From the NCBI RefSeq assembly GCF_940670685.1, contig NZ_OW711693.1, positions 3,100,001 to 3,164,000 of the forward strand: a DNA stretch of 64,000 bases. The letters are read 5' to 3'. Below, in pieces: positions 1 through 64,000 of the stretch (position 1 is the stretch's first letter; every line of letters begins with the position of its first letter). Origin of the DNA: Anaeropeptidivorans aminofermentans (GTDB lineage: Bacteria > Bacillota > Clostridia > Lachnospirales > UBA5962). The position numbers and the translations under genes are program-made. The notes beneath the pieces were generated by a model, which made no database searches, had not been told where the DNA came from, and was given only the letters and a program-made list of their open reading frames with translations.

Positions 1-788
1 CCAGGACCGGGAAGATGAATCGGATTGGTTTTTTCATAAAGGGTATGGGCCGCAACAGAAAGGGTAGTGCACTTTCTTAAAGGACTTAAAGGCATCACCC
101 TGAAATAGTCCTTTCCTAAAAAGCCCATCATACAGTCGCTTCCGCTTCCGGGAGTGGAAGCAATGGCTGCGCATTCCAATATTTTCCCGAGATGGATGGC
201 AAGGCCTGCGTCATAGCCGTTTTTAACTGCAAGAGATGAAAATACCGCCGGGTCATAGGCTCTTCCTGCAAGAATTACCTGCGCCCCTTCTTCAAGAGCC
301 TTTATAAAGGGCTCCTGCCCCATCTGGGCAACGATTCTTATGGCTTCATCAATATTTTCTTCCGTTAAAGGTCCGGCAGGCTTCAAAGGCTCAATCTTTC
401 CTTCTTTAAGCTTATTTCTTACAAGATCTTTTGAAAGCTCGGAGCTGATAACAGCAAGCTTAAAATCAAGATTCAGCTCTTTGGCTATTTCTTTTACAAT
501 ATCAACGTTCCACTCTAAATGGCTGTCGGCGCCTGAACCGCCGCAGGTTCCTATGATTACAGGGATTCCTCTTTCAAGAGCTTCCGGTATCATAAAGCTT
601 AAATCCCTTTTTACTGCGTTCCTGTCGGTAAAGGATTTTCCCGAACCAAGATAATATGGGCCCGGGTCCGATGAACCGGCGTCGGCAGCGATAACATCAG
701 GATTAAGCTTCAAAGCTTCTTTAAATGAGCTTTCAGGAAAACCATAGCCTAAAATAGCGGTGGTTGACAAAATTCTCATTTCTTCCAT
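1..788 (-). CDS. AtuA-like (DUF1446) protein, 3' part missing at window edge
   Basis: The open frame starts at 788 behind GAAAGGAAAT and runs off the left edge, giving about 262 residues. It begins MEEMRILSTTAILGYG and contains the glycine-rich stretch GTCGGSGAD near residue 83 and LAGRAYDPA near residue 174. This resembles the acyclic terpene utilisation AtuA / DUF1446 family, members of which often sit beside glutamate mutase genes. It is the last gene of the glutamate mutase operon, separated from mal by about 450 bp that carries a repeat element. The exact reaction is unknown to me; a role in processing mesaconate or a later intermediate is inference from position only. Confidence 0.72.
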   Translation of the reverse strand, partial: MEEMRILSTTAILGYGFPESSFKEALKLNPDVIAADAGSSDPGPYYLGSGKSFTDRNAVKRDLSFMIPEALERGIPVIIGTCGGSGADSHLEWNVDIVKEIAKELNLDFKLAVISSELSKDLVRNKLKEGKIEPLKPAGPLTEENIDEAIRIVAQMGQEPFIKALEEGAQVILAGRAYDPAVFSSLAVKNGYDAGLAIHLGKILECAAIASTPGSGSDCMMGFLGKDYFRVMPLSPLRKCTTLSVAAHTLYEKTNPIHLPGP

Positions 789-1237
789 AACATCATTTCC
801 TTTCGGTAATAGTAAAACAAAATAATTACAGTAACAAAAATCGTATGTTTTATACTTAGTGAACCTTCTTTTACAGTCAAACAAAGCTCTTTTCATCTTT
901 GTTAACAGTGAATGGCTTAAATATAGCGTTTTTATATATTTAAGCCGTTTATAAAAAATAGAATTTTGTTACTGCCTGAATCTTGTTTTGCTTTAATATG
1001 GCAGATTTTCTTTCCTATTAAAAATATAAAAAACCTACTTTTATTTAATGATAAAACATCACAAATCTTAAGAACAGGGTAAGCAATAGTTCAATTATGC
1101 CCTGTATATTTAAAAAACATTTACAAATAATTTTAAAAATCAGAGCACCTATTATAAGGTCAGGCAGACAAAAATGCACCGAATGAAGATTTTTGCCTGC
1201 CTTACACTTTTATAAATTATCTTATGTTAAATAAATC
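789..1237. other. Intergenic gap between mal and the AtuA-like gene
   Basis: This 449-bp AT-rich gap inside an otherwise tight operon holds one long copy of the dispersed TATAGT repeat (808-993). An imperfect hairpin at about 1157-1204 with AAAAAT/ATTTTT-flanked arms could attenuate or end transcription after mal. I see no gene in it. Confidence 0.6.
808..993. repeat. Dispersed palindromic element, long variant
   Basis: The left end reads AATAGTAAAACAA and the right end TTGTTTTGCTTTAAT. Inside are GTAACAAAAATCGTAT, a stem AATGGCTTAAATATA/TATATTTAAGCCGTT and TTTTGTTACTGCCT, matching the 130-bp copies elsewhere. It also carries an extra arm (TTTTATACTTAGTGAA, then ACAAAGCTC/TTTGTTAAC) shared only with the copy at 57415-57634. 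It is non-coding. Confidence 0.75.
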
Positions 1238-2476
1238 CTAAAGAGCGTTCTTAAGGGCAAGGATTCTGTTCATTTCGTTATACATAATCATATATCCTTC
1301 GTCAACGCCCATGCCAGGCTTTGCAAGGCACATATCGGGGCTTGTAGCCATCGCTACGTTTGCACAGGCCTGTGCTGAAATATTTGTTTCGTTGCAGGTT
1401 CCGCCTAAATAAGCGCCCATGCCGTTTTTCTTGCAGTAAATAACGGCTTCGATGGAGTTGTTGATTCCGCCTAAGTCGGGCGTCTTTATCTGCGCCATAT
1501 GGCCTGCTTTATTGTCTGTAAAGTAAACAACGTCTTCAAAAGTATTGCACCATTCATCGGCTACGATTTCAACATTGATGCCTCTTTCGTCTATTTTCTT
1601 TCTAAGGTCTCTAAGGGCTTCCATCTGGGCTGTTCTTTCGCCTACGTCAACAGGGCCTTCTATTCTTAAATGGAATGGCTTTGCGCATTCTTCAAGCTTT
1701 GCAAAAAGGTCCGTTATTTTATCTAAATCATTATCAAAAGCAATACCCATTGTTCCGTATACGTCTATATGCAAAACAGGGTTATAGCTTTCGTCTGTTC
1801 TTAATTTTAAGATTCTGTCTCTTAACCATTCTACATACGCTACTAATTTTTCTCCGGAGTTTCCTAATTTTTCAACACTGTTGAAAAGGCCGTGAGGAAG
1901 GCAGGCGCTGCCTTTTAAAATCATTTTATCGGCATTTGCATATCTGTCGTCCCCGGACTGGGAGAAAATTGTAACGATTTTATCGGATACTGTAAGGCCG
2001 TATTCATCGGCAACTACTTGAGCCATGGTCTTTCTGTTTTTCTTTGCGCAAGCGTCAAGAATCGCCTGGGTAATACCGTAGCGAATTGCGGTATGAAGCC
2101 TTTTGCCTTCGGAATCTTTAAAGTGGTCAAAGTGCTCGGCCATTTCTTTAAATGTTGTGATTTCTTTTCCAACAAGGTTCGGCTTAAGCTCTTTTTCAAT
2201 AAAAGGAATGTAATCGCTTGCTAAAAACAAGGGGTCTCTTCCGCCTGTTCCGGAATACTGAACTGCTGCACAGTCGCCTAGGGCAACCTGACCGTCATCA
2301 AGAACAAACATGATGGAAATAGATTCTCCCGCCTGTCTAACTCTTGTAAAGCCGGGGGTAACAGGATCTCCGAAATAAGCGTTTCCGTCTAACACGGCGC
2401 CAGCCTTAATCGCCTTCTGGTCGTCAAAGAAAAAGCCCGTTCTGCCCGGTGAGCAAATTACATCTTTAATTTTCAT
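1238..2476 (-). CDS. mal: Methylaspartate ammonia-lyase
   Basis: This enzyme removes ammonia from (2S,3S)-3-methylaspartate to give mesaconate, the second step of the methylaspartate pathway of glutamate fermentation; it is cytosolic and Mg-dependent. At 412 aa it has the usual family length. The enolase-superfamily barrel shows LPHGLFN near residue 195 (catalytic His) and HMAQIKTPDLGG near residue 330 (catalytic Lys). The start at 2476 follows AAGGGGATAAATACC. It lies 51 bp downstream of glmE on the same strand, the classic gene order. Nothing is truncated. Confidence 0.96.
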   Translation of the reverse strand: MKIKDVICSPGRTGFFFDDQKAIKAGAVLDGNAYFGDPVTPGFTRVRQAGESISIMFVLDDGQVALGDCAAVQYSGTGGRDPLFLASDYIPFIEKELKPNLVGKEITTFKEMAEHFDHFKDSEGKRLHTAIRYGITQAILDACAKKNRKTMAQVVADEYGLTVSDKIVTIFSQSGDDRYANADKMILKGSACLPHGLFNSVEKLGNSGEKLVAYVEWLRDRILKLRTDESYNPVLHIDVYGTMGIAFDNDLDKITDLFAKLEECAKPFHLRIEGPVDVGERTAQMEALRDLRKKIDERGINVEIVADEWCNTFEDVVYFTDNKAGHMAQIKTPDLGGINNSIEAVIYCKKNGMGAYLGGTCNETNISAQACANVAMATSPDMCLAKPGMGVDEGYMIMYNEMNRILALKNAL

Positions 2477-2527
2477 GGTATTTATCCCCTTTTATTTTTA
2501 TCATTTATACTTATTAAGTTTATTTTA

Positions 2528-3988
2528 TTATTTATTGGGTCTGCCAACTAAAAAGCCTTTTCCTATGGAATAAACGTCGTCTATCACCATCTGGAAGGAT
2601 ACCTGACGGTTTTCGAATTTGCCTCTTTCTTCAAGCTTCTGCTGATGGTAATCGTGAATATCCTTTGTAAAAGGAAGATTTCCGCAGTCAAGGAATCTGA
2701 TTGCACCTTCATTATCTCTTGCAGGAAGGGCTTTTCCCATATTATAACGGCTTGGTGAGAAAGGAACATCAAGAACGCCGGCTTCAAAGGCTCTTACAGT
2801 ACCTGCGGCAATGTCTCCGTTTCCAAGCTCGATAGTTTTTTCCATAATGCATTCTACTTCTTTTTGAATGATTTCACATTCTGAATTCACTTCTCTTAAG
2901 TTTACAAGCTTCTGGTCTCTAAGCATGTTTACAACCTGCTTGGTAGCCTTAATACCGGCGGCATTGGCTTCCTTTGTAGGAACGCCCATGGCCTCATGAG
3001 GGCTTTTAACAATAACCTTTGTAGCTCCGCAAAGCGCAGCCGTAGCAGCACCCCAGGAGATAACGCCGAAAGCCTTTGACTCATCGGCAGGGAAACCGCC
3101 CATCCACTGATGGAAAACTGTCGTAATTACAACGTCATTAAAGCCGAATTTTCTAAGGTAAGATTCCGTTTGTTCCTTCAGCATCTTCATCGCTGCAATG
3201 TCTTGCACAAGGTTACCGCACTGTCCGTATCCTACGGTAATATGCTTACAGCCCTGAGCAGCAGCAAGAAGACTTTCTATAATGGCAACAGAGTTTGAAA
3301 TACAGGCAGGCACTAAAGTTCCCGTAAGAGGGCCGTAAGGCTCCCTGTTTATGGTAACGCCGGCTTCTTCATAAAGGCCTATAACCCTGTCGCAGTACTG
3401 CCAGTCTGAAATGGTTTTTTCAAGGGTGTGCTCTTTGGCATAAGGGATATTATAGCTGATTCCGCCGCCTTCATAGGAGGTAAACCCGCCTGCCAGAGAT
3501 ATTTCTGTAAGAAGCCTTGCGTCTGGCGTACCGTGTCTTACCTGAACGGGGCTTTTCACACTTGAAGTAACCTCACGGCAAATCTGAACGCCGTAATTTA
3601 CAGCCGGAAAACCATTCAGCATAGAGCGGTTCAGACGGATGGATTCATCTATTCCTGTCTGAGCCTCTTCATATCTGTTATGTCTTGTATAAGAGTCAAT
3701 CGTTGATGGAAGAAGGTCTGCTTCTCCTTCCTCTTCAAGGTATTTCAAAAGCTCAATATGCTCTTTATATAAAGCAACGCCGGCTCTTGGCTGAACAAGG
3801 GTAATGCCTGCTTCAAGGGCCCTATTCAGTTTGTCGGCAAATCTTTTTTCTGTGGGTATGGACTTCTGATAAGCAACAGCTTCTTCGAAATTAAGGTCTT
3901 TTCCCGTTACCCATGAATTTTGTACCTCTTTTTGCATGGAGTAAAAATAATCGTCAGATAATTTTTCATTTTTTAACTCTATATCCAT
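2528..3988 (-). CDS. glmE: Glutamate mutase epsilon (large) subunit
   Basis: GlmE is the TIM-barrel catalytic subunit of adenosylcobalamin-dependent glutamate mutase (E2S2), which rearranges L-glutamate to (2S,3S)-3-methylaspartate. The 486 aa match the family length. Recognisable stretches include [24 protein letters not shown] and the end [12 protein letters not shown]. The start at 3988 follows GGTAGGAGGATACA. It lies between glmL (55 bp upstream) and mal (51 bp downstream), so substrate flow follows gene order. The partner that carries B12 is GlmS, two genes upstream. Confidence 0.96.
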
Positions 3989-4043
3989 TGTATCCTCCTA
4001 CCATATAGATACCGCCTGCAAAGCCATGCAGGAACTGTAAATA

Positions 4044-5429
4044 TTAAACCTCTATAAATTCATTTTTCATAATCTTTATTGCCGTATCGGGATAAAGTCT
4101 TCCCACAAGGCCCATAGCCGCAAAAATACTCTTTTTATCAAGAAGGAATTTAGGGTTCTGGGGCTTTAAGATATCATAATTTGCCTGAGAGTAAATACTT
4201 CTTGAAAGAACCTTTCTTGGATTGGTGCTGTTTATAACGGAGCCGCCTGCGCCTATTACATAATTTACGGGGGTTAAATCCTTCCCCGACTGTATATAGG
4301 ACTCTCCAAAGGGGGTATATATGGTTTCAATATATCCGCAGTGCCTGTTGGCGGAAATCTCTATGGCAAAGGCTGCAAGCTCTTCATCTATGAGCCTTTC
4401 CTCTGTGCCGGGCTCTGCAAGGATGCCCGGGTCCTTTTTACAGGCGGCTATCCAGTTTATAACCGCTTCTTTCGTAAGGCCTATATTTTCCGCTATAATT
4501 TCGGCATTGGCTTCTTCCACAAGGCTCGATATGGAATAACGCATTCCAATATCCCCTTCAACCGTACGCTTGGCAAAAGGCTCTTTAAAGCCTTTAAGCA
4601 TTACATTGGGCTTCGTAGGCTCTCCCCCTGCCATGGAATAAACATCTGTCGTGGCGCCGCCAACATCATAGGCCATAAGGCTTCCAAGGCCTGTTTCATG
4701 CCTTGTGCCTCTCGCTAAAAGCTCCGCCGCCTCAAAAACTGCAAGAGGCGTGGGGATGATGTCTGCGTCAAGGCTTTTTTGTATTAAATTAAGGCCTTTC
4801 GCCTCTATTATATTCTTAATGAAAAGTTCTCTTATCTGCTCCTTGGCCGGTGCAATATTCAGCTTGTTAAATTCCGGCATAACGTTTTCCGTTATGATGG
4901 ATCTTTTTCCGCCGGCTTCAAGGATATCCCATACGTCCTTTGAAACTGCTTTATTACCTGCTATGATAACAAAGAAATCGCCTTCTGTTTTCGCAAGTAT
5001 TTTCGCATTATGGAGTATAACCTCTTTATTGCCGCCGTCTATTCCGCCGCAGAGAAGGATAATATCGGGTTTAAGGGCCACGATTTCTTCCTGCTCAAGA
5101 ACACTAAGCTCAAAGCTGAAATTCCGAAGCACCTTTGCCCCTGCGCTGTTTGCCGCCATTTTAGCAGCCTTTGCAGTAAGCTCCGGCACAAGGCCTGAGG
5201 AAATCATTTTCAGCCCGCCTGCCGCTGAGGAAGAGGCTATTTTTTTGGAAAACTCTATTTTCCCGTTTTCCCTTTCCATTATTGCAAGAGCATTCTCAAG
5301 GCCGTGCCTTACATCTGTCTCTATTGTCGTAAAGGATTTGGCGGTGGCTATAATTTTTGCATTCTCTATATCCACAGCACTAATCTTCGTAAATGTAGAG
5401 CCAAAGTCTATCGTAAGGACTATATTCAT
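4044..5429 (-). CDS. glmL: Glutamate mutase-associated ATPase GlmL/MutL
   Basis: GlmL belongs to the ASKHA (actin/Hsp70-like) ATPase superfamily and is thought to reactivate or assemble glutamate mutase by exchanging damaged cobalamin. The 461 aa open with the phosphate-binding motif TIDFGSTFTK; later nucleotide-pocket segments include LLCGGIDGG and YDVGGATTDVYS. The start at 5429 lies 6 nt after GGGAGGC. It sits between glmS and glmE as in characterised Clostridial clusters. The antisense frame of 246 codons over its 5' half is a shadow of its codon bias. Confidence 0.93.
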   Translation of the reverse strand: MNIVLTIDFGSTFTKISAVDIENAKIIATAKSFTTIETDVRHGLENALAIMERENGKIEFSKKIASSSAAGGLKMISSGLVPELTAKAAKMAANSAGAKVLRNFSFELSVLEQEEIVALKPDIILLCGGIDGGNKEVILHNAKILAKTEGDFFVIIAGNKAVSKDVWDILEAGGKRSIITENVMPEFNKLNIAPAKEQIRELFIKNIIEAKGLNLIQKSLDADIIPTPLAVFEAAELLARGTRHETGLGSLMAYDVGGATTDVYSMAGGEPTKPNVMLKGFKEPFAKRTVEGDIGMRYSISSLVEEANAEIIAENIGLTKEAVINWIAACKKDPGILAEPGTEERLIDEELAAFAIEISANRHCGYIETIYTPFGESYIQSGKDLTPVNYVIGAGGSVINSTNPRKVLSRSIYSQANYDILKPQNPKFLLDKKSIFAAMGLVGRLYPDTAIKIMKNEFIEV

Positions 5430-5485
5430 TCTATCGCCTCCCTGAGATGAGTATATGCCTATCCTTTTTAAAGAAGGCTGTCGGC

Positions 5486-5905
5486 TTAAAGTATTCCGAA
5501 ATCGGATTTGATGTCTCTGATGCTGTCCTCAGGGTTGCTTCCGGGAGGATATACCCTGTCAAAGCCCATTTCTTTAAAGGTCTTTTCAACTGTTGCAAAA
5601 TCTTTCTTTCCAACAACAAGGTTTCCGCCTACGTAAAGCTTAATGTCTTTAAGGCCGGCCTCGTTGCATTTATCTCTTAAGCCGCGGCAGTCAAGCTCTC
5701 CGTGTCCGTAAAGAGAAGATACCAATATGGCTTTGGCATTTGATTCTATGGCTGCGGCAATATACTCGTCCTGGCTTACCATAACCCCAAGGTTTATAAC
5801 CTTAAATCCGGCATTTGAAAAAGCATAATCCAGTATTTTAATCCCCACCGCATGGACATCTGCGCCTATTACTCCCATAACAAGAGTAATTTGCTTATCC
5901 TCCAT
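5486..5905 (-). CDS. glmS: Glutamate mutase sigma (B12-binding) subunit
   Basis: GlmS is the small cobalamin-binding subunit of glutamate mutase. Its 139 aa contain DVHAVG near the N-terminus, the DxHxxG motif whose His ligates cobalt base-off/His-on, followed by [12 protein letters not shown] and VGGNL that complete the B12 Rossmann fold. I start at ATG 5905, eight nt after AAGGAG; a GTG three codons earlier abuts the Shine-Dalgarno and would be less suitable. Only 2 bp separate it from the upstream regulator gene, so the two are cotranscribed. Confidence 0.95.
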
Positions 5906-5907
5906 TT

Positions 5908-6891
5908 TTACCACTCCTTAAAATTGTATAGTATGTTTGAGATTCTATCTTCAATATGAATAATAGAGCCCTTTTCTATCATGTAGTTAAATGTAATGAT
6001 TCTTCCGCCATCAAAGACGAATTTGTTCAGTCTTTCATAAACCTCTCCCCTGAGGCTTAAAGCGTATATCGGAGGCATGATAATAACCTCTCTTTGGGAT
6101 ATAAACCTTTCAAAGCTTTCTAAATCCGCCCACTTTTCAAAGATACAGTCTTTTTCAGGAATCCTTCTTCCGTAGGAAACCATATTATTGTTCACAATAT
6201 CTCGAAAGCGTCTGGTTTTTACTAAAAGCCCTGTGTTTTCAGGCATATTAATGAGATTTACTATGGTCTGCCTGTCCGGAGAAACTACGGCCTTCATAAT
6301 CTTTTCCTCATGCCAGGGAAGCATTTTTACAAGGTCGTCATAATGACTTGTAGTGGTAAAGATAATATCAAAATTATCAAAAAGAGCCTTTGGATTGGTG
6401 AAGGATTCCATATCGGAAAGGAGAAAATCCATGCAGTTTAATTCAGACATAAAGGAAAGCTGCTTTTTAAATATTTCAAGAGCCTCCTGATTGCAGTCCA
6501 CCGCGGCCACCATGACTTTTCTCTTGCTGAATTTCTTAAGGGCAGCCAAAGTCATAAACGCCTCAATTTCTCTTTTAGAATATCCTCTTTCCTCCATATG
6601 GTTCATAAAGCCCAGAATATATTCCTTCTCCTGGGCGCCTTCTCCATCGTCAGGCCTTTTAGATATGAAAGCACCGCTTCCCCATATGATTTTAACAAAA
6701 CCTTCCTTCTCAAGCGCCTCATATGCCTTTTTTACAGTCCCTCTTGAAATATCAAGGTTTTCAGAAAGCTCTCTTTCCGCAGGAAGCTTAGAGCCGTATT
6801 TTATCTGACGGCCGTTTACCCCTTCGATAATCTCATCAACTATCTGCCTGTATATAGGCTTATGTGAATTTTTATCCACTGTTATGTTCAT
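5908..6891 (-). CDS. GntR-family regulator of the glutamate mutase operon
   Basis: The 327-aa protein has an N-terminal GntR winged helix-turn-helix (residues about 5-75: [14 protein letters not shown], then [31 protein letters not shown]). The rest is an effector region of about 240 residues that I do not recognise as UTRA, FCD or an aminotransferase domain. It contains [16 protein letters not shown] and [13 protein letters not shown], suggestive of two alpha/beta lobes. The start at 6891 follows AGGTGCCTG. It is the first gene of the operon, 2 bp before glmS, so autoregulation together with glutamate catabolism is likely (inference). Possible binding half-sites flank the upstream -10 box. 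Confidence 0.85.
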
Positions 6892-6912
6892 CAGGCACCT
6901 GCTTCTTATTAT

Positions 6913-6962
6913 GCTACCAAATTCATAAAAAAATATTATATGTACCACCTAGAACCAATTTC
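6913..6962 (-). promoter_or_regulatory. Possible promoter and GntR half-sites of the glm operon
   Basis: On the minus strand a TATAAT box (6935-6940) lies 43 bp before the gntR start. Two similar words, GAATTTGGTAGC (6913-6924) and GAAATTGGTTCT (6951-6962), lie on either side of it. They could be operator half-sites for the regulator. No good -35 hexamer is visible, so the promoter call is tentative. Confidence 0.35.
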
Positions 6963-7114
6963 ACTTCATTTTTCTATGAATTTACATAATCTTACATTTT
7001 ATTGTTTTCTCTCACTATAATTATATTTTATGCATTCCAATATGTCAACCACTTTAAAGAAACACTTTTATTTTTTACAACATTGGACTATACCACTTCT
7101 TTTTCATAAGGAGA

Positions 7115-7143
7115 TTGATTTTTATGCCATAAAATTGTATTAT
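7115..7143 (+). promoter_or_regulatory. Sigma-A promoter for the small gene at 7187
   Basis: TTGATT (7115-7120), a 17-bp spacer and TATTAT (7138-7143) on the plus strand lie about 44 bp before the start codon at 7187. The spacing is ideal and the hexamers differ from consensus at one or two positions. Confidence 0.6.
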
Positions 7144-7186
7144 ATAAACAATACAGCTTTTATATAGAGAAAATAAAGGGATAATT

Positions 7187-7453
7187 ATGTTAAAACCTAT
7201 TATATTAACAGGTAAAACTCCATATAAAATTGAATATAGCTCTATGCTTTTAAAAAACGGCCTTCACGCCTATAGAAATCCCTATAAGCTTTTTTACGCC
7301 GACCCTTATGAATACAGCAGAAACAGCTTAAGCGATTCTTTAATCAATAGCCCTTCTTCCTTTAAGAAAACCAGGGTTTTAGAAGAATACCGATTTTTCT
7401 ATTCCTTCAGCAAGGTAAATGTTCCCCAGGCAATGATAAGTTTTGCCTTTTAA
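7187..7453 (+). CDS. Small protein of unknown function
   Basis: This 88-aa open frame begins MLKPIILTGKTPYKIEY and is rich in Ser, Tyr, Phe and Lys. I recognise no domain, signal peptide or membrane helix. Support for a real gene is indirect: AAAGGGAT six nt before the ATG, and a plausible TTGATT-17-TATTAT promoter upstream. It is divergent from the glm operon and isolated. It could also be a chance frame. Confidence 0.4.
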   Translation: MLKPIILTGKTPYKIEYSSMLLKNGLHAYRNPYKLFYADPYEYSRNSLSDSLINSPSSFKKTRVLEEYRFFYSFSKVNVPQAMISFAF

Positions 7454-7584
7454 CGTATTAATGAATTTGGATTTGTTTCATAAATCCAGACCGGCTTAAA
7501 TTTATAAAAATATAGATAAGTCATTGTTTTATAACTTTTTGTATTACAATAAGCATATAGTGATATACAGGGTATAATAAAAAA

Positions 7585-7699
7585 GGTACCAATGCCGCAA
7601 ATATTAGCACTCAGCAGCATACCTGCCTTAGATAGTTAGACTCGTAAGTCTTTTATAAGAATAGGCTGCTTACCTTGTGACAGGGCTGTCTATTTTTTA
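7585..7699 (+). ncRNA. Candidate small RNA, copy 1 of a paired locus
   Basis: A TATAAT box (7573-7578) is followed by about 115 nt ending in a terminator-like hairpin AATAGGCTGC/GCTGTCTATT with a T run (7660-7698). The whole stretch, including about 70 bp past the terminator, aligns with 9021-9210 (GTACCAATGCCGCAAA vs GTACTAATGCTGTAAA; loop TTACCTTGTGACAG vs TTACTTTGCACAGT). On the opposite strand both copies encode a short hydrophobic peptide, here beginning MLIIVIINTIKN. The layout resembles the antitoxin RNA of a type I toxin-antitoxin pair, but no full-length toxin is seen. Confidence 0.5.
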
Positions 7700-7790
7700 T
7701 TGTATTGATAATTACAATAATTAGCATTGCAAAGGTTATTTATTAAGCTAATGATATGCAGCAAAATATATCTTCTAAAATAACTAAAAA

Positions 7791-7820
7791 TTGGGCTCCG
7801 AATAAAAATACGGAACCCAA
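7791..7820 (-). terminator. Intrinsic terminator after the exported protein gene
   Basis: Arms TTGGGCTCCG and CGGAACCCAA (one mismatch) enclose a 10-nt AT loop. Read on the minus strand it is followed by ATTTTTAGTTATTTT. It lies 37 bp past the stop of the gene ending at 7858. Confidence 0.7.
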
Positions 7821-7857
7821 ATCTTTATATATAATACTCTTATAAGAAACTTAATTA

Positions 7858-8346
7858 TTAACTTAAGGATAATTTAGGTATTTGACCAGCTTGAACAGAA
7901 ACATTAAAATTAAAATCAAGTTGAGCTATTACTGTACCATTTCTTTTGTTTTGTATAATTCCACTATAAGACCATTTAGAGCTTGACTTACTTTTTAATG
8001 AGTAATAAGAATTATTCCATTCTCCAAAAGGCGTAATATCAACGTCAATGTCATTAATTCCTCTGCTACCATCTGATAGTGCATAATAATCTACGAAAGT
8101 TTCTACTTCATCTATTTTACTACTACCCAAATATACATTTGCCCTTAAAGTAACATATTCATTAAATCCTCTAGTTTGTTTTAGAGCTATTTCAGGCTTT
8201 AATATTTCTACACAAATGATAGTACCATCTTCAAGCGTAACTTCTTCAATTGATAAAATATTGGTGTCTGCAAAAACTAATGAACTATTAAGCAGCATTA
8301 AAACAGACACTAATAGCAATGCAATAAACCCTTTAATTCTTTTCAT
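7858..8346 (-). CDS. Secreted protein of unknown function
   Basis: The 162-aa protein starts with a classic signal peptide: positive MKRIK, a hydrophobic core GFIALLLVSVLMLLNSSLVF and a likely signal peptidase I site VFA-DT near residue 27. The mature part of about 135 residues has alternating polar/hydrophobic strands (YVTLRANVYLG, AQLDFNFNVSV) and no cysteine except one in the N-terminal third, suggesting a beta-rich extracellular domain. I do not recognise the family. The start follows AAGGAGGTTGCACAA. It is monocistronic with its own terminator and lies back to back with the membrane protein at 8484. Confidence 0.65.
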   Translation of the reverse strand: MKRIKGFIALLLVSVLMLLNSSLVFADTNILSIEEVTLEDGTIICVEILKPEIALKQTRGFNEYVTLRANVYLGSSKIDEVETFVDYYALSDGSRGINDIDVDITPFGEWNNSYYSLKSKSSSKWSYSGIIQNKRNGTVIAQLDFNFNVSVQAGQIPKLSLS

Positions 8347-8483
8347 TTGTGCAACCTCCTTAATTTATATTTTAAAAGTAGTTACATTATGTAAATATTT
8401 ACAAGGTCTTAAATCTCTAGTATCATAATTGATATAAACAATCGATATTATTTTGTAATCTGATTAAATCTGGGAGTGATATT

Positions 8484-8969
8484 ATGAAAAAAGTAGAACT
8501 TATACCTCAAAATAATAAAAGGATAGTTTTATCGTTGCTATTTTTTTTATTATTAATTTCTATTTTTTATATAAGTATCAATAAGGAATCCAAGAAAAAA
8601 ATACAAGTAGAAATGAAATTTGATGAAACCGTTCCCGAATCCATTTATGGATATATTTACAATACTGAAAATAATGAAAACCTGTCAGAAATTATATTAG
8701 AAAAGAAAAATAATGAAAACTTAAATAATACAAATACAATATTTGATATCATTACCAAAAGCCCAGAGGCTTACACAAAACTAATAGATGATAATAATAT
8801 AGCCATTGTTTTGGAGAAAGAAAATTTTGAACTTCCTCATTCATTTAAATATCTATATTACAAAAATGGCGAAAGTAAAAAGGGCTATTTTTTATTTAAT
8901 AATGATGTGATATTTAAGAATTCAGGAAATAAAACAGGGGTTAGCTATATGTATGAAAAATATAAATAA
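8484..8969 (+). CDS. Single-pass membrane or anchored protein, unknown
   Basis: The 161 aa begin with a basic segment (MKKVELIPQNNKR) and one hydrophobic helix, IVLSLLFFLLLISIFYI (about residues 14-30), with no clear cleavage site. An Asn/Glu/Lys-rich domain of about 125 residues follows, presumably outside the cell. There is no lipobox cysteine. The start at 8484 follows GGGAGTGATATT. The AT-rich codon use is unlike the ribosomal genes, as in an accessory gene. It lies between the two homologous RNA loci, divergent from the secreted protein. Function unknown. Confidence 0.55.
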   Translation: MKKVELIPQNNKRIVLSLLFFLLLISIFYISINKESKKKIQVEMKFDETVPESIYGYIYNTENNENLSEIILEKKNNENLNNTNTIFDIITKSPEAYTKLIDDNNIAIVLEKENFELPHSFKYLYYKNGESKKGYFLFNNDVIFKNSGNKTGVSYMYEKYK

Positions 8970-9020
8970 CTGATTTGTATTTTATAACCTTTTATAGTAT
9001 ATTAGATATATAATAGGATA

Positions 9021-9144
9021 AAAATAAAAAGAGTACTAATGCTGTAAACATTGATACTCAGTAGGATAATCCGCTTTAAAGGCGGTTCGACTTGTAATTT
9101 TTACGTAATAACCGCTTACTTTGCACAGTGGCGGTTATTTTTTT
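9021..9144 (+). ncRNA. Candidate small RNA, copy 2 of a paired locus
   Basis: A TATAAT box (9009-9014) precedes about 124 nt with an internal hairpin CCGCTTT/AAAGGCGG (9071-9085) and a strong terminator AATAACCGC/GCGGTTATT plus seven T (9107-9144). It is homologous to 7585-7699, and similarity extends past the terminator to about 9210. On the minus strand the conserved part encodes MLIIAFINVIKK and stops exactly at the terminator stem, reminiscent of the C-terminal end of small type I toxins. Antitoxin-like RNA is my best guess. Confidence 0.55.
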
Positions 9145-9251
9145 ATTACATTGATGAATGCAATTATTAGCATTTCAAATGCTTATCATTAAGCCAATAG
9201 CTTGATAAGTTGTCATCATAGTCCATCCCAAACCGCCCCATATACAAGTAA

Positions 9252-9281
9252 AAAGCCTTCGAGGGTATCCTCGAAGGCTTT
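9252..9281 (-). terminator. Terminator after the 42-aa gene
   Basis: Perfect 13-bp arms AAAGCCTTCGAGG/CCTCGAAGGCTTT with a 4-nt loop. On the minus strand the second arm is followed by TTTTACTTG. It lies 8 bp past the stop of the small gene at 9289, supporting that gene as real. Confidence 0.85.
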
Positions 9282-9288
9282 CATCGTA

Positions 9289-9417
9289 TTATTTATTCTT
9301 TTTAGTCTCTTCTTCCGGCTGATCCATGCAGCCTTCCTGAAATTCCGGTGAACAAACAGTTTCTTTAAAATCAAAATCATTCTCTGCAGGTTCGTTGTTT
9401 ATTACTTTTTTCTCCAT
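9289..9417 (-). CDS. 42-aa acidic peptide with two cysteines
   Basis: Translation gives MEKKVINNEPAENDFDFK then ETVCSPEFQEGCMDQPEEE and ends KKNK. It is strongly acidic, with two Cys eight residues apart and no hydrophobic helix. GGAGGTGCAGTTT precedes the ATG at ideal spacing and a perfect terminator follows immediately, so expression is credible despite its size. I do not recognise it. A small stress protein, a peptide precursor or a regulator are all possible; the only radical SAM enzyme in the window is 6 kb away. Confidence 0.6.
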   Translation of the reverse strand: MEKKVINNEPAENDFDFKETVCSPEFQEGCMDQPEEETKKNK

Positions 9418-9601
9418 AAACTGCACCTCCATAACTATTGGTCAATTTTTAATTATTATATATAATAATACCACAAAATCTTATATAGTGAAATACGTAA
9501 TTTTATTATTTCCAGATAAAGCCTAAACAATAAGGAAGATATTTTCTTTAAAAGGTATACTTTTTAAGTTTGAAATCTCATAAGAACACCCTTTAGCATT
9601 T

Positions 9602-10372
9602 TTACATAAGCATATCCGAATTCTTCATTCTTCCCTCCATGCCAAAAGATATTTCCGGGATTGTATAATCGTATATCAAAAGAAACGGCTCATCTTTCGG
9701 AGCTTCTGAAATAACCGTGCCGTTTTGGCTGATTACGGCGGTAGGTGCAGTCTGAAAATTTGATATACTGTTAACAGAAATTACAGTCATTACATTTTCA
9801 ACGGCTCTTGTTATAAGATGGGATTTGATAACATTATATCTTTCTTCGGAAGGCTTATTTGAAACATCACAGAAACTTACAAAGCATAATTTTACCTTTG
9901 ATTTGTAAAGCTCTCTGAAATATTCGGGAAATCTTATTTCAAAGCAAATTCGAAATCCTATTTTTATCCCGTCTATTTCGTATATGCCGGAATTTTTTCC
10001 CCTTTTAAAATTTTCACTGTCCCAGCCCCACAATGCTCTTTTATCATAAGGCTCTACACTTTCTCCTGAAGGGCTTGCAATTTTAAGGCAGTTATAATAA
10101 TCGTTTCCCTGGCGTCTTATTGTTCCGAAAGAAATATACATATTATGTTTTTTTGAAAGTGCCTCTATTTCCTTTTCCAAAACCTCAAGCAATTGAAAAT
10201 CTATTTCAGTTATATCTTTTGTTTCAACAGGTACATATCCGCATAGGGCGCACTCCTGAAAGACAAGGAGCCTCACGCCATTTTCTGCTGACTTTTCTAT
10301 TCCGCGGATTATATTTTTTCTGTTATTTAATAGGTCCCCGCTTCCATAAAACTGAAAAACTGCTGTTTTAAT
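9602..10372 (-). CDS. Carbon-nitrogen (nitrilase-superfamily) hydrolase with an apparent ATT start
   Basis: This is a cytosolic amidohydrolase of the nitrilase superfamily; the substrate is unknown, probably a small amide. The Glu-Lys-Cys triad is visible: E in LLVFQECALCGY, K in YDKRALWGW, C in FRICFEIRFPE. The family's first strand, KTAVFQFYGSG, lies upstream of every ATG, GTG or TTG in frame. The only sensible initiator is ATT at 10372, eight nt after GGAGG, giving 256 aa, the normal length. Starting at the internal GTG (10276) would remove the first strand and helix. It is a single-gene unit next to repeat elements. Confidence 0.82.
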   Translation of the reverse strand: MKTAVFQFYGSGDLLNNRKNIIRGIEKSAENGVRLLVFQECALCGYVPVETKDITEIDFQLLEVLEKEIEALSKKHNMYISFGTIRRQGNDYYNCLKIASPSGESVEPYDKRALWGWDSENFKRGKNSGIYEIDGIKIGFRICFEIRFPEYFRELYKSKVKLCFVSFCDVSNKPSEERYNVIKSHLITRAVENVMTVISVNSISNFQTAPTAVISQNGTVISEAPKDEPFLLIYDYTIPEISFGMEGRMKNSDMLM

Positions 10373-10393
10373 ATGCTTTTCCTCCTTTCGAAA

Positions 10394-10478
10394 TTATAGT
10401 TAAAAAAGGTAAAGCAGCCGCAAAAGCCTATTGCGAATATAAGTCTTTTGCCGCATTGATTTACTTGTTTTACTATAG
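10394..10478. repeat. Dispersed palindromic element, short class I copy
   Basis: It runs from TATAGTTAAAAAAGG to TTGTTTTACTATA, with internal GCCGCAAAAGCCTATTG also found at 58286-58302. It shares its terminal TATA with the following class II element. Confidence 0.65.
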
Positions 10479-10550
10479 AGTCAATTTGCTTTTATACCGA
10501 AGTGAATATCTGAATCGAGACAGCTTAAAATAAGAGAAAGCAAACTGACT
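10476..10550. repeat. Dispersed element, class II (TATAGTCAATTTG type)
   Basis: The left end TATAGAGTCAATTTGC and TTTTATACCG, and the right end TAAAATAAGAGAAAGC plus AAACTGACTAG, match the 78-bp element at 20096-20173. It abuts the class I copy at 10394. Confidence 0.65.
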
Positions 10551-10668
10551 AGGATACTGTTTCATATTAAATAAATATATTCGAATAAAAATAAAACAGT
10601 AGCATTGTAAATTTGCTTTTCATCGATTTTATGTCTTCTTAGCGCCTAGAAAAGCAAATTCACTATAT
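10551..10668. repeat. Degenerate dispersed element
   Basis: It ends with AGCAAATTCACTATA, the class II terminus, and has AAAATAAAACAGTAGC inside. The left half is eroded. With the two previous copies it fills most of the 321-bp gap between the hydrolase and the regulator; I see no gene there. Confidence 0.45.
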
Positions 10669-10693
10669 ATAAAAGCCAAAATAAAGAAAGACC

Positions 10694-11332
10694 CTAATTT
10701 ACATGCTCCTTAAACAAGGTTTCTGCTTCGGAAAAATGGCTTTTTGTCAGTTCAACGGCTTTTTCAAATTCCTTATTGGAAAAAGCATTATAAATCATCT
10801 GGTGCTGTTCAATGGACTTTTTTTGATTATCCTGAAAATTATGAAAGTACCGTACAAGCATTTCCCACAAAACATGATATCTGTCATAGCTTGCCTTAAA
10901 CTGGCTGTTGTCACAATAATCAAAAAATATCTCATGAAAGTGACGGTCAAAGGGGTAATATTCCTCTGGGTTTTTTATATTTTTCTGCTTCTTTATAGCT
11001 TCTTCCAGAGACCGGCATATTTTTCCGTGTTCGGCCCTTTCTGCCGCCTTCTCAACAGAAGCACAGCATAATAAGGAAATTACTTCATTGACGTCTAAGA
11101 TAAATTTAAGGTCAAAATTAATCACCTTTGCTCCGGCATTATTGATATTTTCAAGAAGGCCGTCAAGATAGAGCCGGTTTATGGCATCTCTTACGGGTGT
11201 GGAGCTTACGCTGTATTTCTGCTGCAGTTCCCTGTTTACAAGCTTTTCCCCGAAATGTATTTTATGCGTAACGATATCTTGCTTTAGGGATTCATATAAT
11301 TGGTCACTCAGGGTCTTTCGCATAATCTTCAT
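10694..11332 (-). CDS. FadR/FCD-type GntR regulator, probable regulator of tpl
   Basis: The 212-aa transcription factor has a GntR winged helix at residues about 5-75 (LSDQLYESLKQDI, STPVRDAINRLYLDGLLE) and an all-helical FCD effector domain. The FCD metal/ligand residues are visible: D and H in FDRHFHEIF, H in EQHQMIY, H in TKSHFSEA. The start at 11332 follows AAGGAGATATTTTCA. It is divergent from tyrosine phenol-lyase, whose promoter carries a 31-bp palindrome, so control of tpl by this protein with an aromatic or keto acid effector is likely (inference). Confidence 0.88.
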   Translation of the reverse strand: MKIMRKTLSDQLYESLKQDIVTHKIHFGEKLVNRELQQKYSVSSTPVRDAINRLYLDGLLENINNAGAKVINFDLKFILDVNEVISLLCCASVEKAAERAEHGKICRSLEEAIKKQKNIKNPEEYYPFDRHFHEIFFDYCDNSQFKASYDRYHVLWEMLVRYFHNFQDNQKKSIEQHQMIYNAFSNKEFEKAVELTKSHFSEAETLFKEHVN

Positions 11333-11509
11333 TGAAAATATCTCCTTATTGCCGTAGATTTTGTGATATAAGTACTTTAAATTAATTTAGCCTCTTTTAT
11401 TATACTGAAGCAAATATAAAATATATGATAGCATAGGGATACTATGTCTGCAAGCATATGTAACAATGCATAAATTATATCTTTGTGTATTTTTATAATC
11501 ATGATTATA

Positions 11510-11538
11510 TTGCAAAATCCATATACCCATATTATACT
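11510..11538 (+). promoter_or_regulatory. Sigma-A promoter of tpl
   Basis: TTGCAA (11510-11515), a 17-bp spacer and TATACT (11533-11538). The predicted start of transcription, near 11545, falls inside the adjoining palindrome. Confidence 0.75.
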
Positions 11539-11569
11539 AAATTAGTGATGCATGATGCATCACTAATTT
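11539..11569. promoter_or_regulatory. 31-bp perfect palindrome, likely operator of tpl
   Basis: Arms AAATTAGTGATGCAT and ATGCATCACTAATTT are perfect 15-bp inverted repeats around a single G. The site begins directly after the -10 box and ends about 12 bp before the GGGAGG of tpl. Its position suits a repressor operator, most plausibly for the divergent FCD regulator; the core TGATGCATGATGCATCA fits a dimer. As RNA it could also fold as a 5' leader hairpin. Confidence 0.7.
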
Positions 11570-11571
11570 GA

Positions 11572-12972
<1,401 letters not shown>

Positions 12973-12999
12973 GACCTGCACTTCAAAATAATATTATAA

Positions 13000-13053
13000 A
13001 AGCCGCAAAAAACTTATCTTTTCAAAAGATATGTCTTTGCGGCTTCTTTTTAT
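13000..13053 (+). terminator. Intrinsic terminator of tpl
   Basis: Arms AAGCCGCAAA and TTTGCGGCTT enclose a second stem ATCTTTTCAAAAGAT; CTTTTTATT follows. It lies 27 bp past the tpl stop. Confidence 0.85.
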
Positions 13054-13109
13054 TAGAGCTTTGTAAGTGATTCCCCTTAGGTATATTGACTAAAGGTTCC
13101 CATTCATTA

Positions 13110-13760
13110 TTATGAGTGGGCTTTTTTCAATTTAGCGTCTAATTTGAATTTACCTAAACACCCGCCTACAGGAAGAACTACTTCGCCGTAATGGGTATTT
13201 AAAACCGATGCGGCGCTTCCGTAGAAAGATAATATCGCAATAAGCAACTCGGCTATAGCCGCTACCTCATGAAAGAATTCCGGCATAATGCCAAGGGTAC
13301 TTAAAGAAAGACCTAAGAATAAAAAGTCTATCAGCACGAATATGTAAAATAAAACTTTATTCGTTCCAGCTGCACCGATAGTCATGAACAAAGTAAATAT
13401 TAAATATCCCACATAAGCAACACCTAATTGCTTCACATCCATTGCTGAGGCTAAGCCTTCACCAAAAACACCGTTTTGAATAAGCCATGTGCAGGCTACA
13501 CCCAACCAAAAAAGCCCATAGGCCCCGAAAGCTGTCATACCAAAAGTATTATTTTTCTTCGCATCATAATTAGACGCAATAAGCTGCGCAATAGCTCCCA
13601 AAAATACGGCCCAGGGTAAAACCAGAGAAACACCGCTTGTAAATCCAAGCTTTTGGCTTGAAGCCACAAGAGTTACCATAGCTAATCCAAATAATCCTAG
13701 CCCGCTGGGATCGGCTGTAACAATTTTCACTTCTTTGTTGCTGTCGAAATTGCTGCTCAC
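13110..13760 (-). CDS. GPR1/FUN34/YaaH (SatP-type) acetate transporter
   Basis: The 216-aa integral membrane protein has six predicted helices. The family signature near the N-terminus appears as DPSGLGLFG (usual form NPAPLGL); later helices include YVGYLIFTLFMTIGA and VLFYIFVLIDFLFLGL. Family members move acetate or succinate with protons, or form hexameric channels. The start is GTG at 13760, 12 nt after GGAG. It is convergent with tpl and monocistronic; export of acetate formed from pyruvate during amino acid fermentation would fit (inference). Confidence 0.88.
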   Translation of the reverse strand: MSSNFDSNKEVKIVTADPSGLGLFGLAMVTLVASSQKLGFTSGVSLVLPWAVFLGAIAQLIASNYDAKKNNTFGMTAFGAYGLFWLGVACTWLIQNGVFGEGLASAMDVKQLGVAYVGYLIFTLFMTIGAAGTNKVLFYIFVLIDFLFLGLSLSTLGIMPEFFHEVAAIAELLIAILSFYGSAASVLNTHYGEVVLPVGGCLGKFKLDAKLKKAHS

Positions 13761-13967
13761 TTATAAACACATCTCCTTTAAATTATTTGTCTCATAAGAA
13801 TATACACTATCGTATAATAAAAAGCAATCAAATCATTTTTATAACAATATTTTTCCTATATCGACTAATAATTCCAGGATTTTGCATAAAAAATAAATAT
13901 TTTTAGACAAAAAAGACATATTTAGAACAGTCCTCTATTCAATATTCTATAGTAAATTGATAAGCCT

Positions 13968-14222
13968 TTAATCCCCATTTCCTTCGTATCCTATTTTCAA
14001 ACCAATTTTAAAGCCCAAGATAAAGCTTTCCATCGTGTCGTATTCATTGATTAAATTTTTCCCGTCTTCGATTCTAAGAAGGAGCTTCTTTTGATTTTTT
14101 GTGAGGTTTTTCTTTAGCTTTGTTTTACTTTGTTCTATTTCTCTTTCCCAAAAAATTATTTCATCAGATTTTACTGCTTCTTGCCTCTTTCTGTAAAATA
14201 ACGCTTCCATTAGTTCTCTCAT
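13968..14222 (-). CDS. DUF6809-like small protein
   Basis: The 84-aa protein starts MRELMEALFYRKRQE, has a charged coiled-coil-like middle (REIEQSKTKLKKNLTKNQKKL) split by turns, and ends MESFILGFKIGLKIGYEG. This matches my memory of DUF6809, found near XRE regulators and mobile elements in Clostridia; the function is unknown. I start at ATG 14222 because an in-frame GTG three codons earlier overlaps the GAGGTG Shine-Dalgarno. It is divergent from the XRE array across a 120-bp region with direct repeats. Confidence 0.6.
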   Translation of the reverse strand: MRELMEALFYRKRQEAVKSDEIIFWEREIEQSKTKLKKNLTKNQKKLLLRIEDGKNLINEYDTMESFILGFKIGLKIGYEGNGD

Positions 14223-14277
14223 CTTTATCACCTCAAAGATTAATCTTACATAATTGTATCCTTAAAATAATTATGCC

Positions 14278-14315
14278 ACATTTTGCAACAAAAATCAATG
14301 CTGCATTTTGCAACA
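14278..14315. promoter_or_regulatory. Direct repeats, likely XRE operator
   Basis: CATTTTGCAACA occurs at 14279-14290 and again at 14304-14315, a 25-bp period, between the divergent DUF6809-like gene and the first XRE gene. A weaker third word, GTATTTTGAGG, follows. The spacing of roughly two helical turns suits binding by an XRE repressor. Confidence 0.5.
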
Positions 14316-14342
14316 TTATATACTGTATTTTGAGGTGAGAAT

Positions 14343-14564
14343 ATGGTATATCAAAAGATTAAAGATTTAAGAGATGATAAAGACTTAACCCAACAAGAAT
14401 TAGCAGATTATTTAAAAATATCAAGAAGTGCTTATCAAAATTATGAATCAGGCACTAGAGGAATTCCAATAGAAATACTGTCAAAAATTGCTGATTTTTA
14501 TTGTACAAGTGTTGATTATTTGATTGGAAGAACAAATTGCAAAGAGCCCTATCCTAAAAAATAA
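14343..14564 (+). CDS. Small XRE-family regulator 1
   Basis: The 73 aa are essentially one Cro/C1 helix-turn-helix: IKDLRDDKDLTQQELADYLK, then SRSAYQNYESGTRGIP, SVDYLIGRTN and the tail KEPYPKK. The start follows GAGGTGAGAAT. It is almost identical to XRE 3 at 14874 (about 90 percent by eye), showing a recent duplication. It is the first of five tandem regulators and probably binds the direct repeats just upstream. Confidence 0.88.
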   Translation: MVYQKIKDLRDDKDLTQQELADYLKISRSAYQNYESGTRGIPIEILSKIADFYCTSVDYLIGRTNCKEPYPKK

Positions 14565-14586
14565 TGTTGTTTTGAGGTAAATCTAA

Positions 14587-14820
14587 ATGGATAAACATAT
14601 ATTTTCCAGACGATTAAAAGAACTTAGAATAGCTAAAAATTTAACTCAGGAGCAAGTCTCGGCACTAATCGATGTATCAAGGCCTACATATTCAAACTAT
14701 GAAACCGGGTTAAGGAAACCAAGTATTCAAATTATCAACAAAATTGCAGATGTTTTTGAAATCAGTGTAGATTGGCTATTTGGCAGGACGGATATAATGG
14801 TTCCATACCCCAGAAAATAA
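14587..14820 (+). CDS. Small XRE-family regulator 2
   Basis: The 77 aa again form a single helix-turn-helix domain (LKELRIAKNLTQEQVSALID, SRPTYSNYETGLRKPSI, ISVDWLFGRTD) with the tail MVPYPRK. GAGGTAAATCTAA precedes the ATG, and the gap after XRE 1 (about 20 bp) has the phrase GTTTTGAGGT also found before XRE 4. It is clearly diverged from its neighbours. Confidence 0.87.
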   Translation: MDKHIFSRRLKELRIAKNLTQEQVSALIDVSRPTYSNYETGLRKPSIQIINKIADVFEISVDWLFGRTDIMVPYPRK

Positions 14821-14873
14821 AAATCAATAATGAAAAATAAATTATACCAGAATGGCAATAAAAAGAGGTTCAT

Positions 14874-15092
14874 ATGTATCAGCGTTTAAAGAATTTACGA
14901 AATGATAAAGACTTAACCCAACAGGAATTAGCAGATTATTTAAAAATATCAAGAAGTGCTTATCAGAATTATGAATCCGGCACTGGAGGAATTCCAATAA
15001 AAATACTGTCAAAATCAGCTGATTTTTATTGCATAAGTGTTGATTATCTGATTGGAAGAACAAATTGCAAAGAGCCATATCTTAAAAAATGA
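14874..15092 (+). CDS. Small XRE-family regulator 3 (near-copy of 1)
   Basis: The 72 aa match XRE 1 except at about ten positions (NLRNDKDLTQQ, GTGGIPIKILSKSADFYCIS). AGAGGTTCAT precedes the ATG. The 40 bp before it (CCAGAATGGCAATAAAAAGA) are repeated before XRE 5, so the duplication carried leader sequence. Confidence 0.87.
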   Translation: MYQRLKNLRNDKDLTQQELADYLKISRSAYQNYESGTGGIPIKILSKSADFYCISVDYLIGRTNCKEPYLKK

Positions 15093-15104
15093 TATTGTTT
15101 TGAG

Positions 15105-15335
15105 GTGAAGCCAATGATTAGAACACGATTAATACATTTAAGGGAAAGCCGTAACTTAAAACAAAAAGATGCGGCAGAAGCATTAAATATTCCTACGCGT
15201 ACCTACGGAAACTATGAGATGGGCACAAGAAGTATTCCGCTTGATATCCTCATTGAAATCGCAAAGTTTTACAATACAAGCACAGATTATATCTCAAAGA
15301 TTACAAATAAAAAAGAAGCATATCCTAGCGAATAA
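15105..15335 (+). CDS. Small XRE-family regulator 4
   Basis: The 76-aa single-domain helix-turn-helix protein has LIHLRESRNLKQKDAAEALN, IPTRTYGNYEMGTRSIPLD and TSTDYISKITN, ending KEAYPSE. GAGGTGAAGCCA precedes the ATG, 12 bp after the XRE 3 stop. Its recognition helix differs from 1-3, implying a different site. Confidence 0.86.
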   Translation: MKPMIRTRLIHLRESRNLKQKDAAEALNIPTRTYGNYEMGTRSIPLDILIEIAKFYNTSTDYISKITNKKEAYPSE

Positions 15336-15380
15336 TCTAAAGCGGGTTAAACCAGAATCGCAGTAAAAAGAGGTGACCAT

Positions 15381-15617
15381 ATGTACCAGCGTTTAAAGGA
15401 TTTACGAAATGATAGAGACTTAAATCAAGAAGATATCGCTAAGTATTTAAATGTAAAGCAGGCGGCATACTCCAAGTATGAATTAGGCCAGCGCAATATG
15501 ACACCGGAAGTTTTAATCAAGCTTGCTGAATTTCACAACACAAGCATTGATTATTTACTTGGGATTACAGATGAGAAAATACCCTATCAAAGGTCAAAAA
15601 ATAATTCTAATCAATAG
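15381..15617 (+). CDS. Small XRE-family regulator 5
   Basis: The 78 aa have LKDLRNDRDLNQEDIAKYLN, KQAAYSKYELGQRNM and TSIDYLLGITDEKIPYQ. GAGGTGACCAT precedes the ATG. It is the last of the array. I found no clear terminator after it; the next 219 bp up to the radical SAM stop show no other gene. Confidence 0.86.
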   Translation: MYQRLKDLRNDRDLNQEDIAKYLNVKQAAYSKYELGQRNMTPEVLIKLAEFHNTSIDYLLGITDEKIPYQRSKNNSNQ

Positions 15618-15836
15618 ATACTAACTGATAATTTAATTATATATTGCTTCTATTTGATGTTTTGACCTATATTATTGTGATACGGTTCTACTAAAACAAG
15701 CTTAAAATCCGATAAATATAGCCATTGTTATTCATTTTAATCCACTGTTAATTATATTTTTTGAATTAAATTGCTTAAATTCTCATTTAGTAAAATAACA
15801 ACGTCCTTATTAGCTAAATTATAAGAAACTACAATT

Positions 15837-16844
15837 TTATAGAAGATCCGATAATTTTGTTTCCATATAATTTTTTCTGTTATTGGCTACTAATTTAGGC
15901 TCAATTAAAGACGTATTTTCTAAATACTCACTAAATATATCAAAAAAATTTTGTTCCTGCCCTTTGTTTTTAGCATGGATAGGCTCCACATAAAATTTAC
16001 CCTTTTTACTGATATGTTTTTTAAGCATACAACGTAGCATTTCTGAATCCTCATCATTTTCATCAAAAGTAAACATATTACTTGATTTTATAGTGGGAAG
16101 TTTAATATTAAAAATTTCACTATGATAAAACCCTAAAACGGGCTCAAGCTTAATACTACCAACGCTCAAAGTAGATAAAACCTTAAATGCATTTACTTGG
16201 TTTCTAAACCATTCACGTTGCTTTTTTATATCATCATACTTACATAGGAAACCTCTTGCCTTTAATCCTTTTAGGCGTATGTCTAAATAAGCTAAAGAAT
16301 TTAAACTTTCAAGCATATCTCTGGTAATATTTCCATTACCAATTTCAATACCATTAGTAAAGAGCTTTATTTTAAAACAATTAGATTTATTAAGGTTTAA
16401 GAAGCTGTCAATATTATTTTGTACACAATTACTTATATATGTATTTATACTCTCTAGAAAATTATAGATAAATATAAAGCGGTCTTTTGATATTAATGGC
16501 TCGCCTCCAACAATCTGAAAACTCATCAAATTAAATGAAGATTTATTAGCTACCAATGATACTTCTCCATATTTATTTTCAAGATAGTTTTCTCTCATCG
16601 AAATACAATTAATAAAACGATTATAAATCTCTTCACTTGAACAGCCTTCCACATTACAATAATTATTATCAGACCAGCATAATGGGCAACTTAAATTACA
16701 TTCATTAAAATCAATTCTTAATTCTCGCCCAACTCCAGCACTATTAAACCCAAAAAAACACTTTTCTTTAAAGTTGCATTTAGAAATATTACAATATCCA
16801 GGTTTTTTATTAACTTCATTTGGGCTTTTAACATTTTGAACCAT
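15837..16844 (-). CDS. Orphan radical SAM protein
   Basis: The 335-aa enzyme binds a [4Fe-4S] cluster through CNLSCPLC (C49, C53, C56, the CxxxCxxC motif) and SAM through IVGGEPL (about residue 115). An extra N-terminal cysteine set, C18, C23 and C29, could bind another cluster. No SPASM or TRAM module is evident at the C-terminus. The start follows GAGAGGGAATAA. AT-rich codons and lone placement beside the XRE array suggest horizontal acquisition. No partner or peptide precursor is next to it, so the substrate is unknown. Confidence 0.8.
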   Translation of the reverse strand: MVQNVKSPNEVNKKPGYCNISKCNFKEKCFFGFNSAGVGRELRIDFNECNLSCPLCWSDNNYCNVEGCSSEEIYNRFINCISMRENYLENKYGEVSLVANKSSFNLMSFQIVGGEPLISKDRFIFIYNFLESINTYISNCVQNNIDSFLNLNKSNCFKIKLFTNGIEIGNGNITRDMLESLNSLAYLDIRLKGLKARGFLCKYDDIKKQREWFRNQVNAFKVLSTLSVGSIKLEPVLGFYHSEIFNIKLPTIKSSNMFTFDENDEDSEMLRCMLKKHISKKGKFYVEPIHAKNKGQEQNFFDIFSEYLENTSLIEPKLVANNRKNYMETKLSDLL

Positions 16845-16957
16845 TTATTCCCTCTCCATTTCTTATTTATTATCTGTACACAAAATATCGGCATAGTTAT
16901 TCTAAATTAACCCTTTAGCAAAATTTTATTGCTATATGCCATTTATAGAATTCTCCT

Positions 16958-17434
16958 TTATTTATGATACGGCTCATTATTTATGATTTTAAAGGCTCTA
17001 TATATCTGCTCTAGAAGCATTACCCGCATCAGCTGATGAGGGAAAGTGAGCTTTGAAAAGCTGAGGCTGAAATTTCTTTTTTCCCGTATGTTTTCACCGA
17101 GGCCTGAAGAGCCCCCTATAACAAAAATTAAAGAGCTTTCTCCTTTTACGGCCTTATCTTCTATAAACCCTGCAAGGCCTTCGCTGCTTAAGCCTTCTCC
17201 GTCAATATCCAGCGTTATGACAAAGCCCTGAGGGAGCCTTTGGAGCATTCTTTCCCCTTCTTTCAGGCGGACCAGTTCAAGGGCCTTGCCCTTCAGCTCT
17301 TCCGGGCATTTTTCGTCGGCTACCTCTATAATTTCGACTTTTGCATATTTGGAGAGCCTTTTTTCATATTCACTTATGGCGTCTTTCAGATACTTTTCTC
17401 TTATTTTTCCTGCTGCTATAATGGTTATTTTCAT
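16958..17434 (-). CDS. rlmH: 23S rRNA (pseudouridine1915-N3)-methyltransferase RlmH
   Basis: RlmH is a SPOUT methyltransferase that modifies pseudouridine 1915 of 23S rRNA on assembled 70S ribosomes. Its 158 aa (usual 159) open MKITIIAAGKIREKY and contain the SAM knot motifs FVIGGSSGLGENI and KLTFPHQLMRVMLLEQIYRA, ending NNEPYHK. The start follows GGAAGGAAGAAATAC. It is a single gene; upstream lies an 18-bp palindrome of fused repeat ends. Confidence 0.97.
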   Translation of the reverse strand: MKITIIAAGKIREKYLKDAISEYEKRLSKYAKVEIIEVADEKCPEELKGKALELVRLKEGERMLQRLPQGFVITLDIDGEGLSSEGLAGFIEDKAVKGESSLIFVIGGSSGLGENIREKRNFSLSFSKLTFPHQLMRVMLLEQIYRAFKIINNEPYHK

Positions 17435-17460
17435 GTATTTCTTCCTTCCGGCAAGTGCTT

Positions 17461-17478
17461 TATAGTAAATTTACTATA
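17461..17478. repeat. Solo palindrome of fused element ends
   Basis: TATAGTAAATTTACTATA is a perfect 18-bp palindrome identical to two class I termini joined head to head with no interior. It lies 27 bp upstream of rlmH and may be a deletion or excision remnant of the dispersed element. Confidence 0.65.
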
Positions 17479-17511
17479 TTTTCTACATTAAACCTTTATA
17501 TGGAAATTTAA

Positions 17512-17539
17512 AAAGAGCGGAGAAATAAATCCGCTCTTT
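17512..17539 (-). terminator. Terminator after the murA-hydrolase operon
   Basis: Arms AAAGAGCGGA/TCCGCTCTTT with an 8-nt loop; on the minus strand the next bases are TTTAAATTTCC. It lies about 135 bp past the hydrolase stop. A shorter hairpin CCCTTGGT/ACCGAGGG lies nearer (17625-17642). Confidence 0.6.
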
Positions 17540-17673
17540 AAATACTCTGACTAATGTAAATTCGGCGGAATAAAAATTCCATCGAACTTATGATACTATT
17601 CATATAAATTAGCTGAAAAGCTCTTCGGGTTCTCCCTTGGTAAACCGAGGGGATGAACTTCGTGAAACGCACG

Positions 17674-18477
17674 TTAAATAATTACCGCTTCGCTTTCTGT
17701 TCCCCTTTGAGCAAGAAAAAGCTTAAGGCTTTTTCCCGGGCAGATGTTATTGGCGTTTAAAATAGTGCTTACAGTATCAAAGGCAATTAAAGGGCGGTTA
17801 TTTTCTTTGCTTAAATGGCCTAAGAATACATGCTTCAGCCGGTCTGTAAATATTTCGCTTAAAAGCCCCCCTGCCGCTGCGTTTGAAAGATGGCCCTTCT
17901 GACCAAGAATACGCTGCTTAAGGTAATAAGGGTACTTGCCGTTTTTAAGCATTTCTATGTCATGGTTGCTTTCAAGAAGAAGAATGTCTGAATCCTTAAT
18001 GCTTTCCTTTATGATATCCGTCACATGGCCGATATCCGTCGCTACGGATATTTTCCGATCTCCGGCATAAACACAGTAGCCTACAGGCTGGACGGCGTCA
18101 TGGGGAATCTCAAAGGGCTTTATAACCATATCATTAATAATACAGTGCTCTTCTTCATAAACATAGCGTCTGTTGTGAGATGCAATTTTACCTAAAGAGG
18201 GACATTTATCCATCTCTGACCATGTTTTTTCAGTGGCATATACAGGAATATCGAAACGCCTTGAAATAACCCCTGCACCCTGGATATGGTCTGAATGCTC
18301 ATGGGTAATAAAGAGCGCGTCGAGGCATTTTCCAGAGATGTTAAGAGCATTGTTAAGGCCTGCTTCGATACGCTTTCCGCTTATTCCGGCATCTATTAAG
18401 ATATGGGTTTCCTCTGTTCCGATATAAATGCTGTTTCCGTCGGAGCCGCTGGCAATAGGGCAAAATTTTACATTCAT
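17674..18477 (-). CDS. MBL-fold hydrolase, WalJ/YycJ-like
   Basis: This metallo-beta-lactamase-fold protein has the metal motif THEHSDHIQG (about residue 59) and further ligands in PHDAVQPVGY, ATDIGH and FLGHLSKENN. The 267 aa match the YycJ/WalJ/VicX family, implicated in coordinating cell division or DNA repair with replication, probably as a 5' exonuclease. The start follows CAGGAGAAGTCA. It is cotranscribed with murA (14-bp gap) rather than with walRK, its usual company. Confidence 0.88.
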   Translation of the reverse strand: MNVKFCPIASGSDGNSIYIGTEETHILIDAGISGKRIEAGLNNALNISGKCLDALFITHEHSDHIQGAGVISRRFDIPVYATEKTWSEMDKCPSLGKIASHNRRYVYEEEHCIINDMVIKPFEIPHDAVQPVGYCVYAGDRKISVATDIGHVTDIIKESIKDSDILLLESNHDIEMLKNGKYPYYLKQRILGQKGHLSNAAAGGLLSEIFTDRLKHVFLGHLSKENNRPLIAFDTVSTILNANNICPGKSLKLFLAQRGTESEAVII

Positions 18478-18491
18478 TGACTTCTCCTGAA

Positions 18492-19790
18492 TTAAACTGT
18501 CTTTTTCATAAAAGATATATTTTCTGAAGTGCTTCCTTCCCCTATACGGACAATATTTGCCCCAAGGCTTGCAAGCTTCTTTTCTATAGATTCATAACCT
18601 CTGTCTATAAATCTGATGTTTCCGATTTCAGTTCTTCCGTGAGCGGCAAGAGCTGCTATTACAAGGGCTGCCCCCGCTCTTAAATCTGTAGCGTTTACCT
18701 TAGAGCCTGTAAGCTTTGCTCCGCCTTCTATAACGGCGACCTTTCCTTCAACCGTTACCTGGCAGCCAAGGCGTTTCAGCTCATCTATATATTGAAACCT
18801 GTTTTCCCATACGTTTTCTGTTATGACGCCTGTTCCCTTTGCAATGCTTAAAAGGGCTGTCATTTGCGGCTGAAGGTCCGTGGGAAATCCGGGGTATGCG
18901 CTTGTTTTAATATTTGTTGATATGAGCTCTGAATTTCCTACTACTCTTATGAAATCATCGCCTTCAAATATGCTGCAGTGCATTTCGGAAAGCTTGGCAG
19001 TAAGAGGGTCCATATGCTTTGGAATAATGTTTTTTACGGTAACGTCGCCGCCTGTTATTGCCGCGGCTATCATATAAGTTCCTGCTTCTATCTGGTCGGG
19101 AATAATGGTGTATTCCACACCCTTAAGCTCTTTTACGCCTGTGATTCGTATTACGTCTGTTCCTGCGCCTTTAATGTTTGCGCCCATCATGTTAAGGAGG
19201 TTTGCCGTATCAATAATATGAGGCTCCTTGGCGGCATTTTCAATCACCGTCTGGCCTTCTGCAAAGGTTGCCGCAAGCATAATATTAATGGTTGCGCCGA
19301 CGCTTACTACGTCTAGGTAGATATTTGCTCCTATCAGCTCCTTGGCGTGGGCCTTTACGATGCCGTTTTCTATCATAACCTCGGCGCCTAATGCCTTAAA
19401 GCCCTTGATATGCTGGTCTATGGGGCGGTTTCCGAAATTGCAGCCGCCGGGAAGAGCAACCTCCGCTTTTTTAAAGCGGCCTAAAAGAGCGCCGATTAAA
19501 TAATAAGATGCTCTTATTTTTCGAACAGGTTCGCCTATGGCTATATAATTATTTATGCTTCTGCTGTCTATTATAATACTATGCTCGTCACGAAAACTAC
19601 ATTTAGCGCCAATATCTCTCATTGCTTCAATCAGGCTTGTTATATCCTCTATATTAGGCAAATTATCTATAACGCATACGCCGCTGGACATAACAGTAGC
19701 AGGGATAACCGCAACGCCTGCATTTTTTGCGCCGTTTATAAAAACATCGCCTTTAAGCCTTTGGCCTCCGTTTATAACAAAACTTTCCAT
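18492..19790 (-). CDS. murA: UDP-N-acetylglucosamine 1-carboxyvinyltransferase
   Basis: MurA transfers enolpyruvate from PEP to UDP-GlcNAc, the first committed step of peptidoglycan synthesis. The 432 aa show NGAKNAG (catalytic Lys22), LPGGCNFGNRPIDQH (fosfomycin-target Cys) and GFPTDLQPQ (Asp305). The start at 19790 follows GAGGTGCATTT. Firmicutes often carry two paralogues; KNAGVAVIPATVM suggests the MurAA/MurAB split, but I cannot assign which. It is the first gene of a two-gene operon. Confidence 0.95.
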   Translation of the reverse strand: MESFVINGGQRLKGDVFINGAKNAGVAVIPATVMSSGVCVIDNLPNIEDITSLIEAMRDIGAKCSFRDEHSIIIDSRSINNYIAIGEPVRKIRASYYLIGALLGRFKKAEVALPGGCNFGNRPIDQHIKGFKALGAEVMIENGIVKAHAKELIGANIYLDVVSVGATINIMLAATFAEGQTVIENAAKEPHIIDTANLLNMMGANIKGAGTDVIRITGVKELKGVEYTIIPDQIEAGTYMIAAAITGGDVTVKNIIPKHMDPLTAKLSEMHCSIFEGDDFIRVVGNSELISTNIKTSAYPGFPTDLQPQMTALLSIAKGTGVITENVWENRFQYIDELKRLGCQVTVEGKVAVIEGGAKLTGSKVNATDLRAGAALVIAALAAHGRTEIGNIRFIDRGYESIEKKLASLGANIVRIGEGSTSENISFMKKTV

Positions 19791-20216
19791 AAATGCACCT
19801 CTATACTATCACAAGTTCTTTTTCTTTTTATAAATGCAACAATTAGCTCTTCAAAAATATTCGATTTTAATCTGTAAATACAATATTAAGAATTGTTTAA
19901 TTTTCTACAGGTTTATAAGCATTATACCATCAAATATGCTTTAATGAAAGGTTTTTTTAGTTTGTCAAATAGACAAGGTAAACCATAAGGCCTGGTTCTG
20001 TGTCAAAACCCGTCGGTTTTTATAAAAGAAGCATACCGTTAAGCCTTTAAAGCTATATTGGGCCATTCGCTTGAAAAATTTAAGTAAATTTACTGTATAG
20101 TCAATTTGTTTTTATAACCGTCTCCGTATTTGGTTTTAAGAACATAAAATAAGAAAACAGCAAATTGACTATACTGCTGTTTCATGTTAATTCAAGTATC
20201 AGTATTAATAACAGTC
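19791..20216. other. Gap upstream of murA with one class II repeat
   Basis: This 426-bp AT-rich stretch holds the murA promoter region (no consensus pair seen), a class II element at 20096-20173 and the 3' flank of the phosphatase gene. TACTGTATAG and TACTGCTGTTTC around the repeat look like fragments of class I ends. I see no gene in it. Confidence 0.5.
20096..20173. repeat. Dispersed element, class II type copy
   Basis: A 78-bp element with perfect 13-bp terminal inverted repeats TATAGTCAATTTG and CAAATTGACTATA. The interior has TTTTTATAACCG and AACATAAAATAAG, shared with 25654-25725 and 10476-10550. It is the best-preserved member of this class. Confidence 0.8.
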
Positions 20217-20780
20217 TTATACTATACAAATCTCCTGTATTTGAACGCATTTTTCCCCTTCAAAAATCATTTTAACAATAAAGGGAGTTTTATCAACGAT
20301 TCTTTTAAAATCCCTTTGCAAAAAGGTAGGATTATAATAATTTATAATGGTCGAAAGAGCCGTTCCGTGGGTCCCTATGGCAATATTTTTACCGGTGTTC
20401 TCTTGAATTACTGCTTTCAGGGCGGATATATTCCTTTTCTGTGTCTCATAAAGGCTTTCACCGTTTTCGTTTTTATAAGAGAAATCAGACCATTCCTTTG
20501 TTGAATGGGCGTTAAAGTCTTCTACCCAGCCGCCTATATTTCGTTCTCTGAAATCTTCTACAGGGTTGATATCAAGACCTGAATATAGGGAAAAAGGCTT
20601 TAGGGTTTCTACAGCTCTTAAATAAGGGCTTGAATACAGGATATCGATTTCCTTATCCTTTAAATATTCTCTAACGGCTTTACTGTCTTTTTTGCCTTTA
20701 TCACTAAGAGGGCTTATTCTATCTTCTTTTATGCTGAAATCTCTTTGGGCATGCCTTACAAAATAAATCGTAGTCTCCAT
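20217..20780 (-). CDS. Histidine phosphatase family protein
   Basis: The 187 aa carry the phosphoglycerate-mutase-like signature YFVRHAQRD at the N-terminus (RHx motif; the His is phosphorylated), the second catalytic acid in FRERNIGGW (Glu near residue 80) and GTHGTALS with the second catalytic His. Substrates in this superfamily range from phosphoglycerate to cobalamin precursors; nothing here decides. The start follows GGGGGAGTTAT. It is monocistronic, flanked by repeat elements on both sides. Confidence 0.88.
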   Translation of the reverse strand: METTIYFVRHAQRDFSIKEDRISPLSDKGKKDSKAVREYLKDKEIDILYSSPYLRAVETLKPFSLYSGLDINPVEDFRERNIGGWVEDFNAHSTKEWSDFSYKNENGESLYETQKRNISALKAVIQENTGKNIAIGTHGTALSTIINYYNPTFLQRDFKRIVDKTPFIVKMIFEGEKCVQIQEICIV

Positions 20781-21316
20781 ATAACTCCCCCTATAGGTAT
20801 ATTAGAAATATGTAATTTTCCATAATTAAAAGCATAAAATATTATACATGGCCTTATTCCTATTTAACAGTACATACTATAGTAAATTTAAAATTAAACA
20901 ATAATAAAACCGCATATTCACTTGAATCCATATAAAATAGCAGTATTATCGATTACTTTTATTTTATACCCTCTAAAGCCAAATACTTATAATGGTATAA
21001 AAGCAAATTGACTATACGTCAAAAATATACTGTTTCCAAAGGAAATTCATGTTTTTAAGGCTATATAAATAGATTTTGTTCCTTCTTTATAAAAAACTTA
21101 TGATAGACGGATATTAAAAAAGACTCAAGTTTTACTTGTAAATCCTTTTTAATAAAAGTTCAGCATATACACAATAAGTTTTTTCAAACTGGTTTAGTAT
21201 AACATTTTAATCAAATTTACGCTATTGCCAAAAATTACTATTTCGTGCATTTATAGGGAATAACTTAAACTACTTATGTTCTTTCATAGGGATCTTAATC
21301 AATAGGAGGGAGTTCA
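20781..21316. other. 536-bp intergenic region with a composite repeat
   Basis: The left half holds a composite repeat (20878-21016). The right half is AT-rich and contains the direct surroundings of the membrane gene start (AGGAGGGAGTTCA). AAAAGACTCAAGTTTTACTT at about 21119 looks like an eroded repeat arm. I see no additional gene. Confidence 0.5.
20878..21016. repeat. Composite dispersed element (class I left end, class II right end)
   Basis: It starts TATAGTAAATTTAAAATT with AATAAAACCGCATATTC, as in the copy at the right window edge (63960-64000), and ends GGTATAAAAGC plus AAATTGACTATA, the class II terminus. The 139 bp therefore join the two element types. Confidence 0.65.
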
Positions 21317-21907
21317 ATGCCCATATTAATCATCGTTTTAATTATATTTCTATTGTTAAGCATAGCTTTAATATCGTTAGAACCAAAAAAGCAGAAATTG
21401 CTTTTGGAATTTTCCGGCGGACTTTGGGGCGGTCTTCTCCTTCAGGCTTTTATTGTAGAGTCTCAAAAATATGACCCTCCTACGTTCTTCCATCTCACTC
21501 TTATAATAATAGGCCTTATACTCTCCGTATACCTTGAATATAAAAATAAATTCAGCTTTATTTATATGATTTGCGCCATGTGCGCTGCTGCTTTCCTTCC
21601 CTCGCCTATTTTTATAAGCTTACTTCTCATTTCATTTTTGTCGGAAGGCGCATACTTCTTTACCAAAGACAAAGGTTTTAACAAAAGCCCTCTCACTTTA
21701 GCACTAATTACAGCAGGTTTATTTCTTGCAAAAGGAGCTATAGCCGTCTTTCCTGAAAGCTCAAGCCTTATATCCTCTGTGGCAGGCGGAGCGGTAGTAT
21801 ATTATGCCTCGTCTAAAATCGCTCCGAATAATCACAGCTCAAACCTGATAAGCGTTTTAGGAGGCCTTGGAGGATTTTTCCTTGGATTTATATTTTATAC
21901 ACATTAG
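21317..21907 (+). CDS. Multi-pass membrane protein of unknown function
   Basis: The 196 aa are mostly hydrophobic with about seven helices (ILIIVLIIFLLLSIALISL, FHLTLIIIGLILSVYL, FSFIYMICAMCAAAFL, then ISLLLISFLS, LALITAGLFLA, ISSVAGGAVVYYA and ISVLGGLGGFFLGFIFY). The last segments are glycine-rich. I recognise no family. The start follows AGGAGGGAGTTCA and a perfect terminator closes it, so it is a real single-gene unit. Location is the cytoplasmic membrane. Confidence 0.7.
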   Translation: MPILIIVLIIFLLLSIALISLEPKKQKLLLEFSGGLWGGLLLQAFIVESQKYDPPTFFHLTLIIIGLILSVYLEYKNKFSFIYMICAMCAAAFLPSPIFISLLLISFLSEGAYFFTKDKGFNKSPLTLALITAGLFLAKGAIAVFPESSSLISSVAGGAVVYYASSKIAPNNHSSNLISVLGGLGGFFLGFIFYTH

Positions 21908-21913
21908 ATTTTA

Positions 21914-21953
21914 AAAGAGTTTGCGGCAAAATAAATTCTGCCGCAAACTCTTT
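21914..21953 (+). terminator. Terminator of the membrane protein gene
   Basis: Perfect 14-bp arms AAAGAGTTTGCGGC/GCCGCAAACTCTTT, then TTCATAAG. It lies 7 bp past the stop codon. Confidence 0.88.
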
Positions 21954-21989
21954 TTCATAAGTATTTACAATATAGCCTGCTAAAACGCC

Positions 21990-22071
21990 GAGGACAATCT
22001 TAGATTAAAAAATAAACGGTTCTCCGGGAAAATCCGTATTTTGGAGCCTATTTAACTTTAAATTTGCTATA
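21990..22071. repeat. Fragment of a dispersed element
   Basis: It ends TTTAAATTTGCTATA and holds ACGGTTCTCCGGGAAAATCC then GTATTTTGGAG, the interior motif of the class I variant at 39255-39378 in reverse. The left end is not recognisable. Confidence 0.45.
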
Positions 22072-22108
22072 AGTCCTTTGCATTTATTTACGTTTTACTG
22101 TACACATA

Positions 22109-22138
22109 AAAAATAGCCGTCTATAGACGGCTATTTTT
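22109..22138. terminator. Bidirectional terminator at the end of the htrA pair
   Basis: AAAAATAGCCGTCTA and TAGACGGCTATTTTT are perfect 15-bp arms with no extra loop. T runs lie on both sides (six T on the minus strand). It ends the minus-strand protease genes. Confidence 0.85.
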
Positions 22139-22213
22139 GAGTATACCGAAGTATACATTGTTTGCGGGACGGCCATAAAGGCCGTTCCTAAAAGGAGAGG
22201 AGTTTATCAATAA

Positions 22214-23689
22214 TTAGAAATTAGCATCTTTATTTTCAGAAAGCGTAACTGTTAAGGTGAGGGTTTCTTTGCCTTCTCTTATAAGCTTTAGTTCAACCTC
22301 TTCGCCTACTTCACAGCTTTGAACCCTTTCTGAAAGTTGGTCCATATCAAAGACTGTTTCGCCTTTAAAGCTGGTAATAATGTCTGTTCTTTTAATACCG
22401 GCTTTTGCTGCGCTGGAACCTTCCAGTACCGATTCTACAACCACACCCATTTCAGGCAGATTAAACGCCTGAGCTACTTGAGGAGTGACAGTATAGCCTA
22501 CGATTCCTAGCATAGGCTTCGGAACTCTGTTACGCAGCTGTTCAATAATCGGCATGGCAACATCTGATGTAATACAATAGCCCATGCCTTCGACTTTTGT
22601 TTCGGCAAGCTTCAAGGTGTTGATCCCTATAACCTCACCGTTTAGATTTATAAGAGGCCCTCCGCTGTTACCCGGATTAATGGCCGCGTCTGTCTGAATC
22701 ACTGTAAGAACTCTGTCTTCTACGCTTACTTCTTTATCGATTGCGCTTATGAAGCCAAAGGTTGCTGTATTGCCTTCACCTAAGGCATTGCCGATGGCTA
22801 TGGCAAAATCCCCTACACGCATGTTTTTGGAGCTTCCGAACTTTGCCTTGATAATCTTTTCAACACCTTTTTCCTTAAGGTCCTTTTTAAGAACGCTTAA
22901 TACGACCAAGTCTGATTGCGGCTCTTTGCCCACAAGGGTTGCCGGAACATTCTCGGCGCCTGAAATACTTACTAAAACCGATTTGGCACCTGAGGTAACA
23001 TGGTTATTGGAAACAATATATACCCTTTCGTTATCCTCATCGAATATAATTCCGCTGCCTTGGTTCGGGGTTTCCCCCTGCATTGAAAACATACCGTAGT
23101 CTATAGAGCCGTCTTTAACAGAGGTTATGCACACAACCGACGGTTCAACCGAATCTATCAAATCGGCGAAGCTTAAGCCTCCTTTAAGAGAAGCGCTGTA
23201 GCTTGCCTCACTGCCTTGTGTTTTTGTCTCCTCGTTTTGAGTGCTTTCAGCAAATTTGAATTCCTGAACAGGAGCCTTATTGCCTGCCTTACTGAACATC
23301 GGAATAATTACCTCTGTAGTAAGGGCCATCATGGCACCTACACTGGAACCACCCAATATAGAGATGATGCATACGACTGCAATAAGCCTTTTGAAACCGC
23401 TTACTTTATTTTTATGGGTTTCATTTTTTATTGTTTCTTTAAAAAAGCTTTGGTCATCTATATTCTGTGAAGGTACATAATCCTTATTCTCATCATCCGA
23501 AGGAACGACCTCTCTTTTGCCGTAACCCTCTATAGCAGGAGAATCTACATTTTCAGTAGAAGCAAGGTCATTATTTAGATTTTCAGGTACGGATATGCTT
23601 TCATTTGTTCCGTTTTCCAAATCTCTATCGATCTCTCTTTGAATTTTGTCAATTTCACTTTGATCAAAGGGATCCTTAAATTCATTCAT
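22214..23689 (-). CDS. HtrA/DegP-like membrane-anchored serine protease (second of tandem pair)
   Basis: The 491-aa protein has an acidic cytosolic N-terminus of about 100 residues, one helix (LIAVVCIISILGGSSVGAMM), and an extracytoplasmic trypsin-like domain with the triad H in SNNHVTSG, D in QSDLVVLS and S in NPGNSGGPLI. A C-terminal PDZ domain follows (GVVVESVLEGSSAAKAGIKR). It degrades or chaperones misfolded exported proteins. The start follows AGGGGGCATAAAT. It lies 101 bp downstream of a paralogue, ending the pair before a terminator. Confidence 0.93.
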   Translation of the reverse strand: MNEFKDPFDQSEIDKIQREIDRDLENGTNESISVPENLNNDLASTENVDSPAIEGYGKREVVPSDDENKDYVPSQNIDDQSFFKETIKNETHKNKVSGFKRLIAVVCIISILGGSSVGAMMALTTEVIIPMFSKAGNKAPVQEFKFAESTQNEETKTQGSEASYSASLKGGLSFADLIDSVEPSVVCITSVKDGSIDYGMFSMQGETPNQGSGIIFDEDNERVYIVSNNHVTSGAKSVLVSISGAENVPATLVGKEPQSDLVVLSVLKKDLKEKGVEKIIKAKFGSSKNMRVGDFAIAIGNALGEGNTATFGFISAIDKEVSVEDRVLTVIQTDAAINPGNSGGPLINLNGEVIGINTLKLAETKVEGMGYCITSDVAMPIIEQLRNRVPKPMLGIVGYTVTPQVAQAFNLPEMGVVVESVLEGSSAAKAGIKRTDIITSFKGETVFDMDQLSERVQSCEVGEEVELKLIREGKETLTLTVTLSENKDANF

Positions 23690-23790
23690 ATTTATGCCCC
23701 CTGCGAAACCTGTAAATTAAGGATTAAATATATCATACCATACATCTTTGAAGATAATATGAATGAAATGTGAACATTTTCGCATTATAT

Positions 23791-25089
23791 TTAATTTACA
23801 GAGTTAATATTCTTTATTTCTGCATTAAACGTCATAAGCTGACCGTTTCTGTAGGCTTTTATTTCTACCTTTTCACCTGTTTTGCATTTTGCTATAAGGT
23901 TTTGAAGCTCTTCCATGGATTTAACTTCTGTACCCTTAAAGGTTGTAATAATATCTCCCCTTGTAAGGCCTGAGCTTTGAGCTCCGGAGCCTTGGGATAC
24001 GGAATATACCATTACGCCGCCAGATGGAAGGCTGTAGGATTCTATCATCTGGTCTGTTACTGTAAGAGCGCTTATGCCGAGATACGGTCTTTCAACGGTT
24101 CCTGTCTGAACAATCTGCTCAGCAATTTCCCTTACGGAGCTTGAAGGAATCGCAAAGCCCATGCCTTCAACATCGGTCTGGGAAAGCTTTGCTGTATTGA
24201 TGCCTATTACCTGACCGCTTAAATTAACAAGAGCGCCGCCGCTGTTTCCGGGGTTAATTGCTGCATCTGTCTGAATTACATCAAGAGTGGCGTCTCCCTG
24301 CACTGTGATTTTTTTATCCTTTGCAGAAATAATACCTAAAGTAGCGGATTTTCCTTCTCCTGCCGCATTGCCTATGGCAATAACCGTCTGTCCCACTTCC
24401 ATTTTACTGTCGTCTCCGAATGTGGCAACCTTATAATCAAAGCCTTCCACATTCTTGGCATCTGCCTTATTAACTGTAAGAACGGCGATATCCGACTGGG
24501 AATCCCTGCCTAATATCTTTGCCTGAACCTGATTGTTGTCATCTAAGGAAACGGTGATGCTTTGAGCACCCTCAATAACATGGTTATTAGTAACAACATA
24601 TATTTTATCATTGTCTTCATAGAAGATAATGCCGCTTCCGGCGCTCGGTGTGGTAATTGTTCCGTAAAAATAATTATTTATGGTAGTAGTTGAATTAATA
24701 CTTACGACGGAATCCTGAACATCTTTAATAACCTGAACTACCTTGGAATCCTCGGCTCCTACGGCAAGGTTTGAATAGCCGTTTACAACGGGAGATACGG
24801 AAGACTCAGCCGACTTAAATATTTCCTGTGCTTCGGAAACGATGTTTTTTGAAAAATAATCCTTATATATTCCCGCTCCCGCTCCTATACCAAGGCCTAA
24901 GGAACCAAAGCTAAGGCATGCTACAAGCGCAATAGGGACTAATTTAGAAATGCCTTTTTTCTTTTTTACTGCCGCCTGGGGCTGAATTTGAGGATCAGGG
25001 CTCACCTTGCTTCCATCATCCTCTATTCCATAGCTCATGTAAAAAGTATCGTTTTCGTTGTAGTTATTCATATTATTATCATTATACAT
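23791..25089 (-). CDS. HtrA/DegP-like membrane-anchored serine protease (first of tandem pair)
   Basis: At 432 aa it has a shorter Asn-rich cytosolic tail (MYNDNNMNNYNEND), one helix near residue 55 (LVPIALVACLSFGSLGLGIG), the triad H in TNNHVIEG, D in QSDIAVLT and S in NPGNSGGALV, and one PDZ domain (GVMVYSVSQGSGAQSSGLTR). The ATG at 25089 follows GGGAGGAAATCAT; an upstream frame start overlaps that Shine-Dalgarno. The pair arose by duplication and the two differ mainly in the cytosolic tail, perhaps reflecting different regulation. Confidence 0.93.
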   Translation of the reverse strand: MYNDNNMNNYNENDTFYMSYGIEDDGSKVSPDPQIQPQAAVKKKKGISKLVPIALVACLSFGSLGLGIGAGAGIYKDYFSKNIVSEAQEIFKSAESSVSPVVNGYSNLAVGAEDSKVVQVIKDVQDSVVSINSTTTINNYFYGTITTPSAGSGIIFYEDNDKIYVVTNNHVIEGAQSITVSLDDNNQVQAKILGRDSQSDIAVLTVNKADAKNVEGFDYKVATFGDDSKMEVGQTVIAIGNAAGEGKSATLGIISAKDKKITVQGDATLDVIQTDAAINPGNSGGALVNLSGQVIGINTAKLSQTDVEGMGFAIPSSSVREIAEQIVQTGTVERPYLGISALTVTDQMIESYSLPSGGVMVYSVSQGSGAQSSGLTRGDIITTFKGTEVKSMEELQNLIAKCKTGEKVEIKAYRNGQLMTFNAEIKNINSVN

Positions 25090-25230
25090 ATGATTTCCTC
25101 CCTGCATCTTAATTTATACTAAGCAAACTTAAAAATAATTCCAGGCAGCGTCTTAAAATAATTAAACCACCGGTAGATTTTGCAAGAAAGCGTGGCTTCA
25201 AGCATTTGAAATCATCTTTCTATGGCAAAA

Positions 25231-25360
25231 CATAGTAAATTTCACAGAAGGAAGCAATAAAAATCTATTTTTCATAAACGGCTTAAACATATAGAACCCC
25301 TATGTTTAAGTCATTCAAAATATACGATTTTTATTACTGTTTAATTTGAAATTTACTATA
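25231..25360. repeat. Dispersed palindromic element, class I (130 bp)
   Basis: Ends CATAGTAAATTTC and GAAATTTACTATA. In reverse orientation the interior matches 35654-35783: TTTTGAATGACTTAAACATA, GGGGTTCTATATG, TTTAAGCCGTTTATGAAAAA. It is 130 bp, the same length as the ecf copy. Confidence 0.8.
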
Positions 25361-25560
25361 GACTAGGCCCCAGGCTTTTCAGATACGCCCTGACACATGC
25401 TTGTAAATATCTTTAAGTAAGCGCCTTTTTATTGATAATATTATTATAAAGCCTAAGTTTAAAATAAATATGTACGATTAATTAATAATTGAAACGTTTT
25501 TGTGAACAAAATTTATTTACAGGTTTTCACTGAAATATTTTTGCCGTTTTGGCGGGTTTT

Positions 25561-25657
25561 TATAGTAATTTTCTCATAAAGAAAGAATAGAAAACGATTT
25601 ACAAAAGGCCTAAAAATACAGGCTTTCTTTGGAAACGATAATTCAGTTCTGCGTATA
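25561..25657. repeat. Dispersed element, class I variant
   Basis: It starts TATAGTAATTTTCTCATAAA and holds TAAAAATACAGGCTTTCTT then TGGAAACGATA, like the copy at 39255. It merges into the class II element at 25654 through a shared TATA. Confidence 0.6.
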
Positions 25658-25725
25658 GTCTATTTGCTTTTATGCCGCTATAAGCATTGACTCTTAAAAA
25701 ACATAAAATAAAAGCAGATTGACAA
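25654..25725. repeat. Dispersed element, class II, diverged
   Basis: Left end TATAGTCTATTTGC then TTTTATGCCG; interior AACATAAAATAAAAGCAG; right end CAGATTGACAATG. It is 72 bp with a slightly eroded right terminus. Confidence 0.65.
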
Positions 25726-25835
25726 TGCTGCTTTTTTATATGCTTTATAATGAACATTCAATTTTCTTACTGTTTAATTTTAAATTTACTATATCTATAA
25801 GAATAAATCTATGGTCTAAGGCCTTTTCTGTATTG

Positions 25836-25862
25836 AAAAAGCGTGCCTAAGGCACGCTTTTT
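25836..25862 (-). terminator. Terminator of tcyP
   Basis: AAAAAGCGTGCC/GGCACGCTTTTT arms with a 3-nt loop; on the minus strand five T are followed by CAATAC. It lies 125 bp past the tcyP stop. Confidence 0.8.
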
Positions 25863-25987
25863 ATGTAGCTTCTGCTAAGCGAATTTGAAAGAAGATATAA
25901 GCGTAAGCTCCTAAATCTTTTCAAGCCCGCATCCTTCTATAGTTATCAAACCTATTTTTAGTTTGGAAACTATAAAACTATATTTTA

Positions 25988-27367
25988 TCAGAAGCTTTCT
26001 GCTTCCTGAGCCGAGTTATATATTTCCATATTCTGCTCTCCGCTTAATTTGGAGGTTACTAAACCTGCAACTAAACCATCAGAAACATTTATGAGGGTTC
26101 TTCCCATGTCTATAAGGGCTTCTATGGAGATTAAAACACCCACAAGACCAACAGGCAATCCCATAGCAGATAAAACAACCAGCGCCGCCATAGTAGCTCC
26201 GCCGCCTACGCCTGCAATACCAAAGGAGCTTATCGTTACTACGAGAACAAGCTCAATGATGAACATAGGGCTAGCCGGGTTTATTCCCACCGTAGGCGCT
26301 ATCATTACGGCAACCATGGCAGGATACATCCCTGCGCAGCCGTTCTGCCCTATAGAAGTTCCAAAGGAAGCCGCAAGAGAAGCAATTGTTCCGGGAACAC
26401 CAAACTTCTTTTCCTGGGTTTCAACCGTAAGGGGTAGGCATGCGGCTGAAGAACGGGAGGTGAAAGCAAATACCAAGCAAGTGAAAGCTTTCTTTATATA
26501 AGTAAGGGGATTATAGCCGAATACTGAAATTATCACTAAATGAGCTACAAATATAAGGCCTAAGATTACGTAAGATGCAAGTATAAATACGCCGAGGGAT
26601 TTCATGGCGGCAAAGTTAGAGGAAGCCATGAATTTTGCCATAAGGGCCAATATACCGTAAGGGGTAAATTTCAATACGATATTGACAATCTCCATAACAA
26701 CCGCCTGGGCAGTATTAATAATATTTACAAAGAAAGCAGATTCCTTCGGCTTTTTCTTTTTAAGCACCAAGCCTGCAACACCTAAAAACATAGAGAAAAA
26801 TACCACGGATAATGTTGCGCTTTCCCCGTTTCCTGCAAATGCGCTGAATACGTTTGAAGGAATGATATTTATTATTTTTGAAGAGATGGTCGCTGCGTTA
26901 ACTTCCTGCCCGCTTTTTTCTAAGGATTCCATCCTGGCTGTTTCCTTGTCGCCAATGGTAATATCATTTGCATTTAAGCCGAAAGCCAATGTTCCTGCTA
27001 TTGCTATAATGGCAGATAACGCAGTAGTAAGCAAAAGAACAGATATGATTCTGATGCCGTATTTTCCAAGGGCCTTAGCGTCGTCAAGATTCACTATTGC
27101 GGAGGTAATGGACACAAATATCAGCGGCATTACCACCATCTGAAGCATTTTTACATATATGGAAGAAACTATATTAATCCATGTTACCGTATCCTTCAAA
27201 GAAGATGAATCAACACCGTAAATTAATTGAAGTATAAAACCGAAAACACCGCCGATAACCATGGCTGATAAAACTCTGAATGTGAAAGGCAGCCTCTTTG
27301 TCTGCATAACGTATAAAACTCCGCATATTATGAAAAATATTACCAGATTAAGAATTATTTCCATCAT
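25988..27367 (-). CDS. tcyP: Na+/H+:L-cystine symporter, TcyP type
   Basis: The 459-aa dicarboxylate/amino acid:cation symporter resembles Bacillus TcyP throughout its N-terminus (GVLYVMQTKRLPF, YVKMLQMVVMPLIFVSI). The core shows TSRSSAACLPLTVE (re-entrant hairpin 1), FGTSIGQNGCAGMYPA and GVGGGATMAALVVLSAMGLP (hairpin 2). Eight membrane helices are expected. It imports cystine, a sulfur and redox source. Two ATGs are adjacent; the first lies 7 nt after AAAGGAGAG. It precedes nothing cotranscribed; the thioredoxin-like gene upstream ends 148 bp earlier. Confidence 0.87.
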   Translation of the reverse strand: MMEIILNLVIFFIICGVLYVMQTKRLPFTFRVLSAMVIGGVFGFILQLIYGVDSSSLKDTVTWINIVSSIYVKMLQMVVMPLIFVSITSAIVNLDDAKALGKYGIRIISVLLLTTALSAIIAIAGTLAFGLNANDITIGDKETARMESLEKSGQEVNAATISSKIINIIPSNVFSAFAGNGESATLSVVFFSMFLGVAGLVLKKKKPKESAFFVNIINTAQAVVMEIVNIVLKFTPYGILALMAKFMASSNFAAMKSLGVFILASYVILGLIFVAHLVIISVFGYNPLTYIKKAFTCLVFAFTSRSSAACLPLTVETQEKKFGVPGTIASLAASFGTSIGQNGCAGMYPAMVAVMIAPTVGINPASPMFIIELVLVVTISSFGIAGVGGGATMAALVVLSAMGLPVGLVGVLISIEALIDMGRTLINVSDGLVAGLVTSKLSGEQNMEIYNSAQEAESF

Positions 27368-27515
27368 ATAAACTCTCTCCTTTAAATGTATTAATTTCTT
27401 TTAATAACAATGGGGTATCATCTTACCGTCCGTCGTTTTAGAAAATTAATATTCTAGCTAATATCAAGAGTCAAAAAAGTCCTTTTAGAGCAAAATGACA
27501 AGTTTTAATTTTTAA

Positions 27516-27851
27516 TTATGCCTTTGAAATTATAGAGATAATTTCGTCAACGGATAAATTTTTGCCTTCGGATACTACTTGGCCGTCAATCACTATAGCA
27601 GGAAATTCAATGATGTTATATATTGCCATATCTGTCTCATCTGTGCTGAGAACGACCTTCTCGGGAAGACCCATGGCTTCAACTGCTTTCTCGGCATTGG
27701 TAAAGGTTTCTTTCCCTTCTTCTTCGGTAGATGCGTAAATCATTATGGGGTCTATCTCTTCGCTTCCAGCGGAGGAGGAAGAACCTCAAAGAAGGCATTC
27801 ACTCTCATTGGGATTGCCGCGCTTGCCAAATATCTTTTCGAATAAACTCAT
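27516..27851 (-). CDS. Thioredoxin-fold protein, probable selenoprotein (in-frame UGA)
   Basis: Reading from ATG 27851 (AGGGAGAGATAAAA before it) gives MSLFEKIFGKRGNPNESECL, L, then TGA at 27786-27788, then GSSSSAGSEEIDPIMIYAS and an uninterrupted 75-residue C-terminal part ending at 27516. The C-terminal part is a thioredoxin_3-like fold (EFPAIVIDGQVVSEGKNLS) whose usual CxxC is missing. The UGA sits in Cys-Leu-Leu-UGA, a CxxU redox motif. A hairpin at 27756-27783, just 3' of the UGA, could be a bacterial SECIS. Read as selenocysteine it is 111 aa, a small redox protein. The alternative is a nonsense mutation. Confidence 0.68.
27756..27783 (-). promoter_or_regulatory. Putative SECIS hairpin
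   Basis: Two nt after the UGA, UUCUUC pairs with GAAGAG and an inner UCC with GGA, leaving apical loop UCCGCU; a 5-bp CUUCC/GGAAG stem is an alternative. Position and the loop G fit bacterial SECIS rules, but the stem is short and purine/pyrimidine-biased, so chance is possible. Confidence 0.4.
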
Positions 27852-28238
27852 TTTTATCTCTCCCTTCTATAAGTTTTTTCTATACTTATATATTTTATCA
27901 TAAAATAAAACTTTAGTAAAGAATAGTATGTACCTAATAATGAATCTATATAACCGCTTCTATTAAAAACACTTTTATTTTCTGTTTTATGAAAATATAT
28001 ACCTTATTTTTCTCATAAAAAGAGCTTTCCGGTAAGATATTTATTACCGGAAAGCCTTATTTTGACATACATTATTCTAAAATTATATAAAATAAAGATA
28101 TAAGTTTTATTCCCCTTTGCTGCATAAAAATTCAAATCTGGCCGTCTATTAATTTCATCATGAAAACAATTGTTTCTGTTTAGAAGCTCCTTCAGCAAAT
28201 TTCTCACGCTAATCTTATGATAAAATATCAAGAAGCTT
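27852..28238. other. Gap between the histidine kinase and the thioredoxin-like gene
   Basis: This 387-bp region holds the kinase terminator (28024-28055) and an AT-rich upstream region of the thioredoxin-like gene without a clear consensus promoter. The frame on the minus strand at 28013-28231 has no Shine-Dalgarno and overlaps the terminator; I do not call it. Confidence 0.5.
28024..28055 (-). terminator. Terminator after the mutS2-regulator-kinase operon
   Basis: Perfect 12-bp arms GCTTTCCGGTAA/TTACCGGAAAGC with an 8-nt loop; on the minus strand TCTTTTTATG follows. It lies about 180 bp past the kinase stop. Confidence 0.7.
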
Positions 28239-29690
28239 CTACTTGCCCTTTATTTCCTCTGCCTCACTTAATGTAAATATAAATTCGCTTCCCTTGCCTT
28301 CTTCACTGTTAACCATTATCTTTTCATTATGGGCTCTGATAAATTCCCTAACAATAGCAAGGCCAAGGCCGCTGCCTGATTTGTCTTTTCCTCTGGAGCT
28401 GTCTGCCTTGTAAAATCTTTCAAAAATGCGGTTTTTATCTTCTTCCTTTATACCAAGGCCGTTATCCTTTACGCTTACATAGACCTTCTTATCCTTTACA
28501 GAGGTTTCAACCTTAATGCTTCCGCCGTCCGGCGTAAATTTAAAAGCATTATCCAAAAGGTTATAAAAAACCCTTTTTATTTTGTCATAATCCGCTCTTA
28601 CCATATCCTTATCATTGGCAAAGGATATGGTGAGGGAAATATCCTTTGACTTCGCCTTATGCTCAAATTGGATAATAATGTTTCTGATAAGCTCGTTAAT
28701 ATCAAAATCTTCTTTAAAAACCTCAATATCGTCGATTACCTGAAATTTAGATATATCCAAAAGGTCGTTTGCAAGCTTTGAAAGCCTGATGCATTCGTCA
28801 AGAATGATTGTAATATACCGCTCCTGTCTTTCATGGGGAATGGTTCCGTCCTTTATGGCTTGAAGAAAGCCTATAATGCTTGTTAACGGGGAACGGAGGT
28901 CATGGGATATATTGGCGATAAACTCTCTTCTGGTTTTCTCCTGCTCATCAAGGCTTCTTGCCATGTTGTTAAAGCTTTCTGCAAGCTGGCCTACTTCGTC
29001 TATGGAATTTACCTCAATGCGCTTTTCAAAATCTCCGCTTGCGATGACCTTTGCCGCTTCGTTCATTTCCTGCAGAGGCTTACTCATGCTTCTCGATGAA
29101 ATATAGATTAAAACAAATGCGATAGACCCTGACAGCATCACACAGAGGGTCGTCATTCTTACGACTTCTGAAATGTTCTCCTTTAAGCTATTCATAGAAG
29201 AACTCATAAAAATGACCCCTACGGTTCTTGTGGTAACGATGGGATAGGCCACCGTAAGCTTGGTTTCGGAATACATGCCCCCTAAGGTTCCTTCAAGGGT
29301 TACGATTTCTCCGTCAAGAACCTTCTGTATTTCAGGAAGAGAACTTACGTTCAGCTTTCCCTCTGCCGTGTCGGATATTTCAATGTTAAAATCCGCATCG
29401 GTAAATATAAAGTTGGAATCAAGATATTCGCTTAATATCCTGGCTTCTTCTTTAATTCTTTCATAGCTTACGGAATCGATATATATAATCTGGCTTCCTG
29501 TTCTGTTAATACGCACATTGGACAATATAAGCTTTGATATTCTGCCGCCCTGCTCTATCAAAGCATTTTCCTGCCGGTCGATGAAATAGGATTTATATAT
29601 TTGAGAAAGGCTAGTGCCCAAGGTAAAAAAGCTTATGGAAATAATGCATATATATAGAAACAGCTGCTTTCCGAATATGGTTTTAAACAT
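28239..29690 (-). CDS. Two-component sensor histidine kinase
   Basis: The 483-aa kinase has a first helix (LFLYICIISISFFTLGTSL), an extracytoplasmic sensor of about 130 residues, a second helix (VMLSGSIAFVLIYISS), a HAMP linker (MSKPLQEMNEAAKVIASGDF), the H box FIANISHDLRSPLTSI (phospho-His) and a HATPase_c domain with LLDNAFKFTPDGG (N box), VKDNGLGI (G1) and GSGLGLAI (G2). It is intact. It pairs with the OmpR-type regulator 227 bp upstream; a degenerate repeat separates them. It resembles PhoR/ResE/WalK kinases, but the stimulus is unknown. Confidence 0.94.
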   Translation of the reverse strand: MFKTIFGKQLFLYICIISISFFTLGTSLSQIYKSYFIDRQENALIEQGGRISKLILSNVRINRTGSQIIYIDSVSYERIKEEARILSEYLDSNFIFTDADFNIEISDTAEGKLNVSSLPEIQKVLDGEIVTLEGTLGGMYSETKLTVAYPIVTTRTVGVIFMSSSMNSLKENISEVVRMTTLCVMLSGSIAFVLIYISSRSMSKPLQEMNEAAKVIASGDFEKRIEVNSIDEVGQLAESFNNMARSLDEQEKTRREFIANISHDLRSPLTSIIGFLQAIKDGTIPHERQERYITIILDECIRLSKLANDLLDISKFQVIDDIEVFKEDFDINELIRNIIIQFEHKAKSKDISLTISFANDKDMVRADYDKIKRVFYNLLDNAFKFTPDGGSIKVETSVKDKKVYVSVKDNGLGIKEEDKNRIFERFYKADSSRGKDKSGSGLGLAIVREFIRAHNEKIMVNSEEGKGSEFIFTLSEAEEIKGK

Positions 29691-29725
29691 AGAAATCCTC
29701 CTTTCCCTTCCGGCTTATGGAAATG

Positions 29726-29890
29726 CGGTAAATTTAAAGTAAAACAGGAACAGAATCCGATATTCCCTTTTGCTGCATTTTGGGAAATCCCTGTTTTTCA
29801 TAAACAGTCTAAACTATAAAATCGCTATTTTAAGCCATTCATAATATACGATTTTTATTCCGCTGTTTTATTGTTCCGCTGCAGTTATAT
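29726..29890. repeat. Degenerate dispersed element between regulator and kinase
   Basis: It has GGTAAATTTAAAGTAAAACA on the left, TTTTCATAAACAGTCTAAAC and TTTTAAGCCATTCATAATAT inside, and TTTTATTCCGCTGTTTTATT on the right. Both class I end types are partly preserved. It separates the two genes of the two-component operon. Confidence 0.6.
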
Positions 29891-29917
29891 TACAAGCTTT
29901 ATGAACTATTGCTATAA

Positions 29918-30613
29918 TTATCCTCTGAGGCCTGTTTCAAATTTATATCCTACGCCCCATACGGTTTTAATGCTCCATGTATCCTCGTATTCAAATTTCT
30001 CCCGTAAACGCTTTATATGTACGTCTACCGTTCTGGTATCGCCCATATATTCATAATCCCAGATTTTATCCAAAAGCTTTTCCCTCGTAAAAACCTGATT
30101 GGGGTGAATGGCTAAAAAATAGAGCAGTTCAAATTCCTTCGGGGGAAGGTCAAGCTCCTTCCCATGGTAATTTACTGTATGGGTGGTATAATTAATGCTT
30201 AAATTAGGAAAAACAATCTGCTTTTGAGGCTCTATATCCTTTTTGTCGTACCGCCTTAAAACTGCTTTTACCCTTGCAAGAAGCTCTTTCGGCTCAAAGG
30301 GCTTTACGATATAATCATCCGCTCCAAGCTCAAGACCTAAAACCTTATCAAAGGTTTCGCCTTTTGCTGTAAGCATGATAATGGGAACAGAGGACATTTT
30401 TCTGATTTCACGGCATACATCATAGCCGTCCATTTCAGGAAGCATCAAGTCCAAAAGCACAAGGCTCGGAGAATAAGAGCCGAATTCCTCCACTGCCTTT
30501 CTGCCGTTATAAACTTCTCTTGTGTCATAGCCTTCCTTATTGAGATATAAGGAGATAAGCTCGGCTATGTGAGCATCGTCATCAACAACAAGCACCTTGG
30601 TTCTCTGATCCAT
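29918..30613 (-). CDS. OmpR-family response regulator
   Basis: The 231-aa protein has a receiver domain with the acidic pair VVDDD, phospho-acceptor Asp in LLDLMLPEMDGY (about residue 55), Thr in MLTAKG and Lys in YIVKPF, followed by a winged-helix DNA-binding domain (DLPPKEFELLYFLA, GDTRTVDVHIKRLREK, TVWGVGYKFE). The start follows AAGGAGGCGATATT. It begins 12 bp after the mutS2 stop, so mutS2, this gene and the kinase form one operon. Confidence 0.95.
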   Translation of the reverse strand: MDQRTKVLVVDDDAHIAELISLYLNKEGYDTREVYNGRKAVEEFGSYSPSLVLLDLMLPEMDGYDVCREIRKMSSVPIIMLTAKGETFDKVLGLELGADDYIVKPFEPKELLARVKAVLRRYDKKDIEPQKQIVFPNLSINYTTHTVNYHGKELDLPPKEFELLYFLAIHPNQVFTREKLLDKIWDYEYMGDTRTVDVHIKRLREKFEYEDTWSIKTVWGVGYKFETGLRG

Positions 30614-30625
30614 AATATCGCCTCC

Positions 30626-32998
30626 TTACTTTAATTCACATATGGTTACGCCGGTTTCCCCTTCACCGAAGCTGCCAAGGCGGTAGCTTTTCACATGGGG
30701 ATGGCCCTTCAAAAGGTTATGCACTGCGGCCCTTAATACCCCTGTGCCTTTGCCGTGGATTATGGTAAGCTGCTTCATGCCTGCAAGATAGGCATCATCA
30801 AGGAATTTATCGGTTTTTTCAATGGCTTCCTCACTCATCATGCCTCTTAAATCCACTTCCGGGGAAAGGTTCATTGATTTTCCTGCCTTCACCTTAGATG
30901 AAACCGGCCTGCTGTTTACCGTATAGGTTTTTTCGCTTTCGTCCAAGGATAAATCTGAAATATTTACTTTTATTTTCATTATGCCCGCTTTTACATTTAC
31001 AAAACCATCGCTGTCGGGCTCTGAAAGGGCCGTTCCTCTTTGGTTCAGGCTGTGAATAAACACGCTTTCGCCCTTTTTTACGGTTTTAAGCCTTTTTGCA
31101 GGCCTGTTTTCTTCTTTTATGCCTTCGCTTAAGCCGGATATTTTACTCTTTATCTTTCTCCTTGCCTCATCGGCTTTTGAAAGGCCGTCAGCAGCACGCA
31201 TATTTTTACTTATTTCTTTAATCAGCTCATCGGCTTCGTTTTTAGCGTTCTGCATTACTTTTCTGGCTTCAAGCCTGGCGTCGGAGATTATTTTTTCTCT
31301 CTGGCTTTGAAGCTTTTCCCTTTGGGCTTCAAGTTCTATTTTTAGCTTCTGGGCCTCACGCCTGTACTCTTCGGCCTTTTCCTGTTCTAAAATAACCGTT
31401 TTCTTACTGATTTCAAGGTCTGTAATAACGTCTTCAAAGCGCTTGTCTTCTTTTGACAGAGTTTCCTTTGCCGCTTCTATAATTTCTTCCTTCAGGCCTA
31501 AACGCCTTGATATAGCAAAGGCGTTGGACTTTCCGGGAATACCGATTAAAAGCCTGTAAGTCGGCCTTAAAGAGTCCACGTCAAACTCACAGGAGGCATT
31601 TTCTATGCCGTCTGTAGAAAGAGCGTATATTTTTATTTCGGAATAATGGGTGGTGATTGCCGAAACAATTCTTCTGTCCAGCAGATACTGGATAATGGAT
31701 ATGGCAAGGGCGGCGCCTTCCGCCGGGTCTGTTCCTGCGCCCAGTTCATCCAGAAGCACAAGGCTATTGTAGCTTACTTCGTCAAGGATGCTGACGATGT
31801 TTTTCATATGGGACGAAAAAGTAGAAAGGCTTTGCTCTATACTCTGCTCGTCTCCAATATCGGCATATACATTTTCAAATACGGAAAGCTCCGAATTCTG
31901 CCCGGCAGGGATATGAAGCCCCGCTTGACCCATTAAAGTAAAAAGGCCTATGGTTTTCAGCGCAACGGTTTTTCCCCCTGTATTGGGGCCGGTTATAATA
32001 AGGGTCGTAAAATCCTTCCCTAAATAAATATCTGTGGGAACCACTGTATCGGGGTTTAAAAGAGGGTGCCTTCCCTTTTTAATATGGATTCTTCCCTCGT
32101 CGTTAAATACAGGCTCCGTAGCCTTCATTGAAAGGGAAAGCTGGCCTTTGGCAAATATAAAATCAAGCTCCGTCAGTATTTCAAGATTAGAAAGAAGCCC
32201 GGCTTCATTTTCATAAACCATTGCCGAAAGCCTTGCAAGTATCTTTTCTATTTCCTTTTCTTCCTCGGCAGAAAGTTCCTTCAGCTTATTGTTTAAATTT
32301 ACAACGCTTGCAGGCTCCATGAAAAGGGTCGCCCCGGTAGAAGACTGGTCGTGAACAATCCCCTGAAAGGAGCCTTTGTATTCCTGCTTTACGGGGACAC
32401 AGAACCTTCCGTTTCTGAGGGTTATAACACTGTCCTGCAAATAGGTTTTATAGGTCTGGGAATGAATGATGCTGTTTAAATGCTCTCTTATCCTTGAATT
32501 TGCCGTTTTGATGCTTCTTCTGATGGAAAAAAGCTCAGGGCTTGCGTCGTCTGAAAGCTCCTGATCATTTAAAATACAGCGCTGAATCTCTCTGCTCAAA
32601 GCCTTCATAGGCTGCAGGGCTTCAAACATGGGCTTCAAAATAAAGAAATTATCGTTTTTATCCTCGTCACTGCCGTAGGAGATGGCCCTTTCGGAAACCT
32701 GAACAAAATCTCCTATATGAAGAAGCTCTTCTATATTGAGAATTCCCCCGATGGCCGTTCTTTTTACGGCAGGGCGAATATCCTTCATTCCCCCAAGGCT
32801 TAATGAATTTTTCTTTATAATCATGGAAGCCGCCTGGCTTGTCTGTATCTGAAAAGTCCTTATTTCATCTATATCCGTCACAGGCTTCAGGCTTTCGCAT
32901 TTTTCCCTTCCTGTGGGGGTTAAGGCCTTGGCCTTTAAAATATCTATTATTTTATTAAATTCAAGGGTTTTTAATGCCTTAGAATTATTTAATTCCAT
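30626..32998 (-). CDS. mutS2: Endonuclease MutS2 / ribosome-rescue ATPase
   Basis: The 790-aa protein (usual about 785) has a MutS core without mismatch domain, the ABC ATPase Walker A TGPNTGGKTVALKT (about residue 336), signature and Walker B SLVLLDELGAGTDPAEG, a long charged coiled coil (about 515-620) and a C-terminal Smr nuclease domain (VDLRGMMSEEA, IIHGKGTGVLR). MutS2 proteins suppress recombination and, in Bacillus, split collided ribosomes. The start follows AAGGAGAGATAAAA. First gene of the operon. Confidence 0.96.
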   Translation of the reverse strand: MELNNSKALKTLEFNKIIDILKAKALTPTGREKCESLKPVTDIDEIRTFQIQTSQAASMIIKKNSLSLGGMKDIRPAVKRTAIGGILNIEELLHIGDFVQVSERAISYGSDEDKNDNFFILKPMFEALQPMKALSREIQRCILNDQELSDDASPELFSIRRSIKTANSRIREHLNSIIHSQTYKTYLQDSVITLRNGRFCVPVKQEYKGSFQGIVHDQSSTGATLFMEPASVVNLNNKLKELSAEEEKEIEKILARLSAMVYENEAGLLSNLEILTELDFIFAKGQLSLSMKATEPVFNDEGRIHIKKGRHPLLNPDTVVPTDIYLGKDFTTLIITGPNTGGKTVALKTIGLFTLMGQAGLHIPAGQNSELSVFENVYADIGDEQSIEQSLSTFSSHMKNIVSILDEVSYNSLVLLDELGAGTDPAEGAALAISIIQYLLDRRIVSAITTHYSEIKIYALSTDGIENASCEFDVDSLRPTYRLLIGIPGKSNAFAISRRLGLKEEIIEAAKETLSKEDKRFEDVITDLEISKKTVILEQEKAEEYRREAQKLKIELEAQREKLQSQREKIISDARLEARKVMQNAKNEADELIKEISKNMRAADGLSKADEARRKIKSKISGLSEGIKEENRPAKRLKTVKKGESVFIHSLNQRGTALSEPDSDGFVNVKAGIMKIKVNISDLSLDESEKTYTVNSRPVSSKVKAGKSMNLSPEVDLRGMMSEEAIEKTDKFLDDAYLAGMKQLTIIHGKGTGVLRAAVHNLLKGHPHVKSYRLGSFGEGETGVTICELK

Positions 32999-33315
32999 TT
33001 TTATCTCTCCTTGAAGTTTCTAAGAAATCATTTATATCTTTTGCATTTACTGCCGATATATTATATAGCCGAAGTAAAATTTATAAATCATATTTAATTT
33101 AACAAAACTCACCTGCTATAAATAATATCACAATATTATAATTAAGCCTGTTAATTTTCTGTTAAGTTCATGACATTACCATTAAAAATAAGGCGATACA
33201 TAAAAAGAAATGTCTGAAAGCTCTTCGGTATGGCGAGTTTAAAGAAATATATCAATTGAAAACGCTTTGTACTTATTGTATACTAAATTTATCATAGGAT
33301 TACGGATGTGAAAAA
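32999..33315. other. Divergent promoter region of mutS2 and the transglycosylase gene
   Basis: 317 bp, AT-rich. A clear plus-strand promoter lies at 33256-33284. On the minus strand TTATAAT (about 33133-33139) may be the mutS2 -10 box without a good -35. No gene is seen. Confidence 0.5.
33256..33284 (+). promoter_or_regulatory. Sigma-A promoter of the transglycosylase gene
   Basis: TTGAAA (33256-33261), a 17-bp spacer and TATACT (33279-33284). The predicted transcript starts about 25 nt before the ATG at 33316. Confidence 0.75.
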
Positions 33316-33915
33316 ATGGCTCTTTCTCCTTACGGAATTTATAACGAAATCGTTCAAAATATCGCCCAAAGCCTCAATCTGAATCTTGAGGTTTATAAAA
33401 AAAGCCCTGTCCAAAAGGCCGAGGAATTACCTCTGGAAACTCTTTCTTCCGCTGAAAAGACGGAAGAAAGCTTTAACGATATTTTATCCGCTTACATAAA
33501 TGATACCATACAAAACGATGAAGCAAATAATACCATTAACAGCGCTATTATTTCCGCCGCTGAAAAATATCAAATTGACCCGAATCTTATAAAAGCCGTT
33601 ATAAAGCAAGAAAGCAATTTCAATGTAAACGCCGTTTCAAAAGCCGGAGCAATGGGCCTTATGCAGTTGATGCCAACAACGGCAAGCTCTTTAGGCGTTT
33701 CAAACCCCTATAGCATCAACGAAAATATTGACGGCGGAACAAAATATTTAAGGCAGATGCTTGACCGCTTCGATAACAGCCTCGAAAACGCCTTAGCCGC
33801 CTATAATGCAGGCCCCGGTGCCGTTACTAAATATAACGGCATACCGCCTTATGAAGAAACGGAAAATTACGTCCCCAAAGTTATCAGTAATTATTTAAGC
33901 TATAAGAATTCGTAA
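33316..33915 (+). CDS. Lytic transglycosylase (SLT domain) without signal peptide
   Basis: The 199 aa end in a Slt70-like domain (about residues 78-198): [20 protein letters not shown] with the catalytic Glu in KQESNFN, then [13 protein letters not shown] and [12 protein letters not shown]. It should cleave glycan strands of peptidoglycan. The N-terminal 75 residues carry no signal peptide or helix, so export is unexplained; phage, flagellar or non-classical release are options. The ribosome site is weak (GGATGTGAAAAA), but the promoter and terminator are good. Confidence 0.9.
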
Positions 33916-33975
33916 AGGATTCCGGCCGGCTGTGAATAAATACAGCATCTGTTATTTGAGCTTTGATAAATATAT

Positions 33976-33995
33976 AAGACCGGTTTTCCGGTCTT
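33976..33995. terminator. Bidirectional terminator between the transglycosylase gene and truA
   Basis: AAGACCGG/CCGGTCTT arms around TTTT, with TTTTAATTG on the plus strand. It ends the plus-strand gene and starts right at the truA stop codon (33998) for the minus strand. Confidence 0.75.
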
Positions 33996-33997
33996 TT

Positions 33998-34732
33998 TTA
34001 ATTGTAATAAACCTCCATCAATGTAAGGCCCTGAGGCGGCGCCGTTATTCCGGCCTTTGTCCTGTCCTTTGAAAGAATTATCCCTTTTATGGCGTTTTCA
34101 TCTATTTTTCCGCAGCCGGCATACATTAACGTTCCCGCTATAATACGAACCATATTGTATAAAAAACCGTTGCCGTTTATAAAGAATGTAATAAGCTCTC
34201 CTTCTTTATAAAGCTCAATGCTGTTTATCTTTCGAACCGTCGTTTTTGCAGAACCTCCTGAAGCACAGAAGCAGGCGAAATCATGCTCTCCTATCATCCG
34301 GGACGCGGCCTTTTTCATCTTATCCAAATTAAGGGCATAGGGCACATACCAAGAATAATTTCTCAAAAGAGGGTTTTTAACTGCTCCGTTTTGCATTACA
34401 TATCGATAAGTCTTATTCTTGGCGTCAAATATAGGGTGGAAGTCTTCCGCTGCCTCTTCCGCTTTATATATTCTAATATCCTCCGGAAGAATGGAATTAA
34501 GGGCCGATGGTATATTGGAAAGAGGGATATTATCCTTTCCTTCATAAAGGGCCCTTTGGCCCATGGCATGAACCCCCGTGTCGGTTCTGCTTGCCCCCAT
34601 GACGGAGATATCTGTTTTGTAAAGCTTTTTAAGGGCTTCTTCTATTTTTTCCTGTACCGTAACTGCGTTATTTTGAAACTGCCAGCCTGCATAAGCGCTT
34701 CCATCATAGGCAATTGTTAAAAGTATATTCAT
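33998..34732 (-). CDS. truA: tRNA pseudouridine(38-40) synthase TruA
   Basis: TruA converts U38-U40 in the anticodon stem-loop of tRNAs to pseudouridine. The 244 aa show the catalytic motif GASRTDTGVHA (Asp near residue 53), YDGSAYAGWQFQ at the N-terminus and FLYNMVRIIAGTLM. It is the last gene of the ecfA1-ecfA2-ecfT-truA run, 25 bp after ecfT, the arrangement seen in many Firmicutes. Confidence 0.96.
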   Translation of the reverse strand: MNILLTIAYDGSAYAGWQFQNNAVTVQEKIEEALKKLYKTDISVMGASRTDTGVHAMGQRALYEGKDNIPLSNIPSALNSILPEDIRIYKAEEAAEDFHPIFDAKNKTYRYVMQNGAVKNPLLRNYSWYVPYALNLDKMKKAASRMIGEHDFACFCASGGSAKTTVRKINSIELYKEGELITFFINGNGFLYNMVRIIAGTLMYAGCGKIDENAIKGIILSKDRTKAGITAPPQGLTLMEVYYN

Positions 34733-34757
34733 ATCATCTATCCTATAAATTTTAGTG

Positions 34758-35570
34758 TTAAAATAAAGGCGGAAGCATTCTCGTTAAAACAAGCAAAACA
34801 GAAAATATAAAAAACGATGCAAGAAACACTTTATCTGCCGCTGTATATTTCATTTCCTTCATTTTGCTCCTGTTAACGTCTCCCCTGTAGCATCTTGCTT
34901 CCATTGCCATGGCAAGGTCGTCGGCTCTGTGAAAGGCCGATACGAAAAGCGGTACAAGAAGGGGTATAAGGCTTTTTGCTTTTTCTTTTATTCCGCCTGT
35001 GTCAAAGTCCGCTCCCCTCGCTATCTGGGCTTTCATAATACGGTCTACTTCCTCCATAAGGTTCGGTATAAACCGCAGTGCTATGGTCATCATCATGGCT
35101 ATTTCATGAGCAGGAAGGCCTATTTTCTTAAAAGGGGAAAGACCCCGTTCTATGCCGTCTGTAAGCTCTATGGGACTTGTAGTAAGGGTCAGTATGGAAG
35201 AGCCTACTACCAGCATAATAAGCCTGATGCCCATTTTAAGAGCCATTAAAAGGCCTTCTTTTGTTATCTCTATGAATCCTAAGGAAAAAATCACCGTTTC
35301 CCCGGGAGAAAAGAATACATTTAATATGATTGTAAAGGCTATGATAAACATAAGCCCTTTAAGGCCTTTAAACATATATTTAGGGGGAACATTGCTCAGC
35401 TTTATAACTAAGGCAAGGCCTGCCCCGGCCAAAACATATCCCCATAAATTATTTACAATAAATAAAAGTATAATAAACGCCAAAGTCCCCATGAGCTTAG
35501 ACCTTGGGTCAAGCTTGTGTATTTTCGACTCAACAGGGTAAAACTGGCCGATTGCTACATTTAAATTCAT
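34758..35570 (-). CDS. ecfT: ECF transporter transmembrane component EcfT
   Basis: EcfT is the shared membrane scaffold linking the EcfA1/A2 ATPases to exchangeable vitamin- or metal-binding S components. The 270 aa start MNLNVAIGQFYPVESKIHKLDPRSKLM by family homology at 35570 (AAGGGGACAGTG before it), not at the longer frame. Coupling helix motifs appear as ARGADFD (the Ala-Arg-Gly signature) and ARCYRGD. About five helices. A 130-bp repeat lies between ecfA2 and this gene. Confidence 0.94.
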   Translation of the reverse strand: MNLNVAIGQFYPVESKIHKLDPRSKLMGTLAFIILLFIVNNLWGYVLAGAGLALVIKLSNVPPKYMFKGLKGLMFIIAFTIILNVFFSPGETVIFSLGFIEITKEGLLMALKMGIRLIMLVVGSSILTLTTSPIELTDGIERGLSPFKKIGLPAHEIAMMMTIALRFIPNLMEEVDRIMKAQIARGADFDTGGIKEKAKSLIPLLVPLFVSAFHRADDLAMAMEARCYRGDVNRSKMKEMKYTAADKVFLASFFIFSVLLVLTRMLPPLF

Positions 35571-35653
35571 CACTGTCCCCTTGCTTTTATTCGTAATTTT
35601 ATTGTCAGATAAGAAATTTGCGGAATAAATCCTAAAAATACTTAACGATTTCC

Positions 35654-35783
35654 TATAGTAAAACAATTAGATTACAGGAACAAAAACCGTATATTTTGAA
35701 TGGCTTAATAGAAGGGGTTCTATTCTATTAAGCCGTTTATGATAAATAGGCTTTTGTTCCTACTTTAAAGTTGTTTTACTGTA
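35654..35783. repeat. Dispersed palindromic element, class I (130 bp), inside the ecf operon
   Basis: Perfect-looking ends TATAGTAAAACAA and TTGTTTTACTGTA; interior GGAACAAAAACCGTATATTT, stem ATGGCTTAATAGAA/TTCTATTAAGCCGT and AGGCTTTTGTTCC. It is about 90 percent identical to 39375-39504. Its right end supplies the last codon and the TAA stop of ecfA2. Confidence 0.88.
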
Positions 35784-36621
35784 TTTCCTTCATGATGGCT
35801 TCCGCTGCTTCTTCAACAGTATAAATATCTTCACTTAAATGAAAGCCCTGATGATTCAGCTTTTTAATCAGATAAGAAATCTGAGGGGCGGCAAGGCCTA
35901 TTTTTTCAAGCTCTTCTGCGTTTCGAAACACCTCTTGAGGGCTTCCGATATATTTGAGCCTGCCCTTATCCAAAACCGCAAGCCTGTCCGTATATTTGGC
36001 TATATCCTCCATTGTATGAGATACAATGATAACCGTGTTATTCAGGCTCTTATGAAGAGCTGAAATGCTTCCGAGGATTTCCTCTCTGCCTTTAGGGTCA
36101 AGGCCTGCCGTAGGCTCATCAAGAATCAGGATATCCGGCTCCATGGAAAGAACGCCGGCTATGGCTACTCTTCTTTTCTGGCCCCCTGATAAATCAAAGG
36201 GGCTTTTTTCATAGAGATTTTCTTCTATCCCTACAAGCTTAAGGGCCTTTTTTACCCGCCTTGATACTTCTTCCTGGGGAAGCTTCATATTTGACGGCCC
36301 GAAGGCAACATCTTTAAACACTGTGGTTTCAAAAAGCTGATGCTCGGGATATTGGAACACAAGGCCTGCCTTTTGGCGGGAAATCTTTATGCTTTCTTTA
36401 TTTGTATTTATGTTTTGACCGTCTATTAATATTTCTCCAGAATCCGGCTTAAGCAAAGAATTAAAATGCTGTATCAAAGTTGATTTTCCGCTTCCCGTAT
36501 GGCCTATGATGCCGAAAAACTCCCCTGTGTTTATTGTAAAGCTTATATTATCCAACGCCCTTTTTTCAAAGGCCGTATCCTTAGCATAAACATGAGTTAA
36601 ATTCCTGATTTCAATTGACAT
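35776..36621 (-). CDS. ecfA2: ECF transporter ATPase EcfA2
   Basis: The 281-aa ABC ATPase has Walker [11 protein letters not shown] loop [11 protein letters not shown], signature [13 protein letters not shown], Walker [13 protein letters not shown] and the switch His in VSHTMED. It drives micronutrient import with EcfA1 and EcfT. It overlaps the ecfA1 3' end by 25 nt. Its C-terminus KEIQ and stop lie within the terminus of a dispersed repeat, so the end of the protein was probably altered by the insertion. Confidence 0.95.
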
Positions 36622-37457
36622 AATTTATCCGCCATTTCATCTATGGTTATAATATCGTCTTCTATATTAAGGCCCTTTTCCCTAAGAGCATGGGAAAGCT
36701 CCGTCACCTGAGGAATATCAAGGCCTAAATTTCTAAGCTCATCTTCTCTTCTGAATATTCCCTTCGGCGTGCCGTCCATGGCTATTTGGCCTTCGTTAAT
36801 TACTACCACTCTGTTTGCCTTTACGGCTTCCTCCATAAAATGGGTTATTAAAACGATGGTGATGCCTTCCTCTTTATTCAGGCGCATAACGGTGTTTATA
36901 ACTTCCTTCCGGCCTATGGGGTCAAGCATGGCCGTAGGCTCATCAAGAACGATAATGCTTGGCCGCATGGCAAGAATACCTGCTATGGCGATTCTCTGCT
37001 TCTGTCCTCCCGATAAATAGCTTGGCGTGCTCTTTTTAAACTCCCCCATGTTGACCATAGAAAGGCTTTCATCTACCCGCCTTCTGATTTCTGAAGGCGC
37101 TATGCCAAGGTTTTCAGGGCCGAAAGCAATATCTTCTTCAACGATGGTTGCGATGATTTGATTATCAGGGTTTTGGAACACCATTCCGGCGTTTTGACGT
37201 ATATTCCATATAAGGCTTTCGTCTCTTGTGTCCATACCGTTTACAAATACCGCGCCTTCCGTCGGCTTTAAAATTACATTAATATGCTTTGCCAAGGTGG
37301 ACTTACCGGAGCCGTTATGGCCGAGCACGGCTACAAAATCTCCCTTTTCAATTTCAAGGCTGATATTATCTAGGGCCCTGATTTTAGTTGTTTCATTTTT
37401 TTCCTGGTCATACCTTTTATATTCAAATATTAAGTTTTCAGACTTAATGGTTTTCAT
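36597..37457 (-). CDS. ecfA1: ECF transporter ATPase EcfA1
   Basis: The 286-aa ABC ATPase shows Walker [11 protein letters not shown] loop [11 protein letters not shown], signature [13 protein letters not shown], Walker [14 protein letters not shown] and switch [10 protein letters not shown] start at ATG 37457, seven nt after GAGG; a TTG two codons earlier is less suitable. It heads the ecf genes. The usual upstream neighbour rplQ is displaced by a MATE transporter. Confidence 0.95.
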
Positions 37458-37606
37458 TGTCAAACCTCATTTTTACCTTATTCTTCAAGACCTACGAAGT
37501 CTTTAATAGTATACCATAAATCTTTCATACTTAAATAGTTTTCTGTATAAATTCCTGTTTTTATTAATGCAGATAGTGATAATGTCCGTCTTACAAGTTA
37601 ACTTAA

Positions 37607-37644
37607 AAAAGCCTTATTTTCCATAAATGGAAAATAAGGCTTTT
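37607..37644 (-). terminator. Terminator of the MATE transporter gene
   Basis: Perfect 17-bp arms AAAAGCCTTATTTTCCA/TGGAAAATAAGGCTTTT around TAAA; on the minus strand TTAAG follows. It starts 4 bp past the MATE stop, so ecfA1 needs its own promoter. Confidence 0.85.
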
Positions 37645-37647
37645 ATC

Positions 37648-39018
37648 TTATGCCGCTTTCACCTCGGCATTTTCATACAAAGACTTGTTATAAAAAATAT
37701 AAAAGCTTATAAATGCAAATACGGTCGAAATTATATCTGCTACGGGGGTTGCCAAAAGTACTCCGTGATATTTGCTCGTAAGAAAATTAGGAAGAATATA
37801 TATTAAGGGCAGAAGCAGCACTATTTTTCTTAAAAATACAATCAGAAAGGATTCCCGCGCCCTTCCAAGGGCCATAAAGGTTTGCTGGATTGCAATCTGC
37901 CCGCCGATTACCACAGTGCCTATAAAATAATAGCGTATTGTTTCAGCAGAAATTGCCACAAGAGCCGGGTCCTTGTTAAAAAGCTTTATTATAGGATATG
38001 GATAAATAAGAATTACTCCTGTAAAAAACAAGGTATGAATCAAGCAGGCTAAAAAAAGGATTTTAAATGTTTCTTTTACGATCTTTTTATTTCCTGCGCC
38101 GTAATTATATCCTAAAATAGGCTGTGCCCCCTGGGAAAGCCCCATAAGAGGAATCAGTACAATCTGCATTACGCTTATGGCTACAGTCATTGCAGATACG
38201 GCAAGGTCACCGCTGAATTCCAGTATCTGAGTATTTAAAGCTGCAATAATAGCGCTTTCCGAAACGTTAATAATAAAAGGAACCGTTCCAAGGCTTAAGA
38301 TGGTAAGCATGACTTTTTTATCAAAAATTAAATTTCCCTTTTTGATTTTAAGCTTTGTCCGCTTTCCGAATAAAAATGCCAATATCCAGAGCATAGCGGC
38401 AAACTGGGCTATAACGCTTGCCAGAGCTGCACCTTTAACCCCCATATCAAGATTAAATATAAATAATGGACATAATAAAAGATTTAATATAGCCCCTATA
38501 AAAATGGACACCATACCAACCTGAGTATATCCTTGGGTATTGATAAAGGTGTTCATACCCATGGTAAGCTGAGTAAATAATGTGCCCCATAAATATATGG
38601 ATAAATAATCAACGGCATAATCAATGGTTGCGCTGCTGGCCCCAAACTGCCAGAGCAGCGGTTCTTTGAATAATTGAAAAACTGCCGTCAAAACGATGGC
38701 CATAGTAATTAAAGAGGAAAAACTGTTTCCAAGAATTTTCTCGGCCTTTTCCTTATTGTCTTCGCCTAAGGCAATGGCGGCGATAGGCGCCCCTCCGTAT
38801 CCTATCAGTACCGTAAAGGCTGAAATCACCATGATGATGGGCATGGTAATTCCTATGCTTGACATGGCAACACTGCCATAGGAAAGCTGCCCTATAAATA
38901 TCCTTCCTACAATGCTGTAGGTTAAATTGGCTGCCTGAGCCAATATGGCGGGAATTGCAAGGCGTATAAGATTGCCTTTAATGTTCGGGCTGCTTAAATC
39001 GATGTCTCTTCCTGAAAT
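37648..39018 (-). CDS. MATE-family efflux transporter with an apparent ATT start
   Basis: The 456-aa protein has 12 predicted helices in two MATE repeats and exports drugs or metabolites using Na+ or H+. Helix 1 (LIRLAIPAILAQAANLTYSI) is preceded by SGRDIDLSSPNIKGN, and both lie upstream of the first conventional start, TTG 38943, which would cut helix 1. GGGGGAG (39025-39031) followed by ATT ATT ATT points to ATT at 39018 (spacing 6). Other segments: VGRIFIGQLSYG, QGAQPILGYNYGAGN. It sits between rplQ and ecfA1 with repeats and its own terminator, like an insertion into a conserved gene run. Confidence 0.87.
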   Translation of the reverse strand: MSGRDIDLSSPNIKGNLIRLAIPAILAQAANLTYSIVGRIFIGQLSYGSVAMSSIGITMPIIMVISAFTVLIGYGGAPIAAIALGEDNKEKAEKILGNSFSSLITMAIVLTAVFQLFKEPLLWQFGASSATIDYAVDYLSIYLWGTLFTQLTMGMNTFINTQGYTQVGMVSIFIGAILNLLLCPLFIFNLDMGVKGAALASVIAQFAAMLWILAFLFGKRTKLKIKKGNLIFDKKVMLTILSLGTVPFIINVSESAIIAALNTQILEFSGDLAVSAMTVAISVMQIVLIPLMGLSQGAQPILGYNYGAGNKKIVKETFKILFLACLIHTLFFTGVILIYPYPIIKLFNKDPALVAISAETIRYYFIGTVVIGGQIAIQQTFMALGRARESFLIVFLRKIVLLLPLIYILPNFLTSKYHGVLLATPVADIISTVFAFISFYIFYNKSLYENAEVKAA

Positions 39019-39254
39019 AATAATCTCCCCCTAATGACTCGACAGTTATAAATTACGCTTATGAATATTTTTATTATTTTGTTTCTATTGGTCATAATTT
39101 AACACTAAGCAAATCAAGTATATCATATGTATTAAATGATTGCTATATTGCATATTAGATATTATCATTTTATTGGTTACATTGCTTTAGTGTTAGAGCG
39201 ACATAACAGACGCCTCGGCTTGATGGGCTTCTCCGCAGGCGGATACTTAATGCT

Positions 39255-39378
39255 TATAGCAAATTTCTTATAAAGAAGTAACAAAAACCGATTCATCAGA
39301 GACTCAAAAATACGGATTTTCTTCGGAAACGGTACATTTTTAAGTCTCTACGAGTATACCGTTTTGTTACTGTTTATA
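39255..39378. repeat. Dispersed element, class I variant, tandem with the next
   Basis: It begins TATAGCAAATTTCTTATAAA, has GTAACAAAAACCG and a facing CCGTTTTGTTAC, and an inner stem AGAGACTCAAAAAT/ATTTTTAAGTCTCT around GGATTTTCTTCGGAAAC. It shares TATA with the following element. Confidence 0.75.
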
Positions 39379-39504
39379 GTAAAACAATTAGATTACAGTA
39401 ACAAAAGCCGTATATTTTGAATGGCTTAACAGAAGGGGTTCTGTTATATTAAGCTGTTTATGAAAAGTAGGCTTTTGGTACTACTTTAAAGTTGTTTTAC
39501 TATA
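39375..39504. repeat. Dispersed palindromic element, class I (130 bp)
   Basis: Perfect 13-bp ends TATAGTAAAACAA/TTGTTTTACTATA. The interior nearly equals 35654-35783, including GAAGGGGTTCTGTTATATTA and TTTATGAAAAGTAGGC. The same length and high identity suggest recent spread. Confidence 0.88.
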
Positions 39505-39599
39505 TCCGCTTATGGCCCCTCTCGTCTATCACCATTATAAATACAAAGAATGCTTATTTAACAGAACCATCCGCCCGTGATACATAAATTCCCAAATAA

Positions 39600-39627
39600 A
39601 AAACACAGGCCTTTGCCTGCGTTTTTT
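39600..39627 (-). terminator. Terminator of the alpha operon (after rplQ)
   Basis: On the minus strand ACGCAGGC/GCCTGTGT (one G-U pair) is followed by TTTTTTATTT. It lies 12 bp past the rplQ stop. Confidence 0.85.
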
Positions 39628-39638
39628 ATATAAGTAAA

Positions 39639-40175
39639 TTAAATTAATTCAATAATAACCATTTCAGCTGCGTCACCTTTACGCATGCCTAATTTAACCA
39701 TTCTTGTGTATCCGCCCTTACGGTCGCTGTACTTCGGAGCGATTTCGTTAAAGAGTTTATCAGCCATGTCTACTTTAACGGTGTTGCTTCTCTTTTTTCT
39801 GCCATCAGCAGGTACTTCCGTAACAGGATATAATACACTGTATATTTTCCTTCTGGCGTTTAAACGGGAAGGATTATCCTTTTTAATGGTTTTTTCTACT
39901 TCATCATACACTGTTACCCTTTTGCCGTTTACTTCTTCTTTAACGCGCTTGCCGGAAGCATCCTTTTTAGGAGTTTTTGCCTTTACTGTAACTTCTGAAT
40001 AATTATCCTTTTCTTTTACAGATAAAGTTATGAGTTTCTCGGCAATTTTACGAACTTCCTTAGCACGGGTCTCAGTAGTTGTAATCTTTCCATGGTATAA
40101 TAAATTGGTCGCAAGGTTACGTAACATTGCCTTACGCTGGCTGGATGTACGACCAAGTTTCCTATAACCGGCCAT
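39639..40175 (-). CDS. rplQ: Ribosomal protein bL17, extended form
   Basis: bL17 binds 23S rRNA near the exit tunnel. The start [20 protein letters not shown] is typical. At 178 aa it is some 50-60 residues longer than most bL17 proteins: a charged segment (about residues 60-125, [18 protein letters not shown]...) is inserted before the end [20 protein letters not shown]. Similar insertions occur in Clostridia. AGGGAGGTTTTAAA precedes the ATG, 25 bp after rpoA. Confidence 0.95.
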
Positions 40176-40200
40176 TTTAAAACCTCCCTAAATTAAATTT

Positions 40201-41160
40201 CTATTCATCGTTGGGCTTAAGCGATAAGCCAAGCTCTGCAAGTTTATTTAATACTTCCTCAAGGGATTTGCGCCCAAGATTACGTACCTTCATCATATCT
40301 TCCTCGGTCTTGTTGGCAAGGTCTTCCACCGTATTGATACCTGCCCTCTTGAGGCAGTTATAGGAACGAACGGATAAGTCCAGCTCTTCTATGCTAAGCT
40401 CAAGAACTTTTTCCTTCTTGCCCTCTTCCTTCTCGACCATAATTTCAGCATTTTTAGCATTGTCCGATAAATCAATGAACAATTTAAGGTGCTCATTTAA
40501 AATTTTAGCTCCAAGGCTTACTGCGTCGTCAGGAGTTATGGTTCCGTTTGTCCAAACCTCAAGAGTCAGCTTGTCATAGTCCGTAGTCTGACCTACACGT
40601 GTGTCCTCTACAACAAAGTTCACCCTGCGAACAGGCGTATAGAGAGAGTCTACCGGAATAAGACCGATCGGCTGATCCGGGCGCTTATTCTTGTCGGCGC
40701 TTATATATCCCCTGCCCTTTGTAATAGTCATTTCAATAAAAAGCTTTGAGCCTGGTCCACCTGAAAGGGTGGCAATATGAAGGTCAGGGTTCATAATCTC
40801 TATATCCGCATCAACCTTAATGTCTCCGGCTTTCACTTCTCCTTCGCCTACCATGTCTATATAAGCAATCTTGGGCTCCGGCGAGTCGCTGTTATTCTTT
40901 ATCGCCAGGTTTTTAAGGTTTAATATTATTTCTGTCACATCTTCTTTTACGCCCGGCAATACGCTGAATTCATGGAGAACACCGTCGATCTTTATGCTGC
41001 TTATAGCCGCCCCCGGCAATGAGGATAATAATATCCTTCTTAGAGAATTGCCTAAGGTCGTACCATAACCTCTCTCAAGAGGCTCTACGCTGAATTTACC
41101 ATACGTACCGTCCTGTGACAAATCTGTTATTTCGATGCGAGGTTTTTCAAATTCAAACAC
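40201..41160 (-). CDS. rpoA: RNA polymerase alpha subunit
   Basis: The 319-aa alpha subunit dimerises to nucleate RNA polymerase. The N-terminal domain shows [20 protein letters not shown]; the C-terminal domain, which contacts UP elements and activators, shows [14 protein letters not shown] and [11 protein letters not shown]. The start is GTG at 41160, nine nt after GGAGG. It lies between rpsD and rplQ in the alpha operon. Confidence 0.98.
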
Positions 41161-41232
41161 GCATTCAAACCTCCTTACATTTATCTACCTCCGCAAAAGC
41201 AGAGTCTATAACAACACCTCAAATATTGCTTA

Positions 41233-41829
41233 TTATTTTGAGTATAACTCAACGATAAGCGTTTCGTTAACAGGAATATCTGACATCTGCTCTCTGCTGG
41301 GAAGATTCAAAACTGTGCCTGTAAGCTTCTCGTGGTCGGCAGAAAGCCATTCAGGAACAATCCTTGATTCTGTTACTTCTAATACATCTTTAAATCTCTG
41401 AAGATTTGCTGATTTATCTCTTACAGATATTACGTCGCCTGCTTTAACCCTATAGGAAGGAATATTAACAGATTTTCCGTTAACAAGAATAAGCTTATGG
41501 CCTACAATCTGCCTTGCTTCTTTTCTTGTTCTTCCGTAACCAAGCCTGTAAACAACGTTATCAAGCCTTGTTTCAAGCATTCTTAAAAGGTTTTCACCAG
41601 TGATTCCAGGCTGCTTTTCAGCTTTAGCAAAATAAATTCTAAACTGCTTTTCAAGCACACCGTAAATGAACTTCGCTTTCTGCTTTTCTCTAAGCTGAAG
41701 GCCGTATTCACTTACTTTTCTGTTGCCTCTGGAAACTTCTCTTTTAGATTTCTTATTTATACCAAGTACCATTGGCTCAATGCCAAGGGCCTTACATCTC
41801 TTAAGTACCGGCTCCATATTTCTCGCCAT
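41233..41829 (-). CDS. rpsD: Ribosomal protein uS4
   Basis: uS4 nucleates 30S assembly at the 5' domain of 16S rRNA and helps mRNA unwinding. The 198 aa include [20 protein letters not shown] and the S4 RNA-binding domain [17 protein letters not shown]. The zinc cysteines of some homologues are absent (C- form). The start follows GGGAGGTGCGAATA. It is in the alpha operon between rpsK and rpoA. Confidence 0.97.
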
Positions 41830-41855
41830 TTATTCGCACCTCCCAATCCTTTTAA

Positions 41856-42254
41856 TCAAACTCTTCTGCGTTTTGGCGGCCTGCAACCGTTATGTGGTAC
41901 AGGAGTAACGTCTTTTATCATTGTTACGTCAAGGCCTGCTGCCTGAAGGGCACGAATTGCCGCTTCTCTTCCGCTTCCGGGACCTTTAACGAATACCTCA
42001 ACTGTTTTAAGGCCGAATTCTTTCGCTGCATTAGCTGCTTTATCGGCTGCCATCTGAGCTGCATACGGAGTGGATTTTCTTGAGCCTCGAAATCCGAGTT
42101 CTCCGGCGCTGGCCCATGAAAGCGCATTGCCTGCGGCATCCGTAATTGTAACAATCGTATTGTTAAAGCTTGATTGGATATGCGCCTGGCCACGCTCAAC
42201 ATTCTTTTTCTCACGGCGTCTGCGTGCTACTTTTTTAACCGCTTTCTTAGCCAT
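41856..42254 (-). CDS. rpsK: Ribosomal protein uS11
   Basis: uS11 lines the 30S platform near the E site and the Shine-Dalgarno helix. The 132 aa contain [16 protein letters not shown] and the end [11 protein letters not shown]. The start follows AGGAGGTTTAGTAT. It lies 30 bp after rpsM in the alpha operon. Confidence 0.97.
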
Positions 42255-42284
42255 CTATACTAAACCTCCTTGATTTACAACAAA

Positions 42285-42653
42285 TTATTTTTTCTTATTG
42301 GCAACCGTTCTTCTCGGGCCTTTTCTTGTTCTAGCGTTTGTTTTTGTTTTCTGGCCTCTTACAGGAAGGCTTCTTCTGTGACGAATGCCTCTGTAGCAGC
42401 CTATTTCAACGAGACGTTTAATATTAAGGGCTACTTCTCTTCTCAAATCGCCTTCTACTCTTTGAGTTTTATCTATAACGTCTGCTATTCTTGTAACCTC
42501 GTCATCTGTAAGGTCTCTTACTCTTGTGTCGGGGTTAACCTTAGCTTCCGCAAGTATTCTCTTGGCTGACGGAGCGCCGATACCGAATATATAGGTAAGG
42601 CCAACTTCAACTCGCTTTTCTCTTGGTAAATCTACGCCTACTATACGTGCCAT
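42285..42653 (-). CDS. rpsM: Ribosomal protein uS13
   Basis: uS13 sits on the 30S head and contacts the P-site tRNA and the 50S through bridges B1a/b. The 122 aa open [20 protein letters not shown], include [20 protein letters not shown] and end with a basic tail ANKKK. AGGAGGTGTTTGTGCTAG precedes the start. First gene of the alpha set after rpmJ. Confidence 0.97.
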
Positions 42654-42852
42654 CTAGCACAAACACCTCCTGGGTTAAATAAATTAATCCAATAATTTTC
42701 ATAATCCTTAAAGCTTTGAAAAGCTGTGTTTTACAATTATTTAAAGCTTTACCGCCTGATGTAAACACATCTTTTCTCATGCCTCGCAACAAGGTAACAA
42801 TCTGATTTCCAAGGATTTATGACCCTCTTTTAACCATGATAAAATATAAAAA

Positions 42853-42966
42853 TTAACCTTGTACCTGCTTATGCTTAGGATTTTCGCAAATTATTCTTAT
42901 CTTGCCTTTTCTTTTAATAACCTTGCATTTTTCGCATATAGGTTTTACTGATGATCTTACCTTCAT
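42853..42966 (-). CDS. rpmJ: Ribosomal protein bL36
   Basis: The 37-aa zinc-ribbon protein [20 protein letters not shown] continues [17 protein letters not shown]. The Cys-Cys-Cys-His zinc site (C11, C14, C27, H32) is intact, the C+ form. It is too short for most gene finders. It lies between infA and rpsM; AAAGGAGTTATCGGC precedes the ATG. The 199 bp to rpsM contain nothing I can name. Confidence 0.96.
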
Positions 42967-43014
42967 GCCGATAACTCCTTTCGCATATTGCTTAATGCTT
43001 TTTCTATGCCGAAT

Positions 43015-43233
43015 TTATTTGTCTCTCCAGATAATCCTGCCCTTTGTAAGGTCATAGGGTGACATTTCTATTAAGACTTTGTCTCCCGGTATTATCCTTA
43101 TAAAGTTCATGCGAAGCTTACCTGAAAGGTGTGCGGTTATTCTGTGGCCATTTTCAAGCTCTACCAAAAAAATGGCATTAGGAAGCTTTTCAATAACCTT
43201 TCCTTCTACTTCAATAACATCGCTTTTAGACAA
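43015..43233 (-). CDS. infA: Translation initiation factor IF-1
   Basis: IF-1 occupies the A site during 30S initiation. The 72 aa form one S1/OB fold: [40 protein letters not shown] and [13 protein letters not shown]. The start codon is TTG at 43233, ten nt after GGAGG. It lies between the KOW protein and rpmJ, the normal Firmicute order. Confidence 0.97.
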
Positions 43234-43275
43234 AGTAATTTAACCTCCTTATATACATGGAATATAATATATTCC

Positions 43276-43533
43276 CTAAGACATAGCGGCTATACTCTTT
43301 CTAATATCAGAATCCAAAATTGCCTTGCCTTCCTTGAGGCTTTTTGCTATTTCAGAATCGACACACTTTGTCCTTTGTACATGCTTTATTTTCTTTTTTT
43401 TAGGCTTTTCTATTTTCCTGAGACTGCCGTCACAAAGATAGAGATATTCACCTTCTATTTTAATTATCATAAAGGGTAAGCCCTTATCTCTGCCGCATTT
43501 GGAAAAAACAATCTGCCCGCATTCAAATTCCAT
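43276..43533 (-). CDS. KOW-domain RNA-binding protein
   Basis: The 85-aa protein has a KOW/SH3-like barrel (ECGQIVFSKCGRDKGLPFMI, EGEYLYLCDGSLRKIEKPKK) and a basic C-terminal tail, like the L14e-related proteins found between map and infA in Clostridia. A role in ribosome function is inferred from position. The start is uncertain: ATG 43533 (AAAGGGG 12 nt before) or TTG 43545, four codons earlier. Confidence 0.85.
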   Translation of the reverse strand: MEFECGQIVFSKCGRDKGLPFMIIKIEGEYLYLCDGSLRKIEKPKKKKIKHVQRTKCVDSEIAKSLKEGKAILDSDIRKSIAAMS

Positions 43534-43609
43534 GGCCTTATCCAACCCCTTTACCCTTATTAAGGTTAGCTTTTTTCAAATACAGCCGGGCTGTTTTAGC
43601 AAGTCATAC

Positions 43610-43738
43610 TATAGTAATATACCTTAAACAGGGTAACAAAAAGCGTATATTTTGAATGGCTTCATTTAAGCGCTTCTATAGATGAAGCCGTTTATGAAAA
43701 ATAGGTTTTTGTTACTGCCTTAAAACTATATTACTATA
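43610..43738. repeat. Dispersed palindromic element, class I (129 bp)
   Basis: Ends TATAGTAATATA/TATATTACTATA differ from the usual AAAC sequence but still pair with each other, a compensatory change. The interior has GGTAACAAAAAGCGTATATT, stem AATGGCTTCAT/ATGAAGCCGTT and GAAAAATAGGTTTTTGTTAC. Confidence 0.85.
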
Positions 43739-43899
43739 CTTTCAAAATCTTATTCTGAAAGTAAATTTTCACAAAATATTAAGTCTAAGCATAGGCTTAA
43801 TACTCATTTGCTTTACTATAGCTGTAATTATTTTACTAGAGTATAAAACAAGGCTGCTGTAGTCCGGCAAATTAAAAGCAGGCCGCCGCAAATTTACAT

Positions 43900-43968
43900 T
43901 ATAGTAAAACAAATTAATTGCAGTAACAAAAACAGATTCTTGTTTCTGCCTTAATCTTGTTTTGTTCT
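43900..43968. repeat. Dispersed element, internally deleted (about 69 bp)
   Basis: The left half TATAGTAAAACAAATTAATT then GCAGTAACAAAAACAGATTC runs directly into the right end TTGTTTCTGCC and AATCTTGTTTTGTTC. The central stem is missing. It matches the ends of the long copy at 808-993. Confidence 0.7.
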
Positions 43969-44162
43969 AAGCAAATTTGCTGCATATTTTACTAAATAAA
44001 TTTTTAAGGAATCAAAAAACCTTTAATGGTTCTGATACGATTAAAGTTTAATTAGCATAGCATAAAAAGCAGAAATATATTTTACCATAAATGCAGAAAT
44101 TATCATACATTTTCTTTCAAAAATGTACTCATGAATATGATTTTTGTGAAATAAGCCCTATA

Positions 44163-44933
44163 TTAGTGAACCATAGTGAGTATTTCCGGCTCACCGTCGG
44201 TTATGGCTATGGTGTTTTCATAATGGGCAGATTTCTTGCCGTCACAGGTAACGACAGTCCAAAGATCATCTAAAACCTCTACTTCCCAGGTTCCTATGTT
44301 TACCATAGGCTCTATAGCTAAAACCATTCCCCTTTGAAGCTTTGGCCCTCTCCTTGGAACCCTGTAATTCGGTATCTCAGGAGCTTCATGAAGATTTTTG
44401 CCTACGCCGTGGCCTACATAGTCACGAACGATGGAAAAGCCGTGGCTTACTACATAAGCTTCTATCGCAGCCGAAATCTCATAAAGATGATTGCCTTCTT
44501 TTGCCATTTTTATTCCTTCAAAGAAGGATTGTTTTGTTACCTCGACAAGCTTTCTGTCTTCCTCGGAAACATTTCCTATACAAAGGGTCCTTGCGGCGTC
44601 TCCGTGGTAGCCGTTTATATACGCTCCGATGTCAACACTAAGAATATCGCCATCTTTAAGCTTTCTTAAACTGGGTATTCCATGAATAACTTCTTCATTT
44701 ATGCTTAAGCATACGCTTCCCGGATACTTGCCTGCACCGAACGCACCTTCATAGCCCAAAAATGAAGCGATGGCGCCTCTTGATCGGATATAGTCGGCAG
44801 CTATGGTATCAAGCTCTTTTGTTGTAACGCCGGGCTTTGCATATTTTTCAATAAGCTCGTGAGTCCTTGCTACAACATCTCCAGCTATTTGCATAAGCTT
44901 AATTTCTTCATTGCTTTTTATTATTATTGCCAT
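44163..44933 (-). CDS. map: Methionine aminopeptidase, type I
   Basis: Map removes the initiator methionine from nascent proteins and binds two divalent metals. The 256 aa show metal ligands in VDIGAYINGYHGDAARTL (two Asp), GHGVGKNLHEAP (His), LAIEPM (Glu) and the final Glu in YENTIAIT; the HExx-like VIHGIPS precedes. The start follows AAAGGGGACTTTAAA. The adk-map order is conserved; 186 bp with hairpins separate them here. Confidence 0.97.
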   Translation of the reverse strand: MAIIIKSNEEIKLMQIAGDVVARTHELIEKYAKPGVTTKELDTIAADYIRSRGAIASFLGYEGAFGAGKYPGSVCLSINEEVIHGIPSLRKLKDGDILSVDIGAYINGYHGDAARTLCIGNVSEEDRKLVEVTKQSFFEGIKMAKEGNHLYEISAAIEAYVVSHGFSIVRDYVGHGVGKNLHEAPEIPNYRVPRRGPKLQRGMVLAIEPMVNIGTWEVEVLDDLWTVVTCDGKKSAHYENTIAITDGEPEILTMVH

Positions 44934-44939
44934 TTTAAA

Positions 44940-45118
44940 GTCCCCTTTCAGGCTCAGCAGAAAATCCCGATGAATTTTCTATAAACGGCCAAGGCATTTC
45001 TGAAAATAGAAAACCGACAGAAAATTCGCTGAAAACAAGCGAAGGCGAGACCAAAAGCGCAAGAATACTGGTTGTATTCTGAGCATTTTGAACGAAGCAT
45101 ACGCTGGTTTCAGTAGAA
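44940..45118. repeat. Hairpin-rich spacer between adk and map
   Basis: Several small inverted repeats follow each other: GAAAAT/ATTTTC near 44959-44978, TTCGCT/AGCGAA near 45021-45038 and AGAATAC/GTATTCT near 45062-45080. The segment is more GC-rich than other spacers (GCGAAGGCGAGACCAAAAGC) and reminds me of repetitive extragenic hairpins in Lachnospiraceae. It has no T run, so it is not an obvious terminator. Confidence 0.45.
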
Positions 45119-45119
45119 T

Positions 45120-45764
45120 TTACTGAGAGTTTGAAGTTTTCTGAAAGCCCTCTATGATAGATTCAGTAATTTCATCTATGGCGCCTTCGCCTGATACTTC
45201 AAGCAGCAAATTCCTCTTACTGTAAAAATCTATGATGGGCTCTGTCAACTCGTGAAAAACCCTAAGTCGTTCCATTACAGTTTCAGCTTTATCGTCTTCC
45301 CTCTGTACAAGCCCCGTTCCGCATACATCGCAGATATCGGCTACTTTAGGCGGAAAGTTCTTTATGTGGTACATCTGCCCGCATTTGGGACATACCCGCC
45401 TGCCTGTAAGCCTTTCTATAACTGAATCGTCCGAAAGCTTTACATAAACGGCCTTGTCTATCTCGGCAAATCCGGAAAGAGCCTCGGCCTGAAAAATCGT
45501 TCTAGGGAAGCCGTCTAATATATATCCTCTGGTGCATTCCGGCCCTTTGAGCTTTTCTTTTACGATTTCTATTACTAGCTCATCTGAAACCAGTCTGCCC
45601 GTATCCATAATATGCTGAATTTCCACACCGATTTCTGTTTTTCTGGCCATATGATCTCTCAAAATATCGCCAGTGGAAATGTGCTCGATATTATAATGTT
45701 TAGCCAGCCTTTTGGACTGGGTACCCTTGCCTGCGCCGGATACGCCCAGCAATACGATTTTCAT
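45120..45764 (-). CDS. adk: Adenylate kinase
   Basis: Adk interconverts ATP + AMP and 2 ADP. The 214 aa have the P loop GVSGAGKGTQ, where the family's usual Pro (GxPGxGKGT) is Ser, DGFPRT in the AMP site and a zinc-binding LID with two CxxC pairs (CPKC, CDVC). I start at ATG 45764 (GGGAGGCGTAGAA), not at the longer frame. It follows secY as in most Firmicutes. Confidence 0.95.
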   Translation of the reverse strand: MKIVLLGVSGAGKGTQSKRLAKHYNIEHISTGDILRDHMARKTEIGVEIQHIMDTGRLVSDELVIEIVKEKLKGPECTRGYILDGFPRTIFQAEALSGFAEIDKAVYVKLSDDSVIERLTGRRVCPKCGQMYHIKNFPPKVADICDVCGTGLVQREDDKAETVMERLRVFHELTEPIIDFYSKRNLLLEVSGEGAIDEITESIIEGFQKTSNSQ

Positions 45765-45840
45765 TTCTACGCCTCCCAAATACTTGCAGGTGCTTGTTTA
45801 AACAATAATTACAGAGAGGCAATCAAGGTAAATATTTAAG

Positions 45841-45882
45841 TTTATAGTTAACAAACTTGATATAAAGTTTGTTAACTATAAA
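45841..45882. repeat. Long perfect inverted repeat between secY and adk
   Basis: TTTATAGTTAACAAACTT and AAGTTTGTTAACTATAAA are perfect 18-bp arms around a 6-bp GATATA. No T run follows on the minus strand (CTTGATTGCC), so a plain terminator is unlikely. Related GTTAACAAA/TTTGTTAA arms occur at 57695-57732. Confidence 0.75.
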
Positions 45883-45973
45883 TCTAGCTTACTTAAAATT
45901 GATTTATTAATAAGCTTGCCTGGTTTAAACAAGACTTTAAGCACCTTGCATTATAAAGCTCTAAGACTAAAAT

Positions 45974-47230
45974 TTAACTTAAAAATCCTTTGTAATGTCT
46001 CATAAGAAGCTGGGATTCAAGCTGTTTTACTATTTCAAGGGCAACGCCTGTAACGATGAGAAGCGTAGTTCCGCCGAAACCTGCGCTCATGCCCAGCACC
46101 CACTGGAATATAATAGGGATAATAGCAAGCATTACGTAGAATCCGGAGCCTATTGTGGAAAGTCTTTTTACCGTTCTTGAAATATAGTCGCTTGTAGGCT
46201 TTCCTGGTCTGATACCAGGGATAAATCCGCCGTTCTTCTTCATGTTTTCAGCCATCTCTATAGGGTTCACCGCAAAAGAGGTATAGAAGAAGGTAAAGCA
46301 TACGATAAGCGCAACATAAACCAATGCACCAACAGGATGGGTCATCGCAAGTATCTCGGAAGCCTTAGCAAGAGCCGGACTTGGGAAGAATCCGTAAATG
46401 GTTGCAGGAAGCTGCACTAAGCTTATGGCAAAGATGATGGCCATAACGCCGGCTATATTTACCTTAATGGGTATATAAGAGCTTTGCCCGCCGTACATCT
46501 GGCGGCCTACCATTTTCTTTGAATACTGAACGGGAATTCTTCTTTCACCGTCCTGAATCAATATAGCAAAGGCAATAAGGAGAATAAAGGCTACAGCCAA
46601 TACCAGCGTAACTATAACTCCTACTGCACCGTTACTTGCTGCATAGGAGTACATTCTCATTAAAGAGGAAGGTACGCCTGCAAGTATATTTGAGAAAATG
46701 ATAAATGAGGAACCATTTCCTATGCCTCTTTCCGTAGCAAGCTCTGAAAGCCACATAACGAAAATAGTACCAGTAACTAATGATAAAGTAGCCATTATCC
46801 ATGTAAGCATGTTTGCATGGATAAATAAGCCGTCGGCGTTGAGTGAAAATACGGTTCCGGCTCCCTGAAGAGCTGCAAGGGCAACTGCCACAATCCTGGT
46901 ATACTGATTGATTTTCTTGCGTCCTTCTTCGCCTTCCTTCTGCATCTGCTCAAGCCTTGGAATAGCAACAGTTAAGAGCTGCATTATAATCGAAGAAGTG
47001 ATATAAGGGCCGATACCCATTTGGAATATGGTTCCTATACCGCCTCCTGCAATTGTTGCAAAAAGCGTTCTGTTGGTTCCTGAGGAACGAACGAACTGCC
47101 ATGCAGTGAGATTAATGCCGGGAAGAGGTATTGCAGAACCAAGTCTATATACGGCAACGACCATAACGGCGTATAAGAGCTTTTTCCTTATATCCTTAAC
47201 TTTCCATGCGTTAGTGAATACGCTAAACAT
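45974..47230 (-). CDS. secY: Preprotein translocase subunit SecY
   Basis: SecY forms the protein-conducting channel of the cytoplasmic membrane. The 418 aa have ten helices; plug and pore segments include GINLTAWQF and LGMSAGFGGTTLLIVTGVAL, with the cytosolic RRIPVQYSKKMVGRQMYGGQ between helices. The ATG overlaps the rplO stop (TAATG), implying translational coupling. End of the spc operon proper. Confidence 0.97.
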   Translation of the reverse strand: MFSVFTNAWKVKDIRKKLLYAVMVVAVYRLGSAIPLPGINLTAWQFVRSSGTNRTLFATIAGGGIGTIFQMGIGPYITSSIIMQLLTVAIPRLEQMQKEGEEGRKKINQYTRIVAVALAALQGAGTVFSLNADGLFIHANMLTWIMATLSLVTGTIFVMWLSELATERGIGNGSSFIIFSNILAGVPSSLMRMYSYAASNGAVGVIVTLVLAVAFILLIAFAILIQDGERRIPVQYSKKMVGRQMYGGQSSYIPIKVNIAGVMAIIFAISLVQLPATIYGFFPSPALAKASEILAMTHPVGALVYVALIVCFTFFYTSFAVNPIEMAENMKKNGGFIPGIRPGKPTSDYISRTVKRLSTIGSGFYVMLAIIPIIFQWVLGMSAGFGGTTLLIVTGVALEIVKQLESQLLMRHYKGFLS

Positions 47231-47670
47231 TAAATCACCTCTGCTTTTCCGCCTGCTGCCTCAATCTTTTCAATCGCTGTCTGTGAAAAATAATTTACCT
47301 TAACAGTGAGTTTTTTATCTAATTCGCCATGACCTAATATCTTAACGCCATCTCTTGGGTTTGAAATCAAGCCTTTGCCTTTTAACGTATCGATGGTTAC
47401 CTCATCTCCGTCTTCAAATACGGAAAGCTGGAAAACATTTAAAGAAATAATCTCTTTAGAATTTCTGCATTTGAAGCCTCTTTTGGGAAGTCTTCTGAAA
47501 AGTGGCATCTGGCCGCCTTCAAATCCCGGTCTTACACCGCCGCCTGAACGAGCCTTCTGGCCCTTATGTCCCTTTCCGGCAGTTTTTCCATTACCTGAGC
47601 CGTGACCTCTACCTACTCTAAACTTTTTTGTTTTTGAGCCGGGAGCCGGACTTAATTCGCCTAAGTTCAT
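47230..47670 (-). CDS. rplO: Ribosomal protein uL15
   Basis: uL15 is a late-assembly 50S protein whose N-terminal tail is glycine-rich. The 146 aa open [20 protein letters not shown] and include [20 protein letters not shown]. The ATG at 47670 follows AAAGGAGGTGCGCAA. The stop overlaps the secY start by one base. Confidence 0.96.
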
Positions 47671-47689
47671 TTGCGCACCTCCTTTAGAA

Positions 47690-47872
47690 TTATATTTCTT
47701 CAACCTTTACCAGATGAGAAATGTGTTTAATCATGCCTCTCATTGCGGCATTGTCCTTCTGGGTAACTGTTTTGTTAAGTTTTGTGAGGCCTAAAGCAGC
47801 AGCAGTCTTCTTGTGCTTTGGCTTTGCGCCTATGGTAGACTTCACTAAAGTTATTTTTAATTCGTTCGCCAC
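47690..47872 (-). CDS. rpmD: Ribosomal protein uL30
   Basis: The 60 aa include [20 protein letters not shown] and [20 protein letters not shown], the full short bacterial uL30. GGAGGAAAAATAAGTGGCGAACG surrounds the start region, with ATG at 47872. Located between rpsE and rplO, as usual. Confidence 0.95.
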
Positions 47873-47885
47873 TTATTTTTCCTCC

Positions 47886-48389
47886 TTAACCTAAAAGCTC
47901 TTCCAGGCTCTTACCGCGGAGTCTGGCAACTTGTTCTGGAGTCTTAATAGAGCTTAAGCCGTTAATCGTAGCGTTAACTACGTTTCTCTTATTGTTTGAG
48001 CCTAAGGACTTCGTTCTTACGTTACGAATGCCTGCAAGCTCCAATACTACACGAACAGGGCCGCCTGCGATAACTCCGGTACCGTCTGGAGCAGGCTTTA
48101 AAAGCACTGATGCAGCTCCGAAATGTCCTGTAATCTCATGATACAAGCTGTCTACCTCGTTCTTTTCTATATAAATCATGTTTTTCTTAGCATCTTCCTT
48201 GCCTTTACGGATAGCCTCAGGAATTTCCGCTGCTTTTCCTAAGCCTACGCCTACATGGCCGTTTTCGTCTCCAACAACGACCAATGCTGCAAAACGGAAG
48301 GTTCTACCACCCTTAACAACTTTTGTAACCCTTTTAATGGTAACAACCTTGTCTTTAAGGTCAAGTGTACTCGGATCGATTTTGTTCAA
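47886..48389 (-). CDS. rpsE: Ribosomal protein uS5
   Basis: uS5 contributes to decoding accuracy and mRNA entry helicase activity. The 167 aa show the double-stranded RNA-binding fold ([20 protein letters not shown]) and [20 protein letters not shown]. The start is TTG at 48389, seven nt after AAAGGAGGG; the longer frame translates the Shine-Dalgarno itself. Confidence 0.95.
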
Positions 48390-48412
48390 GATTTTCCCTC
48401 CTTTAACCAAAA

Positions 48413-48781
48413 TTAAAAATTCAGGCCGGCTTCTCTGGCAGCGTCTGCAAGAGCCTTAACTTTACCGTGGTATACATATCCGCCGCGGTCAAATACTACT
48501 TCTGTTATGCCCTTTTCTACTGCCCTTTTACCGATCTCGGCGCCTATTATCTTCGCTGCTTCTACGTTAGATGTGCTCTTAAGGCTTTCTGCAAGAGACT
48601 TCTCCATAGTAGAGGCTGCCGCTAAAGTGTGGCCTGCCACATCGTCAATAAGCTGAGCGTAAATATGGCTGTTTGACCTGAATACTGCCAATCTTGGCTT
48701 TGAAGCTGTGCCGTTTATTTTATTTCTAAGCCTGTAATGGCGTTTTTCTCTAGCCTTACTTCTCGATGGCTTCATAATCAT
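48413..48781 (-). CDS. rplR: Ribosomal protein uL18
   Basis: uL18 binds 5S rRNA with uL5. The 122 aa contain [20 protein letters not shown] and [20 protein letters not shown] plus the final GLNF. ATG 48781 lies ten nt after AAGGGG; a second ATG two codons on is also possible. Between rplF and rpsE. Confidence 0.96.
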
Positions 48782-48799
48782 ATGGATTTCACCCCTTTA

Positions 48800-49342
48800 C
48801 TATTTCTTACCGGTTTTTCCGACTTTACGTCTAACCTTTTCGCCTGCGTATCTGATACCCTTGCCCTTATAAGGCTCAGGAGCACGTTTGGATCTGATTT
48901 CGGCCGCATACTGGCCTACTTTTTCCTTATCAATACCGGAAACGGTTATTTTATTGGTTCCTTCAACCGTAGAGGTAACACCCTCCGGGTCTGTCATTTC
49001 TACCGGGTGTGAATATCCAAGAGTTAATGTAAGCTTATTGCCTGCCTTAGCAGCCCTATAGCCTACACCTTGAATTTCAAGGTTCTTAACGTAACCGTTG
49101 GTAACGCCCTCAACCATATTGAATATTAAAGCCCTGGTTAAACCATGCAATGCTTTATGCTTTTTTAACTCACTCGGTCTTGTAACTACAATGTGACCGT
49201 CTTCAATCGCGATATTCATGTCATCAACCAATTTTCTCTGAAGAGTTCCCTTAGGCCCCTTCACGGTTAAAAGGTTGCCTGCCTCTAATTTTACGTCTAC
49301 TCCCGCTGGAATAGCAACAGGCATTCTTCCTATACGTGACAT
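48800..49342 (-). CDS. rplF: Ribosomal protein uL6
   Basis: uL6 sits at the base of the L7/L12 stalk near the sarcin-ricin loop. The 180 aa start [20 protein letters not shown] and end with [20 protein letters not shown]. The ATG at 49342 follows CTAGGAGGTGCAGAAC; three codons were trimmed. A hairpin array fills the 219 bp upstream, between rpsH and this gene. Confidence 0.96.
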
Positions 49343-49368
49343 GTTCTGCACCTCCTAGTTAGTGTAAT

Positions 49369-49541
49369 AAAAATGCGAATGGTTCTACGCATTTTTATGA
49401 AACGGTTTCCTACTCTTTGTGTAGGAAAAACTTCCTTGATTTGTTTTTCTGCACTTTAGTGCAGAATAAACTTCATTGCTTTCATAATGCGAATGCTTCT
49501 ACGCATTTTTATGAATTGTCTTCCTTTGCTTTAGCAAAGGA
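49369..49541. repeat. Array of five small hairpins between rpsH and rplF
   Basis: Five hairpins follow at about 20-40 bp intervals: AAAAATGCG/CGCATTTTT (49369-49396), TTTCCTAC/GTAGGAAA (49406-49428), TTCTGCAC/GTGCAGAA (49447-49466), AATGCG/CGCATT (49486-49507) and TCCTTTGCT/AGCAAAGGA (49522-49541). Hairpins 1+2 and 4+5 are a duplicated unit of about 70 bp (ATGCGAATGSTTCTACGCAT, then ACTTCCYTGATT), in which the second stem changed on both sides. It lies inside the spc operon transcript. Confidence 0.7.
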
Positions 49542-49561
49542 TAGACTTCCCTGATTCCTTC

Positions 49562-49963
49562 TTACCAAACGTAAGCTAATACCTCTCCGCCTACATTGAG
49601 CTTTCTTGCATCTCTATCTGTGATAATGCCCTGATTTGTTGAAACAATGGCTGTGCCAAGTCCGTTTAATACTTTGGGCATGTCTTCGCAGTTGGCGTAA
49701 ACTCTGAGGCCGGGCTTTGATATTCTCTTAATGCCTGAAATAACCTTTTCGTTCTTGCTCTTGCCGTATTTTAAAGTAACGCGGATTGTTTTTTTGATTC
49801 CGTCTTCAATGACTTCGTAACCTTTAACATAACCTTCGTTTACTAAGATATCTGTTATGGCAATTTTAACTCTCGATGCAGGTATATCTACAGTGTCATG
49901 CTTTGCACTGTTCGCATTTCTTATTCTTGTAAGCATATCTGCAATTGGATCTTGCATTGACAT
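49562..49963 (-). CDS. rpsH: Ribosomal protein uS8
   Basis: uS8 binds the central domain of 16S rRNA; in many bacteria it represses the spc operon by binding its mRNA. The 133 aa include [20 protein letters not shown] and [20 protein letters not shown], ending GGEVLAYVW. The start follows GGGAGGTTTTTATAA. The array of hairpins just downstream is inside the same transcript. Confidence 0.97.
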
Positions 49964-49987
49964 TTATAAAAACCTCCCTTCCCTCAT

Positions 49988-50173
49988 TTACCAACTTGCC
50001 TTCTTAACACCAGGAATCTGGCCCTTGTAGGCTAAATTTCTAAAGCAAATACGGCAGATGCCATATTTTCTGAGAACAGCGTGTGGCCTTCCGCAAATTT
50101 CGCATCTTGTATAAGCTCTGGTGGAAAACTTAGGGGTACGCTGCTGTTTTATTTTCATTGACGTTTTAGCCAT
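49988..50173 (-). CDS. rpsN: Ribosomal protein uS14, zinc-binding type
   Basis: The 61-aa short uS14 carries four zinc cysteines in CEICGRPH and CRICFR, so it is the C+ (type Z) form that Firmicutes use under zinc sufficiency. The end [12 protein letters not shown] is typical. AGGGAGGATAGATC precedes the ATG, 13 bp after rplE. Confidence 0.97.
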
Positions 50174-50186
50174 GATCTATCCTCCC

Positions 50187-50726
50187 TTACTTTCTAAATG
50201 GCATGCCGAAAAGTGTAAGAAGCTCTTTTGCTTCTTCATCGGTCTTTGCAGTAGTAACAAATACAATATCCATGCCTCTAATTTTGTCTATTTTATCATA
50301 CTGGATTTCAGGGAATATAAGCTGCTCGCGAATACCTAAGGTATAATTTCCTCTACCGTCAAACGCGTCGGGATTTATACCTCTGAAGTCACGAACACGA
50401 GGAAGAGCAACGTTTATAAGTCTGTCTGCAAAGGAATACATTTTGTCTGCCCTTAAGGTAACTTTGCATCCAATGTTCATTCCAGCCCTTAATTTGAAAG
50501 CTGCAACGCTCTTTTTTGCCTTTGTTACTATAGGCTTCTGACCGGATATAATGGCCATGTCGTTAACGGCTGCTTCCAATACTTTAGGATTTTCCTTCGC
50601 CTCTCCAAGACCCATGTTTACAACGATCTTTTCGATTTTAGGAACTTCCAATTTATTTTTATATGAAAATTTCTTCATCATAGCGTCTACTACTTCAGCT
50701 TCATAAAATTCTCTAAGCCTGTTCAC
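50187..50726 (-). CDS. rplE: Ribosomal protein uL5
   Basis: uL5 binds 5S rRNA and touches the P-site tRNA. The 179 aa include [37 protein letters not shown] and the end TLFGMPFRK. The start follows AAGGAGGTATTTCTTAAGTG; the frame begins [17 protein letters not shown]. Confidence 0.97.
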
Positions 50727-50751
50727 TTAAGAAATACCTCCTTCCCAAATA

Positions 50752-51084
50752 CTAATCTATAACCTCGCCTGTGGATTTGGCTATGCGCTTTTTAACTGTT
50801 ACTTTCTTTCCGTTTTTCTCTGTTTCTTCAAGCTTATAGCCAATTCTTGTAGGCTTTCCGTTGTGAATATACATAACATTAGAAGCGTGGATCAGGGCTT
50901 CTTTATTGATGATTGAGCCCGGCTGGCCGCCTCTTGGCTTCGTGTGGCGGTGAATCATATTCACGCCTTCAACGATAAGACGGTTGCTCTTTCTGTCCAC
51001 ATGGAGGACCTTGCCCTCTTTGTCTTTATCTTTACCGGCAATAATAACTACTTTATCGCCTCTTTTAATTTTCATATTGCTCAC
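50752..51084 (-). CDS. rplX: Ribosomal protein uL24
   Basis: uL24 starts 50S assembly and lies at the tunnel exit. The 110 aa have a KOW motif (IKRGDKVVIIAGKDKDKEGK) and VNMIHRHTKPRGGQPGSI. The start is GTG at 51084, seven nt after AGGAGG; an ATG three codons on is the alternative. Directly after rplN. Confidence 0.95.
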   Translation of the reverse strand: MSNMKIKRGDKVVIIAGKDKDKEGKVLHVDRKSNRLIVEGVNMIHRHTKPRGGQPGSIINKEALIHASNVMYIHNGKPTRIGYKLEETEKNGKKVTVKKRIAKSTGEVID

Positions 51085-51095
51085 CTTCGCACCTC

Positions 51096-51464
51096 CTATA
51101 ATACTTCCGGGGCCAGAGAAAGAATTTTCATATAATGTCTCTCTCTAAGTTCCCTGGCTACCGGCCCGAAAATACGTGTGCCTCTTGGGTTTTTATCATC
51201 TTTTATGATTACGGCTGCATTATCGTCGAAACGAATATAGCTTCCATCAGGACGGGAAACGCCCTTTTTCGTACGAACGATAACGGCTTTCACAACATCG
51301 CCCTTCTTTACAACGCCGCCGGGTGTTGCATCTTTAACGCTGGCGATGATAACGTCTCCTACGTTGCCGTATCTTCTGGTGGAACCGCCTAATACGCGGA
51401 TACATAATAACTCTTTTGCTCCGGAATTATCGGCAGCAACGAGTCTGGTTTCCTGTTGTACCAT
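51096..51464 (-). CDS. rplN: Ribosomal protein uL14
   Basis: uL14 forms bridge B5/B8 and binds RsfS in stationary phase. The 122 aa contain [40 protein letters not shown] and [19 protein letters not shown]. The start follows AGGAGGTAAATCAAA. A small hairpin AAAATGCTTT/AAAGCATTTT lies between rpsQ and this gene. Confidence 0.97.
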
Positions 51465-51521
51465 TTTGATTTACCTCCTAGATAATGAAGTAAAAATGCT
51501 TTAAAAGCATTTTCTCCGGAA

Positions 51522-51776
51522 CTATTTTGCTTTTTCTATGATTGAAACCAAACGCCATCTTTTCTCTTTAGAAAGAGGACGGGTCTCCATAACCCTAACT
51601 GTATCGCCGATGCCGCATTCATTGTTTTCGTCATGGGCTTTCAATTTATAGGTTCTTTTTATGATTTTTTTGTAAAGTGGGTGTCTAACTTTATTTTCAA
51701 CAGCAACGACGATGGTTTTATCCATTTTGTCGCTGACAACCTTGCCAACTCTTACTTTACGAAGATTTCTTTCCAC
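51522..51776 (-). CDS. rpsQ: Ribosomal protein uS17
   Basis: uS17 is a small OB-fold 16S-binding protein. The 84 aa include [20 protein letters not shown] and [20 protein letters not shown] plus [12 protein letters not shown]. The start follows GAGGAGGAATTCCAA, 18 bp after rpmC. Confidence 0.97.
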
Positions 51777-51794
51777 TTGGAATTCCTCCTCTCA

Positions 51795-52007
51795 CTATTT
51801 AATCAGGCCTTTTTGCTTCTGAGTTATCACTGTTTGTATTCTTGCGATGTTCTTGCGAACGTCGTTTATTCTTGCTGTATTATCAAGCTGGTTGGTAGCA
51901 TTTTGGAATCTTAAGTTGAATAATTCCTTCTTTGCGTTTACAAGCTCAGTTTTTAACTCAGCATCTGATTTTTTATTTAAATCATCAACGAAATTCTTAG
52001 TTTTCAC
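51795..52007 (-). CDS. rpmC: Ribosomal protein uL29
   Basis: uL29 sits at the tunnel exit and helps dock the signal recognition particle and trigger factor. The 70 aa are helical: [56 protein letters not shown]. The start is GTG at 52007, overlapping the rplP 3' end by 11 nt, with GGATGGTGATAGCA before it. Confidence 0.94.
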
Positions 52008-52437
52008 TGCTATCACCATCCATTTCCTGTTCTGCACGTGAAACTATTTTAGATTTAATAGGCAACTTATGAATAGCAAGCCTTAAAGCTTCCCTAGCGG
52101 TTTCTTCATCAACGCCGGCGATCTCAAACATTACTCTGCCGGGCTTAACAACTGCTACCCAGTATTCAAGAGAACCTTTTCCGCTACCCATACGGGTTTC
52201 AGCAGGCTTTGTGGTGATTGGTTTATCAGGGAATATTTTAATCCAAACCTTACCGCCACGTTTAATGTGTCTTGTCATAGCGATACGGGCAGCCTCTATC
52301 TGATTCGATGTAACCCAGCCCGGATCCATTGCAACGATACCGTATTCACCGTAAGTTATGGTATTGCCTCTTAAAGCTTTACCTTTCATACGGCCTCTGA
52401 ATTGTTTACGTCTTTTTACTCTTTTAGGGCTTAACAT
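51997..52437 (-). CDS. rplP: Ribosomal protein uL16
   Basis: uL16 organises the A-site region of the 50S. The 146 aa include [40 protein letters not shown] and [13 protein letters not shown]. Its ATG overlaps the rpsC stop by one base (TAATG). The acidic tail EMDGDSSEN is a little longer than in many species. Confidence 0.97.
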
Positions 52438-53099
52438 TATTTATCGCTCCCTTCCCTTTTAGATGCTTTTTCAGGAAGAACTTCACCTTTATAAATCCAT
52501 ACCTTTACGCCTGTTTTTCCGTAGGTTGTATTTGCTTCGGCAAAACCGTAATCGATATCCGCCCTCAAAGTCTGAAGGGGAATAGTTCCGTCGTGGTAAT
52601 GCTCTGTTCTAGCCATATCGGCACCGCCTAAACGGCCTGAGCACTGTGTTTTGATACCAAGAGCGCCCATTTTCATAGTACGGCTCATGGATTGTTTCAT
52701 AGCCCTTCTGAATGTAACGCGGCTTTCAAGCTGCTTTGCAATATCTTCTGCAACAAGCTGTGCGTCTAACTCGGGACGTTTGATTTCTTCTATATTGATA
52801 AGCACCTTCTGCTCGGTCATCTTCTGAAGCTCGTCGGAAAGCTCTTGGATAGCCGCGCCGCTTCTTCCTATGATAATACCGGGTTTCGCTGCATATATTG
52901 TGATTCTAACTCTCTCGGAGGTTCTCTGAATTACGATTCTTGAAACTCCAGCAGAAAAGAGTTTTTCTTTTATATATACTCTAAGCTTATTGTCTTCCAC
53001 TAAATACTTGGAAAAATTGTCTTTTCCCGCATACCATACAGAATCCCAGTCTTTAATAATGCCGACTCTGAGTCCATGGGGATTAACTTTTTGGCCCAT
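52437..53099 (-). CDS. rpsC: Ribosomal protein uS3
   Basis: uS3 lines the mRNA entry channel with helicase-active Arg/Lys. The 220 aa have an N-terminal KH domain ([20 protein letters not shown], the GxxG loop) and the C-terminal domain with [20 protein letters not shown]. The start follows AAGGAGGTAAACA. Coupled to rplP by overlap. Confidence 0.98.
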
Positions 53100-53110
53100 T
53101 GTTTACCTCC

Positions 53111-53500
53111 TTATCTTTCATTAAGAATAATGGATATATGACTTGTTTTCTTTAATATCCTGTAAGCTCTGCCTTTCGCTCTGGGACGTATTCTCTTCAT
53201 TGTAGGTCCCTGATTGGCAAAAACTTCTTCAACAAAAAGCTTGTCTACATCCATACCCAAATTGTTTTCTGCATTGGCAACAGCGGAATTCAATACCTTC
53301 AATATAACATCTGCTGCATATCTAGGAGAATATGTCAAAAGCCCTTTTGCCATGGCGATATCTTTGCCCTTAATCTGATTAAGAACAATTCTTGCCTTTG
53401 TATCTGACACACGCACGAATCTTGCGTGAGCTTTAGGGCGGTTATCTCTGTTTTTTTCGTTTCTTTCTTTCTTTATCTGACTTCTATGCCCTTTTGCCAT
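53111..53500 (-). CDS. rplV: Ribosomal protein uL22
   Basis: uL22 extends a beta hairpin into the exit tunnel. The 129 aa contain AHARFVRVSDTKARIVLNQI, ANAENNLGMDVDKLFVEEVF and GPTMKRIRPRAKGRAYRILK. The N-terminus is about 20 residues longer than in E. coli, basic (KGHRSQIKKERNEKNRDNRP). AAGGAGGTTTTAAGAA precedes the ATG. Confidence 0.97.
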   Translation of the reverse strand: MAKGHRSQIKKERNEKNRDNRPKAHARFVRVSDTKARIVLNQIKGKDIAMAKGLLTYSPRYAADVILKVLNSAVANAENNLGMDVDKLFVEEVFANQGPTMKRIRPRAKGRAYRILKKTSHISIILNER

Positions 53501-53525
53501 TTCTTAAAACCTCCTTCCAAACGAA

Positions 53526-53810
53526 TTAACGAACCTTAGACTTCTTATCGGCGTCTTTACCGTGACCTCTGTAAGTTCTTGTCAAAGCGAACTCGCCAAG
53601 CTTATGTCCAACCATATCCTCTGTTATATAAACAGGCACGTGTTTTCTTCCGTCGTGAACGGCTATGGTGTGCCCAATCATTTCAGGGAAAATCGTAGAA
53701 CGGCGGGACCATGTTTTAATCACATTTTTTGTGTTTGCTTTGTTCTGCTCTTCAACTTTTTTAAGAAGGTGGTCGTCTGCAAACGGGCCCTTTTTAAGTG
53801 ATCTACTCAA
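53526..53810 (-). CDS. rpsS: Ribosomal protein uS19
   Basis: uS19 lies in the 30S head with uS13. The 94 aa start [20 protein letters not shown] and include [20 protein letters not shown] and [15 protein letters not shown]. The start follows AGGAGGAAAAAGAATTGAG. The 95 bp up to rplB contain two small hairpins, AGGCAG/CTGCCT and CTCCCC/GGGGAG. Confidence 0.97.
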
Positions 53811-53905
53811 TTCTTTTTCCTCCTTTTTAAAAACTTCAGGCAGCCTTTAACGATTTACTGCCTATATGGAATAATCTCACTCCCCAAAGGGGAGGGTAAG
53901 CTCTA

Positions 53906-54736
53906 TTATTTAGTACGTTTGTGAATAATGTACTTGTTGGAAGCTTTGTTTTTCTTCCTTGTTTTATAGCCAAGCGCTGGCTTGCCCCAAGGTGTAGAAG
54001 GTGCCGGACGTCCGATAGGCGCCTTGCCTTCGCCACCGCCGTGAGGATGGTCGTTGGGGTTCATTACGGAACCTCTTACGGTAGGTCTGATGCCCATGTG
54101 ACGTTTACGTCCGGCTTTACCTACTGTGATAAGCTCGTGATCAATATTTCCAACCTGTCCTACTGTGGCTCTGCAATCGATAGGAAGAAGTCTCATTTCT
54201 CCGGAGGGAAGTCTAACTGTTGCATACTTGCCTTCTTTTGCCATAAGCTGAGCGCTGTTTCCTGCGGAACGAACAAGCTGACCGCCAACACCCTTTTTCA
54301 TTTCGATATTGTGGATTTCAGTACCGATAGGAATGTTTTTCATAGGAAGCGCGTTTCCTATTTTAATTTCTGCGTCTGGGCCGCTTACTAAAACATCGCC
54401 AACTTTTAATCCGTAAGGAGCTAAAATATATCTTTTCTCTCCATCGGCGTAGAATAAAAGCGCTATATTAGCAGTTCTGTTAGGATCGTATTCGATTCCC
54501 TTAACTGTTGCCGGCACTCCGTCTTTATTTCTTTTAAAGTCGATGATTCTGTATTTTTTCTTGGCTCCGCCGCCGTGATGACGAACGGTAATTTTACCCT
54601 GGTTGTTTCTGCCGCTGAACTTCTTAATCTGAACAACGAGGCTTTTTTCCGGTGTGCTCTTAGTGATCTCGGAAAAATCAGAAACCGTCATATGTCTTCT
54701 TGACGGGGTATATGGTTTATATCTTTTAACGCCCAC
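53906..54736 (-). CDS. rplB: Ribosomal protein uL2
   Basis: uL2 is needed for subunit association and lies near the peptidyl transferase centre. The 276 aa include [40 protein letters not shown] and the C-terminal [11 protein letters not shown] with the functionally important His. The start follows AGAAAGGAAGTAAAATCGTG. It is separated from rplW by 170 bp. Confidence 0.98.
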
Positions 54737-54906
54737 GATTTTACTTCCTTTCTATGGTATGGTTAATGGCGTGTCTGAAAAGAGAATTTATACTCTTTTC
54801 AAGCACTTATTGTAATTTTCCATACTTTTCTCTGTCCCATACTTTTGAAGCGAGGCTTCTAAACAGATAATTTGCGAAAAATTACTGATAAAGAGTTATC
54901 AATAGA
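54737..54906. other. Spacer between rplW and rplB with small hairpins
   Basis: This 170-bp spacer inside the S10 operon has TGAAAAGAG/CTCTTTTCA (54774-54799) and GAAGC/GCTTC (54848-54860) hairpins and no gene. It resembles, less regularly, the array between rpsH and rplF. Confidence 0.45.
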
Positions 54907-55206
54907 TTACATTCCCTGGAATAACTCTATTTCTTTGCTTTCAGCCTTAAGCTGAACAATTGCTTTTTTCTTCTTTGCAGTAAGACCGGAGGTTGCGCCT
55001 CTTCTTCTTACTTTGCCTTTTAAGTTGATTGTGTTTACATATTCAACTTTTGTTCCTTCAAACATCTTCTCAACAGCGTCCCTAATCTGAACCTTTGTTG
55101 CGTCTGTGTGTACGTAGAAGGTATACTTTTTGTCGGCCATGTCATTCATGGTCTGCTCTGTTACTACAGGCTTCAAAATTACGTCATAGTATTTTAAATC
55201 TGCCAT
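54907..55206 (-). CDS. rplW: Ribosomal protein uL23
   Basis: uL23 is the tunnel-exit dock for trigger factor and SRP. The 99 aa start [20 protein letters not shown] and include YTFYVHTDATKVQIRDAVEK and GRRGATS-like KVRRRGATSGLTAKKKKAIV. Its ATG overlaps the rplD stop, indicating coupled translation. Confidence 0.97.
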   Translation of the reverse strand: MADLKYYDVILKPVVTEQTMNDMADKKYTFYVHTDATKVQIRDAVEKMFEGTKVEYVNTINLKGKVRRRGATSGLTAKKKKAIVQLKAESKEIELFQGM

Positions 55207-55829
55207 TATGCGTACACCTCCTGCATTTTTTCAACAGCTTCTTTTGTTACTACGAAATTTTCGAATTTTAATATATCGTAAACATTAATGGAGTTTACTC
55301 CGGCTGTTTTTACATTTGGAAGATTTCTTGCAGAAAGAAGAACATTTTTATTGTCGCTGCCTTCTAAAACGAAAAGCGCCTTATTAAGATTAAGGGAATC
55401 AACAACCTTCTTCATTTCCTTTGTTTTGATCTCGTTTAATTTAAGATCCTCCAAAACAATGAGTTTTTCCTCTATTACCTTCTGGGATAAAGCGGACTTG
55501 AGCGCAAGTCTCTTCACCTTCTTGTTTAATTTAAAGGAATAATCTCTTGGCTTCGGAGCAAATACTACACCGCCGCCCTTCCACTGGGGTGAACGGATAG
55601 AGCCTTGACGTGCCCTTCCTGTTCCTTTTTGTCTCCAGGGCTTTCTGCCGCCGCCTCTTACTTCAGCGCGGGTTTTAGCAGACTGTGTGCCTTGTCTTTG
55701 ATTTGCCAGATACTGAACTACGCTCATGTGAACAACGTCCATATTGGGTTTTATGCCGAATATGTCATCGTTAAGCTCCATTTCGCCTGTTTTCTGTCCA
55801 TTCATATTGTATACTGAAACTTTAGCCAT
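55206..55829 (-). CDS. rplD: Ribosomal protein uL4
   Basis: uL4 reaches into the exit tunnel and in many bacteria represses the S10 operon through its leader RNA. The 207 aa contain [40 protein letters not shown] and [18 protein letters not shown]. The start follows AAAGGAGGAAGTAAG. Between rplC and rplW. Confidence 0.97.
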
Positions 55830-55852
55830 CTTACTTCCTCCTTTCCAAAAGA

Positions 55853-56482
55853 TTAGGCCTTAACGCTATCTTTAATGCAGATAACAGAGCCTTTGGCGCC
55901 TGGTATTGCGCCCTTAATCAATATAAGGTTCTTTTCCGCGTCGGCACGTACGATTTCAAGATTCTGAATTGTAACGTTTTCGCTACCCATGTGACCTGCC
56001 ATTTTCTTGCCCTTAGGAACTTTACCGGGGCTGGTGGCGGAACCCATGGAGCCTACGCCTCTGTGATATTTGGAACCATGAGCCATAGGTCCTCTTGACT
56101 GACCATGTCTCTTGATTGGGCCCTGATAGCCTTTTCCTTTGGAAACGCCGGAAACGTCAACCTTGTCTCCCGGAGTAAAGATATCTGCCTTAATTTCAGA
56201 ACCGATTTCGTATCCTGAAATATCGTCAAGCCTGAACTCTCTTAATACCTTTTTAATCGCAACGCCTGCTTTTGCAAAATGTCCTTTTTCAGGCTTTGTG
56301 AGATGTTTTTCTTTTACATCGCCAAATCCTATCTGAACTGCGTTGTAACCGTCGGTTTCAACTGTTTTCTTCTGAACTACTGGGCATGGGCCGGCTTCAA
56401 TAACAGTAACCGGAATCATGATGCCTGTGTCGGAGAAAACTTGTGTCATACCGATTTTCTTGCCAATAATCGCTTTCTTCAT
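55853..56482 (-). CDS. rplC: Ribosomal protein uL3
   Basis: uL3 starts 50S assembly and touches the peptidyl transferase centre. The 209 aa begin [20 protein letters not shown] and include [20 protein letters not shown] and [36 protein letters not shown] precedes the start. The 108 bp to rpsJ hold a GATTACCC/GGGCAATC hairpin. Confidence 0.98.
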
Positions 56483-56590
56483 TAAATATGCACCTCCTGA
56501 TCTCTACAGCGGATTACCCTTTTGGGCAATCATTCTAGGGTTAATATCTAGGAGTTCTAGTTATATAAAAACCCTAAAGTTGGTAATTGA

Positions 56591-56905
56591 TTAGTTCATA
56601 ATCTTTAATGTAATATCCACACCATCGGGAAGATCAAGGCGAGTTAACGCGTCAACCGTCTTTGGTGTAGGCATTAAAATGTCGATTAACCTTTTATGTG
56701 TTCTCATCTCGAACTGCTCGCGGCTGTCTTTATACTTATGAACAGCTCTAAGTATAGTAACAACTTCCTTCTTTGTTGGAAGAGGAATGGGGCCGGAAAT
56801 TTCAGCGCCTGTCTTCTTCACCGTGTCGATGATCTGAGCCACAGACTTGTCGATAAGCTTGTGATCATAAGCCTTAAGGTTAATACGGATTTTCTGATTT
56901 GCCAT
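56591..56905 (-). CDS. rpsJ: Ribosomal protein uS10
   Basis: uS10 (NusE) is a 30S head protein and, with NusB, an antitermination factor. The 104 aa start [20 protein letters not shown] and include [17 protein letters not shown] and [18 protein letters not shown]. The ATG at 56905 follows GGAGGGACTTTTTTT; the longer frame reads into the leader. First gene of the S10 operon. Confidence 0.97.
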
Positions 56906-57235
56906 AAAAAAAGTCCCTCCTTCTCGTACTTTAACTTTCTCAGCACGACAGTCAAGACTGTTACACTTTGCCGGGTGTGTCATAAATCTAAACACAAATT
57001 ATATCTTTCGTAAGATTAATTTTCCCGATATTATGTTACAGTGACTTTGTCGCCCGGTTTCTTGAACTGGACATTGGCACCGTGAAACGGCACAAGGAAA
57101 ACCTTGGTATCTAAGAAAAGATATGCCTTCGCTCATGGAAATTACCTGCATTATGCAGCAACCTTCCACATCATCGCTTTATGGCAACTGGGTATAAAGC
57201 CCTATGGGCATAATATCCCTGCCAAATGTCACAAC
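56906..57235 (-). promoter_or_regulatory. S10 operon leader, possible L4-type regulatory RNA
   Basis: About 330 nt separate the predicted transcription start (near 57235) from rpsJ. On the minus strand the leader folds into several hairpins (CAAGG/CCTTG near 57090-57103, CCG/CGG near 57080) and is GC-richer than ordinary spacers. A long structured leader is expected where ribosomal protein L4 feeds back on this operon, but I cannot match a consensus. Confidence 0.45.
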
Positions 57236-57241
57236 GTTAAG

Positions 57242-57270
57242 ATTATACTATAATAAAAGCTCCTATGCAA
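57242..57270 (-). promoter_or_regulatory. Sigma-A promoter of the S10 operon
   Basis: On the minus strand TTGCAT (57265-57270), a 17-bp spacer and TATAAT (57242-57247). The same hexamer pair and spacing precede tuf. Confidence 0.85.
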
Positions 57271-57414
57271 GGTTTTTTTGAAAAAATCCTTTATATTTCA
57301 TGTTTTCTTTATAGAAAAACCATATTTTGTAAAATTTTATATTACACAGGGTATTTTATAGAATATTTAGCCGACATAAGTTTATTTCTAGCAAAATAGA
57401 CTTCTTTTCGATAA

Positions 57415-57634
57415 TACAGTAAAATAGCTTTAAAGCAATAACAAAAACCTATTTTTATAAGCGGTTTAGTATAATAGGAGCGCTTATATTAAGCCCTTCA
57501 TAGTCAACAAAGATGAAAATATCTTTGGGAGCGTTCACCTGAAAACCCTTTTACAGCTTCCCTGTAAGTATTTTCAGATTCACTAAGTATAAAATATACG
57601 GTTTTTGTTACTCTAATTAAATTATTTTACTATA
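57415..57634. repeat. Dispersed palindromic element, long variant (220 bp)
   Basis: Left end TACAGTAAAATAGC, right end ATTATTTTACTATA. It carries CAATAACAAAAACCTATTTT, a stem around GCGCTTATATTAAGCCCTTC, the extra arm AACAAAGATG/ and ACTAAGTATAAAATATACG then GTTTTTGTTAC. The extra arm is shared only with 808-993, showing that both descend from one longer form. Confidence 0.75.
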
Positions 57635-57694
57635 TCAAGCGGAATTAAAATAATACAAGGTAAGCTTGTAAAGTATTTTAGGTGAGTGTCCCTT

Positions 57695-57732
57695 TATGAT
57701 TAACAAATTTTAAACCAAGTTTGTTAATCATA
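57695..57732 (-). terminator. Inverted repeat after the 52-aa gene
   Basis: TATGATTAACAAA and TTTGTTAATCATA are perfect 13-bp arms around a 12-nt loop, 8 bp past the stop of the minus-strand small gene. The minus strand continues with AAGGGACACTC, so the T run of a normal terminator is missing; its role as terminator is uncertain. Confidence 0.4.
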
Positions 57733-57740
57733 GTATTCTG

Positions 57741-57899
57741 CTAATTTTCCGGTTTTTTATTGTTTAATTCTTTTAGGCTGCCTGTATCTTCATCTTTGAT
57801 GTATTCTTCTTCGCATTTACGCTTTGCTTCAATAAGAAGTTCAATAGCGTCTTCAACCTTTGCAGCAAGCTGAAAATACATTTCTTTATAATCCGGCAT
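57741..57899 (-). CDS. 52-aa small protein in the tuf-rpsJ gap
   Basis: Translation gives MPDYKEMYFQLAAKVEDAIE, LLIEAKRKCEEEYIKDEDTG and SLKELNNKKPEN: a charged, helical, probably coiled-coil peptide. AAAGGTGGTTAAAAT precedes the ATG and a textbook promoter (TTGACA-17-TATAAT) lies 31 bp upstream, so it is well expressed. It is divergent from an Arc-like gene and may act with it. I know similar short proteins near phage-like regulators in Clostridia but no function. Confidence 0.75.
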   Translation of the reverse strand: MPDYKEMYFQLAAKVEDAIELLIEAKRKCEEEYIKDEDTGSLKELNNKKPEN

Positions 57900-57929
57900 A
57901 TTTTAACCACCTTTCTAGCAATAACATTT

Positions 57930-57958
57930 ATTATATGGTGTTGTCATATTGATGTCAA
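57930..57958 (-). promoter_or_regulatory. Consensus sigma-A promoter of the 52-aa gene
   Basis: On the minus strand TTGACA (57953-57958), exactly 17 bp, then TATAAT (57930-57935): a perfect consensus promoter. It lies in the 127-bp divergent region shared with the Arc-like gene. Confidence 0.88.
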
Positions 57959-58026
57959 TACCGTTCATGAGTGTTAAATTATGCTATCTTTTTCTTAAAA
58001 GGTGACACCAAAAGGAGGTCTTTCTT

Positions 58027-58194
58027 ATGCCGTCAAAGCTACCGCAATTTACTGTACGAATCGATCCGAAGCTTCTTTTAAAGCTCCGCTATATAGCGGA
58101 ATATAATGCCCGTTCAGCTAATCGGGAAGTAGAAATGCTTATAAAAAAGCATGTGGAGGGCTTTGAAAAGGCCCATGGTAAAATAGAGCTTTAA
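58027..58194 (+). CDS. Arc-like ribbon-helix-helix DNA-binding protein
   Basis: The 55 aa read MPSKLPQFTVRIDPKLLLKL, RYIAEYNARSANREVEMLIK, KHVEGFEKAHGKIEL. The FTVRIDPKLLLKLRYIAE beta-strand plus helix and SANREVEMLIKK second helix are a ribbon-helix-helix fold of the Arc family, which binds operators as dimers or tetramers. AAAAGGAGGTCTTTCTT precedes the ATG. It faces the 52-aa gene across a shared promoter region and may repress that consensus promoter (inference). Confidence 0.85.
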   Translation: MPSKLPQFTVRIDPKLLLKLRYIAEYNARSANREVEMLIKKHVEGFEKAHGKIEL

Positions 58195-58228
58195 TATTTT
58201 AATCATACTCTATATTTAAATCAAAAGG

Positions 58229-58261
58229 CAGAAAACACCATGAATTATGGGTTTTCTGCCT
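58229..58261 (+). terminator. Terminator of the Arc-like gene
   Basis: AAAGGCAGAAAAC and GTTTTCTGCCTTT form 13-bp arms around ACCATGAATTATGG (itself a stem), followed by AATATAG. It lies 35 bp past the stop. Confidence 0.75.
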
Positions 58262-58273
58262 TTAATATAGTTA

Positions 58274-58401
58274 TATAAAAGTAAAACAGCCGCAAAAGCC
58301 TATTGTCTATAGTTTAAATATACAGGTTTCCCCAGAAAGCAGCATATTTTTGAGTCTTTAGGGAATAGATTTTTATTACTTCCTATGAGAAATTTACTAT
58401 A
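58274..58401. repeat. Dispersed element, class I variant
   Basis: Left TATAAAAGTAAAACAGCCGC, interior AAGCCTATTGTCTATAG and TACAGGTTTCCCCAGAAAGC then ATATTTTTGAGTC, right GAGAAATTTACTATA. It shares GCCGCAAAAGCCTATTG with 10394-10478 and the inner block with 39255-39378. Confidence 0.7.
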
Positions 58402-58840
58402 CATGCAGCTCAAAGATACCCTCTTTAGAGGTCAGCCGCTTGGCTTGCCTTATCCTGAGGACCTGAATGGATAGTGCATACAGATAAAACCCTGACTGCC
58501 GTTTCAGGCAAACGCCGTGAAACAATCTGCTGCAGACCTCCGTATATTTGACTTGCTAGCCGTAATAGAAAAAGAAAAGCTGTGTTGCAACAGGAGTTCC
58601 CCTGATAAAAAACACCCAAACTTTTAAAATCTGGCTGAACCCCTGCCAATTGTAAAACCGCTAATAACAATACCTGATTTCGACTAATATAGCTTTTTTA
58701 TAGTTGTATATCCAATAAAATTGGATTGTAAGACAATCTAAACCACAGCTTTTAAGTTCACAGAGCATCTTTAAAACACATCTGCCGTTCTCTGAGCTCA
58801 TGCCTTTTTATACTACTCAAAAACATATGGAATTGTCTTT

Positions 58841-58881
58841 ATCATAAATAAACTTAATCTCTTTTTAAGTTTATTTATGAT
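58841..58881. repeat. Perfect 16-bp inverted repeat
   Basis: ATCATAAATAAACTTA and TAAGTTTATTTATGAT flank a 9-nt loop. It lies about 165 bp downstream of tuf, past its terminator. TAGTATATTTC follows on the plus strand. Function unknown. Confidence 0.65.
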
Positions 58882-58999
58882 AGTATATTTCTTTTAAAAT
58901 GTATTTTAGGGTTTATTCGGCTATACGGTTTTGTTTCTGTTTCATTTTAAATTCACTGTAACCGTCCCTGATTAAACATTAAGAAGCTTTAAACAAAAA

Positions 59000-59030
59000 A
59001 AAAGGGTATTGCAATCTGCAATACCCTTTT
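59000..59030 (-). terminator. Terminator of tuf
   Basis: AAAAGGGTATTGCA/TGCAATACCCTTTT arms with a 3-nt loop; on the minus strand a long T run (TTTTTTGTTT) follows. It lies 15 bp past the tuf stop. Confidence 0.92.
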
Positions 59031-59045
59031 AATTATTAAGCTAAA

Positions 59046-60239
59046 TTACTTAACGATTTCGGAAACGTTTCCAGCGCCAACAGTTCTTCCGCCTTCACGG
59101 ATAGAGAATGTAAGACCCTGCTCCATAGCGATAGGAGTAATAAGCTCGATGTTCATTTCTACGTTATCGCCAGGCATGCACATTTCAGTGCCTTCTGGTA
59201 AAGTGATAACGCCTGTAACGTCTGTAGTTCTGAAATAGAACTGTGGACGGTAGTTATTGAAGAAAGGTTTGTGACGTCCGCCCTCTTCCTGAGTTAAAAC
59301 GTAAACCTGAGCTTTGAAGTTTGTGTGAGGTGTGATTGAGCCTGGTTTTGCAAGAACCTGTCCTCTTTCGATTTCAGTTCTCTGAACACCACGAAGAAGC
59401 GCACCAATGTTGTCACCGGCCTGAGCCTGATCAAGAAGCTTATGGAACATTTCAACACCAGTTACAACAACTTTACGTGGAGCTTCGGATAAACCAACGA
59501 TTTCAACTTCCTCAGAAACTTTAACAGTTCCTCTTTCTACACGGCCTGTAGCAACAGTTCCGCGGCCAGTGATTGAGAATACGTCCTCAACAGGCATTAA
59601 GAAAGGTTTGTCTGTATCTCTTTCTGGGTCTGGAATATAGCTGTCAACAGCTTCCATAAGCTCGATTATTTTATCTGCCCAAGGGCCGTTAGGATCTTCA
59701 AGAGCCTGAAGACCGGAACCTCTGATTACAGGGATATCATCGCCTGGGAAGTTGTACTCGGAAAGAAGCTCTCTGATTTCCATTTCAACTAAGTCAAGAA
59801 GCTCTTCGTCATCAACCATGTCACATTTGTTCATCCAAACAACCATCTTGGGAACACCAACCTGACGGCTTAAGAGAATATGCTCTCTTGTCTGAGCCAT
59901 AGGACCGTCTGTAGCAGCAACAACTAAGATAGCGCCGTCCATCTGAGCAGCACCAGTAATCATGTTTTTAACGTAGTCAGCATGTCCTGGGCAGTCAACG
60001 TGAGCATAGTGACGGTTAGGAGTCTCATACTCAACGTGTGTTGTAGAAATAGTGATACCGCGCTCTTTTTCCTCAGGAGCCTTGTCGATTTTATCGAAAG
60101 CAACTTCTTCACCTAAGTTATATTTAGTATGGAGAACCTTTGTTATAGCAGCAGTAGTAGTAGTTTTACCATGGTCAACGTGTCCGATGGTTCCGATATT
60201 AACGTGTGGTTTGGTTCTTTCAAATTTAGCCTTACCCAT
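59046..60239 (-). CDS. tuf: Elongation factor Tu
   Basis: EF-Tu delivers aminoacyl-tRNA to the ribosome. The 397 aa show G1 GHVDHGKTT, switch [13 protein letters not shown]3 DCPGHADY, G4 NKCD and the domain II/III stretch [13 protein letters not shown]. The start follows AAGGAGGAAAAGAA. Codon use is strongly biased, as expected for the most abundant protein. It has its own promoter and terminator although it follows fusA. Confidence 0.99.
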
Positions 60240-60313
60240 TCTTCTTTTCCTCCTTAAAAATTAAGAAATATTGATTTCATTAATTTAATATGCTTTGTAT
60301 ATTTATCTACTAC

Positions 60314-60342
60314 ATTATATTAATTTTATTATAATAATGCAA
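60314..60342 (-). promoter_or_regulatory. Sigma-A promoter of tuf
   Basis: On the minus strand TTGCAT (60337-60342), 17 bp, TATAAT (60314-60319), with a leader of about 65 nt. It allows tuf expression independent of the str operon. Confidence 0.8.
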
Positions 60343-60436
60343 GCTTTTGTTCAATCCTTAAAACAAGCTTTATTTAAGCCCTGCTCCACTCTAAGGAGGC
60401 TGTTTAAGGAATTAAATTACCTTAATGCGAAGACTT

Positions 60437-62527
60437 TTAGTCTACGCTTTTGCCGGAAATGATTTTTTCCTGAATTGACTTTGGAACAGGATCAAAATGA
60501 TGAACTTCCATAGCGTATACGCCGCGGCCCTGTGTCTTTGAACGAAGGTCTGTAGCATATCCGAACATTTCTGCAAGAGGTACATAGGAATGGATAATCT
60601 GAGCATTATTTCTTGCTTCCATACCTTCTATACGTCCCCTACGGCTGTTAACGTCACCAATAACATCGCCCATGTATTCCTCGGGAACAGTGATATCAAC
60701 TTTCATAATAGGCTCTAAGAGAATCGGGTCACCTTTTCTCATCGCTTCTTTAAATGCCATACTACCGGCTATTTTAAACGCCATTTCAGATGAGTCAACA
60801 TCATGGTAGCTTCCGTCATAAAGAGTCGCTTTTACGCCCAATACGGGATAGCCGCCGATGATACCGGACTGCATTGCTTCTTTGATACCGTTGTCAACTG
60901 CAGGGATATATTCTCTTGGAACAACGCCGCCTACGATAGCGTTAACGAATTCATAAGGCTTATCTGCGTCATTTGCGTCCATAGGTTCAAAACGAACCTT
61001 ACAATGACCATACTGACCGCGGCCGCCGGACTGTTTAATATACTTGCCTTCAACCTCAACGGATTTTGTAAATGCTTCTTTATATGCAACCTGAGGCTTA
61101 CCAACATTTGCTTCTACCTTAAACTCTCTTAAAAGTCTGTCAACGATAATTTCAAGGTGAAGTTCTCCCATACCGGAAATAATCGTCTGTCCTGTGTCGT
61201 TATTGGTATAGGTTCTGAAAGTTGGGTCTTCCTCGGAAAGCTTTGCAAGAGCAATACCCATTTTATCTCTGCCTGCTTTTGTTTTAGGCTCAATAGCAAC
61301 GTCAATAACAGGTTCAGGGAAATTCATGGATTCAAGAATAACCTCGTTGTTTTCAAAGCAGAGGGTATCACCTGTAGTTGTAAACTTAAGGCCTACGGCG
61401 GCGGCAATGTCGCCTGAGTAAACCTTGTCTATTTCCTGACGGTGATTGGCATGCATCTGAAGGATACGGCCTATTCTTTCCTTTTTACCCTTAGTAGAGT
61501 TATATACGTAAGAACCGCTTTCTAAAACGCCTGAGTAAACCCTGAAGAAAGCAAGCTTTCCTACGAAGGGGTCGTTCATGATTTTAAAGGCAAGAGCTGA
61601 AAACGGCTCTGTATCGGATGAACGTCTTTCAACCTCTTCCTGCGTATCAGGGTCAATACCCTTTATAGCAGGAATATCTATAGGTGAAGGCATATATTCA
61701 ACAACACCGTCAAGAAGCTTCTGTACGCCTTTGTTTTTATAAGCGGAGCCGCAGAAAACAGGGATGACATCGGTTGCGATGCAGGCCTTTCTCATGGCTT
61801 TTTTAAGCTCTTCAACAGTTGGTTCCTCACCTGAGAGATATTTTTCCATAAGCTCTTCATCGGTTTCGGAAATTGACTCAACCATTGCAAATCTCATTTC
61901 TTCCGCTTTTTCTTTGTAATCATCGGGAATATCTATAACAGAAATATCATCGCCTTTATCATCATTGTAGATATAGGCCTTCATTTCCATCAAATCAATA
62001 ACACCTTTAAATAAATCCTCGGCACCAATAGGGATTTCAACAGGAACCGCATTGGCTCCAAGTCTTTCTTTTATCATGGAAACCACGTTATAAAAATCGG
62101 CGCCCATAATATCCATCTTATTTACAAATGCCATTCTTGGCACATGATATTTATCGGCTTGACGCCAAACTGTTTCAGACTGAGGCTCAACGCCGCCTTT
62201 GGCGCAGAAAACACCTACGGCACCATCAAGCACTCTTAAGGATCTTTCTACCTCTACTGTAAAGTCAACGTGTCCCGGCGTATCAATTATATTAATTCTG
62301 TTGTTCTCCCACTGTGTTGTAGTGGCAGCAGATGTAATGGTAATTCCTCTCTCCTGCTCTTGTTCCATCCAGTCCATAGTGGCTGTACCCTCATGGGTAT
62401 CGCCGATTTTATAAGTACGGCCTGTATAGTACAATATACGTTCAGTAAGAGTCGTTTTACCTGCATCGATATGCGCCATAATCCCGATATTACGTGTTTT
62501 TTCCAGTGGGAAAGCTCTACCTGACAC
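60437..62527 (-). CDS. fusA: Elongation factor G
   Basis: EF-G is the GTPase that drives translocation. The 696 aa show [15 protein letters not shown] (G1), [11 protein letters not shown] (switch I), DTPGHVDF (G3), NKMD (G4) and a full set of domains II-V, with [14 protein letters not shown] in domain IV. The start follows AAGGAGGAGTAATT. It lies 97 bp after rpsG in the str operon; a CCTTTAAAG/CTTTAAAGG hairpin is in the gap. Confidence 0.99.
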
Positions 62528-62624
62528 AATTACTCCTCCTTCATAAACTTAGGCCTTTAAAGAAAAATTCCTTTAAAGGTCACTAAAACTTCTTTATACG
62601 AATTTTATTTTAAATCCGTATATA

Positions 62625-63095
62625 TTACCATTTATAATGGCTGAATGCCCTGTTGGCTTCTGCCATCTTATGCACTTCTTCTTTTTTCTTAACGGAACCG
62701 CCTGTTGAATTTAAAGCGTCTAATATTTCATTAGCAAGACGGTCTTCCATCTTTCTTTCGCTTCTTCTTCTTGAGTAGGTCACAAGCCATCTAAGGCCTA
62801 ATGCCTGCCTTCTTTCAGGGCGGATTTCCATAGGAACCTGATATGTTGCACCGCCTACACGTCTCGCTTTAACCTCGAGAACGGGCATGATGTTATTGAG
62901 CGCTTCTTCGAAAGACTCTAAAGCATCGGCGCCTCTTTTATCAGCTACCTGACTAAATGCGTTATATACGATTTTCTGAGCAACGCCTTTTTTGCCGTCC
63001 AGCATAATTGAGTTTATAAGCTTTGTAACAACTTTAGAATTGTACAAAGGATCCGGCAAAACGTCTCTTTTGGGTACATGTCCTTTTCTTGGCAC
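62625..63095 (-). CDS. rpsG: Ribosomal protein uS7
   Basis: uS7 organises the 3' domain of 16S rRNA and represses the str operon in E. coli. The 156 aa include [40 protein letters not shown] and AFSHYKW at the end. The start is GTG at 63095, eight nt after AAGGAGGG; a longer frame from an upstream TTG translates the Shine-Dalgarno. Confidence 0.97.
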
Positions 63096-63246
63096 GTTAC
63101 TTCCCTCCTTAATCAAAATAATTCTATCAAAGGTACTCGCAAAGGTTAAACCCTCACGTTCATGCCTAATACTTTATATAATCATTCTTTCGGCAGATTG
63201 TAAAATATTAAGCAAGTGAAAGCTTTAAGCACTAAGGGCAAAAAGC

Positions 63247-63660
63247 CTATTTTTTACCGCGCTTAGCGCCGTATTTGGAACGAGCCTGTTTTCTCTTGGC
63301 AACACCTGCAGTATCAAGAGTTCCGCGAACGATGTGATAACGCACACCGGGAACGTCTTTAACCCTACCGCCTCTGATAAGAACAACGCTATGCTCCTGA
63401 AGGTTGTGGCCTTCGCCTGGGATATAAGCTGTTACTTCCATACCGTTTGAAAGACGTACCCTTGCAATTTTACGTAATGCAGAGTTAGGCTTTTTAGGTG
63501 TAGCTGTTTTAACAGCCGTACAAACTCCTCTTTTCTGAGGGCTGTGTGCGTCAGTCATTCTTTTTCTTAAAGTGTTTAAGTTTTTCTGAAGAGCTGGCGC
63601 AGTTGACTTGCGTTTGTTAACTTGTCTGCCTTTTCTTACCAACTGGTTAAATGTCGGCAT
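63247..63660 (-). CDS. rpsL: Ribosomal protein uS12
   Basis: uS12 monitors codon-anticodon pairing. The 137 aa contain [11 protein letters not shown] and [11 protein letters not shown]; the lysines whose mutation gives streptomycin resistance (Lys43 and Lys88 in E. coli numbering) are wild type. The start follows AAGGAGGTGCAAT. First gene of the str operon. Confidence 0.98.
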
Positions 63661-63808
63661 ATTGCACCTCCTTAATTTTACAATTGAGCTGCCTTCGGGG
63701 CATTCTGTTCTGCTCCCTTCAGCGCTCTATCTGCCTAAGATATATTTTTTGCTGATGTCCTTATTTTTGGCAGATTAAAAAAACTGCCTAAATTCGGCAT
63801 ACTATAAA

Positions 63809-63837
63809 ATTATAATCCTGAGATTTCATTTTGTCAA
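63809..63837 (-). promoter_or_regulatory. Consensus sigma-A promoter of the str operon
   Basis: On the minus strand TTGACA (63832-63837), 17 bp, TATAAT (63809-63814): perfect consensus. The leader of about 140 nt to rpsL contains GGCAG and CTGCC words (63690-63790) that can pair and may regulate. Confidence 0.88.
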
Positions 63838-63959
63838 TATTTTTTTAATTTATAATGAAACCAATAAATTCAAGTATTTGCCTATACTAAAAAGATAAAA
63901 ATAAAAATCAGACGGCTAAAAATATCCTTTCCATATTAAATCATTGTTATGAGAATGTT

Positions 63960-64000
63960 TATAGTAAATTTAAAGTTAAATAGTAGCAAAACCGTATATT
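63960..64000. repeat. Dispersed element cut by the window edge
   Basis: TATAGTAAATTTAAAGTTAA, then TAGCAAAACCGTATATT, is the left end of a class I copy; the rest lies beyond the window. It is closest to 20878. Confidence 0.7.

Follow-up and report, generated by a model that had tools for sequence, protein, structure and literature searches.

A predicted small selenoprotein with a Cys-Leu-Leu-Sec tail and a thioredoxin-like domain in the clostridial bacterium Anaeropeptidivorans aminofermentans

Results

Organization of the locus

The window analyzed here is a stretch of 64,000 nucleotides from the genome of Anaeropeptidivorans aminofermentans (contig NZ_OW711693.1, positions 3,100,001 to 3,164,000); positions are those of the window unless genome coordinates are specified. 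It contains, on the minus strand, a small gene (hereafter the query gene) whose frame is interrupted by one TGA and which is followed by a gene for a cystine symporter-like protein. The features of the locus are as follows.

27516-27851, minus strand: whole gene, with TGA read as selenocysteine (Sec), 111 codons plus TAA (frame reading)
27789-27851, minus strand: N-terminal tail MSLFEKIFGKRGNPNESECLL, similar to the M-x-LFG-KKK...Cys-rich tail of a family in Clostridia (homologue comparison)
27795-27797, minus strand: Cys19 of the CxxU pair (translation)
27786-27788, minus strand: TGA within the frame, the proposed codon for Sec at residue 22 (frame, together with Sec machinery in the genome)
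27748-27785, minus strand: SECIS-like stem-loop with apical CGCU-GGA-AGCG, triloop GGA at 27767-27765 (folding)
27528-27716, minus strand: Thioredoxin_3 match, residues 46-108 (Pfam)
27892-27920, minus strand: promoter-like TTTACT-17-TAAAAT, 40 nt 5' of the ATG (weak; the region has two such sites against an expectation of 4.5 by shuffling)
28023-28056, minus strand: intrinsic terminator-like hairpin of 13 pairs, between the gene and an upstream sensor-kinase-like gene
25988-27367, minus strand: TcyP-like cystine symporter, downstream neighbour (Pfam SDF; similarity to L-cystine transporters)

The TcyP-like gene lies on the same strand, 148 nt downstream of the query gene, and its product is approximately 48-50% identical to annotated L-cystine transporters, while reaching no NCBIfam cut-off. 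The upstream sensor-kinase-like gene has NCBIfam matches under cut-off, and Rfam gave one sub-threshold match near the query gene. Elsewhere on this strand (22214-25107), two adjacent genes encode HtrA/DegP-like proteases, also with NCBIfam matches under cut-off.

The ATG at 27851 (minus strand) is preceded by AGAAGGGAGAGATAAAA, with the ribosome site AGAAGGGAGAG 5' of it, and the TGA at 27788-27786 is the sole break in the frame from this codon to the TAA ending at 27516. The predicted product begins MSLFEKIFGKRGNPNESECLLUGSSSSAGSEEIDPIMIY. Sequence and translation thereby bear out what the first-pass annotation had described, namely a ribosome site and ATG leading through a single TGA, and a UGA three residues past a cysteine in a CxxU pair, here C19-L-L-U22. 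An open frame of this kind is not significant by itself. The window was scanned for frames that begin at a start codon preceded by a ribosome site, run for 15 or more codons to a single stop and then stay open for 80 or more; three of these cross TGA (the query included), three cross TAA and none crosses TAG. The bare open frame is therefore within chance, and the claim must be carried by other evidence. The second of the frames crossing TGA is antisense to a 346-aa ORF lacking a Pfam match. The third, at 14874-15335 (plus strand), was rejected as a read-through frame; it comprises two tandem small regulator genes, each matching HTH_3, with an ordinary TGA stop between them.

A thioredoxin-like domain lacking its own CxxC

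Residues 46-108 match Pfam Thioredoxin_3 (PF13192) with 40 bits against a cut-off of 24.8, and EEEG (residues 43-46) occupies the position where relatives carry CxxC, in agreement with the earlier statement that the domain has no CxxC of its own. The NCBIfam model TIGR00412 (MTH895/ArsE) scores the query at 44 bits, below its curated cut-off of 62, and membership in TsoC was rejected (15.2 bits against a cut-off of 45, over residues 82-110 only). When a profile of ten family members was compared with solved structures, MTH895 (1ilo) ranked first of four (E 1.8e-17). The AlphaFold model of the query has a mean pLDDT of 71.5 and a pTM of 0.54, with values of 69-86 per ten-residue block in the domain and of 41-56 in the first thirty residues; its first strand comprises residues 36-39. 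Foldseek searches with this model returned no PDB match at E <= 0.001 (MTH895 ranked sixth, E 0.016), and the fold assignment accordingly rests on sequence, through Pfam and the comparison of the profile with structures.

Relatives of the N-terminal tail

At the level of the order, 67 of 392 genomes gave matches (E <= 0.001), at that of the class 49 of 391 (E <= 1e-5) and at that of the phylum 13 of 398 (E <= 1e-7), these being overlapping draws that each include the genome of the window; the six other genomes drawn from the family gave none at E <= 0.001. Scanning named genomes with a profile yielded at least 268 relatives, of which the best 80 were retained. Three family proteins of the same order are identical over their last 100 residues to proteins of Anaerotignum sp. 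STD2_103, Lachnoclostridium sp. An181 and Anaerotignum sp. CSMAG_115, which would make this order Lachnospirales. Single-protein searches revealed no closer relative in genome contigs and viral contigs, and three weak matches, confined to the domain, in plasmids.

The common form of these homologues starts with M-x-LFG-KKK and continues through a Cys-rich stretch (CCCGGNC, for example) into a domain with CxxC. From 131 loci, 127 proteins were recovered by pattern; 122 were unique, and 97 of these had a tail of at least 20 residues. CxxC is complete in 119 of the 122, a count that tests the second Cys only, since the pattern required the first. We compared the query with a profile of 89 family tails from which it was excluded, writing its Sec as X. 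The match covers residues 1-19, all of which precede the TGA, and its 4.9 bits are low in themselves; among 5053 other start-codon peptides from the window a single one scored as high, and among 1000 shuffles two did. The tail contributes only about 2-3 bits to the query's score against the whole-family profile. By this weak score, the frame before the TGA appears to resemble the N-terminus of a large family.

The first-pass annotation had held that its reading would fail if homologues had neither Cys nor Sec at the position of the UGA. At least one Cys is in fact present in the tail of 91 of the 97 unique tailed homologues, although the column assigned varies by one residue. If Sec is spelled C, 85 of the 97 homologues have Cys opposite it (in three alignment modes); if it is spelled X or S, the residue opposite is mostly Gly (43-45 of 97) and L21 is the one that faces the Cys. 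As the alignment slides by one residue with the spelling of Sec, the predicted residue falls in or beside the Cys cluster, and the pairing of columns is uncertain by one.

These comparisons also bear on where translation begins. An in-frame ATG at 27743, 3' of the TGA, opens the frame of the domain, and the working product could in principle be the 75-aa domain alone, with the upstream frame untranslated or encoding a short leader peptide. We regard this as very improbable: by inspection, the ATG at 27743 has no clear ribosome site, as opposed to the ATG at 27851; it corresponds to residue 37, within the first strand of the model; and the upstream tail is the part that resembles the N-terminus of the family.

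No second TGA-containing copy was seen among the matches in 57, 392, 391 and 398 genomes, which are overlapping draws in which many matches span the domain only; for that reason the tails were inspected separately in the 127 loci. Within 60 codons 5' of the domain an in-frame TGA occurs in 16 of them, in each case upstream of the apparent start as judged by eye.

Genes adjacent to the Cys-containing relatives

Among the best 80 of the at least 268 relatives in named genomes, the family gene was located in 74 loci, and at 70 of them another gene lies on the same strand no more than 250 nt away. Grouping of neighbours by phmmer to one representative per type placed an ArsP-, ArsC-, Acr3- or ArsR-type gene in 60 of these 70 loci, and a TcyP-like gene among none of the 115 neighbours examined in this same set of the best 80. 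The permease representative matches Pfam ArsP_1. For the ArsC-type and Acr3-type representatives Pfam gave nothing narrower than the broad families LMWPc and SBF, and the ArsC-, Acr3- and ArsR-type labels are putative. No arsenic-type gene (ArsP-type permease, ArsC-type or Acr3-type) was found among the seven neighbouring ORFs scanned at the query locus.

Selenium machinery of the genome

The genome is a single contig of 3.76 Mb, and each of the genes that the first-pass annotation had proposed to look for is present: selA at 927430, selB at 928593, tRNA-Sec with anticodon TCA at 931065, and selD at 1864227 (genome coordinates), the last itself containing an in-frame TGA. The absence of selB or selC had been named as grounds for abandoning the proposal; selB and tRNA-Sec both occur. 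SelA was also found in three of the six other genomes of the family that were drawn. In-frame TGA codons are likewise found in grdA (context TECFVUTAAG) and grdB (Pfam GRDB; context TSTUGTCTRCG). Within genome positions 926001-946000, no more than about 10 kb separates selA, selB and tRNA-Sec from these two genes.

Read-through of UGA can occur independently of a SECIS. A near-cognate tRNA might, by such a route, insert another amino acid in place of Sec; nothing in the present data points to this, and a complete Sec machinery together with a suitably spaced SECIS-like element makes it scarcely credible.

A hairpin 3' of the UGA

The short hairpin that had been noticed just 3' of the UGA is present (CGCU-GGA-AGCG), and its energy is ordinary: folding-energy z scores range from -0.96 to +0.12, and the notion of an unusually stable hairpin was rejected. 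The GGA apical triloop lies 18 nt past the UGA on a stem of 4 bp (-10.3 kcal/mol), and the energy with this stem enforced equals the unconstrained minimum. The published model of bacterial SECIS elements specifies a loop of 3-9 nt, a stem of 4 or more bp, a spacing of 16-37 nt, G in the first two loop bases and a minimum free energy <= -7.5 (PMC13188914). The query fits this model (triloop GGA, stem 4, 18 nt, -10.3 kcal/mol), and our version of the model also accepts 60 of 500 TGAs sampled from the window, 25 of them at <= -10 kcal/mol.

A closer likeness is found to other Sec genes of the same genome. In selD, a GGA triloop lies 17 nt past the UGA, and in grdB a GGU triloop lies 18 nt past it; grdA does not fit a GGN triloop at 17-18 nt. 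It is in the apical loop and its spacing, not in the energy, that the query resembles two of the three other Sec genes analyzed. A strict criterion (GGN triloop, 17-18 nt, four Watson-Crick pairs), chosen after these loops had been seen, was applied to 2616 TGAs, taken from both strands of the window and of an additional 20 kb. It selected three: the query, grdB and a single one of the 2614 that remain. With G-U pairs allowed, the same post hoc criterion selected eight of 2616.

This evidence bears on a further explanation, that the TGA is a true stop and the gene is decaying or miscalled, mutation or mis-sequencing of a Cys codon (TGC or TGT) having left a dead or truncated protein. Loss of the CxxC from the domain could signal such decay, and no second TGA-bearing copy appeared among the matches seen. 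On the other hand, the remaining frame is intact and its domain retains 40 bits, hairpins with a GGN triloop spaced as in selD and grdB are rare by the post hoc criterion (1 of 2614 other TGAs), and selD, grdA and grdB of the same genome have in-frame TGAs. Overall, we consider decay or miscalling unlikely, and we think it most likely that the gene encodes a small selenoprotein with Sec predicted at codon 22.

Discussion

We infer the insertion of Sec from the architecture of the gene, the machinery of the genome and the agreement among hairpin loops. As we envisage it, the stem-loop just 3' of the UGA, acting with SelA, SelB, tRNA-Sec and SelD, would direct Sec to codon 22 of a protein with an MTH895-like (Thioredoxin_3) fold whose domain has probably lost its CxxC. 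The reactive group would then be a Cys-Leu-Leu-Sec pair carried by a flexible tail at the N-terminus, an arrangement resembling Brachyspira Sec.1. The selenol of this tail might take part in thiol/selenol-disulfide exchange or form a metalloid-binding arm, for which the thioredoxin fold may provide a scaffold or docking part. Our guess is that C19 and U22 function as a working redox pair whose targets would be metalloids or disulfides such as cystine; the neighbouring cystine transporter would make reduction of cystine or other disulfides plausible, which again is a guess. Ordinary annotation would probably truncate this gene.

Selenoproteins of the type have been described. In Brachyspira, PF13192 proteins bear a short extension with Sec or Cys, and all genomes of this group that were analyzed contain a cluster of one Cys copy and two Sec copies, Sec.1 being without the domain CXXC, according to the description of this architecture by Santesmasses in 2017 (PMC5330540). 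Table 1 of a 2026 catalogue lists the Brachyspira proteins as CxU and UxC types (PMC13188914), and a 'Predicted redox-active disulfide protein 2' is named among selenoproteins in a further paper (PMC7435645). In the literature searched, outside of which most subscription papers lie, we found no clostridial example of a redox-active disulfide protein or PF13192 selenoprotein; the text of the deep-Sep paper contains neither 'Trx' nor 'Lachnospir'. Of the earlier proposal of a probable new selenoprotein, the selenoprotein is supported and the novelty of the family is not, since a PF13192 Sec type is already on record in Brachyspira in two of these papers (PMC5330540, PMC13188914).

A more specific history would have Sec gained independently of Brachyspira, by an arsenic-locus, Cys-tailed Thioredoxin_3 protein that lost its domain CxxC, shifted its chemistry to a CxxU tail and came to handle cystine or selenocystine beside a TcyP transporter; we offer this tentatively and consider it rather doubtful.

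Comparison with known systems places these features in context. The MTH895/ArsE-type thioredoxin-like proteins (TIGR00412; 1ilo) are related to the query domain by sequence, and differ in that the query falls below the TIGR00412 cut-off (44 against 62), is without CxxC and has the predicted Sec tail. The Cys-tailed proteins of Clostridia share the M-x-LFG-KKK start, the Cys-rich tail and the Thioredoxin_3 domain; unlike the query, they showed no Sec codon in their tails (127 loci), and their neighbours are mostly of arsenic type (best 80 of at least 268). Brachyspira Sec.2 (WP_218069652.1) has a PF13192 domain and Sec in its extension, but it is catalogued with a UxC motif, and the published description states the loss of CXXC for Sec.1 only. 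Brachyspira Sec.1 ('Redox-active disulfide protein 2', WP_232817751.1) resembles the query in arrangement: by the published description, it combines PF13192, Sec in a short N-terminal extension, a domain that has lost CXXC and a candidate bacterial SECIS past the TGA, features matched in the query with its predicted Sec. It differs in its motif (CxU in the catalogue, CxxU in the query), in its setting (a three-gene family cluster there, a lone gene next to a cystine transporter in the query genome) and in its lineage, being from Spirochaetota, whereas the query genome is clostridial. By its architecture, the query is most likely a clostridial relative of the Brachyspira selenoprotein type rather than a new family. 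What differs is the lineage (Clostridia, probably Lachnospirales), the CxxU motif and the cystine-transporter neighbour in place of the arsenic-type genes found beside Cys relatives. The selenoprotein type would thus extend to Clostridia, beyond the Brachyspira of published papers, and the pairing of Sec on a tail with a thioredoxin domain devoid of CXXC in two distant lineages would make the function of the tail testable in both.
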